Assembly: GCA_012976225.1 (NCBI GenBank)
Contig: JAAVVG010000015.1
Location: 62,001 to 126,000, forward strand
DNA: 64,000 nt
Reading direction: 5' to 3'
DNA from: Golubevia sp. BC0850
Taxonomy: Eukaryota; Basidiomycota; Exobasidiomycetes; Golubeviales; Golubeviaceae
How positions within the stretch are numbered: the first letter of the stretch is position 1; each line of letters opens with the position of its first letter. The position numbers and the translations under genes were made by a program. The notes under the pieces were generated by a model. It saw only the letters and a program-made list of their open reading frames with translations. It was not told where the DNA came from and made no database searches. Positions 1 through 64,000 of this stretch are shown in pieces.

Positions 1-245
1 CGTGGAAGGAGGGGGAGCCAAGGGCTTCTTTGCCTCTGTACCCTCTGGAAACCAAGCTGGTCTGAAGAATCTGGTTGATGTAGTCTGAAATCCGAAATTG
101 GAAAGGCAGTAAGTCGAAAAGTAGACACAAAAGAGAGAGAGAGTCGCGTGCACGAGCCAGGCCACATTAAGAGAAAAAAAAGTTGGGATCTTGGAACTTG
201 TTTCCCCTAACAGGACTCTCACTTTCTACAAGCAATCCTTGCAAG

Positions 246-2755
246 ATGAACATGAGCGTAGCCAGTGGAAGTCAGTCGGATTATGAAATGGATAATTCGA
301 TTCAATCTCGTCATTCAAACCAGAAGAAAACGCAAAGTGATTATTCAATCTTCTTCTCGGATTCAACTGGAAATTTGAGATTCTTAGCTGCTCCATCTTC
401 AAAACAAGATCTTCTACCAAATCCAATCAGAGTCAACTTAAACATTCCAACTCATTTAATCGATTCTTGGAATGAAAACTTAGTTGGAAATAAGAATAGA
501 GCGGTTCAGAGGGTAGCAGAGGGATGCCTTAAAGATGGAAGTTGGGTGGTGAGTACTGAGCAGCTACACCATGAAATGAGATGAGTTGAATTCTTTCAGA
601 TTGAATTACTATACTTTGAAACTAGAGCTGTTGGAAGTTCAGTTCATTCACCAACTTCTTCTTCCCTTCCTCCTCAGATTGCACTCGCAAGGAAAGATTC
701 AACTATCGATGTTGTCAGACCAGATTCTCCTCTACCTTCTTCCCCTATTCCAACTTCATCAAAAGCACAAGGAAAGCAATCAGTTTCCACCTCAGAGGTG
801 CAAGAGCAGCCTGAGGAACCAGTCTCGGTCAATGCAGAACTGTTGTTCTCCATCAAAGAGACTAGAATGAAGGCTGGAATTGAGAGATGGGTCGGATTGG
901 CTGTAGCTGAAGAGTGAGTAAAGTTCTATAAACCATAAAGAAAGACATGAGATTGAAAAAGAAGAGGTAGTCGGAGGAGAGCGAGGAATTTCAGCAAGGT
1001 AGAGGACAGTTGGAAAGAAGAGAAGGGGAAGCTTCTTTGCTTCATAGCAACCTAGAAACCCAAAAGGCTTGAAGCGTGGCAATCACATTTACAGGACTGA
1101 ATTGAATTTAGCTTTCGATCCGAAAAAACTCTCGAGTTCAAACGGATCAAATCTGACGCTCTCTCTGTCTTCCCTTTCCCACCCCACTTCTCACCAAAAT
1201 TCTTAGCGGCATCTACTCCTGTTCTTCCTCCGGGTTCTTCTCCTTCACGCCTCTGAATTTAAATTCAACTTCCTCAACTTTCCAATCCCCTTCTTCATCC
1301 TCACAGAAATTTGACCTTCCATCTCCACTTCAAACGTTAATCTTTCATCCTTCTTCCAATCCAACTCATTTCGCTTATGGAGGTGAAGAGATTCCGATTT
1401 CTCTCTGGGATTTGAAACTTGCGATTTCAACGCCAGGCAGCAGCACTCAAGCTTCGAAAGGGGACCAAGAAAAGGGAGAAGAAGATTCTCCGATAGAAAC
1501 TGCAGAGGAGACAAGCTCGAAAATCAAGAAGAGGAAAAGACAAGCTGAAATTAAAGCTGCCAATAAGGAATTGATGTGGGGAGAGATTTGGAGAGCTAAG
1601 AACGTGAGTCTTGTTGAATGGATCAGGATTTGCAGTTCTTGAGATCGTCAAGGTTTGGTCGAAATTGGTAGGGCTAGAAGAAACCCTAACATTTAGATTC
1701 CGAACCAACATCAAAAAAGCTTAGCTGACCTATACTTTTAATTCTTTCTACTTCTCACAGTTACCAAACGACTACCTTTCCTTACCTCAAAGAGCAAACA
1801 TCACAGCTTTAACTTTTCTATGCCCATCGACGCAAGCTATCTCAACTGCATCTTCAGATTCTGAAATCCCATCTGTTCAATTAGCAGTCGGAACTAAGGA
1901 AGGTTTGATTAGGGTCTACAATCCATCTTCCGGAGTTAGGAAACATGTTGCTGAACATAAAATCATTCCCAAAAGTCAAAATACTGCTTTGACTGTCAAG
2001 AGTTTGGTTAGTGGATTGAATGAAGGTGAGGTTTTCGTTTCGGATACCACTGGGAAATTGTATGCCGTGGATTGGAGGAGTGGTGCGATTCTTTATTCCT
2101 ATAAAGGTGAGTCCGAGCAAAGAGAAAAAAGAGGGGGTGAGTTGTCTTTGAAGTGGCAAGAGCTGATTAGTGTTCCTCTTCCGTCTTTCATTCCATCGTC
2201 ATCCATCCATCCGACTTTTCTTTCGACCGAATTTTTCAAGACATAAACGGAGCTGCTGTCTCCTTACTTCCACTTCCTCTACCTTTAAGTCCAAACTCGA
2301 AAGAAAATTCAAAGTCTACAACTTCAACTCCAGCTTTACTCTTTTCAGCTTGTCAAGATGATCAAATCAGACTTCATTCAACGAATCCACCGACTCTTAC
2401 AAAGAACGCCGCCAATGCAACTTCTCCCACAGTTGAGAAAAGAGGAGAAACATTATATTCGATTTTCTCAATTGGGAAAGCTCCTGTTGGGATTGTTTGG
2501 AATGGAACTAGACCTGTTGGAGAAATCAAAGTTCAAGAAAGAGAATCAAAGGAAGAGGAAGTTGGAAGTGACGAGGGAGAGGATGAAGACGAGGATGATG
2601 AAGAAGTCTGGGAAGGGTTGCAGGAAGTTGGCGGGAATGGAAAAAGTAATACGAGATCGAAGGAGAGTGGAAAGGTCAAGGAAAATGGAGATGATGAGGA
2701 TGAGAGAGATGAGGAGAAGGAAAAGGAGAGCAGGAGTAAGAGATCTAGAGGTTAG
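246..2755 (+). CDS. NSA1: Ribosome biogenesis protein NSA1 (WDR74 family)
   Basis: WD-repeat factor of pre-60S ribosome assembly in the nucleolus. Five exons fit: 246-548, 678-913, 1207-1603, 1761-2106, 2241-2755 (1797 nt, 598 aa). Every junction has GT..AG and matching phase. Family signatures read across the joins: RKDSTIDVV near residue 106, WVGLAVAEDGIYSCSSSG across the exon 2/3 join, LPNDYLSLP at about 313 (yeast Nsa1 has a similar LPNDFLDL), and VGTKEGLIRVYN near 345. The C-terminal part (about 500-598) is highly acidic, then Lys/Arg-rich, as is usual for nucleolar factors. The start is the first ATG in the open frame; the frame extends upstream without an ATG. Family assignment is established knowledge plus motif recognition. 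Exon 3 start is the least obvious join, but its phase is the only one that reads through. Confidence 0.88.
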
Positions 2756-3282
2756 AGAGATGAAAGCTTGGGTTGGAATTTGGGTTTTAGATAGATGAGA
2801 GAGTGTTTTGTATTCATTGGGTCGTTATTTTCAATCTCTAGATCATGTTCTTTTTAATTTCAAGCCTGTGTTCCTTCCAGACTCCCGGATGACTGTCGTG
2901 TGTCGCTTTGCCAGCGACTCACATGTGTCGACGGATCTCGCTCGAGTTGGAAAGGTATCCAACCTTCCCTTCATGAGACCTTCACCTTAGAGCGCGTATG
3001 CCAGCCTGTCGTTGCTGATCGAAAGAAGTCGAAAGATCAACTTCATACGAATCTCCAATGCCAGTGATAATGTTTCTTCGCTCTATGCTTGACTTTTATT
3101 CGTGGTTGATGCTGAAGAAGGCGAATACCAAGAGACGGCCACCGCGGGTGAAATAAGGCAGCTAGCAGCAGCAACGAAACATCAAGATAAAGCCTTTGCA
3201 GCCACAAGCAGCCACAAGTAGTGATAGAAAAGTAAACAGTAGAGTTTAGAATCATTGCGTATCTACAAGAGGATGAGGTTTC
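2756..3282. other. Intergenic, convergent 3' ends
   Basis: Space between the 3' ends of NSA1 and the aprataxin-like gene. Short open frames exist on both strands but none joins to a recognisable domain. Presumably two 3' UTRs. I see nothing else in it. Confidence 0.6.
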
Positions 3283-4677
3283 TCATTTTTTGCTCTTCGT
3301 GTTTCCTTCTCTATCTTCCTCCGACAGAGTTTCTTCGACCTTTCTCTTATTCCACTTTTCATCATTTCGTTGTTCAGTTTCAGACTTTGCTTGAACCTGG
3401 TTGGCTGCCACCTCTCCTCCAATTTCTCCACTTGAACTGGAATTGGCAAGCTCATGTTGCTCTGAACTCTGTTTGACTTTAGCTAGCCAAGCTTGAAGGA
3501 GATGCTGCTTAAGGTTGGGAATATTCTTGTAAGTGACTTGATTGTGGAAAGATACAAGGTCCTTCTTCAAAAGCTCATCGTACGCTTTGGCTGATTTGGG
3601 AAGCTGTGGATATTGAGATGAAGGCGATTCTGTTCAGCTTGAATGAAAGATCTAGTGAAGAGAGGTCGACTCTTTGCTTTGCTTTTCATAAAGATGAAAG
3701 GGAGATAAGAAAGCTCAATAGCCAGATCAAGCCACTTCGATGGACGCATCAAGCTCCTTGCGAAACTCACAGAAGTCATGCCTTGTTCGACGTATTCTTG
3801 AATAGTTTTGAGATGCAAGAAGAATCCATGATCATGTTTGAAGGAGAGGTAACTTGCAGAAGTCAGAACCGAGAGAGAGAGAGGGGAGAGAGCGTAAGTG
3901 ACGAAGGCGCAGAGCTGCAGCTCGTCACTGTCTGATCTCGGTCCTCCATACTGACTGCTTCTTGTTTTTCAGTCTATCAGATACTAGGTCTCCAGAAATG
4001 ACGTGAGCATGAGCCCACTGCATGCTAGGAACAGCGTGAAAACCTGAATGGATTGCCCAAGGAGCTCCAATCTTTTTCTTGCTGTTGTAAGGTGAGGGCG
4101 TGTTGATCATTTCTTCTTCTATCTCTCTAATCAGCTTTTTTTTTGGGAGGGATAAAGAGAGTCCATTCGTGAGCTTAGAAGATCGAGAAGCAGGGACTTC
4201 TCGTTGTCCACTCACTTTTTTACTGGCCAATTCTATCTTTTTCAAGACTCGCTCAGCATGTGGACTCTTGAGTAGAGAGTTCAAAGACTCCAAATGAGAG
4301 TCCGGAACAGTCTTGGAACCTGTTGTCGAGTCAAGAGGGAAGCCTGATCTTGGTAGGACAAGATAGTGAAACTTGGCCTTCGAGAAGAGCAAGTCAGCAT
4401 GGGAAGAGTACGAGAACCTAGATGTGCAAGTTCTCACCTTCTCAAAGCCATCATAAATAGTCATGGTATATTCGTCGTAGCATTTGATCTCAGTGGGAGG
4501 GATTTTCGAAGGATCTTTGTGTTTTGCGTGGTTTGCGAGAGCAGCACTCCAATTTGTAGACTGGCTTGACCATTGACCACTTGATTTACTGCTAGACATG
4601 ATTGATCTACTCAAATTGAAGACTTTAAAGTTGGACTGAAGTATAGAATGAGAAGGAGGCCTCAACATTCGATGCAA
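3283..4677 (-). CDS. Aprataxin/HNT3-like HIT-domain DNA repair protein
   Basis: Aprataxins remove AMP from abortive DNA ligation ends. Three exons on the minus strand: 4677-3956, 3852-3771, 3603-3283 (374 aa from the first ATG). The HIT domain is clear: IYDGFEK near residue 75, FHYLVLPR, GFHAVPSMQWAHAHVIS and LKNKKHYLSFKHDHGFF, the last spanning intron 1. The nucleophile-type His and the last His of the triad are present; the first is Trp (yeast Hnt3 has Asn there). The C-terminal C2H2 finger seen in the family is recognisable by alignment (NIPNLKQHLLQAW) but three of its four zinc ligands are changed (Ser, Asn, Ala). A second ATG at 4599 would give 348 aa; the extra 26 residues look basic and Ser/Leu-rich, like a mitochondrial presequence. 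The long insertion between the HIT halves is low complexity. Head-to-head with the next gene. Confidence 0.85.
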
Positions 4678-4756
4678 AGAAAGAGTTGGCTTGAGAATCC
4701 TCTCTCGCTCTCTCCCTCCTAATAGCCACCACCCCTAATCATTCTATCCTCTCAAG
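4678..4756. promoter_or_regulatory. Short divergent promoter
   Basis: Only 79 bp separate the outermost ATGs of the aprataxin-like gene (-) and the membrane protein gene (+), so both must share regulatory DNA. The stretch is pyrimidine-rich on the plus strand, with CTCTCGCTCTCTCCCTCC. No TATA box is evident. Confidence 0.45.
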
Positions 4757-7501
4757 ATGTTCTCCCCCATGTCTTCTGGTAGAGATTCATGGCAGAATGA
4801 ACCAGCTTCAATCAAACCAGGAAGATTCAGAGCTCATCATTCCTCTAATCAGTCCAATCTTAATACTGGTTCAACTGCCTCTACCTCTTCCCCTAACAAT
4901 CCTAATCCTAATCTAAATCTCAGCTGCAATTCCTCAAATCACAGTGCAGCTCCGCCTTCAAGACAGCAGCCTTTCTATTCTCATTTCTGGTCTTCTAATG
5001 ACAATTCATCAAACGATCCAATTCATAACCATCATCGGAATCATCCTCACTCCAAACCCAAAGCTATCAACTCGAACTCTTTCGCTCCAAGTTTCGCTCC
5101 AGAAGCAGCTCGTAGGAAAGAGAGACTTGGTAGAACTAGAATGGATTCATTGGGTGGAACCTCTGGTTCTGGTTTCAGGAGGAACGGTCAGCCAAAGAAG
5201 AGGAGTTGGGCTTTGAACCTCTTTCGACCAAGGAGGGAGGTCGTCGAGATTCTCTTGGAGAGTTGGTGGAAGAGATGGGGTATTCTGGCTGTAGCCCCTA
5301 GTCTATTGGTGAGTATTAAGAGTATACAAAAGTGCAGATAAGGTGGAACAGGGCTTGTGTAGGCGAATAGCGATGGCATGCAGCTGGAGAGAGCAACACT
5401 TCTCACTCCCTGTCCCTTTACTCTGGGTCTCCCTTCTTCTTCCTGCTCCTTGTTGCCTTCTCCAATAGGTCTGGTTCTGGTGTGCAGTTCCGTTCCCCAA
5501 GTCAGATCCATACGACAACTCTCCGCCCTGGTGTGGTCCTCCTCTGGACAACAGCCCCTCCAATCCTCCTTGGTGCGGATCCGACCCTCAAGCTGGCGCA
5601 TCAAGTACGACCCTCTACTCCAATGACTCTCTCATCTTTGCATCTCAGCCTAACCTCGAAGCGAGCTCTAGCTCTACTGAATCACTGTCTCTAATCGGTC
5701 TGGTCTTTGCCTTCTTGAACAAGCTTCTGGAAGTCGGCGGCAATCTCCCTTTGGCTTTAAGATCTGGATCCAATTCATTTCTATCCACTTCTACTGAAGT
5801 AGGGAAACATCCGACAGTAGATGCCAACTTCTGGTTCTTCTTGATCTTCTACTACGGAATTTACTGTGCAGTGGGTGAGTCTTACTCTCAAAGATGAATG
5901 CCCCTTTTCCCCTCTGATGTGATCTCTGATCCTCGCACTTCTTACCCTTTTTCCAGCTCTTGTCTACATCACTCAGCTGTTCTCCCTCTATCGATTGAAT
6001 TGGTGGCCAGCTGCTCTGGGAGCTAAGACCTCCTACGCAGCTTTCTGGCTATTATCTCTCTGTGCTGGATACGGACTCCACGTTCTCGATCCACTGGGAA
6101 GCGAAGCCAGCAATGGAAAGAAGTCAAGGATGAACGGAAGTCAAGAGTCGGACCCAGATGATATTCAGTGGCAGAGGAAGACTCTATGGGTAGGGCTAGC
6201 TTTTGCTACGATGTCTATGCCTGCTCTGGTCTGCTTGGCTGGTCTCAGAAGAAGTGGCAGACAAAACTATCGGCATAGTCTGACAGAGGCTCAAAAGAGT
6301 GAGTGCTTGCTTCTTACTCTTCCCCTTGTCTCTCCAATGACTAAACAGCTTGCCCTCGCATCTCCTTTCTTTCACTAGCCTTTCTCGAACGACAGCTGGC
6401 TCGAAGGATCCCAGCTTCTTATATTCGATTCCTCTGGTTCATATCTACGATAGGAATGGCTCTCTTTGCTCTGATCGCAGGTCAAGGATATGCCAGTGTC
6501 TACCTCTCAACTCTCCCTCATACCGGACTAGATGGAACTGCTTACGTGACGTTCTGGATGACAACGGTAAACGTCTTAGCAGTAGCAACTCATTGGATCC
6601 TAGAAGAAAAGGTCAAATCCAGAGCTCTCCTCTTCGTCTTCAAGTATTATTACTTCTTGGTTTATTTCATCTTTTACCGAAACCTTTTCGCAAGATTGCA
6701 ATCTCTAGATCAATTCGCTTTCGTTCAATTGCTGAGTTCCTTCTGGGTTTGCATTTGGTATCCTTTCTCAATGACTTCGGTTTGTCATCGAATCACCCAA
6801 TACTTCAATCCGGAACCTAAAAGTTGGGAAGAATATGTCGAATCAGTTGGTTTGGCTTTCTATTTGAGAAATTTGGCTCAGAACACTTCAATGCTGGCTT
6901 TCCTCGGATGGGTTTCCATTCTTCACTTCGGTCCGAATCAACGTGAGTAGCAAAAGTGGAACGGGAAGGTTGAGAGGTTGCTTCTGTCATGTTCAATCTT
7001 CTCACCCGACCCTGCGACTACTCTCTACCCTCAGATCTATACCCATTCTTCGCTTTCGATGACAAGAGAGATCCTTACAACTATCAGTTGACCATGCTCG
7101 GTTCCTTGGCGATTTGGGGTTCCGAGTTGTTCTCTTCTTATATTGCTAGAGAGGTGAGTTCCGAATGACGACTTCCACAAGTCTTAACCCTTCCGCCCTT
7201 TTGCTGTCAGTCGAGAACCTATAGGACGCCACTAACCACCTTTCTTCCCTCGACCTTTCATTCCAGCTATGCAAATTCGCCTTCCAAGTCGATGTGACCA
7301 ATCTCGGTCTGGACGAGATGCGCGAATACCCGGAGATAGTTCCAACTTGTGTCTGGACTAGTATTCATGTCTTGATGGACATGCTTCTGTTCTTGATTGT
7401 AAGTGATGATCGTCTGTTCGAGGTGTGAAGGGCTTACCTTTCTGACCCTTTGCCTGCCTCTTTTCTTTCTTCTGACGACCCAGAAATTGAACTTCCAGTA
7501 G
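4757..7501 (+). CDS. Polytopic membrane protein of unknown family
   Basis: Seven exons: 4757-5308, 5469-5874, 5957-6298, 6379-6942, 7035-7153, 7267-7398, 7484-7501 (2133 nt, 710 aa). The last exon is 18 nt. Residues 1 to about 160 are Ser/Asn/His-rich and probably cytosolic, ending in a basic patch (RRKERLGRTR, KKRSW). Then come roughly 8-10 hydrophobic segments, for example GILAVAPSLLVWFWCAV, FWFFLIFYYGIYCAVALVY, AFWLLSLCAGYG, FISTIGMALFALIAGQG, FVQLLSSFWVCIWYPF and WTSIHVLMDMLLFLI. The loop PFPKSDPYDNSPPWCGPP is Pro/Cys-rich. I do not recognise the family and see no catalytic motif. It could be a transporter or an ER/vacuolar scaffold; the sequence does not decide. Confidence refers to the gene model. 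Confidence 0.8.
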
Positions 7502-7774
7502 ACATGCTCTTTACTCGAAATTTAAATCTTTGAGCCATCTCTTCCTTTGAATGATCAATCGATCCGTATTCCCCAGCAAGCTCCTTCTATTAGACTTTTC
7601 AATCATCAATCTCAATATTCCACTAATTATCTCTACTTTCAATGTACATCTGATACGTCTTACCCATTTTCGTCACGAATTTTAATGATACCCTCGAAAA
7701 GATGTGAGTCTTGAAGAGAGAATCTATCTCACCACTCTGCTTTGAAGATCTGAAGAGCTCTCTCTCAAACACAC

Positions 7775-10204
7775 ATGATCCCAAGACGATTTTTCTATCC
7801 CTCGAAACCTGCTCACCTTTCGAGTCTAGCCGTTATCTCAACTTCAACTTCAACTTCAGCTCTGAGTGGAATGCCTAAGATCAAGTCGAAGAAGCAAAGG
7901 CAGCAGCGTAGGAATCAGGATAGGAATGAACCAGCTGAAGATGGTCAGCTGCCTTACTCTTCAGCCTCAGGCCAGCCAGCCCAATATCAATCTAGAGGAA
8001 ATGTATCAGATTCACACTCATGGCAGAATAGAGGTAGAGATAGAGATCAAGAGGGAGGTAAAAGCTGGGAACAAGAAGAGGCAAGTCAATCTGAAATGAT
8101 GAACAATCGTTGGAGTGAACTCGGTCATTCTCAGTCAAGTACGAGTAGAGATCAAAGTGGATATGGATACCAGAAACGTTATTCAACAGGAGGGGATTAT
8201 GGCTATCACCAGGGAAGCAGTAGGAATGGATCTTACTCAGACAATCACCAATTCAACTATCCTCAAAATTGGTCTTCAGCTCCTGGTAATCACAATCAAG
8301 GTTATTACCAGACACCAAACCCTTCAGCTCACTACTCTCAATCAAGTTCAAGTCATCAAGATCGAAGCTGGAGGACCAACTTTCGTTCCTTATCCTCTTC
8401 TCCATACGCTTATCCTCCTCAACCTCAACCTCAGCAGTCTAGAAATTTCCAAGCTTCTTCTTCTATTTCTTCTCAACGATACGATGGAAACTATGATCCT
8501 ACCTCTGGAGGACTGCCTCCAAAAGATCGAAGTTCGAAGAAAGGAAAAGGTCAGCGTAAAGGAAGGTCAAACGACGATCAGCATCCTCAGAATTCGAATA
8601 CAGGTTTCAATTCTCTTCCTTATCATCCTTACCGTAATAGTTCTGGCTCCTCCAACTTCAACTCTACCTACAATTCTTATTCCAATTATCCTGATCAGAA
8701 TCCATCAGCTTCTTTCAATAACCAAACTTCATCCTTTAACAATTCTGGTTCCAATCCGATTCCTAGCGCTTCCAGATCTAGAACCTATAAATCCCCATCT
8801 CCAATCGCTTTAACACCTCGTTCAAGTTATCTTTCTGAAGTTTCAAATCCTTCAACTCTCATTCCTCCAAAAGCCTGCTCTACTTCTTCAACAACGATTT
8901 CAGAACTAGAACCCAATTCAAGCATGCCTCTTTTGATCTTAGATTTAAATGGGACTTTGCTTCATAGGAAGAAGGCTTCTAAGCAGGTGCAAGGCGGGAA
9001 AGATTCAAGTAGACCGGATTCAAGACCTTTTCTCAAAAGCTTTTTGAGATACTGCTTGGGAGATGGAGAAGTTGAGGGGAGCGATTTGAGTGGAAAGGGA
9101 AAGGGGAAGAGCAAGATGGGAGAAGAGGTGGGATATCCTCATGGCAGTCATTTTTGGTCGGACAAGAGAAAGAAGAATGAGGGCTTCGAAGTAGAATCAG
9201 ATAATGAGAATGGGAAATTGAAAACAGATGAGGAGAGAGAAGTTGCGGATGGAAAGATTAGACAGAGGTGGAACGTTTTGATTTGGTCTTCTGCTCAACC
9301 TCAAAATGTTGATAGCATGGTCAGAGCTCTTCTACCGGATCCGTACAACAATTCTCAGGATCAAACTTTGGAGGAGAATGTCGAACTTTCAGAGGAAGAC
9401 ACCCCTCAAGGTCAAGATCGGGAAGTCAATTGTTCACATCAAGGTCCAACTACCTCTTCCTTTCTCAGAGTGTATGCTCGAGATACATTAATCAGACAAG
9501 CCAAGTTCTCAACTAAGTGTCAGAGTATTAAAGACCTAGAGATCGTTTGGAAAGCTCTCAACACTGGAGATGAATCGGAAGTGCTAGCTGAAGACAGATG
9601 GCTCAAAGAGAATTCATCTGAAACAAATCAAGATCAAGATATGAAAGAAGATCTGTCAAACTCAAAATTTGGATCCCACAACACGATCTTGCTAGACGAT
9701 TCAATAGATAAGACTGGAATGCAACCTTTCAATCATTTATTCCTCGAAGAATATGATGGAATGATGGCTGGGAGAACTAAAGAATTTCAACGATTCCTTC
9801 GAACAAAATTAGGTGGAGGAGAAATCGAGGTTGAAGAAGTACAAGTTGAAGATGAGAAAGAAGTCAATCGTAGAGAAGAAAGTGGAATCTTTCAATATAG
9901 GATTGACACTGCTTTACTTCAAGTCATTGGCGTCTTGGAACATGCTAGATGGCAAAGTAATGTTGGGAATTGGATTAAAGAAGGTGGATTGGGTGGATTT
10001 GGTTCTACTGGTAAAGGAGCTTCGAAAGCTGCTTTTGAGATTGTAGCTAAGGTTTTGATTGATGAAGAAGGAAGACAAGAGATAGAAGAGACGAGAGATG
10101 GTAAACCAAGGTTGGAAATTGAGTTGGAAGAGAGAAAGGCAGGTTTTTGGGTCGAAGAAGGATTGAAAGCTTTGAAGAGAGCGGGAATTCCTGTCGAGAT
10201 TTAA
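7775..10204 (+). CDS. NIF/FCP1-like HAD-fold protein with long disordered N-terminus
   Basis: Intronless 809-aa frame. Residues ~30-370 are low complexity (Ser, Gln, Asn, Tyr, Gly), with basic tracts near 35-50. The C-terminal half is a NIF/FCP1-type HAD domain: motif I MPLLILDLNGTLL near 385, RPDSRPFLKSFLRYCL, NVLIWSSAQPQNVDSMVRALL, then YARDTLI and NTILLDDSIDK near 640. Canonical members have DxDGT; here the second Asp is Asn (DLNGT), so acid/base catalysis may be altered. The motif III/IV acidic pair is kept. Known members dephosphorylate Ser/Thr in RNA polymerase II tails and other proteins; whether this one is active is open. A second ATG at 7871 (MPKIKSKKQRQQRR) is a plausible start. 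The first 32 residues have a weak presequence look. Confidence 0.82.
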   Translation: MIPRRFFYPSKPAHLSSLAVISTSTSTSALSGMPKIKSKKQRQQRRNQDRNEPAEDGQLPYSSASGQPAQYQSRGNVSDSHSWQNRGRDRDQEGGKSWEQEEASQSEMMNNRWSELGHSQSSTSRDQSGYGYQKRYSTGGDYGYHQGSSRNGSYSDNHQFNYPQNWSSAPGNHNQGYYQTPNPSAHYSQSSSSHQDRSWRTNFRSLSSSPYAYPPQPQPQQSRNFQASSSISSQRYDGNYDPTSGGLPPKDRSSKKGKGQRKGRSNDDQHPQNSNTGFNSLPYHPYRNSSGSSNFNSTYNSYSNYPDQNPSASFNNQTSSFNNSGSNPIPSASRSRTYKSPSPIALTPRSSYLSEVSNPSTLIPPKACSTSSTTISELEPNSSMPLLILDLNGTLLHRKKASKQVQGGKDSSRPDSRPFLKSFLRYCLGDGEVEGSDLSGKGKGKSKMGEEVGYPHGSHFWSDKRKKNEGFEVESDNENGKLKTDEEREVADGKIRQRWNVLIWSSAQPQNVDSMVRALLPDPYNNSQDQTLEENVELSEEDTPQGQDREVNCSHQGPTTSSFLRVYARDTLIRQAKFSTKCQSIKDLEIVWKALNTGDESEVLAEDRWLKENSSETNQDQDMKEDLSNSKFGSHNTILLDDSIDKTGMQPFNHLFLEEYDGMMAGRTKEFQRFLRTKLGGGEIEVEEVQVEDEKEVNRREESGIFQYRIDTALLQVIGVLEHARWQSNVGNWIKEGGLGGFGSTGKGASKAAFEIVAKVLIDEEGRQEIEETRDGKPRLEIELEERKAGFWVEEGLKALKRAGIPVEI

Positions 10205-10933
10205 AGATTTAGAATCAGGGGGTCAATTAGAAGGTAGACAGACCCATGTGTTGTACTTGTACCTTTAATGCATTCTTGTAGAGACTTGTTCGACTGCGAG
10301 GCTCTGAAAAGCTTCTCAAGACTAGAGCCCCTTTTTGAAATCATCGTGGAAAAGACGAACTGAGAATTCGTCATAACAAGAGAAGGGAGTTGCGAAAATG
10401 TGAGGTAAAAATTCGAGATGTAAATTAGGAGTTCGGAATTCAGAAAGAGACTGGAAGTGAAGAAGAGACCCTTTTTTTGAACGAAACAAGATATATCAGG
10501 TCTAAGTTGAGGGGCATTGACACTGCAAAAGGAAGGAGTTTGATGAGGGAACAAACAAAGAGAAGGAAGAAAAGAGATTTTCACCGAGGGAGAACAATTG
10601 TTGCATGGTGGATTCGTTATTTAAGAAAACCAAGAAAAATGAAACAGAATGAGATTTGGGGAGACACGTAAAAAGATTGAAAGGACCGGGTTTGAGGGTT
10701 GAAGAAAGAGGGAGGGGGAGAGAGAGTAGGTTCTATTGATAACAAAATGAAATTTAGAAAGTGAGAGGAAAGAATAGAAGTGAACTGGAAAAAGAAAGTC
10801 GTGTAAAGGAATTTTAGAGATCTGTCTTGTGTTGATGTCAAAGCAGCTGAAGCAAGAATTGAAATCTTGAGGACCGACCCATTTCAGACCACATCTTCCC
10901 TTTCCCTTCCCTCTTCCCTACTAAATTTCACCT
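10205..10933. other. Intergenic, convergent 3' ends
   Basis: Between the 3' ends of the HAD-protein gene and SMI1. Purine-rich on the plus strand with runs of GAGAGA and AAAGAG. Short frames of 60-127 codons occur on both strands but have no domain signature. Presumed 3' UTRs. Confidence 0.55.
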
Positions 10934-13618
10934 CTAAGATAGAGCAGCTCCCTTAATTGAATTGGTTCTGGAGTGAGTTGGAGATTGGGCAGCTTTAGGC
11001 GGCGGGGTGGTGTCACCCTTGACATTATTGATTCCCTTATTTTCCAAAGAAACGGCAGCAAAACTTGAAGCCAAAGGGCTTGGATTTGTGACATTACTAT
11101 TATTAACTGCATTAGCATTAAAAGAATTGATGATAGAGTTGACTCCCAATCCTACGCTCTTGAAAGAGGGTGAAGAAGGAGCTGAATGAGGATCGATCAA
11201 AGAAGGAGAATCGGCACCTGAACCATTTGGCATTCCACTTGGACCAGAAGTACTATTTCTTGGGGAAAGGATTCTGGGAGAAGTAGAACCTGGACCAACT
11301 AAGATTCGATTCCTACCGTTTCCACCGACTTGATCATCTTTCAAAGTTGAAACGCTTTCGTTCGTTGAATCAGTTGAAGAATCAGCAGTATGGATTCCAG
11401 CACTTCTAGAGTAGGAGGAGCCATCATTGAAAGAAGACGTACTTGAGGAATTTCCATAGGCAGTTGCTCTGTTTTCTAGCTCCAGGTCCAACGAATTAGA
11501 ATTAGAGTTCGAATCTTGATTCTTCCTTCTCCCATTTGATGAGACTATGTTTCCAACTCCCAAACCAATTGAAGATAGTCTAGAGTTCACTGGTCCAGCG
11601 TCTCTATATCCAGAATTTGAAGTACTGCTCCTTTCAGTCGAACCCAGATCGTAATCCACTTGAACCTGTCCTGATCGAATGTTCTCCGACATAGCAGCTG
11701 CATGACTTGCTCTGACGTCTGCAATGGTGGGAAGATCGATTGGAGCAGCTACTGGAGGTGGCTTGGATCTCGTCCTCCCGTTGCTTCCAGTTCCCATCGA
11801 ACCAAAGGATGGAGAGTCTTCCCTTAGCTTCTGTTGTTTCCGCGAAGCTCTGGTTGACGGTAGTGGAGGGGAAAGAGTATCAGAGATCCTTCTCTGTGGA
11901 GTACCGATTGAAGTTGAGTTTTGACTGTTTGAAGAGGATGGGTTTCCAGATCCGTTCGTTTCGTTCTCTCGTCCATCGTCAGCTGAGATTAGCGGAACGT
12001 CATTGCTAGAGATTGTTGATTCTTCATAGCTACCTGAAGCTAGAGGATGAGCTGCAGGATGACCGATCCCAGTCGGAGTGGTCCCTTGTTCACTTTCTCC
12101 CATTTCTTCATTGGTGGATTCATAATTTGAAGACGATCTACGCATTCCAGCGGAACTTGAAGAGCTTCCTTCAGCATCTAGACTTTCTCCATGTTCATTG
12201 AGATTTGACCCTTGGTTGACTCTGACTGCAGGAGTTTCCAGCTGCCAACTAGGTTTTCCAGGGAAAAGACCGACTTCTTCCCAATTTCTAACACTTCTAT
12301 CCGCCCAAGCATCTAGAACTGGCCAACCTTTGTATTCTCCTATTAATTTAAATGAAGCTCCACCATCTCCGGCTCTATCCCCTCCACCTTTTGAAGCTCC
12401 AGAACCGCCATTACTGAAATAAGATTCATAACCGATTCCATCTTCTTCTCCACTTGAGTTTCCAGGTCCTTCATCTTCTAATGAGAACATTTCCCCATTC
12501 TCTAATTCTTCTGCGAAGACTTGAAGGAATCTACCCCAACCACCTTCACCTTCCCCTCTCCAAAGAACTATCTTGGTGTCGAAATCTCTGCCGAAGATGA
12601 TGACTTGGCCTGGAGATCCATTTCCAGAAGGATGAGGGCTTAGATCGATTCCGATGTAATTTCCGACGTGATCCGTAATAAGAGGAACCCAACCTCTATG
12701 AGAGTATTCTGGTCGAATCCACTTGTCCGGACAAGAAGTCATCGCAGCTTTCACTTCCGGGTTAGCTCCAGAAGTAGGTTCGTCGTCCACGTTCCTCCAG
12801 AATTGCCATTCGTCAGAGATTTGTTCCACCGATAGTAACGCTAAACCAAAGAATAAACCATCCGAACATGATTGATTGGATTCTAATTCCTGTCCATCTA
12901 CGCAGAGATAACTTTCCCTGACTGCAGAAGGTAGAGCGAATCCGATAGTCATTTCCAATTCATCTAAAGCTAATTCAGTTGCTGGCCAATTGAAAGTGTC
13001 TGCTAATTCCTCATAATTTGAATCACACCAACCTCTAACTCGATTCCAAGTATGTCTTAAAGGTGGATAGGCTGTTGAAGGTATGCTAACTCCAGTAGAG
13101 GACCTAGCGTCCATCCTTCCACCAGTGTGAGAATTGACTAGATGAGATGAAGAAGCTGAAGGATGCATATTTGTGAAATCTGCTACTGAGGCTGCTGCAG
13201 TTGTAGTACCACTTCGGTTTCCACCACCACTCCCATACGGACTAGCTCCTGCTCTACCTCCTGCCTGACCTTGACCTCCAAATCCTCCTGCAGCTACAGA
13301 CCCACTTCCAGGAGTTGGTGGATATTGAGAGTTTCTTGGAGAGAAGGCACCTGGAGAACCTGGAGTGTTTCCATAGGAATTGTAAGGTAATTGCCATGCA
13401 TCTGATTCGATTCTGCCTGGAGGACCCCTCCTGGAAGCAGATGGATAACCTGAGCCAAAGACTGAAGACTTCTGTCGACCTGAAGATGAATCTGATTGAG
13501 GTTGGCCACCAAAGAATGAGGAGATTGAGGAGAAGATCGTTGGCCTTGACATTGTGTTTAGAAAGATGGTTGATTTATGCGAGAAGGAGGAGGAAGGAGG
13601 TGGGATAGCCAGTTGCAA
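10934..13618 (-). CDS. KNR4: SMI1/KNR4 cell wall assembly regulator
   Basis: Single-exon frame of 894 aa from the first ATG; the ATG at 13552 (MSRPTIFSSISSFFGG, 872 aa) is preferred because similar Phe/Ser-rich starts are usual in this family. The SMI1/KNR4 core lies at about 190-370 of the long form: TWNRVRGWCDSNYEELADT, ELEMTIGFALPSAVRESY, DGLFFGLALLSVEQISDEW, RGWVPLITDHVGNYIGIDL, VIIFGRDFDTKIVLW. A further conserved part follows near 420 (GEYKGWPVLDAWADRSVRNW). The rest is Ser/Asn/Gly-rich and disordered. Knr4 coordinates cell-wall integrity (Slt2/calcineurin) signalling with 1,3-beta-glucan synthesis. Recognition is strong; the start is uncertain. Confidence 0.92.
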   Translation of the reverse strand: MQLAIPPPSSSFSHKSTIFLNTMSRPTIFSSISSFFGGQPQSDSSSGRQKSSVFGSGYPSASRRGPPGRIESDAWQLPYNSYGNTPGSPGAFSPRNSQYPPTPGSGSVAAGGFGGQGQAGGRAGASPYGSGGGNRSGTTTAAASVADFTNMHPSASSSHLVNSHTGGRMDARSSTGVSIPSTAYPPLRHTWNRVRGWCDSNYEELADTFNWPATELALDELEMTIGFALPSAVRESYLCVDGQELESNQSCSDGLFFGLALLSVEQISDEWQFWRNVDDEPTSGANPEVKAAMTSCPDKWIRPEYSHRGWVPLITDHVGNYIGIDLSPHPSGNGSPGQVIIFGRDFDTKIVLWRGEGEGGWGRFLQVFAEELENGEMFSLEDEGPGNSSGEEDGIGYESYFSNGGSGASKGGGDRAGDGGASFKLIGEYKGWPVLDAWADRSVRNWEEVGLFPGKPSWQLETPAVRVNQGSNLNEHGESLDAEGSSSSSAGMRRSSSNYESTNEEMGESEQGTTPTGIGHPAAHPLASGSYEESTISSNDVPLISADDGRENETNGSGNPSSSNSQNSTSIGTPQRRISDTLSPPLPSTRASRKQQKLREDSPSFGSMGTGSNGRTRSKPPPVAAPIDLPTIADVRASHAAAMSENIRSGQVQVDYDLGSTERSSTSNSGYRDAGPVNSRLSSIGLGVGNIVSSNGRRKNQDSNSNSNSLDLELENRATAYGNSSSTSSFNDGSSYSRSAGIHTADSSTDSTNESVSTLKDDQVGGNGRNRILVGPGSTSPRILSPRNSTSGPSGMPNGSGADSPSLIDPHSAPSSPSFKSVGLGVNSIINSFNANAVNNSNVTNPSPLASSFAAVSLENKGINNVKGDTTPPPKAAQSPTHSRTNSIKGAALS

Positions 13619-14330
13619 GGCGAGACTACTGGAAGCTTTGAGAGTTGAGTTGAGTGATTTGATTGAATAGTTAGATCGATTGAGATTGAATGGAAGGAGG
13701 GAAGTAAGATGAAGAAAAGATTGAAGAGCGAAGGTAAGAGGGAGAGCAGGCAGGTGCGAGAGAGAGAGGAGAGTTGCGAGCGTCAGCCAAGAGAGAAGGT
13801 GTCAGCACCATTCAGATTTTAGACAGAGTAGCAATTGATGAATCTTTCTACCATTTCATCACCATGAAAGGAAGAGAGTGCAGTGAATGAGCAGCTCTGT
13901 TCTACTCCATCTGCCAAGAGAGTGCAGTGCGAGCACCATTGTAGTACGAATCGACTCCACACAGCAGATGACTCTTGCTGTCCAGGTTGGATCAGAGTAG
14001 ATCTAGATTGACTGCTATCTGACGTGAAACATTGAACTCCATCCAAGGATGCTCCTTTGAAGGGAGAGGTAGAGGTAGAGCGAATGGCAGCTACTCTCTA
14101 AAAATACACCTAACCAGCTCCCACCTGTTGAATGGTAACTCACCTGTCTACAGCTTGATCCGATTCTGAATTGGATTGAAATAGATACTTGGATGATACT
14201 TAGGTAGAAGTAGAGGTTTGAAGAGAAGAAGCTGGTTGGTTGTGAGATGTGAGACAAGCTGGATTAGTTGCCTCTTCCTCTCTCTGGACTTGCTTCAGAA
14301 GGAGTGAGTTCGGACCTACCTTATTGGCGA

Positions 14331-14344
14331 TGACGTCGACGTCA
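14331..14344. promoter_or_regulatory. Perfect CRE-like palindrome
   Basis: TGACGTCGACGTCA is its own reverse complement and holds two overlapping TGACGTC half-elements, the core bound by CREB/ATF-type bZIP factors. It lies about 0.8 kb upstream of the SMI1 start and 1.06 kb upstream of the hydrolase. The factor and target are inference. Confidence 0.4.
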
Positions 14345-15237
14345 ACACTTCCACTTCAATATGGTCTCTGCAATTCTCCTAATCTCTTGATACCCATAAT
14401 TATGGTCTCACACGTATTTATTCATTTCAAATCGATGGGCTTCTCTCTCTCTCGCCCAAACGACAAAGAGGAACGCCCGTCTCTTCTGGTCTTTCCTTCC
14501 CAATCCCCCTTTTGCCTCTCTGATCTTCGATTGCCACAAATCTTCAAAGAAAAAAAAAAGTCCAGTTGCGCAGCTCTGTAGTAGGCCACCTTAGGCGAAA
14601 AGAATACAACATATCTTCTCCAAACTTTCCCTCAACCTCTTTCAGCGTCAAAACTAAATTCCCTTGGGAATTTCTCAGAGCTGTAAAACAAAGGTCTTGG
14701 CCAAGTGACAAGTGTTGGTTGAGGACAGGGGAATCCTGATTGTTGACGTTCTCCTCCCCCCCCCCCTTTTTTCCACCATTCAAGAGAATCGGCATCCAGC
14801 CTGGTCTCTCTTCCCTCTCTTGTCCAGTCGGGATTGTTGAAACATCTTCCTTTGGCTCTTTCTATTCAATGAAGAACCCCCCACTCTCTCCAACGCGTCT
14901 TATGGATCTTTGACCCGATGACTTTGGACAAGTCGTCTTCAGCTTTCCGTCCCGTCTCAGTCTCGGAGAACACATCGAAGTCCCAAGACCTCCTGTGATT
15001 CTGAGAGATACTGAGGTAAGTTTCCACTGGTGCTCTTGCTTCTTACTCGTTTCTCAGGGAGATAAGTCTTCGCTTCTGTGTGTGCAGATCGATCAGCGAC
15101 ACCCATCTTTCATAACCACCTACGAACAATCCCCTCCGTCTTCATGCTTCATAGCTTCATATGATAAGGTCACACCATTCTTCAACAAGATACTCAAAGT
15201 CTTTGATTGAGAGCGAGTTGCAGACTACAGGAAGGAA

Positions 15238-15256
15238 GGTTAACCGCGGGTCAACC
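15238..15256. promoter_or_regulatory. Imperfect inverted repeat with CGCGG centre
   Basis: GGTTAACCGCGGGTCAACC has near-symmetric arms (GGTT..AACC). A related ACCGGGTTTAACC follows within 35 bp. It lies about 145 bp before the hydrolase ATG. CGG/CCG half-sites are typical of Zn2Cys6 activators; that link is inference. Confidence 0.3.
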
Positions 15257-15399
15257 CCTTCCGCGAACCACCGGGTTTAACCCTACCGCTCAACACTTAT
15301 CAACACTACAAAAGCCAAGCGGTTCTAATGTACATATCAGAAAGTTCTTCTCCTTTTACTCTGACCATCTCACCCCGAAAACACTCTCAAATCATCTTC

Positions 15400-16753
15400 A
15401 TGTCCGCAAATCCTCAATCTTCAGAAACTGAAACTGCAGCGACTCTCGTCGCAGAATACACTCGAGTCGACATCATGATTCCCTCAAAGAAGAAAGGGGT
15501 CGAAATCTCGGCTTGGAAGTTTCTACCAGGTGGATATCAAAAAGGTTCAAAGCTACCGGTTGTGATGGGAGGGGTAAGTAGAAGAGAGCTCCAGAAGAGT
15601 CCCCTTCTTTTTTTTTCATTATCCTTTGACAGCCCAGCTGATTTTCCGCACTTTGGCCCTTTCTTACTTGTCTTAGAACGGATTGACTCTTCAAAAGTCT
15701 AACGGTCTGAACGCTTATGGATCTGTGAGTCCCTCGCAAGAAAAGTCGAGCTCCAACAGACGAAAACTGAACAGCCCTTTTCTTGTGGCCACAGCACTTT
15801 GCCAAGTTGGGTCTTGCGGCTGTGATGTTCGACTACAGATACTGGGGTGGAAGTGGAGGAAAGGTCAGTAATCTTGGAAGATTGTCTCGATTGCGATTTC
15901 ATCTTACCCCTTCTTTTTTCTCGTTTTCAGCCCCGGTACGTCGTCGACATTGCATCACAGCAAGAAGACTACAAGAGTGTCCTAGACTGGGTCAGACTTC
16001 AACCTGAGTTCGATCCAGAAGAGGTAATTCTTTTCGGTTCGTCTTTAGGGACTGGCCATGCAACTTGTTTGGCAGCAAAAGATCATCGAATCGCTGCTGT
16101 GATCGGTGTCAATCCGATGTCAAATCCCATCAAGTCAATGAACGCAGTTATAGGTCCCAACAACGCTCCTCTGGTTCCAATGGCAAATCTGGATTGGCTC
16201 TTAAGTTTAGGAAGCAGAATTTCGGTCTTCCCGCCAATCTACGTCAAGCCGGCTCATAAATATGATTTGGAGAAGAAGAAGCCAGTGAGAAAATTCCAGC
16301 TCTCTCTCGTCAATCCTGGAGACACCGCGGAAAGGTTTGCTGAGATCGCAAAGAACTCTACCGAAGGGCGAGTTGATTCTAACATCCGAAGGAGAACAGC
16401 ATTCAAAGTTTTCTCACCCCCCCCCTCCCTATCTTTCTATCTACTTCAGCGAACCTTATACGTACAAAATCGCTGCTAGGATCCTGGTGACTCTACCTCT
16501 ATACGCACCAACCTTGAAGGCTTCAAAGGTTCAGTGTCCATACTTCCTTCTGATCTCAAAAGGCGAAGACCTCATTCTGACGACGCGATCTGCCAAAAAG
16601 ATGGCCTTAAAAGCTCCCAGAGGGTCATACGAAATCGTAGGAGATGAGAAGTCGGGACACTTCAGTCCTTACGAACACACTACCACTGGAAATGCCGTTG
16701 AAGAGATTTGCGAGAAAGCTGGAGAATTCTTGAAAAGAACCGTCCCCCTTTAA
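15400..16753 (+). CDS. Alpha/beta hydrolase
   Basis: Five exons: 15400-15573, 15677-15724, 15795-15863, 15931-16334, 16450-16753 (999 nt, 332 aa, usual length for the family). Features of the fold: VMGGNGLTLQK (oxyanion region), FDYRYWGGSGGKPRYVVDI, nucleophile elbow ILFGSSLGTGH, late acidic segment LISKGEDLI and catalytic His in EKSGHFSPY. The layout resembles the Xaa-Pro-peptidase/polyketide-transferase-like hydrolases. Substrate unknown. The last intron is the weak point: its donor (AG/GTTTGC) is poor, but it is the placement I found that restores the frame before KIAARILVTLPLYAP, which fits the family, and it removes a poly-C tract. An ATG 24 codons upstream (15328) is less likely. Tail-to-tail with MON1, 145 bp apart. 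Confidence 0.8.
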
Positions 16754-16898
16754 ATTTATACCTTTTCTTTCACCTGTCCGTCCTACTATCACTCACGACT
16801 CACTGCTTACTCTCTTTCAGTTTCGCTAATTTATCCCATTGTTGTACATTTTGATTTGATCGTTAGATATACTATTACATTTCTTCTTTTCCGAGATC

Positions 16899-19810
16899 TT
16901 AAAATACCTGCGAGCTTCGAATCCAAAGCTCACTTTCTTTCTCTGAACACCATTTTGCACATTCATTTGCGCTTCTAACAGCAGCACTTTTCGACATCCA
17001 AGGACTTAGAGTCAAATAGAGCTCGAAAGATTGAGTGAGCCAAACCAGAACAGCTTCGTGATTGGTCTTGAGGTATTGAAGTTTCAAAGGTCCTGCGACT
17101 GGAGGTCTGAAAGGGGGTGGAGCTAAACTTGGAGTTGCACAATTTCTCGATTGATCCGTTTCCGAACGTTGCTGATGATACTGGTAGAGAGAGGTGAACA
17201 AGGAATTGGTAGAAGGAGTAGAGCTTCTATTTGGAGCATGAATCGAATCATTGGCTAAAAGATATAAAGTGATCAATCGTTTTCGATTAATCAGTTTCTC
17301 TTTTCTCCCCTTTCTGAGGGCTGACTTCTTCTCTTTCTGATTGAAGAAGTTTGTCTTCTGCTCTTGATCCATCTCATCCAGATTCAATTCATCTTCATCT
17401 TCACTGTCTTGATCGAAATTGAATTCCCAGGCCTCTAAATCCTTGCCTTCTTCATCGTCTTTACCATCCCAGCCATAGTCTCCTTCCCATCTTGGTCCAG
17501 TAATTTGAGTGTGAACTGTGCTCTTGAAGACAAAATGCCGCAGTCCGGCAATTCGTAGATCGTCCACTGAATACGTTGAACGAGGGAGTTGCTTGAGAAG
17601 AAGAGAAAACAACGAAGGCGAAGTCGAGAGGGAGGCGATTGGAGTAGAGGGAGGTGGAGAATGCAAAGACTGCTTAACAAAGAAAGAAGAGTGTCAGCAG
17701 ACTCAAGGGAGAACGAGGCCCTGTGCGCTGTCAAGAAAGACAAGGCGTGGAACTTACGTTTTCGATATCGCTCTTCCATGCACTCAAAGCTGGAAAGGCT
17801 TCACGATCAGCAGTGACAAAGATGAGCTGTAGCTTCGATTTGTAGTGGCTGGTGAGGCCATCTTTGACCTTACGCTTCTCCTTCGTCGAAACCTTCGACT
17901 CCGCTCTTTTACTCTTCAACCCAGAGACATACATATGTAGGAAGCCTCTATGCTCGAATTTGGGGAGACAGATAGGAGCCCACACTTCACTGTCTTCGTC
18001 TTCGTCTTCTTGCCCTTCTACTTCTCCTTCGATCTTCGATGAAGATCTTCTACATTTCCTACTTCTTCCTGTAGCGACTCTTGCTGTATGCATTAGGATA
18101 TCCATATCTTTGGGATGAAGACTTGTCATTTTAGGTCGTAAGATCGTAACCAACTTCCCTTTCTCTAACAGTAAAACCAATAGAGTTTGAGGAGGAGGTT
18201 TACTATCTCCATTTACTGATTTGAACCTCAAACAAGTTCCTAGCTCATCTCTCAGACTCCCAACTAAAGTTAACGGCTGTAGAGCACCTAAAATTCCACC
18301 AATCTCCAGAGTCATCTTCTTACATAACGAGTCTAATAATCTGTCTGTACCGCCTAACAATCTTCTCAAATCGAAATTAGACCTCTTCGAAAAGATGCTG
18401 GTCAGTTGAGTTGAAGTTAAAAGTGAAAGTAGATAGGAATGTAAGGTTTGAAGATGTTGAAGTATTGTGTGATAGGGTAATGTATGAGGAGAGGTTGAAA
18501 TGCAGACCAAATGTAAAGGAGGTCGATGTAAGAAAGTAAGGTTGATAGGAGAAGTGGTGGAGGAAGAAGCCGAGGTCTTGATTTCTCGAATCTTATCTCC
18601 TCCACCTCCTGGAGCTGATTCGTCTGTCTGATAAATAGAGATTAGAGCTGACATGACTCCTACTCTTGTGGTAGATCGTTCTTCCTCTGAATCTGAAGTT
18701 GAATATCCATTTCCTTCTGCTTCGTGTTGCTCTCCGATCTGAGTTTCTGCTTCTCCGGAGGCTCTTTCTTTTCCTTTGGCTTTCGATTTTGACTTTGAAG
18801 ATGCATTCCGTTTCTTTCTCTTGTTCCTTCCATCTGCTCCTCTTGAGACGTAGACTGGTTTGCCAGCTGCAGTCAGGACGTAGTACCTCGGAATTGGAAA
18901 TGGATCTGGATCTTGAGAATCATCAGAATCTTCTGAGTCGGAAGTGGCAGATAAATTGGAGGTAGATGCGTGTCTCTTCGATCTTGAAGAGCTCCTTCCA
19001 CGTCTCGAAAGCGAGATGGAAGCTGAGAGGAGAGGGATGGGAGAGGGGAAGGTCAGCTGGCTGGGCTATCATCGATTCTCTTTAGGAACTCGATCGAGGC
19101 GATCTCCACAGCTGTCCAAAGAAGCTCTCATTTTCAAGAGCTGATCAACATCCCTCGAGAGAATAGAGTGGAGGAGCTGTAAGCGGACTGCTCTCCAAAC
19201 CAATCCGTCCTCTTCCTCCTTCGCTTCGCAATTGTACAGGACCTTCCGAGACGGCTTTCTCAGATCAGAATCATAACTCACAATCTAGTTTAATCACTTT
19301 CTCATCCCAGTCATTCACACCTTCGCCGGTGGCCTTCTCCTTTTCCTTCAAGTCACCCCCGCTCAGCTGAGAAGCATAGCTGACTGACCTCAACAAAGCC
19401 AAAGCGTTTGAGGCAGATTGAGAACTGAATTGATCCGAGTCCACGGCTTCGTTCTCATCATCTTGGTCGTCTACAGTTGATTCTTGGTTTGATTGGGATG
19501 AGATTGTGATTTGAGATTGTGAAGTGGTGGCCAGAGAAGCGTAAGAAGAAGAAGGCTGACCTCTCTCTGATAGAAGAGTTGGTTTGGGATCATCACTAAT
19601 TTTGTCGACAGGCAACTTCCGAGAGGGAGAAGTGGATCTTGAGGGTTGAGTTGAGAAAGGCACTGGAGATGGTTGGCGGCTGGTACTTTTACTAGCAATT
19701 CCTGAAAGAGTGTTGGTTGAGATGACGCTGGTTGAGCTCTGAGATGTCAAAAATTGAGGTTTGATTGAAGATCTAGAAATCAAAGAAGGTGCCTTTCTAT
19801 CTGAAGACAT
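16899..19810 (-). CDS. MON1: Vacuolar fusion protein MON1 (Rab7/Ypt7 GEF subunit)
   Basis: Mon1-Ccz1 activates the Rab7-type GTPase Ypt7 on late endosomes and vacuoles. Three exons: 19810-19282, 19022-17758, 17672-16899 (about 855 aa). Residues 1-200 are Ser/Gln/Asp-rich. The longin part starts at PIPRYYVLTAAGKPVYVSRG, followed by VGVMSALISIYQ, PLHLVCISTSPHT, GGTDRLLDSLCKK, KLVTILRPKMTSLHPKDMDI and CLPKFEHRGFLHMYVS. The last exon has STYSVDDLRIAGLRHFVFKS, KTNHEAVLVWLTQSFELYL and NECAKWCSEKESELW. An acidic insert (EDEDELNLDEMDQE) splits the third longin region and is probably a disordered loop. Intron 1 (259 nt) contains an open frame; a retained or extra exon there cannot be excluded. Acceptor 3 may be 3 nt later. 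Confidence 0.88.
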
Positions 19811-20175
19811 TGATGTGGTGAAGCGGTGGGGAAAGTGTTGTTCTATAAATGCTGGTTCTTTGTGTTCAAGAAATCAACCTTTCCAAATTTCAAAGTGTTT
19901 GCCCATTTGCGCGAAATGAACAGACGTTGATGTGATTAGTTCCAAAACTGAAGGATCAAGATTAAAGGCAGAAATAGAGATACAGGAATCGAAGTGGTAA
20001 GATCGGAACAAGATCGGTAGAGAAGTCAGGGAAGCAGAGTACTTCATTAGTTGACCGAAAGAGGGCTATAGGAGAAGTGAAAAAAGAAAGAGAGAAGGGT
20101 TGAAGTCAGTAGAGAGTATAAGTGGTAGGGAACCTCTCTTTCGATGAGACGGTTCTCGGAAGCAAGAAGGAATAA
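19811..20175. other. Intergenic: MON1 promoter and hydrophobin 3' end
   Basis: 365 bp between the MON1 start and the hydrophobin stop. No coding frame of note and no clear TATA box. Purine-rich repeats (GAAAGAGAGAAG) near 20085. Confidence 0.5.
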
Positions 20176-20635
20176 TCACGTGCAAGAAGTTTGAATTAAC
20201 CCATTGGACTCATTTCCAGTACAGCAGACAGCAGTGTTTTTGCATGAGTTGGAAACTGCAGCCGAGGCTCCGACGACATTGACTGGAATTTGGTTCTGTG
20301 AGAGAGAATAAAGAGAGGGCGAAGAAGAGAATAATTCAAACGTCGGTGAGAGACTCATCTTGACTGATGAGATCCATCAACACGAGGTTTTGAGAATTAA
20401 GCCCCCAAACCAAACTCTTCAAACTCACGCAGTTAAGTCCGACTTGTCCCACCACGTCGTTGAGACCGATCAAAGAGGCGAGGGATTGAGCGTCAGCTCC
20501 ATCGTGGACCGATTCACAACACTGGGCGGTTCCAGTGGAGCAAGATCCTTGACTGGAAGATTCGGTTTGAGGAAGAGCTGCGACAGAGACGGTGGCGATG
20601 GCGACTAGAGCGAAGAGAGTTGAAGAGAATTGCAT
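20176..20635 (-). CDS. Class I hydrophobin
   Basis: Two exons: 20635-20429 and 20295-20176 (108 aa). The protein starts with a signal peptide (MQFSSTLFALVAIATVSVAA, cut near ALPQ). The eight hydrophobin cysteines are all present in order: Cys, Cys-Cys (GTAQCC), Cys (VGLNC, exactly at the end of exon 1), Cys (SNSC), Cys-Cys (TAVCC) and Cys (QTSC, one residue from the end). The long third spacing (about 28 residues) and 17-residue fourth spacing mark class I. Such proteins assemble into amphipathic layers on hyphae and spores. An in-frame ATG far upstream exists but would bury the signal peptide, so 20635 is the start. A strong TATA box lies 126 bp upstream. Confidence 0.95.
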
Positions 20636-20760
20636 TTTGGGTAGAGAAGAGAGAGTTGGGTAGTTTTGTTTGAGGCTTGAAGAGGAGAAAGAAGTTGAGT
20701 GAGCTGAAGAAAAGATTTGTTGAGATGAGGGAGATAAGAAAAGAGAGAGAAGGTAAGCCT

Positions 20761-20768
20761 CTTTTATA
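20761..20768 (-). promoter_or_regulatory. TATA box of the hydrophobin gene
   Basis: TATAAAAG on the minus strand, 126 bp before the ATG, in the context AAAGGTATAAAAG. The same 13-mer is used by the secreted-peptide gene (26585). Confidence 0.7.
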
Positions 20769-21180
20769 CCTTTTCGAGCGAAAGCTGGTAGGTTTGAGTC
20801 GACGATAGTGGAATGGCATGCCTCCGATGTCAACGCATCTTCGAGATCGGATTGGAATCCAATGTGACTGACGCGGGATACATACGTATTCTCAAGGTGA
20901 AAGAAGAGAAGAGAGGATGTCTGGATTGGAATGCGATTTGCAATTGGAAGATTGGTCGAGGAGGTGGCGATGCACTTTCTCGATGCGGAAAGGCACACGG
21001 GAGTCGACTGCCAAGTTCGAAAGCACCTGTCAATCAAGATGTGAAACCCAAACAAGCATCAGCTCACATGTATGTATGGCAGTGCGTCAGATCAAGCCAG
21101 GGCGAAGGAAGAGTGCGACGTGATGTGAGCGGCTGACTCGTCATCGAGTCGTTCCTCCACGACCCGCGATAGATTTATAT

Positions 21181-21192
21181 GTATGTACATAC
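21181..21192. promoter_or_regulatory. 12-bp perfect palindrome
   Basis: GTATGTACATAC is self-complementary. It lies about 550 bp upstream of the hydrophobin ATG and could be a dimeric factor site. No direct evidence of function. Confidence 0.25.
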
Positions 21193-21742
21193 GAGACAAA
21201 AAAGTCTTCACTCACAAACATGAAGAATTCTTACATATCGAATCGATGGGCAGAAGGGTACATAGAAGCGCTGAAGAATTTCCTTCTAATCTTTCGTTGG
21301 ATCTCATCCCTGAATTTCACTTACTTGACTTCCCACCCACCCTTCCCGTCCTCCACTGGAACTTTTAGAAAGGTGTTTTCTTTCATCATTGGGGCTCTCG
21401 GCCTGACTAGACTGTTAAAACCAAGAACTTTCGCCAAACTTCTTTTGGACGAAAAATATCCGAACTGAACGTACTCCAAAATGGGAAATTCGAACCCAGC
21501 GAGGAAGTCTTCAACAATTCTCTCACTTTGCTTCCTGCTTGAACAGACTCAATCTACAAATAAACAGCGCTGGATATAAGATTCGGAATTTCAGGTGATG
21601 CAAACAAGTGTGTAGTGACAGAGAGAGGGAACAAGATTGATAACATAGGACAGGCCCCAATGATGCAGAGCAAAGAAAGCGAACGAGCTGCTGAAGTGTC
21701 TGGATCCAGATGAACAAAATTCAAGACTATTTTGCTTAAAGA

Positions 21743-24700
21743 TCAGACAGCAAGTTCTTTCTCCATCTCTACCCCACCTTCCTTCTGTCCCATTTCATCT
21801 TTCTTAACCTCTCCGTCCTCCCTCCCTTCTTCAATTCCCTTTTCTTCCTCTTCATCTTCGTCTTCGATTTCCTGAAGTCCCATTCTAGCCTTCCACATTT
21901 CCTCTCTGAACCTAGCAACTTCCAACCAAGTCTTTTCTTCCCAACTCAGAATTTCTGCCTGAGATCGTTCTTTCGATTCGATTTCTACATTGAAAGGAAG
22001 TGCTCTTTTCGGCGGTGGACCAGAGACCACTGAAGGAGTTCTTGGAGTTTGAGGCAGATTTTGAATGACAGTGTTCGCGGATGGAGTTCGAGCCCTGGGA
22101 GGTAAAGCTGGTGCGTCCGATTCTTTGGAAGGAACCGGAGGAGCTGGAACTGCTCGACGAGCATCTGATCTTCGTGGGAGAGGTGGAGCAGAGTTTGAAG
22201 AAGAAGAGGAAGAGCCAGAAGAGCCAGTTGGAGTCTTCAATCCTGCTTCTTCAGTTGAGCTCAAATTTGCGTTGTTCGTATCGACAGTGAGTTTCTCGGT
22301 CTCTTGATCTGCTCCTTTCGTTTCGGAGTTTGAGTCTTGAACTGGATCGTTTTCAGTTTCTTGTACTTGAACTTGAGGTAAGTCAGAAGCTGATGTCGAG
22401 CTCTCCGGACTGTGTTCAGCAGGGTCTTCATGGCCGGTAGATAGAGCATCTGCGAATCCGTCCTCTTCCTCTTCTTCGTCTTCTGAGACGACAGCGGTTT
22501 CTGCTGTCTGCTTGAGTGCGTCCGTCTTCTCCGAATCTGACTTCTTTTCCGCTGCTTCTAACTTCTCTTCTCCCACTTTTTCCTCCTCGTCGTTCTCCTC
22601 CAGTCGTTTCTTCTCTCTCTGTAGAGCTCCGTTTTTCCTCTCGATCTCTTCCCAAGGCGTCTTTCCTTCAAGAACGATCTGCCTCTCTAGGCTTCGAAGA
22701 TAGCCCCAGAAAGCACACGTAGCCCTGAGCCTCAGAAGACAGTTGTTAGGACAGAGTAGGTAGCGATTTGAGGACGTGTCCGAGAGTCGGAAGATGTGGG
22801 TTGGAATCGGAAGTAAATGAATTGGAGACTGGAAGACCTGAGGTGATGAAGATTGTGAGAAAAAAGGTTGAGTAAAGTCAGGCAAGGTTTGAAAGAAACG
22901 CGTCTTCAGGCAGCTCTCTTTGCACGCAAGAAACTCACTTCTTCAGGATTCTCGGCGCTGGGACCGACAGCAGATTCTTCTACTCTATCCACTCCCAAGC
23001 CAGGACTTCCAACAGAAGGTTTGGGACTACTGTCTTTTGAACTAGATCCGCTGGTACCCGAGGAGCCTAGCCTCAAAGAACTGAAGAGCGAAGGTCTCTG
23101 TCTAGCCGGTACTGGAGGGGGAGTTGAAGTGGGCGTGACAGGTAGAGTGTCTTTCTCATTTCCAGGTGTGCTTGATCCAGTGGCAGTAGTCGGAGTAGTT
23201 GAATGAGAAGAAGCAGATGAACTTGATCCGTATTCTCTCAAACTTGAAGCAGCATTTCCAGTAGCAGCAGAGATGGAACTAGCCCAACTTCCAGCCAGAG
23301 CCAAGGTAGAAGTAGAGTGAGCACCTCCGACTAGAGAACCTGAGCTATTCCTCTTCTGACCAGTCTGATTTGAATCCTCATCTCCACTTCCAGGGATCGG
23401 AACATTGATCACATTAGTTCCACAAAGAGCACAAGCGGCTGGAGGTAAATTTCGACTCTTGAACCTGACTTCTCTAGAAAGTTTCTCATTCTTGTTTGGA
23501 TCTTTTCCTCCTGGCCATACTGGTTCTATTAATAAGCTACCATCTAGAACTGAACTTTGAGCTTGCCTTCTACTTAACCAGTTTAAACCTGGAGCGAAAT
23601 CCAATCGTAAACATGAATCTGAATCTTCTTCTACGATTCTTTTGAGAAAAGTAAGGCCTGAAGAGAGTTGAGAGGATAGGGATACCAGCTGTTCGGCATT
23701 GGAAGGTAAAGTTGGATAATCTCGATGTCTTGAAACTCCAGCTGCTACGAAAGGAGAAGTGGTAGAGGGACCTGATAGACCTTGAGAGTAAGCCGTAGAT
23801 CCGGTGAAAGTCGTGGTTGTAGTAGACAATCCATGTCCATGAGATGAAGAGGAAGAAGATGATCCAGAGGGAGGAGGAGAAGAAGTTCTAGAGGGTGCTG
23901 CACTTTTGGAAGGTAGAGGGTAGTTGTAGAATGGGGCTAGCTGTTTGCGGAGCTTCTTGAGATGAGCCAGGAAGGACAGGAACTCAGAATAGGGAACCGT
24001 ATTCAATTGAAGGTGTAGCGGAACGCAGTTGATGAGTTGAAGAGATTGATTCTTTGATCTGGAAGAGATAGCTCTGGTTGAGACTGCCATTGCTCCCGAG
24101 TCCGAATTCAGCTGATTGGTCGACTTCTCCAGACTTCCATTCTGAGCTAATTCCTTTTCCGTACTCGATTCTTTCTTCTTCATTTCCTCCAACTGTCGTT
24201 GGAGATCAGCGACGACGTTAGCCTGTTCCCCTATCAGCTCCTCCGTATCTTTTAACCTTTCCTCGAACTGCTTAGATTTCTCATCGGCTCTATGTCTAGC
24301 TAACCTTTCAACGGCAACCATCTTGTTAGCTTCTCCAAACAAACTAGCAGAAAGTTCATCCAATTCAGCTTCTATCTTTTCCTTTTCACCTTGAGCCTCT
24401 CCTCTCCTCTTAGTTTCCTCCAAGACTCTTTCCATCATTCTCTGCATTTCTGAACTAACGTGAGCTTTTTCAACCAACAAGCCAGTGTTTAGAGCAGCTA
24501 AATGTTCTTCCCTTTCCTTTTCTAATGAAGCTATCTTGGTGGTGGAGGAGAGGATTCTTGAGTGTAAATCTTGAAGATCATCTTCCAAGTCCGAGATTCT
24601 CTCGAAAGAAGATACAAGTTTTGAATTCAAACCAGTAACTTGAGCTGAAAGATCTAGAATGTGAGCTCTTAAAGCTGGAATTGAAGTCCAAGTGGATGGA

Positions 24701-25191
24701 TCACCAGAGGAATTTAGATTGTCTGAGGTAGTTGAGGCGGATTGATCTGCTGCTTCCGTCAAACCTATTGAAGCTGCAGTGAAAGTTCTTTGAGTTGGTG
24801 TCTCTGTTATTCCATTTCCGTTCAGGTTACCATCAGTTAGATCTGGAGTAGATAAGATGGTTGGAGCTACGATTGCAGTTGAAGCTCTCTTGCTGGCTCT
24901 CTTTGATTTCCTCTTCTCTCCTGAAGCTCCTCCTCCTCCTGAAGTTGAATCCGTTTCACTCTCTGAATCTATTCCTAATAAAGTATCTGGATCTGCTTCA
25001 TCTGCTAAAATTGAATCTGGATCTGGACGAGTGAGGGCGGATTGAGGTAAATGATCTTCTCCATTGGCAGTTCCTGTTCCTGCTGCTGGTAGATCTTCGT
25101 CTTTGCTGGTTAAACTTGAGATTGAAGTTGACATCGTTGGAGTGACAGATCCTGAAGTTGAACTGGAGGGTTCCCTTGAGGATGTACGCAT
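21743..25191 (-). CDS. SEC2: SEC2-family Rab guanine nucleotide exchange factor
   Basis: Sec2/Rabin8 proteins activate the exocytic Rab Sec4 on secretory vesicles. Two exons: 25191-22939 and 22837-21743 (1115 aa). Residues ~175-355 form the long coiled coil that is the GEF domain: LSAQVTGLNSKLVSSFERIS, LASLEKEREEHLA-type heptads, LFGEANKMVAVERLARHRAD (the conserved catalytic stretch). A second conserved region follows: NCVPLHLQLNTVPYSEFLSF, FLKRIVEEDSDSCLRLDFAP, CALCGTN, then RYLLCPNNCLLRLRATCAFW after the intron, a CxxC/Cys-rich part shared by fungal Sec2 relatives. The last 300 residues are acidic and Pro-rich (PALPPRARTP). Intron 1 has a textbook donor (GTGAGT) and phase 0. Confidence 0.9.
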
Positions 25192-25786
25192 GTGGAGATG
25201 CAGATAGTATGCTCAATAGAAAGATAGAATTAGTGGGGACTAGATTAGACTGGCGGATTGGAGCGTTGGAGGAGACCCCTCTCTTCTCTTTCTAGTTCTC
25301 TACCAATGTCTCAAGTTATAGTAGGCTGACTTTGATGTTGATGGCGTGGCTGCAATAAAATAGATGTAGTTGGTTAATTGTGTTCGTGGTTGGCGGTTGA
25401 GGCGTTGATGTTGCGCCTGAGCTCGAGTCTATGCTCTCTCTAATACTATATATAGCAGAAAGCTCTCAGAAGGGAGAAGCAGGTCCCTGCATATGAAATG
25501 CTCCGTTCTACAAAAGTAAAGATATAGCTCAAACCTGGAGAGCCTTCGTGCTTATCTTCCAATTGCTCACAGCTTATATCAAGAATTCCACAAAGGCCTG
25601 GGGATTTGAAAGAAAGGAGCCCTTTGGAGAGACGAAAAGAGAAACAAAGGGCCAACAGGAGACCTGATTAATCACAATCGAGAAGGATCGATCTTTTGAT
25701 GGAAATGCTCAGAAGGTATGTCAACTAGAATCAAATCCGCAAGTTACAAAAAGCGAGTCAACAAAAGGAGGTGAACTGAAAGGTTT
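25192..25786. other. Intergenic: SEC2 promoter
   Basis: Upstream of SEC2 and downstream of the secreted-precursor gene. No domain-bearing frame. TATATATAG at about 25448 on the plus strand has no gene to serve on that strand. Nothing else seen. Confidence 0.45.
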
Positions 25787-25899
25787 GGTTTTTCTTCCAA
25801 CCAGTCTTCTTATAAATGAGTTTGGTCAAGAGTCTGGCTAGAAATCCTGGCTTTTTCCCATCCCGATCAACTCCGTTAATTATGACGCGGCGTTGCAAG
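25787..25899 (-). pseudogene. Out-of-frame second copy of the cationic peptide unit
   Basis: Immediately after the stop of the secreted-precursor gene, the next frame encodes SPSDLQRRVIINGVDR followed by KKPGFLARLLTKLIYKKTGW. It matches exon 2 of that gene at 24 of 36 aligned residues, counted by eye, with no stop inside. The similarity continues upstream into exon 3 (HDLLSRD against HDLLLGYKGRD), so the duplicated unit covers the exon 1/exon 2 join without its intron. It is one base out of frame with exon 3, and I found no splice option that restores it. Either a real frameshift, a recent relic, or a base error in the assembly. Confidence 0.7.
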
Positions 25900-26438
25900 T
25901 CAGAGGGTGAAGAGAGTGTCCGCAAAGTCGCGAGACAGCAAGTCATGGATTAGGGCAACTTCGTCTTCATCTGAGATCTGGTCCTGTACGACATAGATTT
26001 GGTAAGAATGAGGGAAGAGAGAGACGAATACGTCAATCAACAGCGTCCAATGGAGGGATTGAATGTTCACTCACCCTTTTCCATCCGGCTGCTTTCTTGA
26101 TAACTTTGGTCAGGATCTTAGCCAAGAAGGATGGCTTCTTGTTAGTGCGATCCACTCCATTGATGATGGCTCGACGCTCCAAGGCGCTTGACTGTGAGAA
26201 GAGATTGTGAAGTAAGAATCAAGGGGCACGCCACGAAGGAAATGTATCTCTCTCTCTGACTCACCTCATCTTGAACATCTCTGCCTTTGTAACCTAGAAG
26301 TAAATCATGAGGTAAGCTGTCAACTGGAACGGTCCACTTGAGCATATCTTGAGCGCCGACATTGTGGTCCTTGGGCAGAGGTGCTGCAGAGATAAGGGAA
26401 GCAACAAATAGAGGGAGGGCTAGCTTGAGGAGTTGCAT
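25900..26438 (-). CDS. Secreted precursor with dibasic site and cationic amphipathic peptide
   Basis: Three exons: 26438-26265, 26191-26075, 25983-25900 (124 aa). A signal peptide (MQLLKLALPLFVASLISAAP) is followed by an acidic pro-region (DHNVGAQDMLKW, LPHDLLLGYKGRDVQDE). Exon 2 begins SSALERR, a Kex2-type dibasic site, then AIINGVDRTNKKPS and FLAKILTKVIKKAAGW. The latter forms a good amphipathic helix: Phe, Leu, Ile, Val and Trp on one face, five Lys on the other; net charge of the piece after RR is about +8. Exon 3 is acidic at its start (DQISDEDE). Signal, acidic pro-piece and cationic helix is the layout of many antimicrobial or membrane-active peptide precursors. That function is inference; I recognise no family. 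TATA box 147 bp upstream. Confidence 0.78.
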
Positions 26439-27257
26439 CGTTGTAAGAGAAAGAAGTAGAAGATAGCTAGAGAAAAGAATGAGAGAAGAACACGATAGAC
26501 CAGCTAACGAGTGAGAAGAAGAATAAAAGGGAAGATGAAGGTGGGCAAGGTGCTAGGGAATGCGAGTTTGAAAGAATAGAGGGTCCTTTTATACCTTTCC
26601 AGATCGATTTCCTGCCCATACGGGTTAAAATATACTTGTACTGGAACAGAATGATTGTGGCACTAGCATGTATAAAGCTGAGGGTCGACTCTGATCTGTG
26701 ATGAAGCGACGGCTTGCGCTTTCAGGGGTCAAGAAGCTGGGTAGAGCCCCCGAAGCGCAATGACGATTACCTGTGTGACTAAAATTAGCTCATCAAACTT
26801 CAGAAAGAGGCATAGGAACGTGTACGTGGGCTTTGTGATCGCAGCGCCTGAGTCTTAAATTTCACCCCCTTGAAGTCAATTTCGAACTTCCCCCCTCAGT
26901 TCTACGTTTCTTTGAAGTAAAACCTTCTTTCCAAAACTGGAAGTTTCTTCCCGGTGAATAAATGTGTAGCTCGTGTCTCAAGCTCTCAAGCCTCAAGATT
27001 CATTGTGGCCTTGACTTTCGAGACGTTCTTTTGTTGGCCCGTCTTAAATGACTGTCGCCACTTCCAGAATTAGCAGTCAAGTCTTCGTTCAAGCCTTTCC
27101 AAAATTCCAGATGAACGCACTCAGATTTTTAAATAAGTATACAAGCAGATCAAATCACTCGATAGATAAGTATAACAGGGAAGAAGTCGTTAAACCTTTA
27201 ATAGACTAGACCGAGTAAAGTTGAGCAAATGAATCGAGACAGTACAATTTGACCAAC
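26439..27257. other. Intergenic: secreted-precursor promoter and POT 3' end
   Basis: About 820 bp. It holds the TATA box at 26585. The stretch near 27110-27200 is A/T-rich and probably the 3' flank of the transporter. No coding frame with a signature. Confidence 0.5.
26585..26593 (-). promoter_or_regulatory. TATA box of the secreted-precursor gene
   Basis: TATAAAAGG on the minus strand, 147 bp before the ATG, within AAAGGTATAAAAG, identical over 13 bases to the hydrophobin TATA context. Confidence 0.7.
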
Positions 27258-30200
27258 TCATTCCTTCATGACAGTCTCATAACCAGGCAAACTTTCTTTG
27301 ACAGGTCTGACCTTTCCAATCTCGTTGTCGTCCTCTTCTGTGTGATCTTGCTTGCGAAGAAGACAATACATCACGGATCCTCCGATGAAAGCGGCTGGAA
27401 AAGGTGGCAGGAAAAGAGAAAGGGAGAAGTCAAGAGGTCAGAGACTAGGCAGTAGTCTACCCATCTTGGGTTGAAATACTCACCAACAGCGATACCTGTT
27501 AGCAGTTGCGTCCCAATCGACAATCAGATGGGCAGAGAAGAGTTGCGAGAAGTGAATACGGGTTGGGAATACAGTGAATTATCGCTTGGAGACGACCAAA
27601 CTTGCTCAACTCACCGGCATAATTTCCAATCAGATAAGGATCTCTAGACACAGGGACTAGAGCAAAGTTAAGAGCGTTAGCCACAGCGGTAGTGAGAAGG
27701 TAGATTGCTTGGACGAACGACTTCATGGAAGCAGGAGCCTTGTTATAAGCGTATTCAAGTCCAGCAACACTTGCGAAGCATTCGGATACACCGATCAAGA
27801 AGTATGCAGGGACTTGTACCCATACACTGATAGACAAGACACTGGGGCATTCTCCATCTGGGTAATCATTTTGACGCCCGTGATGTCTGCAGGGGCTCGC
27901 CTTATAGATGTAGTACTGAAGAACGGCAGAGTAGATCTGTATGCGAAAAAGAAAAGGAAAAAGAGTCAGAGCCCTGGAAACAAAGCCTTTTAGGCATCTC
28001 CAGTATCTCACCATAGCAAAAGATGCGCATAAGAAACCAGCGTAGATCCTAGCGACAGGCTTGAAGTTGATCTGAGGAAACAGTTGGAAACGGCAATGGA
28101 CAGGACCGAACATCAATCACTCTTCTTCTTTTTATCACCCAACAGAGGGTTTCTCACCTTTTTTGCTCTGAGGAAAGGATAGATGAACTTGTCCAAGAGA
28201 GGAAGAACCACTGAGATCGACAAAAGTGATCCAGTAAGCAAAAGGGCTGGTTTAGCAAGCACAAAGAGAGCGGTCTTCAAGAATCACCTCCAAGTAAAGA
28301 GACACTTACAGACGATGGCAAAAGCATCGAAGACGCTGAAGATGTCATTGGGCGCCGAACCGAGACGAAGAACTCCAGCTTGAGAGACAAGGTTGTTAGA
28401 CATTTGGTTGTAGGCAAGCCAGTAAAGAGGGAAGAAGACGAAGACCTTGCACGCAGATATCTGGAAGAATTTAGAGAGTGAGACCAGCGTGAGAAGATTT
28501 CATGACTGCCGACGTCTGCTGCCGCTTACTCACAGTTCTTTGGACTTCAGCTACGAAGGTCGCATCCCAAGCCAACCAACTTGGAACCTCTCCGCGCCTA
28601 GCGATGACGTTATCGGGGAGAGCAACGTTCCAACCCGATTTTTCTCCTCTTCCAAGAAGACCTTTAATCCCATCTGCTGCTACCATCCAGCAAACTCTGA
28701 AAGCCTGAAGAATGACAGTTCCTTGAGGAGGAACGACCACATATTTCTTACGTCCATAGGCTAGAACTAGAGGGACCAGCATGAACACCAAAAATGGAAG
28801 GGTGAATGCAAGCCAGAATCCTACCTAAAAAGATTAAGAGAGGCCGGGTCAGCTGGGCTGAGGAGAGAGTGGAGCGGTAAGAAGCCAAGGAGAATAAAGA
28901 TTGAAGACTTACGTGCTTTTCGGCTTGGGTAGTAGTCAGAGTACCAGCAATAGAGCCCACGTTAATGGCTCCGTAGAAGATTCCGTAAACTCTTCCGATA
29001 GTGACATTCGGATCAACTATCACTCTTTCTCCAAATTCCTCGTCTTTCTTTGGCTTCAAAGTCTTCACCACTTGACGTTTAAGAGACACTTGATCTACAA
29101 CGATCGCTGAGACGTTAGCCTGATAAGAAAGCCAAGAAAGGGAAAGTCAGAGAGAGTTGTTCTGCTGTTCCCCTACACATCCCCTTTAACAATCACCTTG
29201 ATTCCTCCTGTTCCCAATCCAATAACTAGCATGGCAACGACGATACCTGGGAAGCCAGCTCCAGCAGCGATTCCGGCTGGAGTCGAAGTTCCCACCAAGA
29301 TTGCGAGACCCGCGATGTAGACTCCAGTAAAGAGACAGATAGTTTTGTAACGTCCGAGATAGGTGTCGGCGATGTAGGCTCCGAGCAGAGGGGTGATGTA
29401 ACAGAAGAAGCTGAAGAAAGTCGTGAGAGCAGTTGCCACCTGTTGGTGTTTACCAAGAGCTCCAGGAACGTCGTCGCTTGAAGAGCCTGCTGGAACGTTT
29501 CCTGCTGTACTACCATCTGGAAGTGGATTTTGAATGTAGTTCTGGGGAGATAGGGAAAGACGAAGTCAAGGGAGAGCCCGGAGACCGGGGGTCAGAAAAG
29601 AGAGCGGAAAGACAGGGCAAGTCTAGATGAGCAGCAACTAGTCCTGCGAAATCGGTTTGCTCACTTGGAAAGCTGAAAAGAGAAAAGGATTCGAACAGTG
29701 TTTAAAGATCAGGAAAATGAAGAGAGAAGCGGAGAGTGTCCAGGTGTGCTTTCTTCCAACCCCTCTTTCTTATGGATATGTGAAGTACTCACGACCTAGA
29801 GATGCACCATAGAAGGTGTATCTTTCTGCAAGCTCGACGATAACGATGAGAAACGCTGCGTATGGAAGCGGAGCTGAAACTCTTCGAAGAGTGTTTTTCT
29901 CCTACACAGGGCCAGAGAGTTCCAGAGGACGAAGGAGGTCAGCGACTGAATGAGTCCAAAGAAGTTTGAGAGCATCGATCATCCGAATCATGAGGAGTAG
30001 AACGGAGTCGAGAATAAGGTGCGCAGGGAAAGAGAAGGGCAAGAAGGGGACTTTCACTCACCTCTTCAGTTGGCAGAGTACATCCATCTGGAATGTCTCC
30101 AAGATCGTCGTATTCCTCGCTCGAAGTGTCAGCTTTCCTATCTGAGACCTTTTCTTGACTGCTGGAGGCATCGAGATGAGAGTGATCGAATTTTTGATGA

Positions 30201-30262
30201 AGTGCATCAGCGGCATCGACTTCAGCACTGACTGCTTCGGCGGCTCTTCCTATACCAGACAT
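27258..30262 (-). CDS. PTR2: Proton-coupled oligopeptide transporter (POT/PTR2 family)
   Basis: Imports di/tripeptides with protons at the plasma membrane. Twelve exons: 30262-30062, 29901-29793, 29672-29665, 29541-29197, 29119-28913, 28824-28534, 28460-28310, 28246-28158, 28071-28012, 27936-27615, 27495-27484, 27394-27258 (1932 nt, 643 aa). Exons of 8 and 12 nt are needed: the first completes ERYTFYGASLGPFQNYIQNP, a PTR2 hallmark, the second gives NYAGIAVAAFIGG. Further family features: YITPLLGAYIADTYLGRYKT, GLGTGGIKANVSAIVVDQ, RVYGIFYGAINVGSIAG, LVFFPLYW-like VFVFFPLYWLAYNQMSNNLV, and FLIGVSECFASVAGLEYAYN near the end. About 12 hydrophobic segments. N- and C-termini are acidic and cytosolic. 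The start at 30262 (MSGIGRAAEAVSAE) is typical; the frame extends upstream but into a UTR-like run. Confidence 0.93.
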
Positions 30263-32090
30263 GATCCAGTCGAGATTGAATTGAAAGAATGAAAGGAGAG
30301 AGAAGAAAAGAGGAGGGAGGAAGAAAGGGAAGGAAGGTCGCGAGATCAAGGTTTCTTTTTGTCCCCTCCCCTTTTATGCTCTCTGCCTATCTCCCAGGGC
30401 CTCTAGCGTCGACGTGGGTCACGCTCCTTTCTCTCCCAAGTTGGCGAAAGGAAAGGTTCGCATGATTAAACAGGGTCAAAGGAGAGGGCACAAGGACCCA
30501 CCTCATGACAATATGACAACGCAGGAGAAGAGAAGAAATTTGGGAGAAACCTTGCATTCCATGAATAGAAAGCAGCTAAAATCGGCGGACGAACCGTAGG
30601 CAACAGCGGGGACATCGAAAAGAACCCCGGAAGCGGAATTAAAGTACGACATCTGCGAAGAACCAGATTGAAACCAACGGTCCATTTCTCCAAGGGTAAA
30701 TTTAACTGATTCTGACAACGCCACCACCGAAGGAAACAGAGATTTTCGACATCGTTCAAGGCTCAGGCCGCTCGAGTCTTGTTCTCATTCTATGTGTACA
30801 GTCCCATTGGCCCAAGAAAAAAAATTAGATTCTGCTGAATGGAATAAAGTGAACATGAGAAGAGCGTCTGGAGATCGGTGTCGGACCACCTGCTTCTCGC
30901 AACTTATCCTCCGCAACATTGATACTGAGTTGATGCGCGATAAGAGAAGTGGGTTTGGGTGATGATGAGATCACTTGACCGATTGGAACTCTCCCTCGGA
31001 AAGGCAAAATTCCAAGCGCGCAGAAATGAGAGAGAAGGCATTGAGGGGGGGGAGTGAAATGAGACGAAGCTGGGGAGATGCGAGTGATGAGAGAAGCAGA
31101 GTGATGATAAGAGAGAAACTCACTTAGACCGAATCAAAGTGACAGCTGAAAGAAAAAACAATAAGGAAAAGTGAGAAAAGGAAGGAGTGTCATTAACGGG
31201 GGAGGAATAACTCTATGAAGACAAGACGGCATCTACGAATGATAATAGAGAGGAAGGGAGAGAAAGAATATTAGCTGAATGAGCTCACAGTGTCAAGAGT
31301 GAGAGAAAGAAGACGCTTGTGTAGAGGTGTGAGCCATGAACGAGTCGTCTCCAAAGTCGACATCCTCTGGGTCCGCTCTTCCCTGCTCTCCTGTCCTCTC
31401 CCAAGTTCAAGCGACCACCTAACCAGCATGATAGACTCATTCTTTACTTCTAGCCGGAGTTGAATCAGTAAAGCGGAAGGTCTTTCTTCGAATGGGGTCT
31501 CAGATCCTGCGAGAGACCGAGTTGGGGGAAGATGGGTTAGGAAGAGCGACCAGAACCAATCCTACCCCTTGAACGATACTCACATTCACACGATCCGTTG
31601 AACAGAAGACAGGAAAGGAAAAGGAACGGAAAAAAGATTTGCTGAAGAAGGAGGAGTGGTTAAGAATTAAGAGAGAAATGGATGAGCATTTCCTTCAATA
31701 CTTCTCCTCTCGCTCACTCTCCCGCCCGCGAAGCACAGCTTCAAAAGGGGTCGGCCCGAACGTCAACCCAAACGAAGGTTGAATAGTATTCTCCAGACGG
31801 TGAGAACGGCCCAAACAAAGATAGTCGAAAAGTCACGAGAATTGTTTCTTGAATTCAGGGGTGGAAATCAAAAGGAATCGGAAAGTAGATCTCAGTCTAA
31901 AGACTACCTCTGGTTCCCTACTTTTTGTTACTCATTTCTTTCTCCAGTATAAAGTGACTCCAGCTTCAACCAGGTTGACGAAACTATCAAGCAACAAGAG
32001 ATAAAGTGGAATTGGAATTGGAGCGAGGGAAGCTCACTAGGATCGAGAGGAACCCTCTTACTGCGAAGACAAAAGGGTCTTAGGGAAATT

Positions 32091-32420
32091 TCAGAAATCG
32101 ACCTCCAACTTTGATGGCTGGACCAAGTTTGGAGCCTGCTGGAAGAAAGCTTGACGATGGGTCAAGCTTTGACCCACCTGGAACCAAGGAATGATCAATC
32201 GTTGGGAGAAAATTTCCAGGAGTGTCCAAAATTTTGGGCTATCGGGCCCGAGGAAAGGCTGAAAAAGCACTTCATCAAGCCTGTTCCAAGCTTGGACTGG
32301 CATTGCCACAGGGTTTGAGGCCCTCAAGATTGACGCAACCTGGACGACCGCCAGTGTAGCTTCTTCACCTTCTTCCATCACCTCAGCTTTCTCCTTCCAA
32401 TGTTTCAAAAATCTCTCCAT
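32091..32420 (-). CDS. Orphan ORF, hypothetical
   Basis: 109 codons with an ATG start (MERFLKHWKEKAEVMEEGEE). The composition is protein-like: alternating amphipathic helices such as TLAVVQVASILRASNPV and WTLLEIFSQRLIIPWFQ. A GTGGGT donor-like site follows IPWFQ, so the 3' part may be intronic and the gene may continue on the minus strand. No domain recognised and no signal peptide. It overlaps the inverted repeat at 32158. Could equally be chance. Confidence 0.25.
   Translation of the reverse strand: MERFLKHWKEKAEVMEEGEEATLAVVQVASILRASNPVAMPVQAWNRLDEVLFQPFLGPDSPKFWTLLEIFSQRLIIPWFQVGQSLTHRQAFFQQAPNLVQPSKLEVDF
32158..32176. repeat. Inverted repeat, 8-bp arms
   Basis: TGGGTCAA and TTGACCCA flank a 3-base spacer (GCT). 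Around it are CCAAGTTTGG (32133) and CCAAGCTTGG (near 32285). The pattern may be a regulatory site or chance; it sits inside the orphan ORF. Confidence 0.3.
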
Positions 32421-32679
32421 TCTGTTATCTCATTCTCAGCTCACCTCCAATGCATTCTCCGAGGCAGAGACATTTAAGAAAGCATTTGTTGAATTGATTT
32501 GACCAGAGAGTAGGATTTGAATGTTTTGATTCTATGCTTCATGATTTCCTTCTGTTTCCATTTTATTTCAAAGTAGAGAGATGAAGCTAGATCTTAGGTT
32601 GAAAGTAGGCTTGTTGGAAAGTAGAGGGAGGCTCGAGACACTGTACAAGTACCTGAAATTGCTGTTTTCATTTCTCATT

Positions 32680-33398
32680 TTACATTGCATTTAAACCATC
32701 TAATAAGGATTCACTTTCTCCTGAATGAAGAGCTTCGAGTTGTGAGAGAGAAGTTGAGGTCTGAGAAAGTTTGGTAGGAAAAGAAAGAAGTTGAGCTAGG
32801 GTAAGAGGAAACACGCCGTCATTTTCTCTCGTGATTGAAGTGTTTGCTTACCAAGTGTATATGAGCTTCTATCTGAGCCACGAGTTCAGCTTGTGAGACC
32901 AGTCTCCTATCGAAGGGAAGATTGATCGGAAAAGATGCAGAAAGAAAGTTAAACTCGATCCTTCAAACTTGAATGACAATCCGAGCCTTCTTACCTATCT
33001 AGAATCTCCAGTTTCTTTTCTACAAACTCAATCCCTTCCATAGGTTCCATAGCTAAAAAGACGTTCTGTCCAAGGTTCAAAATCGGTTTCTCATTCTTCG
33101 AAACTTTGAGATCCAATTTTTCATTTTCCTTTCCATTACCAGCTATATCCAATTGTCTGCTAGTAAACTGTGAAGCTGAAGTCGATTTACTGTCAAGAGA
33201 TCTTTCTCTCAATAGAGTTTGAAGAATCCTTCGTAAATTGATGTAATTCGTTCTTTCTTCTTTCATGGAAATCAGCTTCTTGTCGGCTAAGTCTAAGTCT
33301 GGGAGTAAACACTCTGATAGAAACGCTCTTGATGAATTTAATACTCTGGAAGTTTCTGCTGTAGATGGAGGTTCTGAAGCTGTCGAATTGGATCTCAT
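32680..33398 (-). CDS. UXT-like alpha-type prefoldin subunit
   Basis: Three exons: 33398-32995, 32906-32852, 32760-32680 (540 nt, 179 aa). The order of elements matches prefoldin alpha/UXT: an N-terminal helix (RAFLSECLLPDLDLADKKLI, then MKEERTNYINLRRILQTL), the beta-hairpin part (ILNLGQNVFLAMEPMEGIEF) and a C-terminal coiled helix (VEKKLEILDRRLVSQAELVA, QIEAHIHL). Human UXT has a comparable LRNTIERL and VDLGCNFYV layout. It would act in R2TP/prefoldin-like assembly or tubulin/actin folding. A Ser/Lys-rich insert (KSTSASQFTSRQ, GNGKENEK) separates helix and hairpin. The start is the ATG before RSNSTASEPPST; an open frame continues upstream across the promoter of the divergent gene, so the first ATG was not used. 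Confidence 0.72.
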
Positions 33399-33505
33399 TT
33401 TAGGACTGTTGGAGTTGGGAGAAGAAAGAACGACAAGATCGAGAAGACGAAGTCTCTTACTCTCTTTCCCCAACCCAACCTCGCAGTCCTCATAAACTTT
33501 CAAGA
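33399..33505. promoter_or_regulatory. Shared 107-bp divergent promoter
   Basis: Only 107 bp separate the ATGs of the prefoldin-like gene (-) and the LYR-family gene (+). No TATA box is obvious. Both genes probably start here or have overlapping 5' UTRs. Confidence 0.5.
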
Positions 33506-34123
33506 ATGCCACCGATTGGACATCCTCTACGCCCTCAAGCCATAGGTTTATACAAAACAGTAAGCCACTTTGACCAATTGAGTCACCGGCTGATTTGACC
33601 CTTCCCTTGCAAGGCATCTGACTCATCCTACACTCTTTTTTCTCATTCTTTCCACAGCTTCACCGATTAGGTAGAGACTATCCAGATCCGAATTATCATT
33701 TCCTAGAAAAGTTAAGAGCAGTTTCTAGTAAAAATGCCCATTTGACAGATGAGAAGGAATGTCAGAAATGGTTAGATTTAGGAGAACATATACGGAAAGG
33801 TGAGGGCAAATGCTACGCAAAAGAAAGGTCTTTCTTTTGAACGACAGAATGAAACGCTATTTCGGAACTGACTATGGTATAATTTTTTGTCTATTCTGCA
33901 TCTTGCTCTACTCGCCCTCTTTCAATCATAAAGAGACGGAAGGTGAGTTGGCTTCGTCGTTGTGGAGAACGAGTAGAAAAGAGTAGAGTTGCTCTCGCAG
34001 ATGCTTGCTGATTGACCCTCTGCTGACTTCTTTTGAGTTTCTTTTCTATTATACCCTACAACAGCTCTATACTTTCTAAAGAAGTATCGGACGCTTCGTG
34101 GACGATACTTTAAGGATGATTAG
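33506..34123 (+). CDS. LYR-motif protein, ETFRF1/LYRM5-like
   Basis: Four exons: 33506-33559, 33658-33799, 33934-33942, 34065-34123 (264 nt, 87 aa, the usual size). The assembled protein follows LYRM5/ETFRF1 end to end: LYKTLHRLGRDYPDPNYHF, FLEKLRAVSSKNAHLTDEKE, LGEHIRKETEALYFLKKYRT and LRGRYFKDD. LYRM5 removes FAD from, and so controls, mitochondrial electron-transfer flavoprotein; LYR proteins bind the acyl carrier protein. The LYR tripeptide is LYK here. The third exon is only 9 nt (AGACGGAAG), coding the ETE that links the two helices; without it the family-conserved spacing is lost. Introns 2 and 3 have GTGAGG and GTGAGT donors. The protein is too small and too spliced to appear as a long frame. 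Confidence 0.85.
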
Positions 34124-34353
34124 AGAGGACATCATCGACACCTTCTCCACTTCCTTTCTTGCTCAGCTCTGTCTTGTACTTATATCCCAACACAATCTCA
34201 ATTCAGCTCGCCATCAGATAATCAGAAAGTGGGCATCGGCTGATGTGTAGACGTTTTGAAGCTTGACGGAGGAGCATCACTTCTCTACAATTCTTAATCT
34301 CTCGACCACAGCCCATATCGTCCATCCTCTTTGATTCTCACCTTCTTGACTGG

Positions 34354-36680
34354 ATGTCGTCCGGGCTAGAAGCTACCATCCCAACTACGACAACGAATCC
34401 AACTTTCAAGGATGCATCAACTTTAAAGAAGTCTCCAAGTTTTTTCTCAAAGTTCTCTCTCTATTCAACCGAGCTAGATCTTCTAATTCTATCAACTGTT
34501 CTAAAACTCTTTCTCTTCCCAACTTATCATTCAACCGATTTCGAAGTTCATAGAAATTGGTTAGCAATCACAAACTCTCTACCAATCCATCTATGGTATT
34601 TTGATGAAACTTCAGAATGGACATTAGATTATCCTCCATTCTTTGCATATTTCTCTTATTTCCTTTCAATCCCTTCAAAACTCTTTGATCCTTTAATAAC
34701 TTCTTTGATAGATGGATTAGAGCATTCAGAATGGTCAACAAAGGTTTATATGAGATTGACTGTAATCTTCACTGAGGTTGTAATGGTGGGAGCTTTGTTG
34801 GCTTTGAGTAAACAGTCTAGAAAGGAACAACAACAACAGGGAATTGAAGATGAAGAAAGTAAAAACATTAGAAAAGTTTCAACAGCTAGTTTGTTGTTTC
34901 ATCCTGGATTGATCATTGTCGATCACATTCATTTTCAGTACAATGGGTTTCTTTATGGAGTTTTACTTTGGTCAATTTGGGCTGCTAGAGAGGTGAGTTG
35001 GTGCCGATGGTGAAGTTGAGAGAATATGGGAAGGAGCGACTATTCGGAGACTCTACTTGAAACCTGATGGAATGGAAACTCGGAGTGTAGAAGTGAGAAG
35101 AAGAGGTCGGAAGGGAGGTCGACCTATCGAAGCCCAGAGGCCCTGATCCTCTGGTTCTGTGCTTCATTTTATTTCCTGAGATATATTTCAGAGAGGTTTG
35201 AGATCTTCTATCTCAATTGGTCAGGCAGGATGGCTTGTGAAGCTGACCCGCCTTCTCTCTCCCCGTCATCTCCTCTCAGGGTAAACCTCTACTGTGCGCT
35301 TTCCTCTTCTCTTCTCTCCTCAACCTCAAACATATCTACATCTACATAGCTCCAGCATTTTTCATCTTCTTACTCAGAAGTTACATTCTCCCACCCTCAA
35401 CAAACCTCAACTCAACTTTCTCATCCCCTTTCGAACGACTTCTCAATTTAGGAACTCTAACTTTAATCCCCTTTTTCATTTCCTTAGGACCTTTACTAAT
35501 CTCTGGATTTAGACATCCAGAAGGTCCAATCTCAGTGATTTCACAAATGATATCTAGGTTATTTCCATTCAGTAGAGGTGTAAATCATGCATATTGGGCT
35601 GCAAATGTTTGGGCTCTTTATACTGGTTTGGATCGAGTTCTTTTATTTCTTGTTAGAAAGAAACCGGGTTTCACATCTAATTTATCTATCTTGTTCTCGA
35701 TTGATATCGATCAAAGTTCAATGAAATCAGCTTCAAGAGGTTTAATAGGAGATACAACTTTCTCAATCTTGCCAACTCCAACACCTTTAATTTGTTTCAT
35801 CTTAACACTCGTTCCAATTTTAATCTACTTAATCAAATTATGGTTGAAACCTACTTTCAAAAACTTCCTATCTTCAATAATCTTATGTGGATTCTCAAGT
35901 TTTCTTTTCGGTTGGCATGTTCATGAGAAGGCGATCCTATTAGTTTTGATCCCTTTGACTTTTTTAGCCAATTCAAATTATGAAAACTTTAGAACTTTTC
36001 AATTGCTAACCGTTTGTGGAGTTTTTGGATTGTTTCCGTTACTTTTCGATGGGAATGAAACTATCATCAAATTGGTTTATACTTTCCTTTGGTGTTTGAT
36101 CGTGTTTGGAAATTTGAAAAAATCAGTCTACAGAACTTTTCCTGGGAATTTAAGTTTCTTGATTCATGGTTTTGAAACTCTTTATCTTCTAGGATTCTTT
36201 TTACTTCAGGTTTATGTTTCTTTACTTCATCCGATTTTCTTTAGGAGGATTCCTGATCAAATGGATTCTAAAGACTTGATTTCAAAGGAGGTTCAGGATT
36301 TGAAAATCAACCAACCTTTAGAAACCACCAGCTCAGATTCAACAATTTTAGATTCTTCAACCGAAAAATTCCAAGAAGTTTTTAATTCAGCAGCTGAAGC
36401 TTTAGGTTTGAATTCCAGCAAAAGTGACACGATTTCAAGTGAGAAGCAAGTGATGAATTCTATGGAGTTCCTACCTCTTATGATGATCAGTGTTTATTGC
36501 TCTATTGGAGTGATTTGGTGTTGGTTAAGGTTTTCTTTTAGTTATTTGTTGGATGAAGTTGAGATCAAGGAGAGACTGAATCGAAAGACTGGAGAGAGGG
36601 AAAGGGAGAGGGAGAGAGAAAAGAAAAGGGCTGGATTGAGAGAAGGTAGTCAAACTGCTGAGAGCCAACAAATCAGTTGA
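34354..36680 (+). CDS. ALG8: ALG8 alpha-1,3-glucosyltransferase
   Basis: ER enzyme that adds the second glucose from dolichyl-P-glucose to Glc1Man9GlcNAc2-PP-dolichol in N-glycan assembly. Two exons: 34354-34992 and 35280-36680 (679 aa; the family is usually about 550-600). Hallmarks: YHSTDFEVHRNWLAITNSLP, LWYFDETSEWTLDYPPFFAY, HPGLIIVDHIHFQYNGFLYG, GVNHAYWAANVWALY and FGWHVHEKAIL. Distinguished from ALG6 by the HRNWLAIT and SEWTLDYPPFF forms. About 10-12 hydrophobic segments. The extra length comes from a Ser-rich luminal or cytosolic insert near 560-610 and a basic C-terminal tail (RERERERE-type repeat). The intron is 287 nt, phase 0. Confidence 0.93.
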
Positions 36681-37433
36681 AGAGAAAGAGTAAGAACCGA
36701 TGGGTTTCGGAGGTCTTATTCATCTCAAAATTTTGTAAATTTCTCATCAAATCTTGTCAATCTCTTTTTGAAGGTTGTGGACATCTTCCCCCTGCCAAGT
36801 CACCTTATCAATCCTTTTGAGAACAACACTTTGCCGTGGTCATGTCTCTCTCTCTCTGTGCTTTCTTCTAACTGTCAACTTCTTCAAACCTCTCTTCTTT
36901 CAAAAGTAGAAATGTTGGTCGACTTCCTGTCTGGAGAAAGGATTTCGAAGCGCTTGTTCAATAAGCCTCTCCCCTTGAGGCTCCTTCTCCATGACGCAAT
37001 ACGATGCGTGTCTATCTTTTGGAAAGCGCGTTCTTCTGCTTTTTAGCTCTTGGAGAAGAATCAGTGTTTTACAAGTTAAAATTGAGTGAAATTGAATGTT
37101 GGGTTCAGGTGAAAGGCCGAGGAGGTTGTAGGGTAAAATCGGTGAGGCTGTCAGCTGTCAGTAGCTGTGCAGAGACAAAGGGAAGGTTTTTGATGGGATT
37201 GTCAGAGTTGGTATGATGAGATGCATAGTTACATTATTCTAATCAAACGCGAAAGGAGTATCATCAGAAGATTCAACGTTGCCTTTGAGAGCGATTAATG
37301 ATTCAAGCTGAGATTGCAGAGGCCAAAGGGGATCCAACGCGATTCAATTTTCAAACCTCCTCACTCTCCCTCTCCCTCTACCATCCAGCAACCTTTCTCT
37401 CTTTTCGCGTTAAGAGGAAGAATTCCAATCAAC
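36681..37433. other. Intergenic: ALG8 3' end and LSH promoter
   Basis: About 750 bp. Open frames of 70-92 codons on the plus strand have no signature. No TATA box recognised. The last 120 bp before the LSH ATG are in frame with it without a stop, but the first ATG with an acidic start is at 37434. Confidence 0.5.
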
Positions 37434-40400
37434 ATGGACAACCCAGAAGTCAAGCCGAATGGAGTAGGTGAAACTAATCCTGAACCTGAAGCAGAACAAG
37501 TTGAAGTAGAAGAAGAGGAAGAAGAATTGTCTGAAGAAACCAAAGAATTACTCGAAGCAGCCAGAGAAGCTGATGAAGAGGTTACCAATGGGAATTCAAA
37601 ACAAGAAGAAGAAGAAGGAACACCAGATGAAACTGAAACACCTGTCAAGAAACAAAGAGGTAGACCTAAACTCAGTTTAACTCAGAAAAAGCAAGCAAAG
37701 GAGGAAGCCGAAGATCCAGCTGTGAGTAAACATCGCGACAACCAAGGAATAAGCAATCAGCGAATAGGAAAAGGAAAAGGAAAGGAGGATTCTATTGGTA
37801 CTTTCAAAGGAAATAGGAAGGGCAATGACGTTTAGGAGATGTTAGGATTATAGATGAACTAATCCCCCCCCCACCCCTCCCCTTCCCTTCCACCCATCCT
37901 CCTTCTTCCAGGTTCGTGAAGAACGTACTAAAAAGTTAAATGCACTACTTCAACGTTCTTCAGCCTGGTCAGGAATCATGCGTAAGAAAATGGAAGAAGA
38001 ACGTATGTCTAGGGAACAAGAAGCAGCTACTGGTGGACCTAAACGTGGTAGAAGAGGTAGACCTCCAGCTGGAGCACCAAAGAAAAGAACCGGTTTAGAA
38101 ATCTCTGATTACATTGATGAATCGGTCATCGCTGCTGCTGAAGATTCAAACAATGCTGCTAACGCTGAAGGTTCTTCTAGAAAGAAACAAAAGGGAAATG
38201 AAGGTACTGCTTTAACTGTCACTACTGGAGGTGAAGGGGAAAAAGAACCTGAAAAAGAAAAAGGTAGACAACCTAGATTAGTTACTGGTGCTGTTCTTAG
38301 AGATTATCAAATTGAAGGTTATGAATGGTTGGTAGGTCTTTATAGTCAAGGTTTAAATGGGATTTTAGCTGATGAAATGGGTCTTGGGTGAGTTTGGCAA
38401 GGGTTTCGAGACGACCTTTTATCTAGGCGCGCTACTCGATCTGAGCTAGAGTCTCTTGCTGATCCTTTCAATCCTCTTTCTTTATACCTTTTGAACCTAT
38501 TTTCAAACTTCTCTTTCTCAGAAAAGTGAGTTGTTTGAAGTTTAATTGACGAGATGGTTTGGGTCCAAGCTACTTACTAACTAGAAATCTTCCTTCTCCT
38601 TCTCCCTCTCCCTCTCCCTCTCCTTATAGACTCTTCAAACCATTTCCTTCCTAGCTCATCTACGTGATAATGGAGTTTGGGGACCTTTTTTAATCGTAGC
38701 TCCACTTTCTACCATTCATAATTGGGTGAATGAATTCAATCGGTGAGTTAGTCGTGTTCAAGCTTTCTTCCTTTGCTCCTTCTTCTGTTCTCTCTCTTTC
38801 TCTCTTACTCAACACCCATCACTTTTTCTTTCTCCAGTTTCACTCCTACTTTCCCAGTCTTGTTATATCACGGTACTCAACCTCAACGTAAGGAGATGCG
38901 TAACCTTCATCTCAAGAAACCAACCACTCCAGCTGCCGAAATGAAATTCCCGGTGATTATCACTTCTTTTGAAATCGTGATTCAAGATCGTCAATACCTT
39001 GCTCAACATGAATATAAGTACATCATCGTTGACGAAGGTCATCGTTTGAAGAACATGAATTGCAAGTGAGTTTTTGGAGCTGACCCAAGAGTAGATTGGG
39101 AACACTTGCATTGGATTGAAGATCTGACAACACCCTTTCTTCTCTCTTTCTTATCAGATTGATTCGTGAACTCAAGACTTACCTCAGTGCTGGTCGCCTT
39201 ATTCTTACTGGAACTCCTTTGCATGTGAGTAAACTCTTTTGAATGTTACATCGTGGGCTTCTGGATCGCAACGAGTGCTGATTCTTCTTCTTCTTTCTTG
39301 TTCCACATTCTCTTTAGAACAACCTCACCGAGCTTTGGTCTCTACTCAACTTCATTCTTCCAGATATCTTTGATGATTTGGAAACTTTCGAGAAATGGTG
39401 AGTTTTGAAAACAAGTGTGCTGACCTCTAGTTGTGAGAAAGTCAAAAGGAAATCAATTTTTTTGCAGAGAACTCCCAACGCAAAAGCTTCTACGGCCAAT
39501 GAAGGTATCAAGGCTCAACATGAAATGAAATTCATCTTCTCATCTTTCTTCTATTCGTTCCAGGTTCGATTTCTCTGGAATTCACGATGAACAAGGAGAG
39601 AAGAAGCTATTGGCCGGAGATCATCAAACCAACATCATCACTCAACTTCACGAGATTCTAAAGCCTTTCTTACTTCGTCGTTTAAAGACCGATGTTGAGC
39701 AGAACCTTCCACCAAAGAAGGAATACCTTCTTTACGCTCCTCTCACTGCAACTCAAAAGGATCTCTACGAAGCAGTAGTCAATCACACAATCCGTGACAG
39801 ATTACTCGAACATAAGACTGGAATGAGCATCACCGAGATCGAGGAGATCAGAAACGCTCCTCCATTGTCTCGTGCAGAATCTTCCTCTGCTCGTTCTTCT
39901 CGCATGCCAACTCCTTCTACTTCTTCTGCTCCTGGAACTCCTTCTGGATCGGAAACTCCAGTTACTATAGGAGAGGATGGTCAAGTGATTAAACGTCGTG
40001 GTAGACCTAGAAAATCAGGGGAACCTCTTAGAGATTTGATTCCAGCTGAGAGAAGAAATACTCCAAGACGTAGTGCTGCTCACGTAGGATCTTATCAATT
40101 AGATGAAAATGATACCACTTATCTCAACAGGCTCGAATATGAAGCCAATAATGAACCAGTCCTTCCAGATTTAACTCCAGCTGCTGTAGCTAGACAAGCT
40201 AAGGAATTCGCCATCAAGGAAGCTCAAAAGCAAATCAACAACATGCATCTGGAGAACATTGTGATGCAATTACGTAAGCTTTGTTGTCATCCTTTCTTAT
40301 TCGATTGGCCTGTAGATCCTTCTACTGGAACTAATATCGTCACTCAAGATCTAATCAACGTCTCTGGTAAAATGTTAATGTTGAATCGTTTATTGGATGC

Positions 40401-41281
40401 TCTCTTTTTGAAAGGTCATAAGGTTTTAATCTTCTCTCAATTCACTACCATGTTGGACATTATTGAGGATTGGGCTAATGCTTATAAAAAATTGAGAACT
40501 TGTAGAATTGATGGAAGTACTCCACTTGAAATCAGAAGAGAACAAATTAAGAGCTTTAATGAAGAAACTGGGAAAGATGCTTGCAATCTCTTTTTACTTA
40601 GTACTAGAGCTGGTGGATTGGGAATCAATTTGGTTTCGGCTGATACTGTTATTTTCTATGACAGTGATTGGGTGAGTGTTGGGAAGGTGGTGCTAGAAGC
40701 GAGACTTGAGTTTGAGAACTGATTTTTTCCTTCCCTTTTTTTACTTCTACAGAACCCTCAAATGGATCTGCAAGCTCAAGATCGTGTTCATCGTATTGGA
40801 CAAACCAGAGTCAGTGGTCTCTCTTTTCCCAAAAAAGTCTCCCCCGGCGTTTGATTTTTGACTTTGGCTTTTCTCTTCTCTCTCCCTTTCTCAGCCTGTC
40901 CTGATCTACCGTCTGGTCTCTCAAAACACAGTCGAACAATCCGTCTTATCAAGAGCAGGTAACAAGCGTAAATTAGAAGCCTTAGTCATTCAACAAGGTC
41001 AATTCAAACAAGCCGGTGGAGGTGGTACTGCCAAAAGTACAATCGAAACTATGGCTGCTGAACTTCTGAAACTGAAAAATGAAGAAATCAAATTGGTTAA
41101 CGAAAATGATGAAATCATTTCTGATAAAACTTTGGAAGCTCTTTTGGATAGAAGTGAAGCTGCTTATGCTAGAGAATCTGGTTGGATGAGTAAAATTGAA
41201 GGTGAATCTGGTGCTACTTTTGAAGTCACTGAAACTAAGGTTGATGAAGGCTCTGAGGAAGTCGCTAAGAACCTTCTTTAA
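37434..41281 (+). CDS. SNF2-family chromatin remodeller, LSH/HELLS/DDM1/IRC5 type
   Basis: DNA-dependent ATPase that slides nucleosomes; relatives keep DNA methylation and heterochromatin (LSH, DDM1) or aid cohesin loading (IRC5). Ten exons: 37434-37721, 37912-38387, 38522-38525, 38630-38742, 38838-39065, 39158-39224, 39318-39397, 39564-40671, 40753-40809, 40895-41281 (2808 nt, 935 aa). Motifs: [13 protein letters not shown] (Lys 256), Ia [95 protein letters not shown]-type [12 protein letters not shown] and [11 protein letters not shown] are LSH-clade marks. Three AT-hook-like GRP motifs: [26 protein letters not shown], the last in an insert within the helicase region. The third exon is 4 nt and supplies the Walker A Gly-Lys. 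Confidence 0.93.
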
Positions 41282-41850
41282 AGGTGGTAAAGAGGTGGGT
41301 TTCGGAGGAAGTTCTGGTAAAAGTTCTCGTAATAATCCCCCCTCTTTCCTTTCCGTTCATGGTCTAAAACACTGCTATCTTTCTATTTCTGTGCCTTTCT
41401 TTCTCGGTTGTGTTGTTTCTTTTAGTGTATCTCCATAATCTCATAAACCCAATCTTTTCTCATCAAGAAACCTGTTAGACGTTTTTAGAGACTAAAACGA
41501 ACGCATTCTCCCCTGCCCCCCCCCTCTCCCTTTCTTTTTTCTGCCTCTTCTCTCTCATTCTGTTTTGCTCTCTGAACCTTTTTTTTGTCTTTATGTCATG
41601 TCAACCCAGACTCGTTCTCAAACAAACATCAACCTTAAAGCTTTACTTTCGAAAGACCTAAGTGAGGTACGATGCAATTGGGCTGACAAAAGAAGGAGGG
41701 AGAAGTAGGGAGGGTGAAAAGGAACAAAGGTTCTGGAGAACAGGTAGAGGAGCAAGACTGTTTTCCAAAGTTCCTACTCTTTCCTTTTCGCTTGAGTGCT
41801 CTTCTTGTTGGGCTTGAGCAATCTTGAAGAGTTGTCAAGTCGCTTAAAAT
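41282..41850. other. Intergenic, convergent 3' ends
   Basis: Between LSH and the modular secreted-protein gene. Pyrimidine-rich on the plus strand with a CCCCCCCCC run near 41517. No gene seen. Confidence 0.55.
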
Positions 41851-43075
41851 TCAGAAATCTCCTCCAAGGTCAGCAGCCAATTTTGAAACAAAGGCCATTC
41901 CTTCATCACTGGCAATGATGTCTTCGGCTAGAGTAGAAGAACGCGAGAAGGAAGAGAAATAGAAAGAGGAGATTTGGGAAAGTCAGAGTTTTCCAACTTT
42001 CATATATTTCTTGAAAGGAATGTCGACGCCTCGGTCGGTACACAATGTTTTCGACTCACCTTCTTTGGTCTTGGCTTTTCTCTCCGCCGCGATAACCCTG
42101 AGATTAAAGAAATGAGGTTCAACCATTTAAAAATCAGTGCTTTGTCCACCAAAGGGGAAGTTCTCGAAAAAACTGTCTGTCTCACAAAGCACTGAGAGCA
42201 GAAGCGACAAGTGTCGCTCCTCCCCAGACAGCAGCACCCGTCTTACTGAAGGGATCTCTAGCAGAGATCGAGCCGATGTCGTAGCCCTAGAAGATCGGGA
42301 ACGGTGGAAGTGAGAGATCAAAGTGGGGATGAGAGAGGTGGGAGGTTTCAATGGTTTGCTTTTCCGACTCTTGTTTGCGAGACTTGCTTTTCCCATCGGT
42401 TCAATATCAGAGTAGGACTCACCCGAGCTGACAGATCTCTCTTCTCGACAAGATCAATAGCCATTTTGGAGATAAAAGCTTTGCCTTCATCGCTGGCAAG
42501 GAAGTCTTCGGCTGAATGGAAAATGGAACGAAGTAACAGGCGATAAGTAAAAAGGAGAGCAAATGTCAGTCTGTCGTCAAACAAGGGTCTTGAACGGACT
42601 CAATATCACTATCTCTCTGCTTGAGGGAGGCTATAGTCTGACTTCCGACGATTCTTTCGCTGGGACAGTTCAACTGACCTTCTTTGTTGTTCTTGGCTTT
42701 GTAATAGACCCTGAGAGAAAGAGAATTGTAACGTCAGTTGATTGCCTCGTACAAACGAGGAAGTTCTGACGAGCTAACACTTACCAACCACTGAGAGCAG
42801 AAGCGACAGCTGCAGCTCCTGTCCAAACAGCGGCTCCTGTCTTGCTGAAAGGATCTCTAGCAGAAAGAGAGTTGTAGTCCTAGAACGGTGTGGGCGGAAG
42901 TGAAGAGAGCAGAAAGAGGTGTGAGGCTTTGCGCTGATCGTCGTGTTCACCTTCTCTGATGCGTTTTTAAACTCACCTCAATTGAAAGGTCTCTTACTCT
43001 GTCTTCGACAGGAGCTGCAGAAGCATTCGAAGCCATGGCGACCAGAAGAGCTACAGTGATCTTGGCGAAGTGCAT
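41851..43075 (-). CDS. Secreted protein of two tandem three-exon modules
   Basis: Seven exons: 43075-42977, 42879-42785, 42710-42679, 42511-42423, 42286-42186, 42097-42060, 41927-41851 (531 nt, 176 aa). Exon 1 codes a signal peptide (MHFAKITVALLVAMASNASA) and short pro-piece. Exons 2-4 and 5-7 are copies: each module totals 216 nt and has the same intron phases (0/2, 2/1, 1/0). Shared protein features: SARDPFSKTGAAVW identical in both, a Gly/Ala-rich hydrophobic stretch (GAAAVASALSGW, GATLVASALSAL), KAK..KEAED, and ASDEG.AF.SK.A.DL. VEKR, a Kex2-type site, lies at the end of module 1. I know no family. The hydrophobic Gly/Ala segment could span a membrane or be a membrane-active peptide. A TATA-like box lies 188 bp upstream and a strong hairpin about 310 bp upstream. 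Confidence 0.85.
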
Positions 43076-43262
43076 GTTGACGTTGCAGAAAAGCTTGAGG
43101 CTAAAGGTTGAAACAAAGGGGTTAAAAGGTGAAAAAGAAAGAGAGAGAAAAGTAGCCGGCTACTGAGTAGAAGTGAAGAGAAAAGTGAAATAGAAGAAGA
43201 AGAAGCAGAAAGAAAAAGATAAAAAGACGGAATCAGAAGAGAATCGGAAAGTTCTAAATTCT

Positions 43263-43269
43263 GCTTATA
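43263..43269 (-). promoter_or_regulatory. TATA-like box of the modular secreted-protein gene
   Basis: GATATAAGC context on the minus strand, about 188 bp before the ATG. Weaker match than the other TATA boxes here. Confidence 0.45.
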
Positions 43270-43385
43270 TCTCTTTTTCCAGCATCGCCACGTCGATAGT
43301 AGTTCCGCATCCTATTGCCCTCAGACTTTCCGCTGCCTCAAAATTTAAAGAGTTCTATGAAAGAGGTACAGGAGGGACGTAGTCC

Positions 43386-43423
43386 GGAGGTCTGAGGGTT
43401 GCACCCCTTGTGCAACGACCTCC
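43386..43423. promoter_or_regulatory. Two-stem hairpin (nested inverted repeat)
   Basis: Outer arms GGAGGTC and GACCTCC (7 bp, perfect), a one-sided 5-base bulge, inner arms GTTGCAC and GTGCAAC (7 bp, perfect) and a CCCTT loop. Fourteen perfect pairs within 38 bases is unlikely by chance. It lies about 310 bp upstream of the modular secreted-protein ATG. It could be a dimer-binding DNA site or an RNA structure in a long 5' UTR. Confidence 0.5.
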
Positions 43424-43831
43424 CTTTGCGAGGGAGTGTAATCTTCCATCATCTTTTCACCGAGGTCAAATCGTCAGACTTTAGAATTTGGGAAAGTCAA
43501 AAGATTCCATTCATGATTGGTTTTTGCGTAGGTTTTAAATCGTCAGATGAGACATGAAAAAGGGAGAGACAAAAACAAAAGTAGATGGGTGGGAGGGATT
43601 TCGTTCTAAAGTTGGGGAAGTCTGGACGATAAAATAATCAAGACAAAAGAAAAGAGAGGAAGATTAGAAGAGGAAAGAGAGAAAGTGGTGTCATGGGTAG
43701 CGAGATCCCTTCGGGAAGAAGGAAAGGTGAAAATCATGCGGGAATCAGGGGGATAAAGTGAAAGGACGAGGGACGATGGGATGAGAAAAGAGCGGACACT
43801 GTTCAGAAGACGAAGAATCAACGCTTTCGAT

Positions 43832-46800
43832 TTAACGATTGGCGTACTTGATCCATTTAGCAGCGGCCATCAGAACGATAGAGTTGAAGACTGTGTGAAG
43901 CAGAGAGAAAAGCAAGCGGGAAGGGGTGAGCCGCCGATCGTCGACAAGGGTACACCCCCCTTCCTCTTTCCCTCTGAGGGTTTCCTTTCCCTTTCTCTTC
44001 AATTTGGCTTTCGAACTCACCAATGAAAGCGATCATAATCCCGATCTCTCTTCCACGATTGCTGTAGTAGATTCCTAGGGGCTCGTAGAACTCGGCTCCA
44101 GTAGAATAGGTGCAGTACTGGCAATCGGAGCGTGCGTTTGGATTGTTGAGGTAACCACCAGCTTTATCTACAAAGGCCTGACCCCATTCTCCACAGGTTT
44201 GATCAGGAGGAGCTTGGAAGACGGCGAATTCCGAATCGGTACATCTGACGTCTAGCTCGTAGAGTTCGTTGGAGATCAATCCTCCCACGAGACGAGTGAA
44301 AGGGTTCAATTGATACATCCAGACTCTCCAGAAGTAAGGCATGTTAGGTGCTGGGATGGTAACTCCCTGTCAGAGTCGAGGGGAAAGGAGAGGATGAGTG
44401 AAGCCGTCAGTCGACTCGTTCTGCTCGCCTCGTTTTCTCATGCCATCTCGTCTTGAACTCACACAGAACAAAGACATGATAATGATGAACTGAGAAAGAA
44501 TGAAAGAGGGAGGAGAGAGGAAGGAGAGAGAAGTCAGTAAGCGGCTAGCCCTCCTCTTCCGAGTCTCTCTGATCTATGGTCCACGACCTCATGCTATACT
44601 AACGAAAGGATTGGTTAATGCCGCTGGTAGAGAAAGATTAAGAGGGAAGATGAAGGTGGCAAAAAGTCAGAAAAAGGGCAGCGAGTCACAACTCTCATCG
44701 AAGCTTCAACCCTAGCATACTCACCGATGTACATGGATGGCGAAAGAGCAGCAACTGCCTGACCCAGGGTGACTGCGAAGACTTCAGTGACCAAGAACAT
44801 GGCGAAGAAGTAACCAGCGCGGCTCGAGGCGTACTGGAATCCGATAGGATAATAAAAGAGAAGAAAGTAGACGATCGAGGAGGCCAACGAGAACGGCATT
44901 TCACTCATCAATTGAGAGAGAGCAAAGACAGTTCCTGTTGGTAGAGAGAGAAGAGATAGAGAGGGTTAAAGGAAGAGGTTAAAGTTCGAAGTAAAAGTCG
45001 CTCAGATTGGAGGTGGAGTGACTTGAAGTCCCTCCCCCTGACCAGCTTCCACATTTCGATTGGTGACTTACCAGTGTACATCTTTGAGGAGTCCTCTCTG
45101 ATGAAAGTGGACCTAGCCATGATGTAGAAAGGTTCGATCTGAGCCAGAACGATTGCGGGCACAACAGTTGCAATGAAGATACCGAATACGCGATATTGAA
45201 GAGATGCTACCGAGTTTCCAAGCTGTAAGAAGACCAAAGAGGTGACCAAGGCAATAGCTCCGTGTTGGAAGAGACGAGTGAACTGGTAGTCAGGTTGCCT
45301 CCAGGATGCGAGAAGGGTACGGTTGAAGACGGTCTTGAGTTGGAAAGTGAAATTCGTTGCATACTCCTTGACTTGTTCATGAGAATCTGGTTGAGCGAGA
45401 CACTCCTCCTTGAGCTGAGCAATCGTTTTGAGGTTCTCCTGGAAGAGCTCAGAGTCTCTGTAAACATCTGACCAAGGGCGGTTTCCGACTCTCTTCTGAG
45501 ACCCAGCTCCAATGGCGTCCAGCATGTACTGCAAGGCGAAGGAATGAGAGTCAGAGGACATCGTCGAGGAAAGCAATCACGATACAAGATTACTCACCTC
45601 GGCTGGGTTCACATCAGAAGGACAGACTGCACCGTGATCAGCGAAGTACTTCACCAGATGCTTTGAATCGGCTCCAATCGGTCCAAAGTAGACAGTGTTC
45701 CCACCTCTCTCGAGCAAGAGAAGTCTGTCGAACATCTCGAAGAGCAAAGAGTTAGGTTGATGGATGGCTAGAAAAGAGCGTGGGAGGTGAGGAAAGGAGA
45801 TCAGAAAGCTACAAAGGAGAAACGATTCGATTCGATCTACTCACTGCAAAGAATGGCTTGACCCTAGAAGTGGAAAAAACAATGGAAATAGATTCAAAGT
45901 GGGTCAAAAGGCTGGTGAGATGAGACTAGACGACTCTCGCTTTCTCTCCACGCAGAGTGACTCACAGCGTTAGCTAGCTTCTTGAGGAAACGAACTACGT
46001 TGTACGCGGTTTGTCCATCTAGACCACTAGTAGGTTCGTCGACTTTAGGGAGAGAGAAAGGAGTGGGTGTCAGAATGAAGGGGAAGAAGTCCGACCGAGA
46101 ATCAATTTTCGTCGACACCCCCCGGTAATACTCACGGAAAAGAAGAAGATCCGGTTTTGCGGCAAGCTCAACACCTGATTTAGGGTTCAGATTTCAGATG
46201 AAAGGAGATCAGCCCAAATTTCATAGCAAAGACCTGCCTGTTCTACTCACCAATCGTGCAACGTTTCCTGTCACCGACTCCCAATCCGAAAGCTGGCCAT
46301 CCAACCATAGCATCAGCGAGATCCTCAAGTTCGAGAAGGTAGATACACTCTTCGACCTGGAGGGACGGAAAGAGGAGAGAAAGTTGATGTCAGGAAGATG
46401 TGAGCCACCACCGAAACGACCCTCATCCTAAATGCATCCCCAGTTGTTACCATTCAGAACGCTGGTAGATGGAGACTCACCCAAGCATCCTTCTCTTCCT
46501 TGGAAACGTGAGCTGGTTGACGCAAATAAGCACTGAACTGCATGGCTTCTCTGACCGTAGCGGTGGCTTCGTGAACGTCTTGCTGTTCGGCATAGGCACA
46601 CGATCTCTGGAAGTCGGTTCCGACAGGACGACCATTCACAAGTCTCTCTCCTGAGATGACTCCAATCGACTTCCTATCAGCGAGCACGTCAAGAAGAGTG
46701 GTCTTACCGGCACCTGAAGTAGACAGTAGAATTGAGGAAGAGTCAGAAGATTAAGCCAAAGGAAATGGGCGACGTCGTTTTAGGCTCACCAGAGGCTCCC

Positions 46801-49800
46801 TGAAGTAGAGAGAGGAGCAGAAATGAAAGAAGATCAGAAGATGAGGCCAAAAGAAGAAGAGGTGTCGACGCTGAAGACTCACCATCAAAGCAGTCAAACT
46901 TCCAGGCTTGCAGAAACCGTAAACACTGTTGAGCAATTGACGATCTCCACCCTTGACTGGGACAGTGTAGTTCAAATCCTCCCAAGTGAATGTACAAGCG
47001 TTGATGTCCAATTTGGCTTCTTCTTCTTCTCCCTTCTCTTCGTCCTTGTTGGCACGACGAGCTTTGAGAGCGGCGTTCTTGGCCTGCTCGTCAGCGTTGG
47101 GCTTCTTGCCGACTTTGAGAGCGGAAGAATGCTTACCGTGCTGAAAGACTTCGATGACGATGCAAGTCAAAGTGACAAGTCCGGCGAAGAAGATGAGGAC
47201 GACTCCAAAGTCCAGCCATAGATCGCTTCTCTGGTAACCGAAGGAAGCGTTCAGGTAGTCCATTCCGGGGACAGATTGTTGAGCAGGGGAAGATCCAGGT
47301 AAAGTACAGACCTGGAAGTCGCCAACGCTGTTAGGGTATTGAGGCAGAGTTCCGTCGACGTTTCTTGGAGTGATATACGTGTCCACGCAACTCAAATCAA
47401 GATCTTTGAACTCGTTGATCATCAGAGCGGCGAAACCGAAGTAGAGAGGATTCAGATAACTGACTGTTGAGGGAAGAAGCCGAAAAGAAAGGAGAAGTGT
47501 GTAAGTTGAGGTCAAAAGAGACGTCGTCGCCTCTCGCCACTCTCTCACCCCTCCATCCCCGCTAGACTCACCCCAGAACAGCCATCTTGGCATTCCGAAA
47601 CGAGGAATAACATAACCAGCAAACATGACCATGGCAGAGATGATGACAGCTGCTAGACGAGCACTGTGGAAGAAAGGAAAGAGAAGAAAAAGGGGGGGGG
47701 AACTCGTCAGCAGCGGTAGGAAACGTTTGCGTCTCTCTCCGTTCATCAATACTCACGCCAAATCGTAACTTGAGCAAATGGTACCGAAGATTCTGAATAG
47801 AGCTGACATGGCCAGGTAGGCGAAGTAAACATTCAAGAAGAAGGTAAAGAAAGCTCCGGCCGAGGAGGCCAAACCAGCCATGAAGTAGATGATGATACTG
47901 AAGATGAAGATCCTAGCAATGGAGAATGGGATATCCGATAGGAGATTGGCGATTGACAGAGCAGCTGGTCGGTAGAAGGCGAATCCTTGTTGCTTGACTG
48001 AAACGAATGGAACGGAAGAAGTGGTAGAGATCAATACCCAAACTCTCGACCCAGACGCTCTTTCCCTGTTTCTAACTCACAAAGGATAGGCCTTCCTCCC
48101 ATCTGAGTTGGCAATTCGTTGAAAGCAGTCAGCGCATTGAAAAGCATTCCGATGAAGAGAACTCCTCCTCTGGTGAAGGCTCCAGCTGTTCGAAGTGAGA
48201 GGAGAGTGAGGGAAAGGTGTGAGAACTGCACAGCGAACCTGTCACTTTCCATCTCGCTCTCTCTGTCACTCACCTGCGGTTTCAGGAAGATCTAAGAAAC
48301 AAGATCCGACGATAAGAGCGATGGCGATGGCAGTTGCGAAAGAGACGAAGATGTCCAGTCTGTCTCCGAGAACCACTTGCATTTGACGAATCCATAGAGC
48401 GTAGACTTGGGTGTAGAAGGGGACGGTGTAGTTGGACTTCTTTCCAACTCCCTTGTTTTTGTCTTCAAGGACCGCGGTTCTGAACTCGTCCTCGATGCTC
48501 TTCTCTTTTGCTACTAGAGCCTCATATTCTTCCAGCTTCTTCATCTCTCTCTTGCGAATGTCAGATTCGAGATAAGCGGCTTCCATCTTCTCTGGAGTAG
48601 ATGGGGTGTTGGTTGCATCCCTTCCTTCTTGGAAACGACGATCGGCGCTGTTGGGAGGAATGAGAGGTGGAGAGAAAGAGAAGGTCAGCCGGATCTCGTC
48701 GATACAATGCTAAAAAGATATCTATTTGGATGGAGAGATAGAAAGGCCCGTGTTATGCGAAAAAGGTAGACGAAAGAGGGAGAGGCCTTGTCTCTTCTAT
48801 TCTCTTCTCCCTCTCTTCCCTCATCTCCACACCGCTCAGCGTCCAAATCTACGACTACTCACGAAAGAGCCGGGTCTACAACTCCACAAAGCCAATCTCC
48901 AGAAGTCTGACGTGGAAGATCTAGGAATCCTAGAGAGATCATGTAAGGTCTTGCTTCCTCACGAGGTCCGTAGTAAGCACATTTCCCATCGTCAATGAGC
49001 AAGACCTTGTCGAATTGGTTATAGATTCCTTCTCCGGCTTGGTAGAGGGAGACAAAAGTAGTAGTCTTTCCGATGTTGGTCAAGATGCGAAGAGATTTAG
49101 CGTAGTCGAGAGCAGTACTGGCGGAAACAGAGAAGGGAACGCGAGATGGGTTCAGTGAGTTGACCCCAACGATATCGCTTTTCGAACAGACAAACTAACC
49201 TGGCATCCAATCCACGAGTACTGTTATCCCATGAAAGCACACAGGCTTGAGATAAGAGAGAAAAGGAAGCAGTCAGCAGTATGAAATCGCTGCGAGCTCT
49301 TTGACATCAATCCGCTAGAAACTTACCTCTAGTGCAGAGCATCTCAGCGATGGAAACTCTTCGACGTTCTCCTCCAGATACCCCTCGAACGAAGGCGCTA
49401 TCGGAAGGAGGTAGAGAAAACCAATCAGTCAGCCAAGGCCCATTCATCTTGTCTCTTCTCTTCTCCCTCTTTCCCACTCGTTCTCCTCAACTACAACCAC
49501 CACACTCCACGACTACTCACGAACCGACCAAAGTATCAATGGTATGAGAGATTCCAAGCATCTTGAGTAGAGTCTCGAGAGTCTGCTTCTTGAAGCTAGC
49601 TTTGGTCTCGTTGGGTAAAAGCTTTCCTGGAGTCTTGGTGTTGAGAGCGAAGTTGAGAGTACGTCCAACACTTGAAACACGAAAGTCAAAAGTGAAAAGT
49701 GATAGTGGGTGAGTGCGTTTCCTCCAATCCCTATCCTTCAGGTCTTTACTCACGTCAAATTGGCGAAGTGCTGGTCCTCTTCCTCGTTATAGACAACTTC

Positions 49801-50919
49801 TCCTCTGAATCTCTTTGCGAATTCTTTCGCGTCCACTCCGGCGTATTTGAGCTCTCCATCTACGCTGATGAAACCTCCGTGTTGGTTGGCGATAGTCTTG
49901 AGGAAAGTTGAACACCCTGAACCCTATTGAGCAGAAGAAAGAAAGAAACGACGAAAGAGGAGTGAGAGAACGAGTTAAAGAACGTGGCATGGGAATTTGT
50001 GTTTAGTTGCAGCGATGAACACATACCGGACGACCGAGGACAAGAACCATCTCTCCAGGAGCAGCGAAACCACTGAAATTGTCGAGCAGCTTACGAGTTC
50101 CAGGACTGAAAGAGGGAAGGAAGGGCAAGAGATCGAAGCGGCGTTAGAGCAAGCTTTCTGTCTTATTCTCCGAAGACAACATACTCACTTGAAAGCACCA
50201 AACTTCATAGCCAAAGCCAAAGGAGCCCATAGGAAGGTCTGCCAGACAACAGCTCCGAAAGTTCTGATGTTCAAAGAGATTCCAGAGGAACCTGGAGTTT
50301 GAAGGGAAGGAGTGGGAGGTGGTGCGCAGCAGCTTGGCATGAGTAAAGGTGGGTTAGATGCTATACTCCTGAATGAGATCAACTAACCAGTAACAGTCAA
50401 GTTCTTCCAGACTACTCCTACATGTTTGTGTTTGTGACCATTCTCATCAGCAGCAGCTTGATTGGAGCGAATGTAGTCTAGCAAGTCAAACTCGTCTTCT
50501 GAGTCAGCTTTCTCTTCGTCGGTGGCTTTGCGATGACTGAGAATAATTGAAAATAGAAATGGCAAGACGCAAGACACAGACCTGACAATTAGCATAGCAA
50601 GAGGAACAGATTTGGAAATGCGCGCGATATCTCTCTGTATCTTCTCTCCTGATTCTTTTTCTTCTCATGACAAATGGAACACTTACGCAGAACTTTGACG
50701 ACTCAACTCCTTTCCAAGAGCTGCGAACTGTTCTTCAGCTTTCTCTACATTTACACCTTCATTGTGTTCAGAGATTTCTTCATCGGTTAGAGAACTATTT
50801 GTGGTTTGATGATTGATTTCGTTCTCGGTCTTCTCGTGAGAACCGGGTAAACCATGTGTTCCCGTGTTGCTACTGGCTGGCCCAGCTGCCGTGACTCCTT
50901 CTTGTGGAAGGCCAGACAT
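43832..50919 (-). CDS. PDR-type full-size ABC transporter (ABCG, multidrug efflux)
   Basis: Plasma-membrane drug/lipid exporter with the layout NBD1-TMD1-NBD2-TMD2, about 27 exons and roughly 1,450 aa. First exon 50919-50687, last 43859-43832 region ([19 protein letters not shown]). NBD1 has the PDR-typical degenerate Walker A ([14 protein letters not shown], Cys for Lys), signature [16 protein letters not shown] and [17 protein letters not shown]2 has a canonical Walker A ([16 protein letters not shown]), a degenerate signature ([18 protein letters not shown]) and [15 protein letters not shown], the usual PDR asymmetry. Both TMDs are present (for example [36 protein letters not shown]) with the Cys-rich PDR loop ([16 protein letters not shown]). 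Very small exons: 10 nt at 46790-46799 inside the NBD2 Walker A, 19 nt at 45845-45863, 20 nt at 44604-44623. Not every internal boundary was verified base by base. Confidence 0.92.
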
Positions 50920-51487
50920 GGTTGGAAGGGACTTTGGGGAAAGGGATAAGGAAAGGAGAGGGGAGGGAGGGAGTGAGGAAAAGAGAGGGAAGAAAGAAAA
51001 TGTGAACCAAGGCTTCTTACACGCGGCGCTAACAGAGTAAGCTGATGCGCTCAACTCTCGCAGTCATTTATCGCGGAAGTAATTTTCCGACTGCGAGTTT
51101 CCACACTTGGTTTTTTGTGCAAAAATTCAAAACATGACTCTCGCCGTCGGAAAGGCAGGAGGGCTAGAGGAGTCATACAGAGCAGAGGAATGCACAAATC
51201 TGGATGTCTGAATCTTCACTGGGTACTTTGGATGGCATATGTATGCACAAAAAGAGATGCTGTGATCATTGCTGAGCTTTGGCTAGATATCTGTAAACCT
51301 TGCGAATTAGTGCGATAGGAAAATAGAAGGCGAGCTTGCAAGAGAAGGTCTCGGAACTCTCGTCAATCTTCTTCCTACCGTATCACATCGAATCATCGAA
51401 TCTATCGTGGCCTTTCTCTCGAGATTGTTGTTAAATTCGAGGTCTCAGTTTAGATTAGATACACCAATCCCGTTGTCTCATTAGCTC
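50920..51487. other. Divergent intergenic region, ABC transporter and BYE1
   Basis: 568 bp between the ATGs of the ABC transporter (-) and BYE1 (+). A polypurine run (GGGAAAGGGA, GGAGGGAGGG) lies at 50935-50980. No TATA box or gene seen. Confidence 0.5.
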
Positions 51488-54400
51488 ATGCCCCCAAGTC
51501 GCAGTAGTGATGGAGAGGTGGTAGATGGATCAGCAGCAGTAGGAGAGAGTAATTCTACATCAACCAGAAGAGGTTCCAGAATCAGAAAAGCTTCTTCAAA
51601 ACTATTAGAAGATGCTGAATCTGCTGTAGCTGCTGCTCCTTCTTCTGCTGTCTTACCAACTCAGAGAAAGGCGGCTGGAAAGCAGCAATTAGAAGCTCAA
51701 GGTCAAGGCTCAGCATCAACTTCCAATTCTACCTCAACTTTAATCAAAGGAAAAGGGAAATCAAAGAGTAACAACAATTCAAAAGATGGTGGGAAATTTA
51801 AAGAGAATGGGAAGGGTAGAGGGAAAGGGAAGGTGGTGAAGGATCAGCAGCTGCAAGAGGAGGGAAAGGATCAAGATGGAGAAGAGTCAAGTCAAACTTT
51901 TTGCATCTGTCATGGTGAAGACAATGGTCCAATGGTTTATTGTGAAGGCGGTTGTTCTAATTGGTAAGTTTCTTATGCCAGAAGAGGATGTCTTTGGATG
52001 CCGGTCTTCATCCATCAGAGGAGGAAAAGAAGCTTACTCTGACTCTCACTTCTCAAAAACAGGTTCCATTTCAAATGCATCAACTTATCTCAAAAGAAAG
52101 CCGACCAAATGGCAGAGTACATTTGTAAAGATTGCGAGGCTAGCACCGGTAGAAAGTCCAAGAGTGAGTGTCTGAGATGAATCAAGCAATGCAAGGGTCA
52201 GATACTTCGATGGAAGCGATGTGGGATCAAGGGAAGAGAGCCAAAGGTTATGACATGGAGTACAGCTAGAGATACAGCGTGTGAGATGCTTCAAGAGAGG
52301 GGAAGATGGCCTTGACCGCCTTCATCGATGAATGCCTTCCTCAGTCGGGAAAGGACGCTAACCACCTTACCTGCTCTCCCACTTCATCTCCCGCAGCTAC
52401 GGACGATATTACAATCGAGGGAGAATCAGACGGAGAAGCTCCTGCGCCGAAAGACGAAGATGAAGATGGAGATCATCAGGAAGAAGTCGAATCCGAGTCT
52501 GAAGATGATTACTCTGAAGATGAGGAAGGAGATGTCTCTGTTGCTAAGAAGGGTCTCACATCTAGAAACAAACCAGCAGATGGAGTAAGAGAAGAAGAAG
52601 AAGACGACGAAGAAAGGACTAGTGGAGGAGGTGTCAACAGGAGAAAGATCTCTTTGAAGAGGAAGTCAGATACCGAATTGGGAGTTGGATCTTCAGCTTC
52701 CAAACCTACTTCTGATCCTAAGAGGAAAAAGGTCGACCTCTCTTCCCCTTCTAGCTCGAAGAAAGTTGGAACTACCAGTTCTTCTTCATCAAATTCCAAT
52801 CCAGTTAGATCTCACGCCCTTTCCCAATTCGAGACGATCCTGATCAAAATCTTTTCAGAGACCAATTCACTTTTGATGCAAGAAATGAGTTCGAATTTGA
52901 CCGTCAGTTCTTCGGTTTCGAGTAGTTCTTTGAATCTTTTGGAGAAAAGTGGAGCAAGTCGATCTAATGAAGTTGAAGCTAGAAGATATGCTAAGGAATT
53001 AGAGAAAGGATTATTTGACATGTATTCTGAGAAATCACCGAAAGGAGAATTACTTCCTGGTAAACTTTATAAAGATAAATTTAGAACTTTTTTGTTTGGA
53101 TTGAAAGATGCTAAGAACAAAGCTTTACATTTCAAGATCGCTTCAGGAAGTTTGTTACCTCAAAATTTTGTCAAGATGAAAGGCGAAGAATTAGCAAATG
53201 ATCAAATTAGAGATGAAATCGAAAGGAAAAAGAAGGAAAGCTTGGAAATGTCAATTAGGAACAAAGAATTGGAAAGAGAGAATTCCAATGGAATGATGGT
53301 AAACGGGAAAAAGTTGAATCATAAGGGAGAAGTTGATTTGGATTTCGAATACAGAAAAGAAGTCGAAACCCGAGGCAGAGAATTGGAAGAAGCTTTAAAG
53401 AAGAAGGAGGAAAGCGATCCCAAGTCAGAGGGTCAAGCAGCTTCTTCTCCTTCTCTAGGTCAAGGCAATGAAGCATCTGGAGAGTTCCTATCGGCTCCTT
53501 CTCAGTTAGTGGAGAACGATCTACCTTCAGCTGGTTTGCTATCTCCAAGTGACAATCCTTTCGACTTCAATCACGCTTGGACTGAAGACGATGGACCCGT
53601 GGTCGAAGAACCTTCGAGCGACAACGTTGGAATGGATATAGATTATCATCAAGACCATCACGAACCGGACTTCTCCACTCAGGGAGGGAATGATCATGAG
53701 ATGAAGGATGGAGTTGGAAGTGAGAAAGGAATGTTTGATGATGCAAACGACGATCTGATCGACAACTTCTTGGGTGGGAACGATGAAGAGGACGCAAAAA
53801 CAGAGGCAGTAGCTGGACCTTCAGCTCCAGTCTCCGATTCAACTTCAACTTCAAATCCAGTCAAATCCGAAGAGAAAGCTCTTGAGAAGTCAGCAGAACC
53901 GATCCAAAGATCAACAACGCCATCTGGATCTCCTCCTCCTTTCCCGTTATTCCACAAGGTCGTCCCTCTCACTTCTAGACCGATCTTCTGGAGTGGATCT
54001 TTGACTATGCCGGATGTCTCAACCTTCAGTGGAAACCTTCATCAAGTAGCTGGTAGACCTATGAATCCCGACCTTCCAATCTTCTCGACTCATTTCTTCA
54101 CCTCGCCCCATCTGATCATCGAAGGCAGAATCCCAGCTAAGGCAGCCGCCGACTATCTGGTTCAGTCAAGACTTTCTTCTCGGACGGAATTAGTGGTCTT
54201 TGCAATGAGAAATGTCTTCAACATAGAAAAGCTGGCTTTGGCTCAAACGTCAGAGGTGTCTAGTGGTCCAGATGGAGTTCCATTCACAAGAGATGCAAAT
54301 CTGAAAGGCTTCAAAAACGAGTTGGAATATTTTCATGGGAAAGACAGGTACGGAGTTTTGGTCCCTCCATACGAGAAGAGGAAGGAAATCAAGAAAGTCG

Positions 54401-55629
54401 TGAAGGACTTTTACGCAGCTCCACTCAAGAAGGACAGTCCTCTACCAGAATGGCTGTCGCTTCTCAAACCGGATCTGTTCTACTCCAAGGGAGATGCGAA
54501 AAGAAAAGGGAAGGATAAATCTAGCGAAAGAGAGGAAGATCTCATATTGCTAGTCGCTGTACTTTGGAAAGATGGGTTGGAAGCTGAGATCAAGGACAGG
54601 TCTTCTGGATCACCTTTGGTTAGACAGTCTTCTTCAAAACCTTCAACTCCTCAAACTCAAGCAAATGTCAGCCCGACTGGAAGGGAGACTTCTAACTCAA
54701 ATTCTTCAGTCTTACAGAACCTTCTGAAAGCGGTGGGCGGAAATGGGGGCTCTTCAAATCCTGTCAAAGGTTCCGATTCTCCATATCAAGCTACATCTTC
54801 CAGCTATATTAAGGAATCGACAAGCTCTCAATCACCTCTTATCCATGCTGGATCGACGGCGAGTAGCTTGTCTCAACTGCCACATTCTCAGTTGGAGAAC
54901 GTTCTCAGTTCAAATCCCTCCTTGGTCGATCAGCTCTTGAATTCTCTCAAAGCAGGTGGTGGCTTAGGAAATCTAGGTGTTGTATCATCTGCTGCGACGC
55001 CTCCCGGTCCTCCTCCCAGACCACCTCCATCTTCTTTCAGCCCGCCTCCTCCTCCTCCTCCTTCCTCTGCAGCACCTCCCTACAACTACGCCCCACCCCA
55101 ATCTAGCTATCAAAGCCCTTACGCTTCTTCTAGTCCTCCAAGATGGAACCAAACTCAAAGTCCTCCGCACACAACTTCAAGTTGGGGAGCTCCACCTCCC
55201 AACAGGAACTGGAATCCTCCTCAACAAGCAACAGCAACTTCAGCTTCTAGTCCATATCATAATAACGCTCCTACTTATAACTATGACCAACTTCAAAATT
55301 CAGCACCTCAATCTTCAAATTGGGGAAACAATCCTTACGTCCCTTCTCCTCCACCTCAAGGAGCTGGTTTCAGTTCTCTTCCTGGCTTCTCTCAACCTAG
55401 AGCTGAACCTCAAAATCAAATGGAAGGCTATAGTGGTTCTGGGTGGGCTTCGAGGGGTCGAAGTGGAGCTGCGAGAGGGGGTAATAGAGGTGGTTTCAAT
55501 GGTCCACCGAGAGAAGGCGGTCAATCTTGGAATCCTCTATCAACTGGTGGGGAGTTCAACAATGATTGGGCTGGATCAGATTCGAATAGGCCTAGAAAGA
55601 CGGGTCGAAGTGCCAGAAGAGGGAGATAG
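51488..55629 (+). CDS. BYE1: BYE1-like transcription factor (PHD, TFIIS-like, SPOC)
   Basis: Binds RNA polymerase II and H3K4me3 chromatin; relatives are yeast Bye1 and animal PHF3/DIDO. Three exons: 51488-51963, 52063-52163, 52397-55629 (3810 nt, 1269 aa). PHD finger at about 138-187: FCICHGEDNGPMVYCEGGCS, then WFHFKCINLS and YICKDCE, all zinc ligands present and split by intron 1. Acidic/Lys-rich linker. TFIIS central-like domain at about 330-480 (FETILIKIFSE, GKLYKDKFRTFLFGLKDAKN, KMKGEELANDQIRDEI). SPOC domain at about 715-895 (IFWSGSLTMPDVSTFSGN, LIIEGRIPAKAAADYL, YGVLVPPYEKRKEIKKVV). The tail has polyproline (PPPPPPSSAAPP) and RGG-type repeats (RGRSGAARGGNRGG) suited to RNA or SH3/WW partners. 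Start: first ATG in frame. Intron 2 was set by phase, as other acceptors lead to stops. Confidence 0.9.
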
Positions 55630-56719
55630 GAGGGTTTGGGTGTTCGGGTCTTTCTTGTTTCGTTTTCACAATGCTTCATCTTCAACTTCATCTTCATCGC
55701 CAGCTTGATTGGTCTGCTGGTCTGGTTTGGGACTACGGGTGTTTTTTGATTTGTTTTCGCGCGTGATGAGATTCTATTTTGACAAGTTTCCAACAACGAA
55801 AATCTGTCATCTGTACCTGCTTCCTCTGAGTCTGTATACACGAGCTATGTACATAAATTTAAATCTTCTCTTATCGCGACAGAACACAGAAATCGCGACG
55901 CAAGGCCTCTGGGGTCGGTGGGACGATCTTGTTTGTGTGACTGGGGACGGAGAGACGGAGAGGGAAGAATTCGGTGCTCCCTCCAGCCTCCGTGGCTCCA
56001 TTCCAAAAGCAATGAGTCAATCAAATGAAGTTTTCTACTTTTAGAAGGTGGCGACACAAGAACAACACTTGTTCGAGTGCTGACTTTGGTTGGTTTCGAC
56101 GTGTAGAGTCGCGTTCTGTGTCGTGTCACTCCGATTTGAAAGTCCGACCTCTTCTTTCACCCAGCCGTCACAAACACTCTCTTGGTTCGGGGAGCTTCAA
56201 TTATTCCCAAAAGTGGCAAGCCTGGTGTAAAATCGAGCGAAGGGCAGAAAGGGGAAGGTGACGACTTCAACTTTCCAAGGGGCAGAAATTCTGAAACCAA
56301 ACGGACAGTCCGAGACCAAGGCCTCCTGCAACGATGCAGCTCCCCTCCTCGAGCCATTATCTTCTCCGCTATTCCTTAAAATCTCGATGACTATGTACGA
56401 TCGACCCCTTCTGTCAAGATTTCCTTTTTCGATTGACAGCTTCAAGCTGACAAAACCACAGTCAAAATCGAGCGTTTCAGCTTTTCATCCCCTTCAACAA
56501 AACCTGAATCCATTCAAGAACTTCTTTCCATTCTCTCTTTCCTTCTTCACCATTCACTTCTTTCCCATAAATCTTTGATTCTTTCTCTACTGCTTCCAGA
56601 TCTCTCACTTTCTCATTGGATTTCCATTCACCGCCAGCCAGACTCTCAAACCTTCAAGCCTACTTTCAACTTCTGGCCACCTTCGGAAACCCTCAAATCT
56701 CAACTCTTTTGGCAGATCG
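55630..56719. other. Intergenic region
   Basis: 1.09 kb between BYE1 and the next plus-strand gene. Many short overlapping frames on both strands, none above 111 codons and none with a recognisable domain. Probably BYE1 3' UTR plus a promoter or long 5' UTR. No repeat family seen. Confidence 0.5.
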
Positions 56720-59424
56720 ATGTATCTACCCACTCATCGAGATGTCGTTCAAGAGGCAGACGTCCAGATTCTCAATCCATCCCTGTACTCTTCGTACGGC
56801 AACGGTACTCTCCCTATCATCACTGAGATTCGTCCTCACCCTCACAACAGACACTCGCAAGCATTGTCTCAAGCAACAATCGTAGTGCTCTGCCTTTTTC
56901 TGATCTTGGCCGTAGCCTTACTTCTAGTTCTATATAGAGTTCTACTGCTCCAGCGCAGGGACACCACTGGATCACTCAGAGGTCTTCCTCTCCCTACCAG
57001 ACTCTCTAAGGCTCTCGGATTGAACAGCAGGAAGAGAGATGGAATAGACAGATCGGACAGTGGGAGCCTGATCTCGGACGTGGAAGGGAACGGAAGGACG
57101 GGCGGAGAAGCCTCTCTACCTTTACGTAAGAGAATCAGATCTACAAGCTACGGAAACATCTTCTCAAGGAGAGTAGTCCGGGACTTTAGTGGTAGATTGG
57201 CATCCAGGAAGAAGAGTAGTCATAGGAAGAATAGTTCATCTATTAGTCGAGCAGACATCAGAACCGCTGTACCTTCAAGCTGGATCTACGAGACGTCACC
57301 TGTCCCAGTGATACTGCCGATGACAAGGTTAGATAAGGACTCTAGACGTGCATTCAATCATCAAGCGCCATCCTCAAAGCAGGGCAGCAGTAGCACCTCT
57401 TCCGGAACCACCTTCTCCAATCACTCCCACTCCAACTCTGCCGCAAGCAGCTTCAATCGAACCGGTTCAATCTCTTCACCATCAGCCTCAACCTTCTCAG
57501 GATCTCTCTCGGATCCTCATTCTCACAATGGATTCAGGACTACTCCACCTCAGAGCCCCCTCAGAGCTCTCTACCCTTCAGCAGCAAGAAGGGGGTCTAA
57601 CTTCTCCTCAGAGTCAAGAGCTCAGGTCATCAGGAGAGAGAGTGTGGGTCTCTCTCAACCTTGGAATATGGAGATCGATCAGGAGCATAGGATGGGAGAA
57701 GAAAAGGAAGAAGGTCCCATATTCGTCATAGGAGACGCTTTCCCAACTCCTCAAACAGCAGAGATGGACCAGTTCTCTTTCCCCGCTCAATATGATCCTT
57801 CAGCTTCTCCAAAGTCCTCTAGAATTCTAGAATCTAGTCAAGCCGTACCCAGACTATGTGCTTCCGAATCTTTCCAGCGTCTAGTAGCAAGTGATCAAAG
57901 CTTTGGATACGAGGATCCGTGTAGTCAGCCGCTTCAGAGCTCTCTCGAGAACTACTCCATGAACCCAGGTGGTCTCAGCAAAATCACAGGAGGTGGAGTC
58001 TGGAACTGGACTGGAGCTCCAGATATGGTCTCGGAAGATAGAAGAGGCTCGTCAGCGACTACCGCCACAGTCCACGCTTCTTCCAACAGTCGCAGACCCT
58101 CTTGGTTGGACGGACATCACCGCTCGAACTCGATCTCAGCTTCGCTCCATCCTTCACTCTCCCTGCGCAGACCATCTGCTGGACCTCTACCTACTCCGGA
58201 TCAAGTTCACGTTCACGCACCAGGACACAGTCTAACTCATCATATGCATCTACAGGGGCTCAGTCAGCCACTTCCAGAGTCAGCTCCTCCAATTCTCAAA
58301 CAGCAAGCTGCCAAAGCGGCTGCCAGTGCTTTCGCCTCAAAGCCTCCACCTTCGATCATCACGTCTCAGCCGATCTCGGTCTCTACCTCAAGTCCACTCG
58401 TAGAAGAGAACGAAATCGACAGTGAGGCTGAGAGTCAGGACGCTGAACCCGTCCTCAGACGATTCAGAGGGGCTCCGCCAATGATGAGATCTACGAGTGA
58501 TGCGCCTAGTGCTTTGAGTCTGCCGAGGTAAGTCAGAAGCTCGGAGAAGGATTCGACTTGGGCACAAGATCCTGACAGACTCGTCTCTGTTCCTTTTCTC
58601 ACCTCAGAACCGTATCAAGAGCAGGATCCTTCGACCTCGATTCCGACAACGACGAAGAGATCGGTTCGGGAAGTGATTGGGAAGAACAGATGATGAGCGA
58701 TGCTGATGAAGAGGAGTCAGAGGCAGGAGATCGAATCCACTTCTCATTCATTAGCATCGACGACGTCAACAAGGAGATCTCGCAAAGTCCAAAAGATTCA
58801 ATTCTCACCCTTCTAGATCAACCAGTCTCTACCGCTACTCCATCAGATTTCAGTCCTTCAGTCCTAGGTCTCAACAGCCTCAACTCATCTCCGACCTCTG
58901 CTAGACTCAGAGGATTAGCTCGCCCCCCAGCTCTTCTCCCAATCTCTCTAGCGTCTCATCAAGCTAATCTCAACACCAAAGTGGACATACGAATCAATGG
59001 AGTTACAGAAAAGGATCCAATGGAAGGAGAAGGTGAAAGCACTCCTCGCTACTCGAGATTCTCAGCCTCGACCAGAGTTGATTCTCCGACTTCTTCTATA
59101 GCTCCTACTCTGGTCGGAAATTCGAATCCTAACACTCCAACTACTCCTCATGCACCTCTCACTCCAAACTATCACGTCCAGCCGCTTCCAACCGTCGATG
59201 AGAAAGAGAACCAATTCAATCACTCTCGTCGTCCCTCCAAGAAGAGCCACAGGATTGCGAAGGAGGATCAGAAAGGAGACAACGGAGAGGAAGAAGATCT
59301 GCAAGGAGCTTTCAAGAAATCCTTCCTTCTGGATGTTGGAAATGGAAGGAACGTCCCTATGATGTCGCTACCAACTCCTTCTCTCGAAAAAGGAGATCCG
59401 TTTTCCAGGGGCAATTGGTTGTAA
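56720..59424 (+). CDS. Single-pass membrane protein with long disordered tail
   Basis: Two exons: 56720-58527 and 58608-59424 (2625 nt, 874 aa). A short N-terminal part (NPSLYSSYGNGT, with an Asn-Gly-Thr sequon) precedes one strong transmembrane helix at about 53-76 (TIVVLCLFLILAVALLLVLY). After it a basic cluster (LQRR, SRKR, LRKRIR, RRVVRDFSGR) fits positive-inside topology with an outside N-terminus and no cleavable signal. The remaining 700 residues are Ser/Pro-rich and disordered, with SPTSARLRGLARPP and several Ser-Pro or Thr-Pro phosphosite-like motifs, and an acidic patch (DSDNDEEIGSGSDWEEQ) at the start of exon 2. I do not recognise a family. A plasma-membrane sensor or scaffold is possible but unproven. 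Confidence 0.75.
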
Positions 59425-60186
59425 CTTTCTCTTTTCTCTTCCTTCCTCGGTCGGAACAGAGTCAAGGCATTTCTCAATCTCTTCAAACCTATATCAATTG
59501 CATGAAATCTATCAGATATAGTTCGTCTCAACTTCTTCCAGCCCACGCCACTCTCTCTTCCAAATCTTTATAGACACACACACCTTCCCTTTTCTGTCAA
59601 ATTTTTCGATCTCCTAGAAGCAGTACTAAGGTGTTAATCTTCTTCGACACCCGCTTTCTCGGTTTCCTTTCAAACCACCTGCGCTTTCAATTCAAAGCTC
59701 CCAATCTCTGCCCCCAGCTCTCTGAATTCCAATTTTCCAATTTTTTATACCTTCTTTTAAGTTCTCGGTCAGATCTATTCAATCTCACAAACACACTCAC
59801 TTTTCAACTGTATTCTTTTTATCTTTTCTTTCAAAATTTCCAATCTTCATTATCGGCGACTTAGATGTTTTGATGGTGGAAGTGAACTCGTCCTCTCTCC
59901 ACTTGACGACCATTCTCTCTCTCTCTCTCTCTTTTCTCTAGCCAGAACCAGTTCATCAAGAGGAAATCACACTCAGCGTCGAAGAACAGAAGAGTGTACA
60001 TTCATTAAGTTCGATCCAATCCGTCTTCTCTTCCAATCTCCACCTGCTCACCCCCACTCTCTGATTCTCCCAACCCTTTGCCCGCGGGGGTCTTTGTCTA
60101 TAAAAGTCAATCTTCTTTGACTCTCTTGATTCCTCTTCACTGTCATATCTCCATTCAACAATCAAGTTTCTCTCTCAACTTCCAAA
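59425..60186. other. Intergenic: SDR promoter
   Basis: About 760 bp, T-rich on the plus strand. A CT dinucleotide tract of about 21 bases lies near 59913. The TATA box at 60099 belongs to the dehydrogenase. No coding frame with a signature. Confidence 0.55.
60099..60106 (+). promoter_or_regulatory. TATA box of the SDR gene
   Basis: TATAAAAG, 88 bp before the ATG, preceded by a CCGCGGGGG stretch at 60082 that could bind a zinc-finger factor. Confidence 0.65.
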
Positions 60187-61611
60187 ATGACTTCAACCGA
60201 ACCATCTCTCTCTCCAACTCCTTCCATCAGCTCAACCTCTCTCTTCGCTCTAACCGGGAAAAATGCTCTCATTACAGGGGGTACAAGAGGAATCGGAGCG
60301 GCTGTAGCTTTAGCTCTAGCTCAAGCTGGTTGCATCATCTGCTTGGTTGTTCGCCCTCAAGCCTCTTCTTCCTCAGAAGCTCATCCAGCTTTGAGACCAC
60401 TTCCAACAGATCAAGGTCAGAAACACTCAACAGTAGTAGCAGATCTATCGGATTCTAAATCAGTCAAGGAGGTCTTCCCAAAGGCTTTAGAGTTGAATGA
60501 GGGAAAGATTGATATCTTGATCAATTGTGCTGGGATTCAGAGAAGGAACCCAAGCACAGAGTTCAAGGAGGACGATTGGGATGAGGTGAGTCACTGCGAC
60601 ATCTTGGGGGCTTAAAGTGTAGCTTGAGTGCCATTTCTCGCAGGGTACTTGAGAGCTTTGAAGGATACGGAGGGACAGGATGAGTGTTGTTCTCTCTCGA
60701 GAGCTTCGGAAAGCCCTTCGCTTCCGACTGACTTCCTGACTTTCACCTTTGATCTACTCGAATTGATAATTCAGGTACTCCAAGTCAACTTGAAGACTGT
60801 GTGGCTTCTCTGTCAAGCTGCAGGTCAGCATATGGTTCCAAGAAGAGAAGGAAAGATCATCAACTTTGGAAGCTTGCTCTCATATCAAGGAGGATTGACA
60901 GTGAGTTCCAGGGTTTTGAATCACATCGATGTGCGACTAGATGAAGGTGGACATCATTCGAAAAGAGGAAGAGGTCGTGTGGAGATAACCTAGATCTCAA
61001 CCCTTCACTTCCCACTCCTTGGTATCTGCTTCTCAGGTTCCCGCTTATGCCAGCGCTAAAGGAGCAGTAGCTCAACTGACAAAAGCTCTCTCCAACGAAT
61101 GGGCAAGGCACAATGTCAACGTAAACGCAATCGCACCGGGTGAGTTGCAATGAAGGGCCTCTCTGTCTTCAAATTGAGCTTCTTCTCTCTCCTACCTGTC
61201 TTCGAAGATCTTGTCTAACTATTTCTCCTACTTGTCTCTATGTCAAATAGGCTACATTGCTACGTAAGTCTGAGATCTGTTCCTCATGAGACCACGTTCG
61301 CTGCTGCGTCTGACAATTTTAAACTCTCTCCAACCCCAACGTCTCAGTGACATGAACGAGAAGCTCCTAGCTGACCCTACCAGACTGCGACAAATCTCAG
61401 AAAGGATTCCAGCTGGTCAGTAGCTTTGAAGGCTTGAATGCGTGCCAACAGAACACTGACGAACTTCCTCTCCCTCTCTCTTTTCTGATATCAAGGACGA
61501 TGGGGATCGCCTGAAGACTTCGTTGGTCCTTGTGTTTTCCTGTGCAGTGATGCATCCAAATACGTTTCCGGAGAGATGATCACTGTCGATGGAGGTTGGA
61601 TGGGACGCTAG
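60187..61611 (+). CDS. Short-chain dehydrogenase/reductase, KduD-like
   Basis: Six exons: 60187-60585, 60775-60900, 61037-61139, 61251-61263, 61348-61415, 61496-61611 (825 nt, 274 aa, typical for classical SDRs). Cofactor motif [11 protein letters not shown] near residue 28; INCAG (NNAG equivalent) near 117; catalytic Ser 166 in [13 protein letters not shown], Tyr 179 and Lys 183 in [11 protein letters not shown], with the standard 13-residue Ser-Tyr spacing. AIAPGYIATDMNEKL and [19 protein letters not shown] complete the fold. The sequence around the active site and [18 protein letters not shown] resembles 2-deoxy-D-gluconate 3-dehydrogenases and gluconate 5-dehydrogenases, so a sugar-acid substrate is likely, not certain. 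Exon 4 is only 13 nt and is required to read GYIATD. Confidence 0.9.
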
Positions 61612-62475
61612 CTGCTTTGCCACCTCAGTTCTTCTGATCCCCAAATTACTATCCTTTCGGGTCAGACTTTGCTGGATGCAGTCTTGCCCTCTCACTTGCA
61701 CTCATCTTTACCACAACCTCTTGAAATGATGCATGCTATCACCATCTATCCTTCGCACTTTGGAGTCGATCTGGGAGGAGCTCATCCCAATTCCCAGCTC
61801 TTTCTCGCCGTCTTCTTCTGCTTGCTCAGATCCCCAACTAGAGCCAATGTTGTTCTTGACCTAGCTATGTAATGTGATCAGCAACTGCAAGAAAAGGAAG
61901 TAGTATGACACGCACGCATCGTTTTGACAGAGGGCGATAGGATAGGGGCTTGTACAGCGACGCCACTCTCTTCTTTGTTCCGGGTCTCGTGAGTCGTGTC
62001 TGTGTCTGTGCCCCTGAACACTTCCGACCTGCCGAGACGTTGTTGATGAAAAAGCACTAAATCCAATCTAAAAGCCTAAAAGTCTCGAGTGTTGCCAGTT
62101 CTCCCAAAGTGTTCCACTGTTAGGTTTTTGGTTAGCGTTCGAGCGTTTTGATTGAGTGCGGCCTGCGGGGTAGTGGCCCTTCGAGAATAGCAGGCAGAGG
62201 TTGAAAAGACCTATTGTTTTGCTATCCTTTCATCCTTCCCATCCACTCCTTCAACCCCTAATCCCAAAGACTTGGACAACCCATATAAAGGAGAGCTTTC
62301 TCAGCGAGGTCCTTCTCAACCTTCTTCTTTCGTCCTTTCCTTCCTTTCCCAAGAAGTTTCTTCCGAACCTTCTTCTCTTTCGACCTCCGGTCTCCGCTTT
62401 TGTCTTTTCTTTCCTCTCGAAACTTTTCCTTCTTCCTTTCCTACTCTTCAACCAACTTGCAAAATCTTCCTCAAA
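61612..62475. other. Intergenic: glucanase promoter
   Basis: About 860 bp between the SDR stop and the glucanase ATG. Contains the TATA-like box at 62284. From there to the ATG the plus strand is C/T-rich, a common fungal promoter/5' UTR feature. No gene seen. Confidence 0.55.
62284..62291 (+). promoter_or_regulatory. TATA-like box of the glucanase gene
   Basis: TATAAAGG, 192 bp before the glucanase ATG, followed by a long pyrimidine tract. Confidence 0.55.
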
Positions 62476-64000
62476 ATGCACTTCAGCAGTTCTAGCACTG
62501 CCAGTGGAACTCTTCTTCTCACTCTTCTGGCTTCTACCAATGCTCTACCTTCAATCAACACTTTCAGAGGTGGAAAGGTTTCTTCATCTCTATTCAGCCG
62601 AGAACATTTCGTTTCCGAAGTTTTGGAAGCAGTCCCAAACTTGCCAAACCCGAGAGATTATGGAGCTCACACTTCGGAAAGATCTCATCCAGAGCTTGAT
62701 AATTGGGTAGCAATGTACGGGTACGGAGAACCTTCCAAACCTTCTCAAATCTCAACTCTTTTCAACTCATTCCTATCAAAAACAGAAGCTGTTTTCAAGC
62801 TCACTGAAGAGTTGATCTCTTCTTACAGTCATCTCTTATCTCCTTACGTTTCCGAGAAGCAAAAGTACATTCCAAACCTAACCTTCTCAAAGAGCAAATG
62901 GTGGAACAATGGCTTACCTCAAGAAGAAGATTTTGATGCTAGCGCAAATCCAAACCTCCCTCCTGATAGTGGTTTCGATTATGGAAACGTTCCTGTCAGA
63001 GGAGTGAACATCGGTGGGTAGAATCGAACGAACAGATTCTGACATTCATGACCTTGCTTTCAAGGCAATAGAGACTGGCACGCTGACACCAACTAACCTT
63101 CGAAATCTTGTTGCCAAATGATCTCCTTTCCTCTCTCAAAGGAAATTGGGTGAGTTTCAGAAGGAAGTCTGTTTGTTTGTTGCTTTTCGATCTCCGTACC
63201 CGGGTCTGATATCCTTCTTTTTCTTGACCACCGGGTCCACCGCGGTTCTCCTCTTTCAGCTCCTTGTCGAACTCTGGATGGACAGCGTGAGTTGTAAGAT
63301 TTCTATTCTGAGATGTAATGTCAAGTAGAGGCGATCCCGATAAGAGAGCATTGAAAAACTGACCTCTGAAACTCCCCAACTTCCTTCCTTAAGACTCTCA
63401 CTGCCGCCCTCAACAACCATGCTGTCAACGCTCCATTCCCAAACCCTATCGTCGATGAATGGACTGGTAAGTCAGCTTCGATGTCTCCTTGATTGGAGCT
63501 CGATAGATCCGCTGGTTTGGGGACTGACATCTTCATCCTCGTGGTTCTTCATCGTTTTTTTTGCCACCCTCCACCAGCCGGTCAATATTCGACTGTCGAA
63601 TGGGCCACTCACGTACTGGAAAAGCATTTCGACACGTGAGTCTAGAGTATGCATCTCATTTCAACCGAAGAGCTTGCCTCTGACCCAAGTTATTCTCTCT
63701 TCTCTCTCGCCCCCCCCAACTTTCTCCTTCTAAGCTGGATGGTTGAAGATGATTGGAAGAACATTGCAGCAGCTGGTCTCAACCACGTCAGAATTCCAGT
63801 TCCTCACTTTGCCTTCCCAGAGACCATTGGCTTCGCTCCTTACCTCGCTTTGAACCGTTTCGAGAAGCTCAAGGAAGGAGTGCTTCTCGCTAAGAAGTAT
63901 GGCTTGAAGGTTTGGATCGATCTTCACAGTGTTCCTGGTAGTCAAAATGGTGAGAACTCTGCTTCTTTCCACTGCTTTTGGGATTTCCCAAAACTGATTC
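62476..64000 (+). CDS. Exo-beta-1,3-glucanase (GH5_9, EXG1-like), 5' part
   Basis: Secreted cell-wall glucanase, cut by the window end. Exons seen: 62476-63013, 63142-63149, 63260-63286, 63394-63466, 63578-63635, 63735-63949; position 63950 starts an intron. Signal peptide: MHFSSSSTASGTLLLTLLAS followed by TNALPS. GH5_9 features: VPVRGVNIG-NWLLVELWMD (read across an 8-nt exon), FPNPIVDEWT, GQYSTVEWATHVLEKHFDTW, AAGLNHVRIPVPHFAF and GLKVWIDLHSVPGSQNG. The catalytic acid (NEP) and nucleophile lie beyond the window. The N-terminal 150 residues before the catalytic domain are longer than in yeast Exg1. The first ATG of the frame (62272) lies upstream of the TATA-like box and is unlikely to be used. 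Confidence 0.88.

Follow-up and report, generated by a model that had tools for sequence, protein, structure and literature searches.

Within the 64,000-nucleotide stretch of Golubevia sp. BC0850 DNA that we analysed (the window), the minus strand from 26438 to 25900 can be modelled as a three-exon gene predicted to encode a precursor of 124 amino acids. The precursor opens with a signal-peptide-like start, followed in order by a pro-region, an RR pair, a cationic peptide of 30 residues, a KR pair, and an acidic tail. Exon 1 (26265–26438, minus strand; 58 codons) specifies the signal-like start and a mildly acidic pro-region and ends in VQDE. Exon 2 (26075–26191, minus strand; 39 codons) comprises SSALERR, the 30-mer AIINGVDRTNKKPSFLAKILTKVIKKAAGW (26170–26081, minus strand), and a closing KR (26080–26075, minus strand) at the end of the exon; because RR opens and KR closes the peptide, we regard exon 2 as a phase 0-0 cassette. 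Exon 3 (25900–25983, minus strand), as read from the sequence, consists of the strongly acidic tail DQISDEDEVALIHDLLSRDFADTLFTL and a TGA stop codon (25902–25900). The exons would be joined by removal of a 73-nt intron (26192–26264, minus strand; GTGAGT...CTCACAG) and a 91-nt intron (25984–26074, minus strand; GTGAGT...GTACAG), both of the form GTGAGT...CAG, and the donors of these putative introns are the only GTRNGT sequences on the minus strand within 25700–26500. A pattern match at 26593 marks a putative TATA box (TATAAA; 26588–26593, minus strand) approximately 155 nt before the ATG.

By its contents the window is fungal, with domains that include Sec2p, PTR2/POT, Alg6/Alg8, SNF2, and MON1-type longin. 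Two adjacent ORFs at 16899–19065 on the minus strand carry the trio of longin domains typical of the MON1/FUZ/HPS1 group (PF19036–PF19038), and a hydrophobin-like secreted protein (PF01185, E 9.3e-06) is encoded at 20336–21058 on the same strand. An ORF on the plus strand (62191–63021) has an internal signal-like stretch and GVNIGG at its end; Pfam gave no match on this piece, which by eye we take to be the start of a secreted glucanase. About 0.8 kb upstream of the peptide gene, and on the same strand as it, lies a gene for a POT/PTR2 peptide transporter, split into pieces (27258–28824, minus strand, the 27258 end having been placed by eye), with PF00854 matches at 27499–28116 and, under the curated cut-off, at 28471–28824. 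POT carriers take di- and tripeptides. Opt1, the importer of Qsp1 in Cryptococcus, is described as a predicted oligopeptide transporter (PMC7537855).

A sequence-only reading of the interval had proposed a prepro-cationic peptide, and this layout is confirmed by the three-exon model, by the positions of the dibasic sites, and by a second copy of the cassette described below. The proposed signal peptide corresponds to a signal-peptide-like stretch, identified by eye, from residue 1 to about residue 18 or 19. The gene's start also passes a simple rule of our own based on charge, a hydrophobic core, and small residues at -3/-1, and is one of 9 ATGs to do so among the 549 in the window that have 30 open codons. 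As had been noted, LERR (residues 62–65, with RR at 64–65) directly precedes the basic piece, which begins at residue 66; the closing KR, at residues 96–97, had been overlooked. The pro-region is acidic, as claimed, but mildly so (7 D/E versus 4 K/R, pI 4.86), and the tail bears out the acidic segment that had been placed after the basic piece (8 D/E, 1 K/R, pI 4.05). A net charge of about +8 had been given for that piece, and we recover this value from AIIN...GWKR (9 K/R, 1 D) when the closing KR is included; counted from the sequence without the closing KR, the 30-mer carries +6. Over the whole precursor the charges are even, at 17 versus 17.

A tblastn search of the window with the exon 2 peptide identified a second cassette copy (E 3.6e-14) that consists of SDLQRR, VIINGVDRDGKKPGFLARLLTKLIYKKTGW, and KK (25791–25904, minus strand). 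It is open, and its frame differs from that of exon 3. In the sequence it is followed by a C-terminal extension, NQTFQFTSFC, and a stop codon (25758–25790, minus strand). The sequence-only reading had missed this copy, which starts at the low end of the interval and extends past it (25904–25791). The next match had an E value of 0.41, and no third copy was found among the tblastn matches within the window. Copies 1 and 2 are identical at 25 of 38 residues, have RR at the same place, and share the core IINGVDR..KKP.FLA..LTK.I.K..GWK. Conservation is slightly higher in the IINGVDR..KKP half (10/13) than in the helix half (11/19), a small difference. Likeness between the copies ends at the cassette borders, with 18 of 60 positions matching upstream and 16 of 60 downstream, which is chance level.

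Several lines of evidence indicate that it is the protein sequence of the cassettes that has been kept. The DNA of the two copies is only 60% identical, with third positions changed in 25 of 38 codons, and synonymous sites are saturated (pS 0.95–0.96) at a pN of 0.24. The resulting pN/pS of 0.25 in the cassette frame is the lowest of the six frames, the other five giving 1.58, 1.64, 1.11, 0.39, and 1.80. When the same nucleotide changes were placed randomly, none of 20,000 randomised copies kept 25 of 38 residues (mean 13.2, maximum 22) and 14,953 of them gained a stop, whereas the real copy 2 has no internal stop. A low pN/pS in one frame together with saturated synonymous sites provides strong evidence for real, selected coding sequence. 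From the pN/pS values and the random-placement null we infer that, over a long period following the duplication, both copies were probably under selection as translated sequence.

Codon use allowed no call either way for exon 2, exon 3, or copy 2. Scores per codon were 0.075 for exon 1, -0.017 for exon 2, -0.035 for exon 3, and -0.127 for copy 2, with a low score (-0.428) for the ten codons of the copy 2 extension. The coding reference, in-frame 39-codon windows from the twelve long ORFs that also formed the training set, scored 0.149 (sd 0.154, n=166), and open off-frame windows scored -0.173 (sd 0.137, n=69), so that exon 2, exon 3, and copy 2 fall between the two. Searches for relatives were negative. 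Pieces of the precursor had no Pfam match at E values up to 1, including any to a non-secreted enzyme family, the kind of match that would have contradicted the sequence-only reading. The two copies, searched against Pfam and NCBIfam at E values up to 10, matched no family, in a setting in which the HMMER filters drop most weak matches. A profile built from the two copies gave 23 pattern-matching stretches in viral contigs and 103 pattern matches in contigs of prokaryotic genomes, none of which was confirmed in either collection, and one chance-level match in the PDB, to a designed repeat protein (E 0.15); the 30-mer alone had one PDB match (E 2.9). This lack of matches says little, because the collections were viral, prokaryotic, PDB, Pfam, and NCBIfam, none of them a fungal protein library. 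Intermediate codon scores and the absence of a Pfam or NCBIfam family would both suit a spurious ORF, in a non-coding stretch, that resembles a prepropeptide by chance. However, protein conservation that is specific to one frame and accompanied by saturated synonymous sites is hard to obtain in untranslated DNA, and we consider a chance origin very improbable.

An amphipathic helix within the basic piece had been suggested, with structure prediction as a check. In an AlphaFold2 model of the exon 2 peptide a helix spans F22–A34, with blocks of 10 residues at pLDDT 82 and 75, but overall confidence is low (mean pLDDT 68.6, pTM 0.35); a second helix, at residues 3–10, runs through the RR site with a low block pLDDT of 59. 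The copy 2 model (mean pLDDT 66.5) is similar, such that in both copies a helix is predicted at approximately residues 22–35, the blocks of this C-terminal helix having pLDDT values of 72–82, and a helix at residues 3–10 lies over the RR site at 58–59. The hydrophobic moment of FLAKILTKVIKKAAGW in copy 1 is 0.505, a value reached by 2.9% of 20,000 shuffles. The moment of copy 2 is 0.338 and lies within the range of its shuffles, being reached by 31% of them over 16 residues and by 9% over 13. Thus copy 1 combines a net positive charge with a predicted amphipathic helix, as expected of linear cationic amphipathic peptides, and the suggestion holds for this copy; in copy 2 the resemblance is weaker.

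We analysed the frame of copy 2 as deposited, unmended. Homology to copy 1 starts at 25904, level with the stop of exon 3 (25902–25900) but in another frame, and upstream the copy 2 frame is closed by a TAA at 25952–25950. Because there is no AG between 25960 and 25872, canonical splicing cannot join copy 2: acceptors at 25972, 25966, and 25960 enter its frame and then meet the TAA, the AG at 25979 retains the exon 3 frame, and the AG at 25872 falls within copy 2, behind RRVIING. We also considered copy 2 as a separate gene. An ATG is present in its frame at 25946, but by eye the start it would provide, MTCCLATLRTLSSPSD, does not resemble a signal peptide, and Pfam gave no match. The simplest account is that the frame was broken recently, or misassembled, in this one strain, and that the species produces both peptides from a single precursor or did so until recently. 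We regard this as probable, given that copy 2 remains stop-free where about three-quarters of the randomised copies carry a stop, that RR and the core persist in it although synonymous sites are saturated, that its homology begins right at the exon 3 stop, and that canonical splicing into it is closed off. The chance-level likeness outside the cassette counts against this account, and the present state could equally well follow from loss of an intron acceptor. A weak resemblance between the exon 3 tail and the exon 1 pro-region (SLPHDLL/ALIHDLL; blastp E 0.031, equalled by 149 of 5000 shuffles) hints that exon 3 may once have been the pro-piece of copy 2. There is also a slim chance that copy 2 is read by a programmed +1 frameshift at the exon 3 stop (CTC-TGA then C, where copy 2 homology begins). 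An RNA fold that might aid such a frameshift was sought in the 90 nt past the stop; the native sequence has no advantage there over shuffles, of which 140 of 200 fold as well (z 0.59), and by recoding rules the Leu tRNA would be expected to re-pair poorly once it had slipped by +1. Were a frameshift used, the gene would act as a recoding switch for a secreted fungal peptide, yielding one-peptide and two-peptide precursors at a constant ratio. Our preferred account, a frame break of recent date or an error of assembly, is compatible with either of the peptide functions considered below.

Taken together, these observations make a secreted, Kex2-type processed cationic peptide well supported as a prediction. 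In the pathway we propose, signal peptidase would take off the first 18–19 residues, a Kex2-type protease in the Golgi would cleave after RR65 and KR97, and a Kex1-type carboxypeptidase would trim KR to leave the +6 peptide of 30 residues. KK pairs inside the peptide could also be cleaved. The freed peptide would combine its conserved N-terminal half with an amphipathic helix at the C-terminal end, and the acidic pro-region and tail would offset its charge until excision. The ancestral gene would have carried two tandem cassettes in one precursor, both long selected at the protein level, of which the second is now out of frame here.

Comparison with described systems places the gene in a broad class. 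Basidiomycete a-type (prenylated) pheromones carry a C-terminal CaaX box, and copsin is cysteine-stabilised. Neither feature is found here, as the precursor ends in FTL, the copy 2 frame ends in SFC, and the 124 residues of the precursor include no cysteine, which sets it apart from the defensin type and from copsin. Copsin, as a secreted basidiomycete peptide cut by Kex2 (PMC9769878), does match what we predict for our candidate. The alpha-factor-type gene MF(ALPHA)2, as described in PMC6339444, resembles the present gene in encoding a secreted precursor with two near-identical motifs behind dibasic sites; it differs in that the motif here is a cationic 30-mer and no STE13 spacer (XA/XP) follows the dibasic sites, RR being followed by AI in copy 1 and VI in copy 2, and KR by DQ. 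The Kex2-processed repeat proteins (KEPs) have a signal peptide, a small precursor, and repeated peptide cassettes set off by dibasic Kex2 sites; the present gene resembles them in its small precursor, in a signal-like start that passes our own rule, and in candidate Kex2 sites that flank each cassette, RR and KR for copy 1 and RR and KK for the out-of-frame copy 2. Two KEP surveys demand at least three repeats in the definitions they give (PMC6339444, PMC7329392), and a third is described as asking, in its initial screen, that a piece resemble two or more others (PMC9769878). Since there are two copies in the whole window, one of them out of frame, we do not file the gene as a KEP despite its KEP-like layout. 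The Ece1 precursor of Candida albicans is likewise secreted, and its 31-residue peptide has been shown experimentally to be released through Kex2 cleavage at either end and Kex1 trimming (PMC5784256); this product, candidalysin, is reported to be amphipathic and helical (PMC13426942). Our comparison concerns this processing layout alone, with no claim of sequence similarity or of lytic activity for the present peptide. Ece1 also differs in having seven KR motifs in 271 residues (PMC5784256), as opposed to a single RR and a single KR in the 124 residues here. A literature search gave no closer relative than the KEP, Ece1, and pheromone precursor systems, and the core strings, searched as text, occurred in none of the papers covered. 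We therefore call the gene a member of the secreted, dibasic-processed fungal peptide precursors.

We favour, with a probability of about 0.5, a Kex2/Kex1-processed secreted peptide precursor, originally with two cassettes, whose product acts on membranes, most likely outside the cell in the fungus's own defence or in competition. Membrane activity of the peptide is plausible, favoured by its charge of +6 and its C-terminal amphipathic helix, and signalling is nearly as likely. More tentatively, then, the same precursor and processing may yield a non-lytic signalling peptide, hormone- or pheromone-like, that acts through a receptor or on cell-wall regulators. A length of 30 and a charge of +6 are unusual among fungal pheromones, which counts against signalling, as does the lack of both a STE13-type spacer and a CaaX end in the predicted products. 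The IINGVDR..KKP half, on the other hand, is at least as well kept as the helix half, a pattern that suits a recognised signal no less than it does a membrane helix, and the amphipathicity of copy 2 does not stand out from its shuffles. MF(ALPHA)2, with its two repeats, offers a precedent for a two-copy signalling precursor (PMC6339444), and synthetic KEP peptides of the basidiomycete Coprinopsis cinerea had no antibacterial activity in the tests that PMC9769878 relates. Of the secreted membrane-active or signalling peptide first envisaged at this locus, secretion and Kex2-type processing stand, on the strength of the layout and of a conserved copy with RR, while the antimicrobial label is best kept conditional.

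Because the KEP surveys of PMC6339444 and PMC7329392 demand at least three repeats in their stated definitions, precursors with two cassettes would be passed over by design. The conservation between copies described here provides an internal argument for coding that is independent of outside homologues, and the core shared by the two copies is a usable query for fungal proteomes. If active, the peptide would extend the Kex2-released repertoire by one that is helical and lacks cysteine, from a fungus with a hydrophobin gene.
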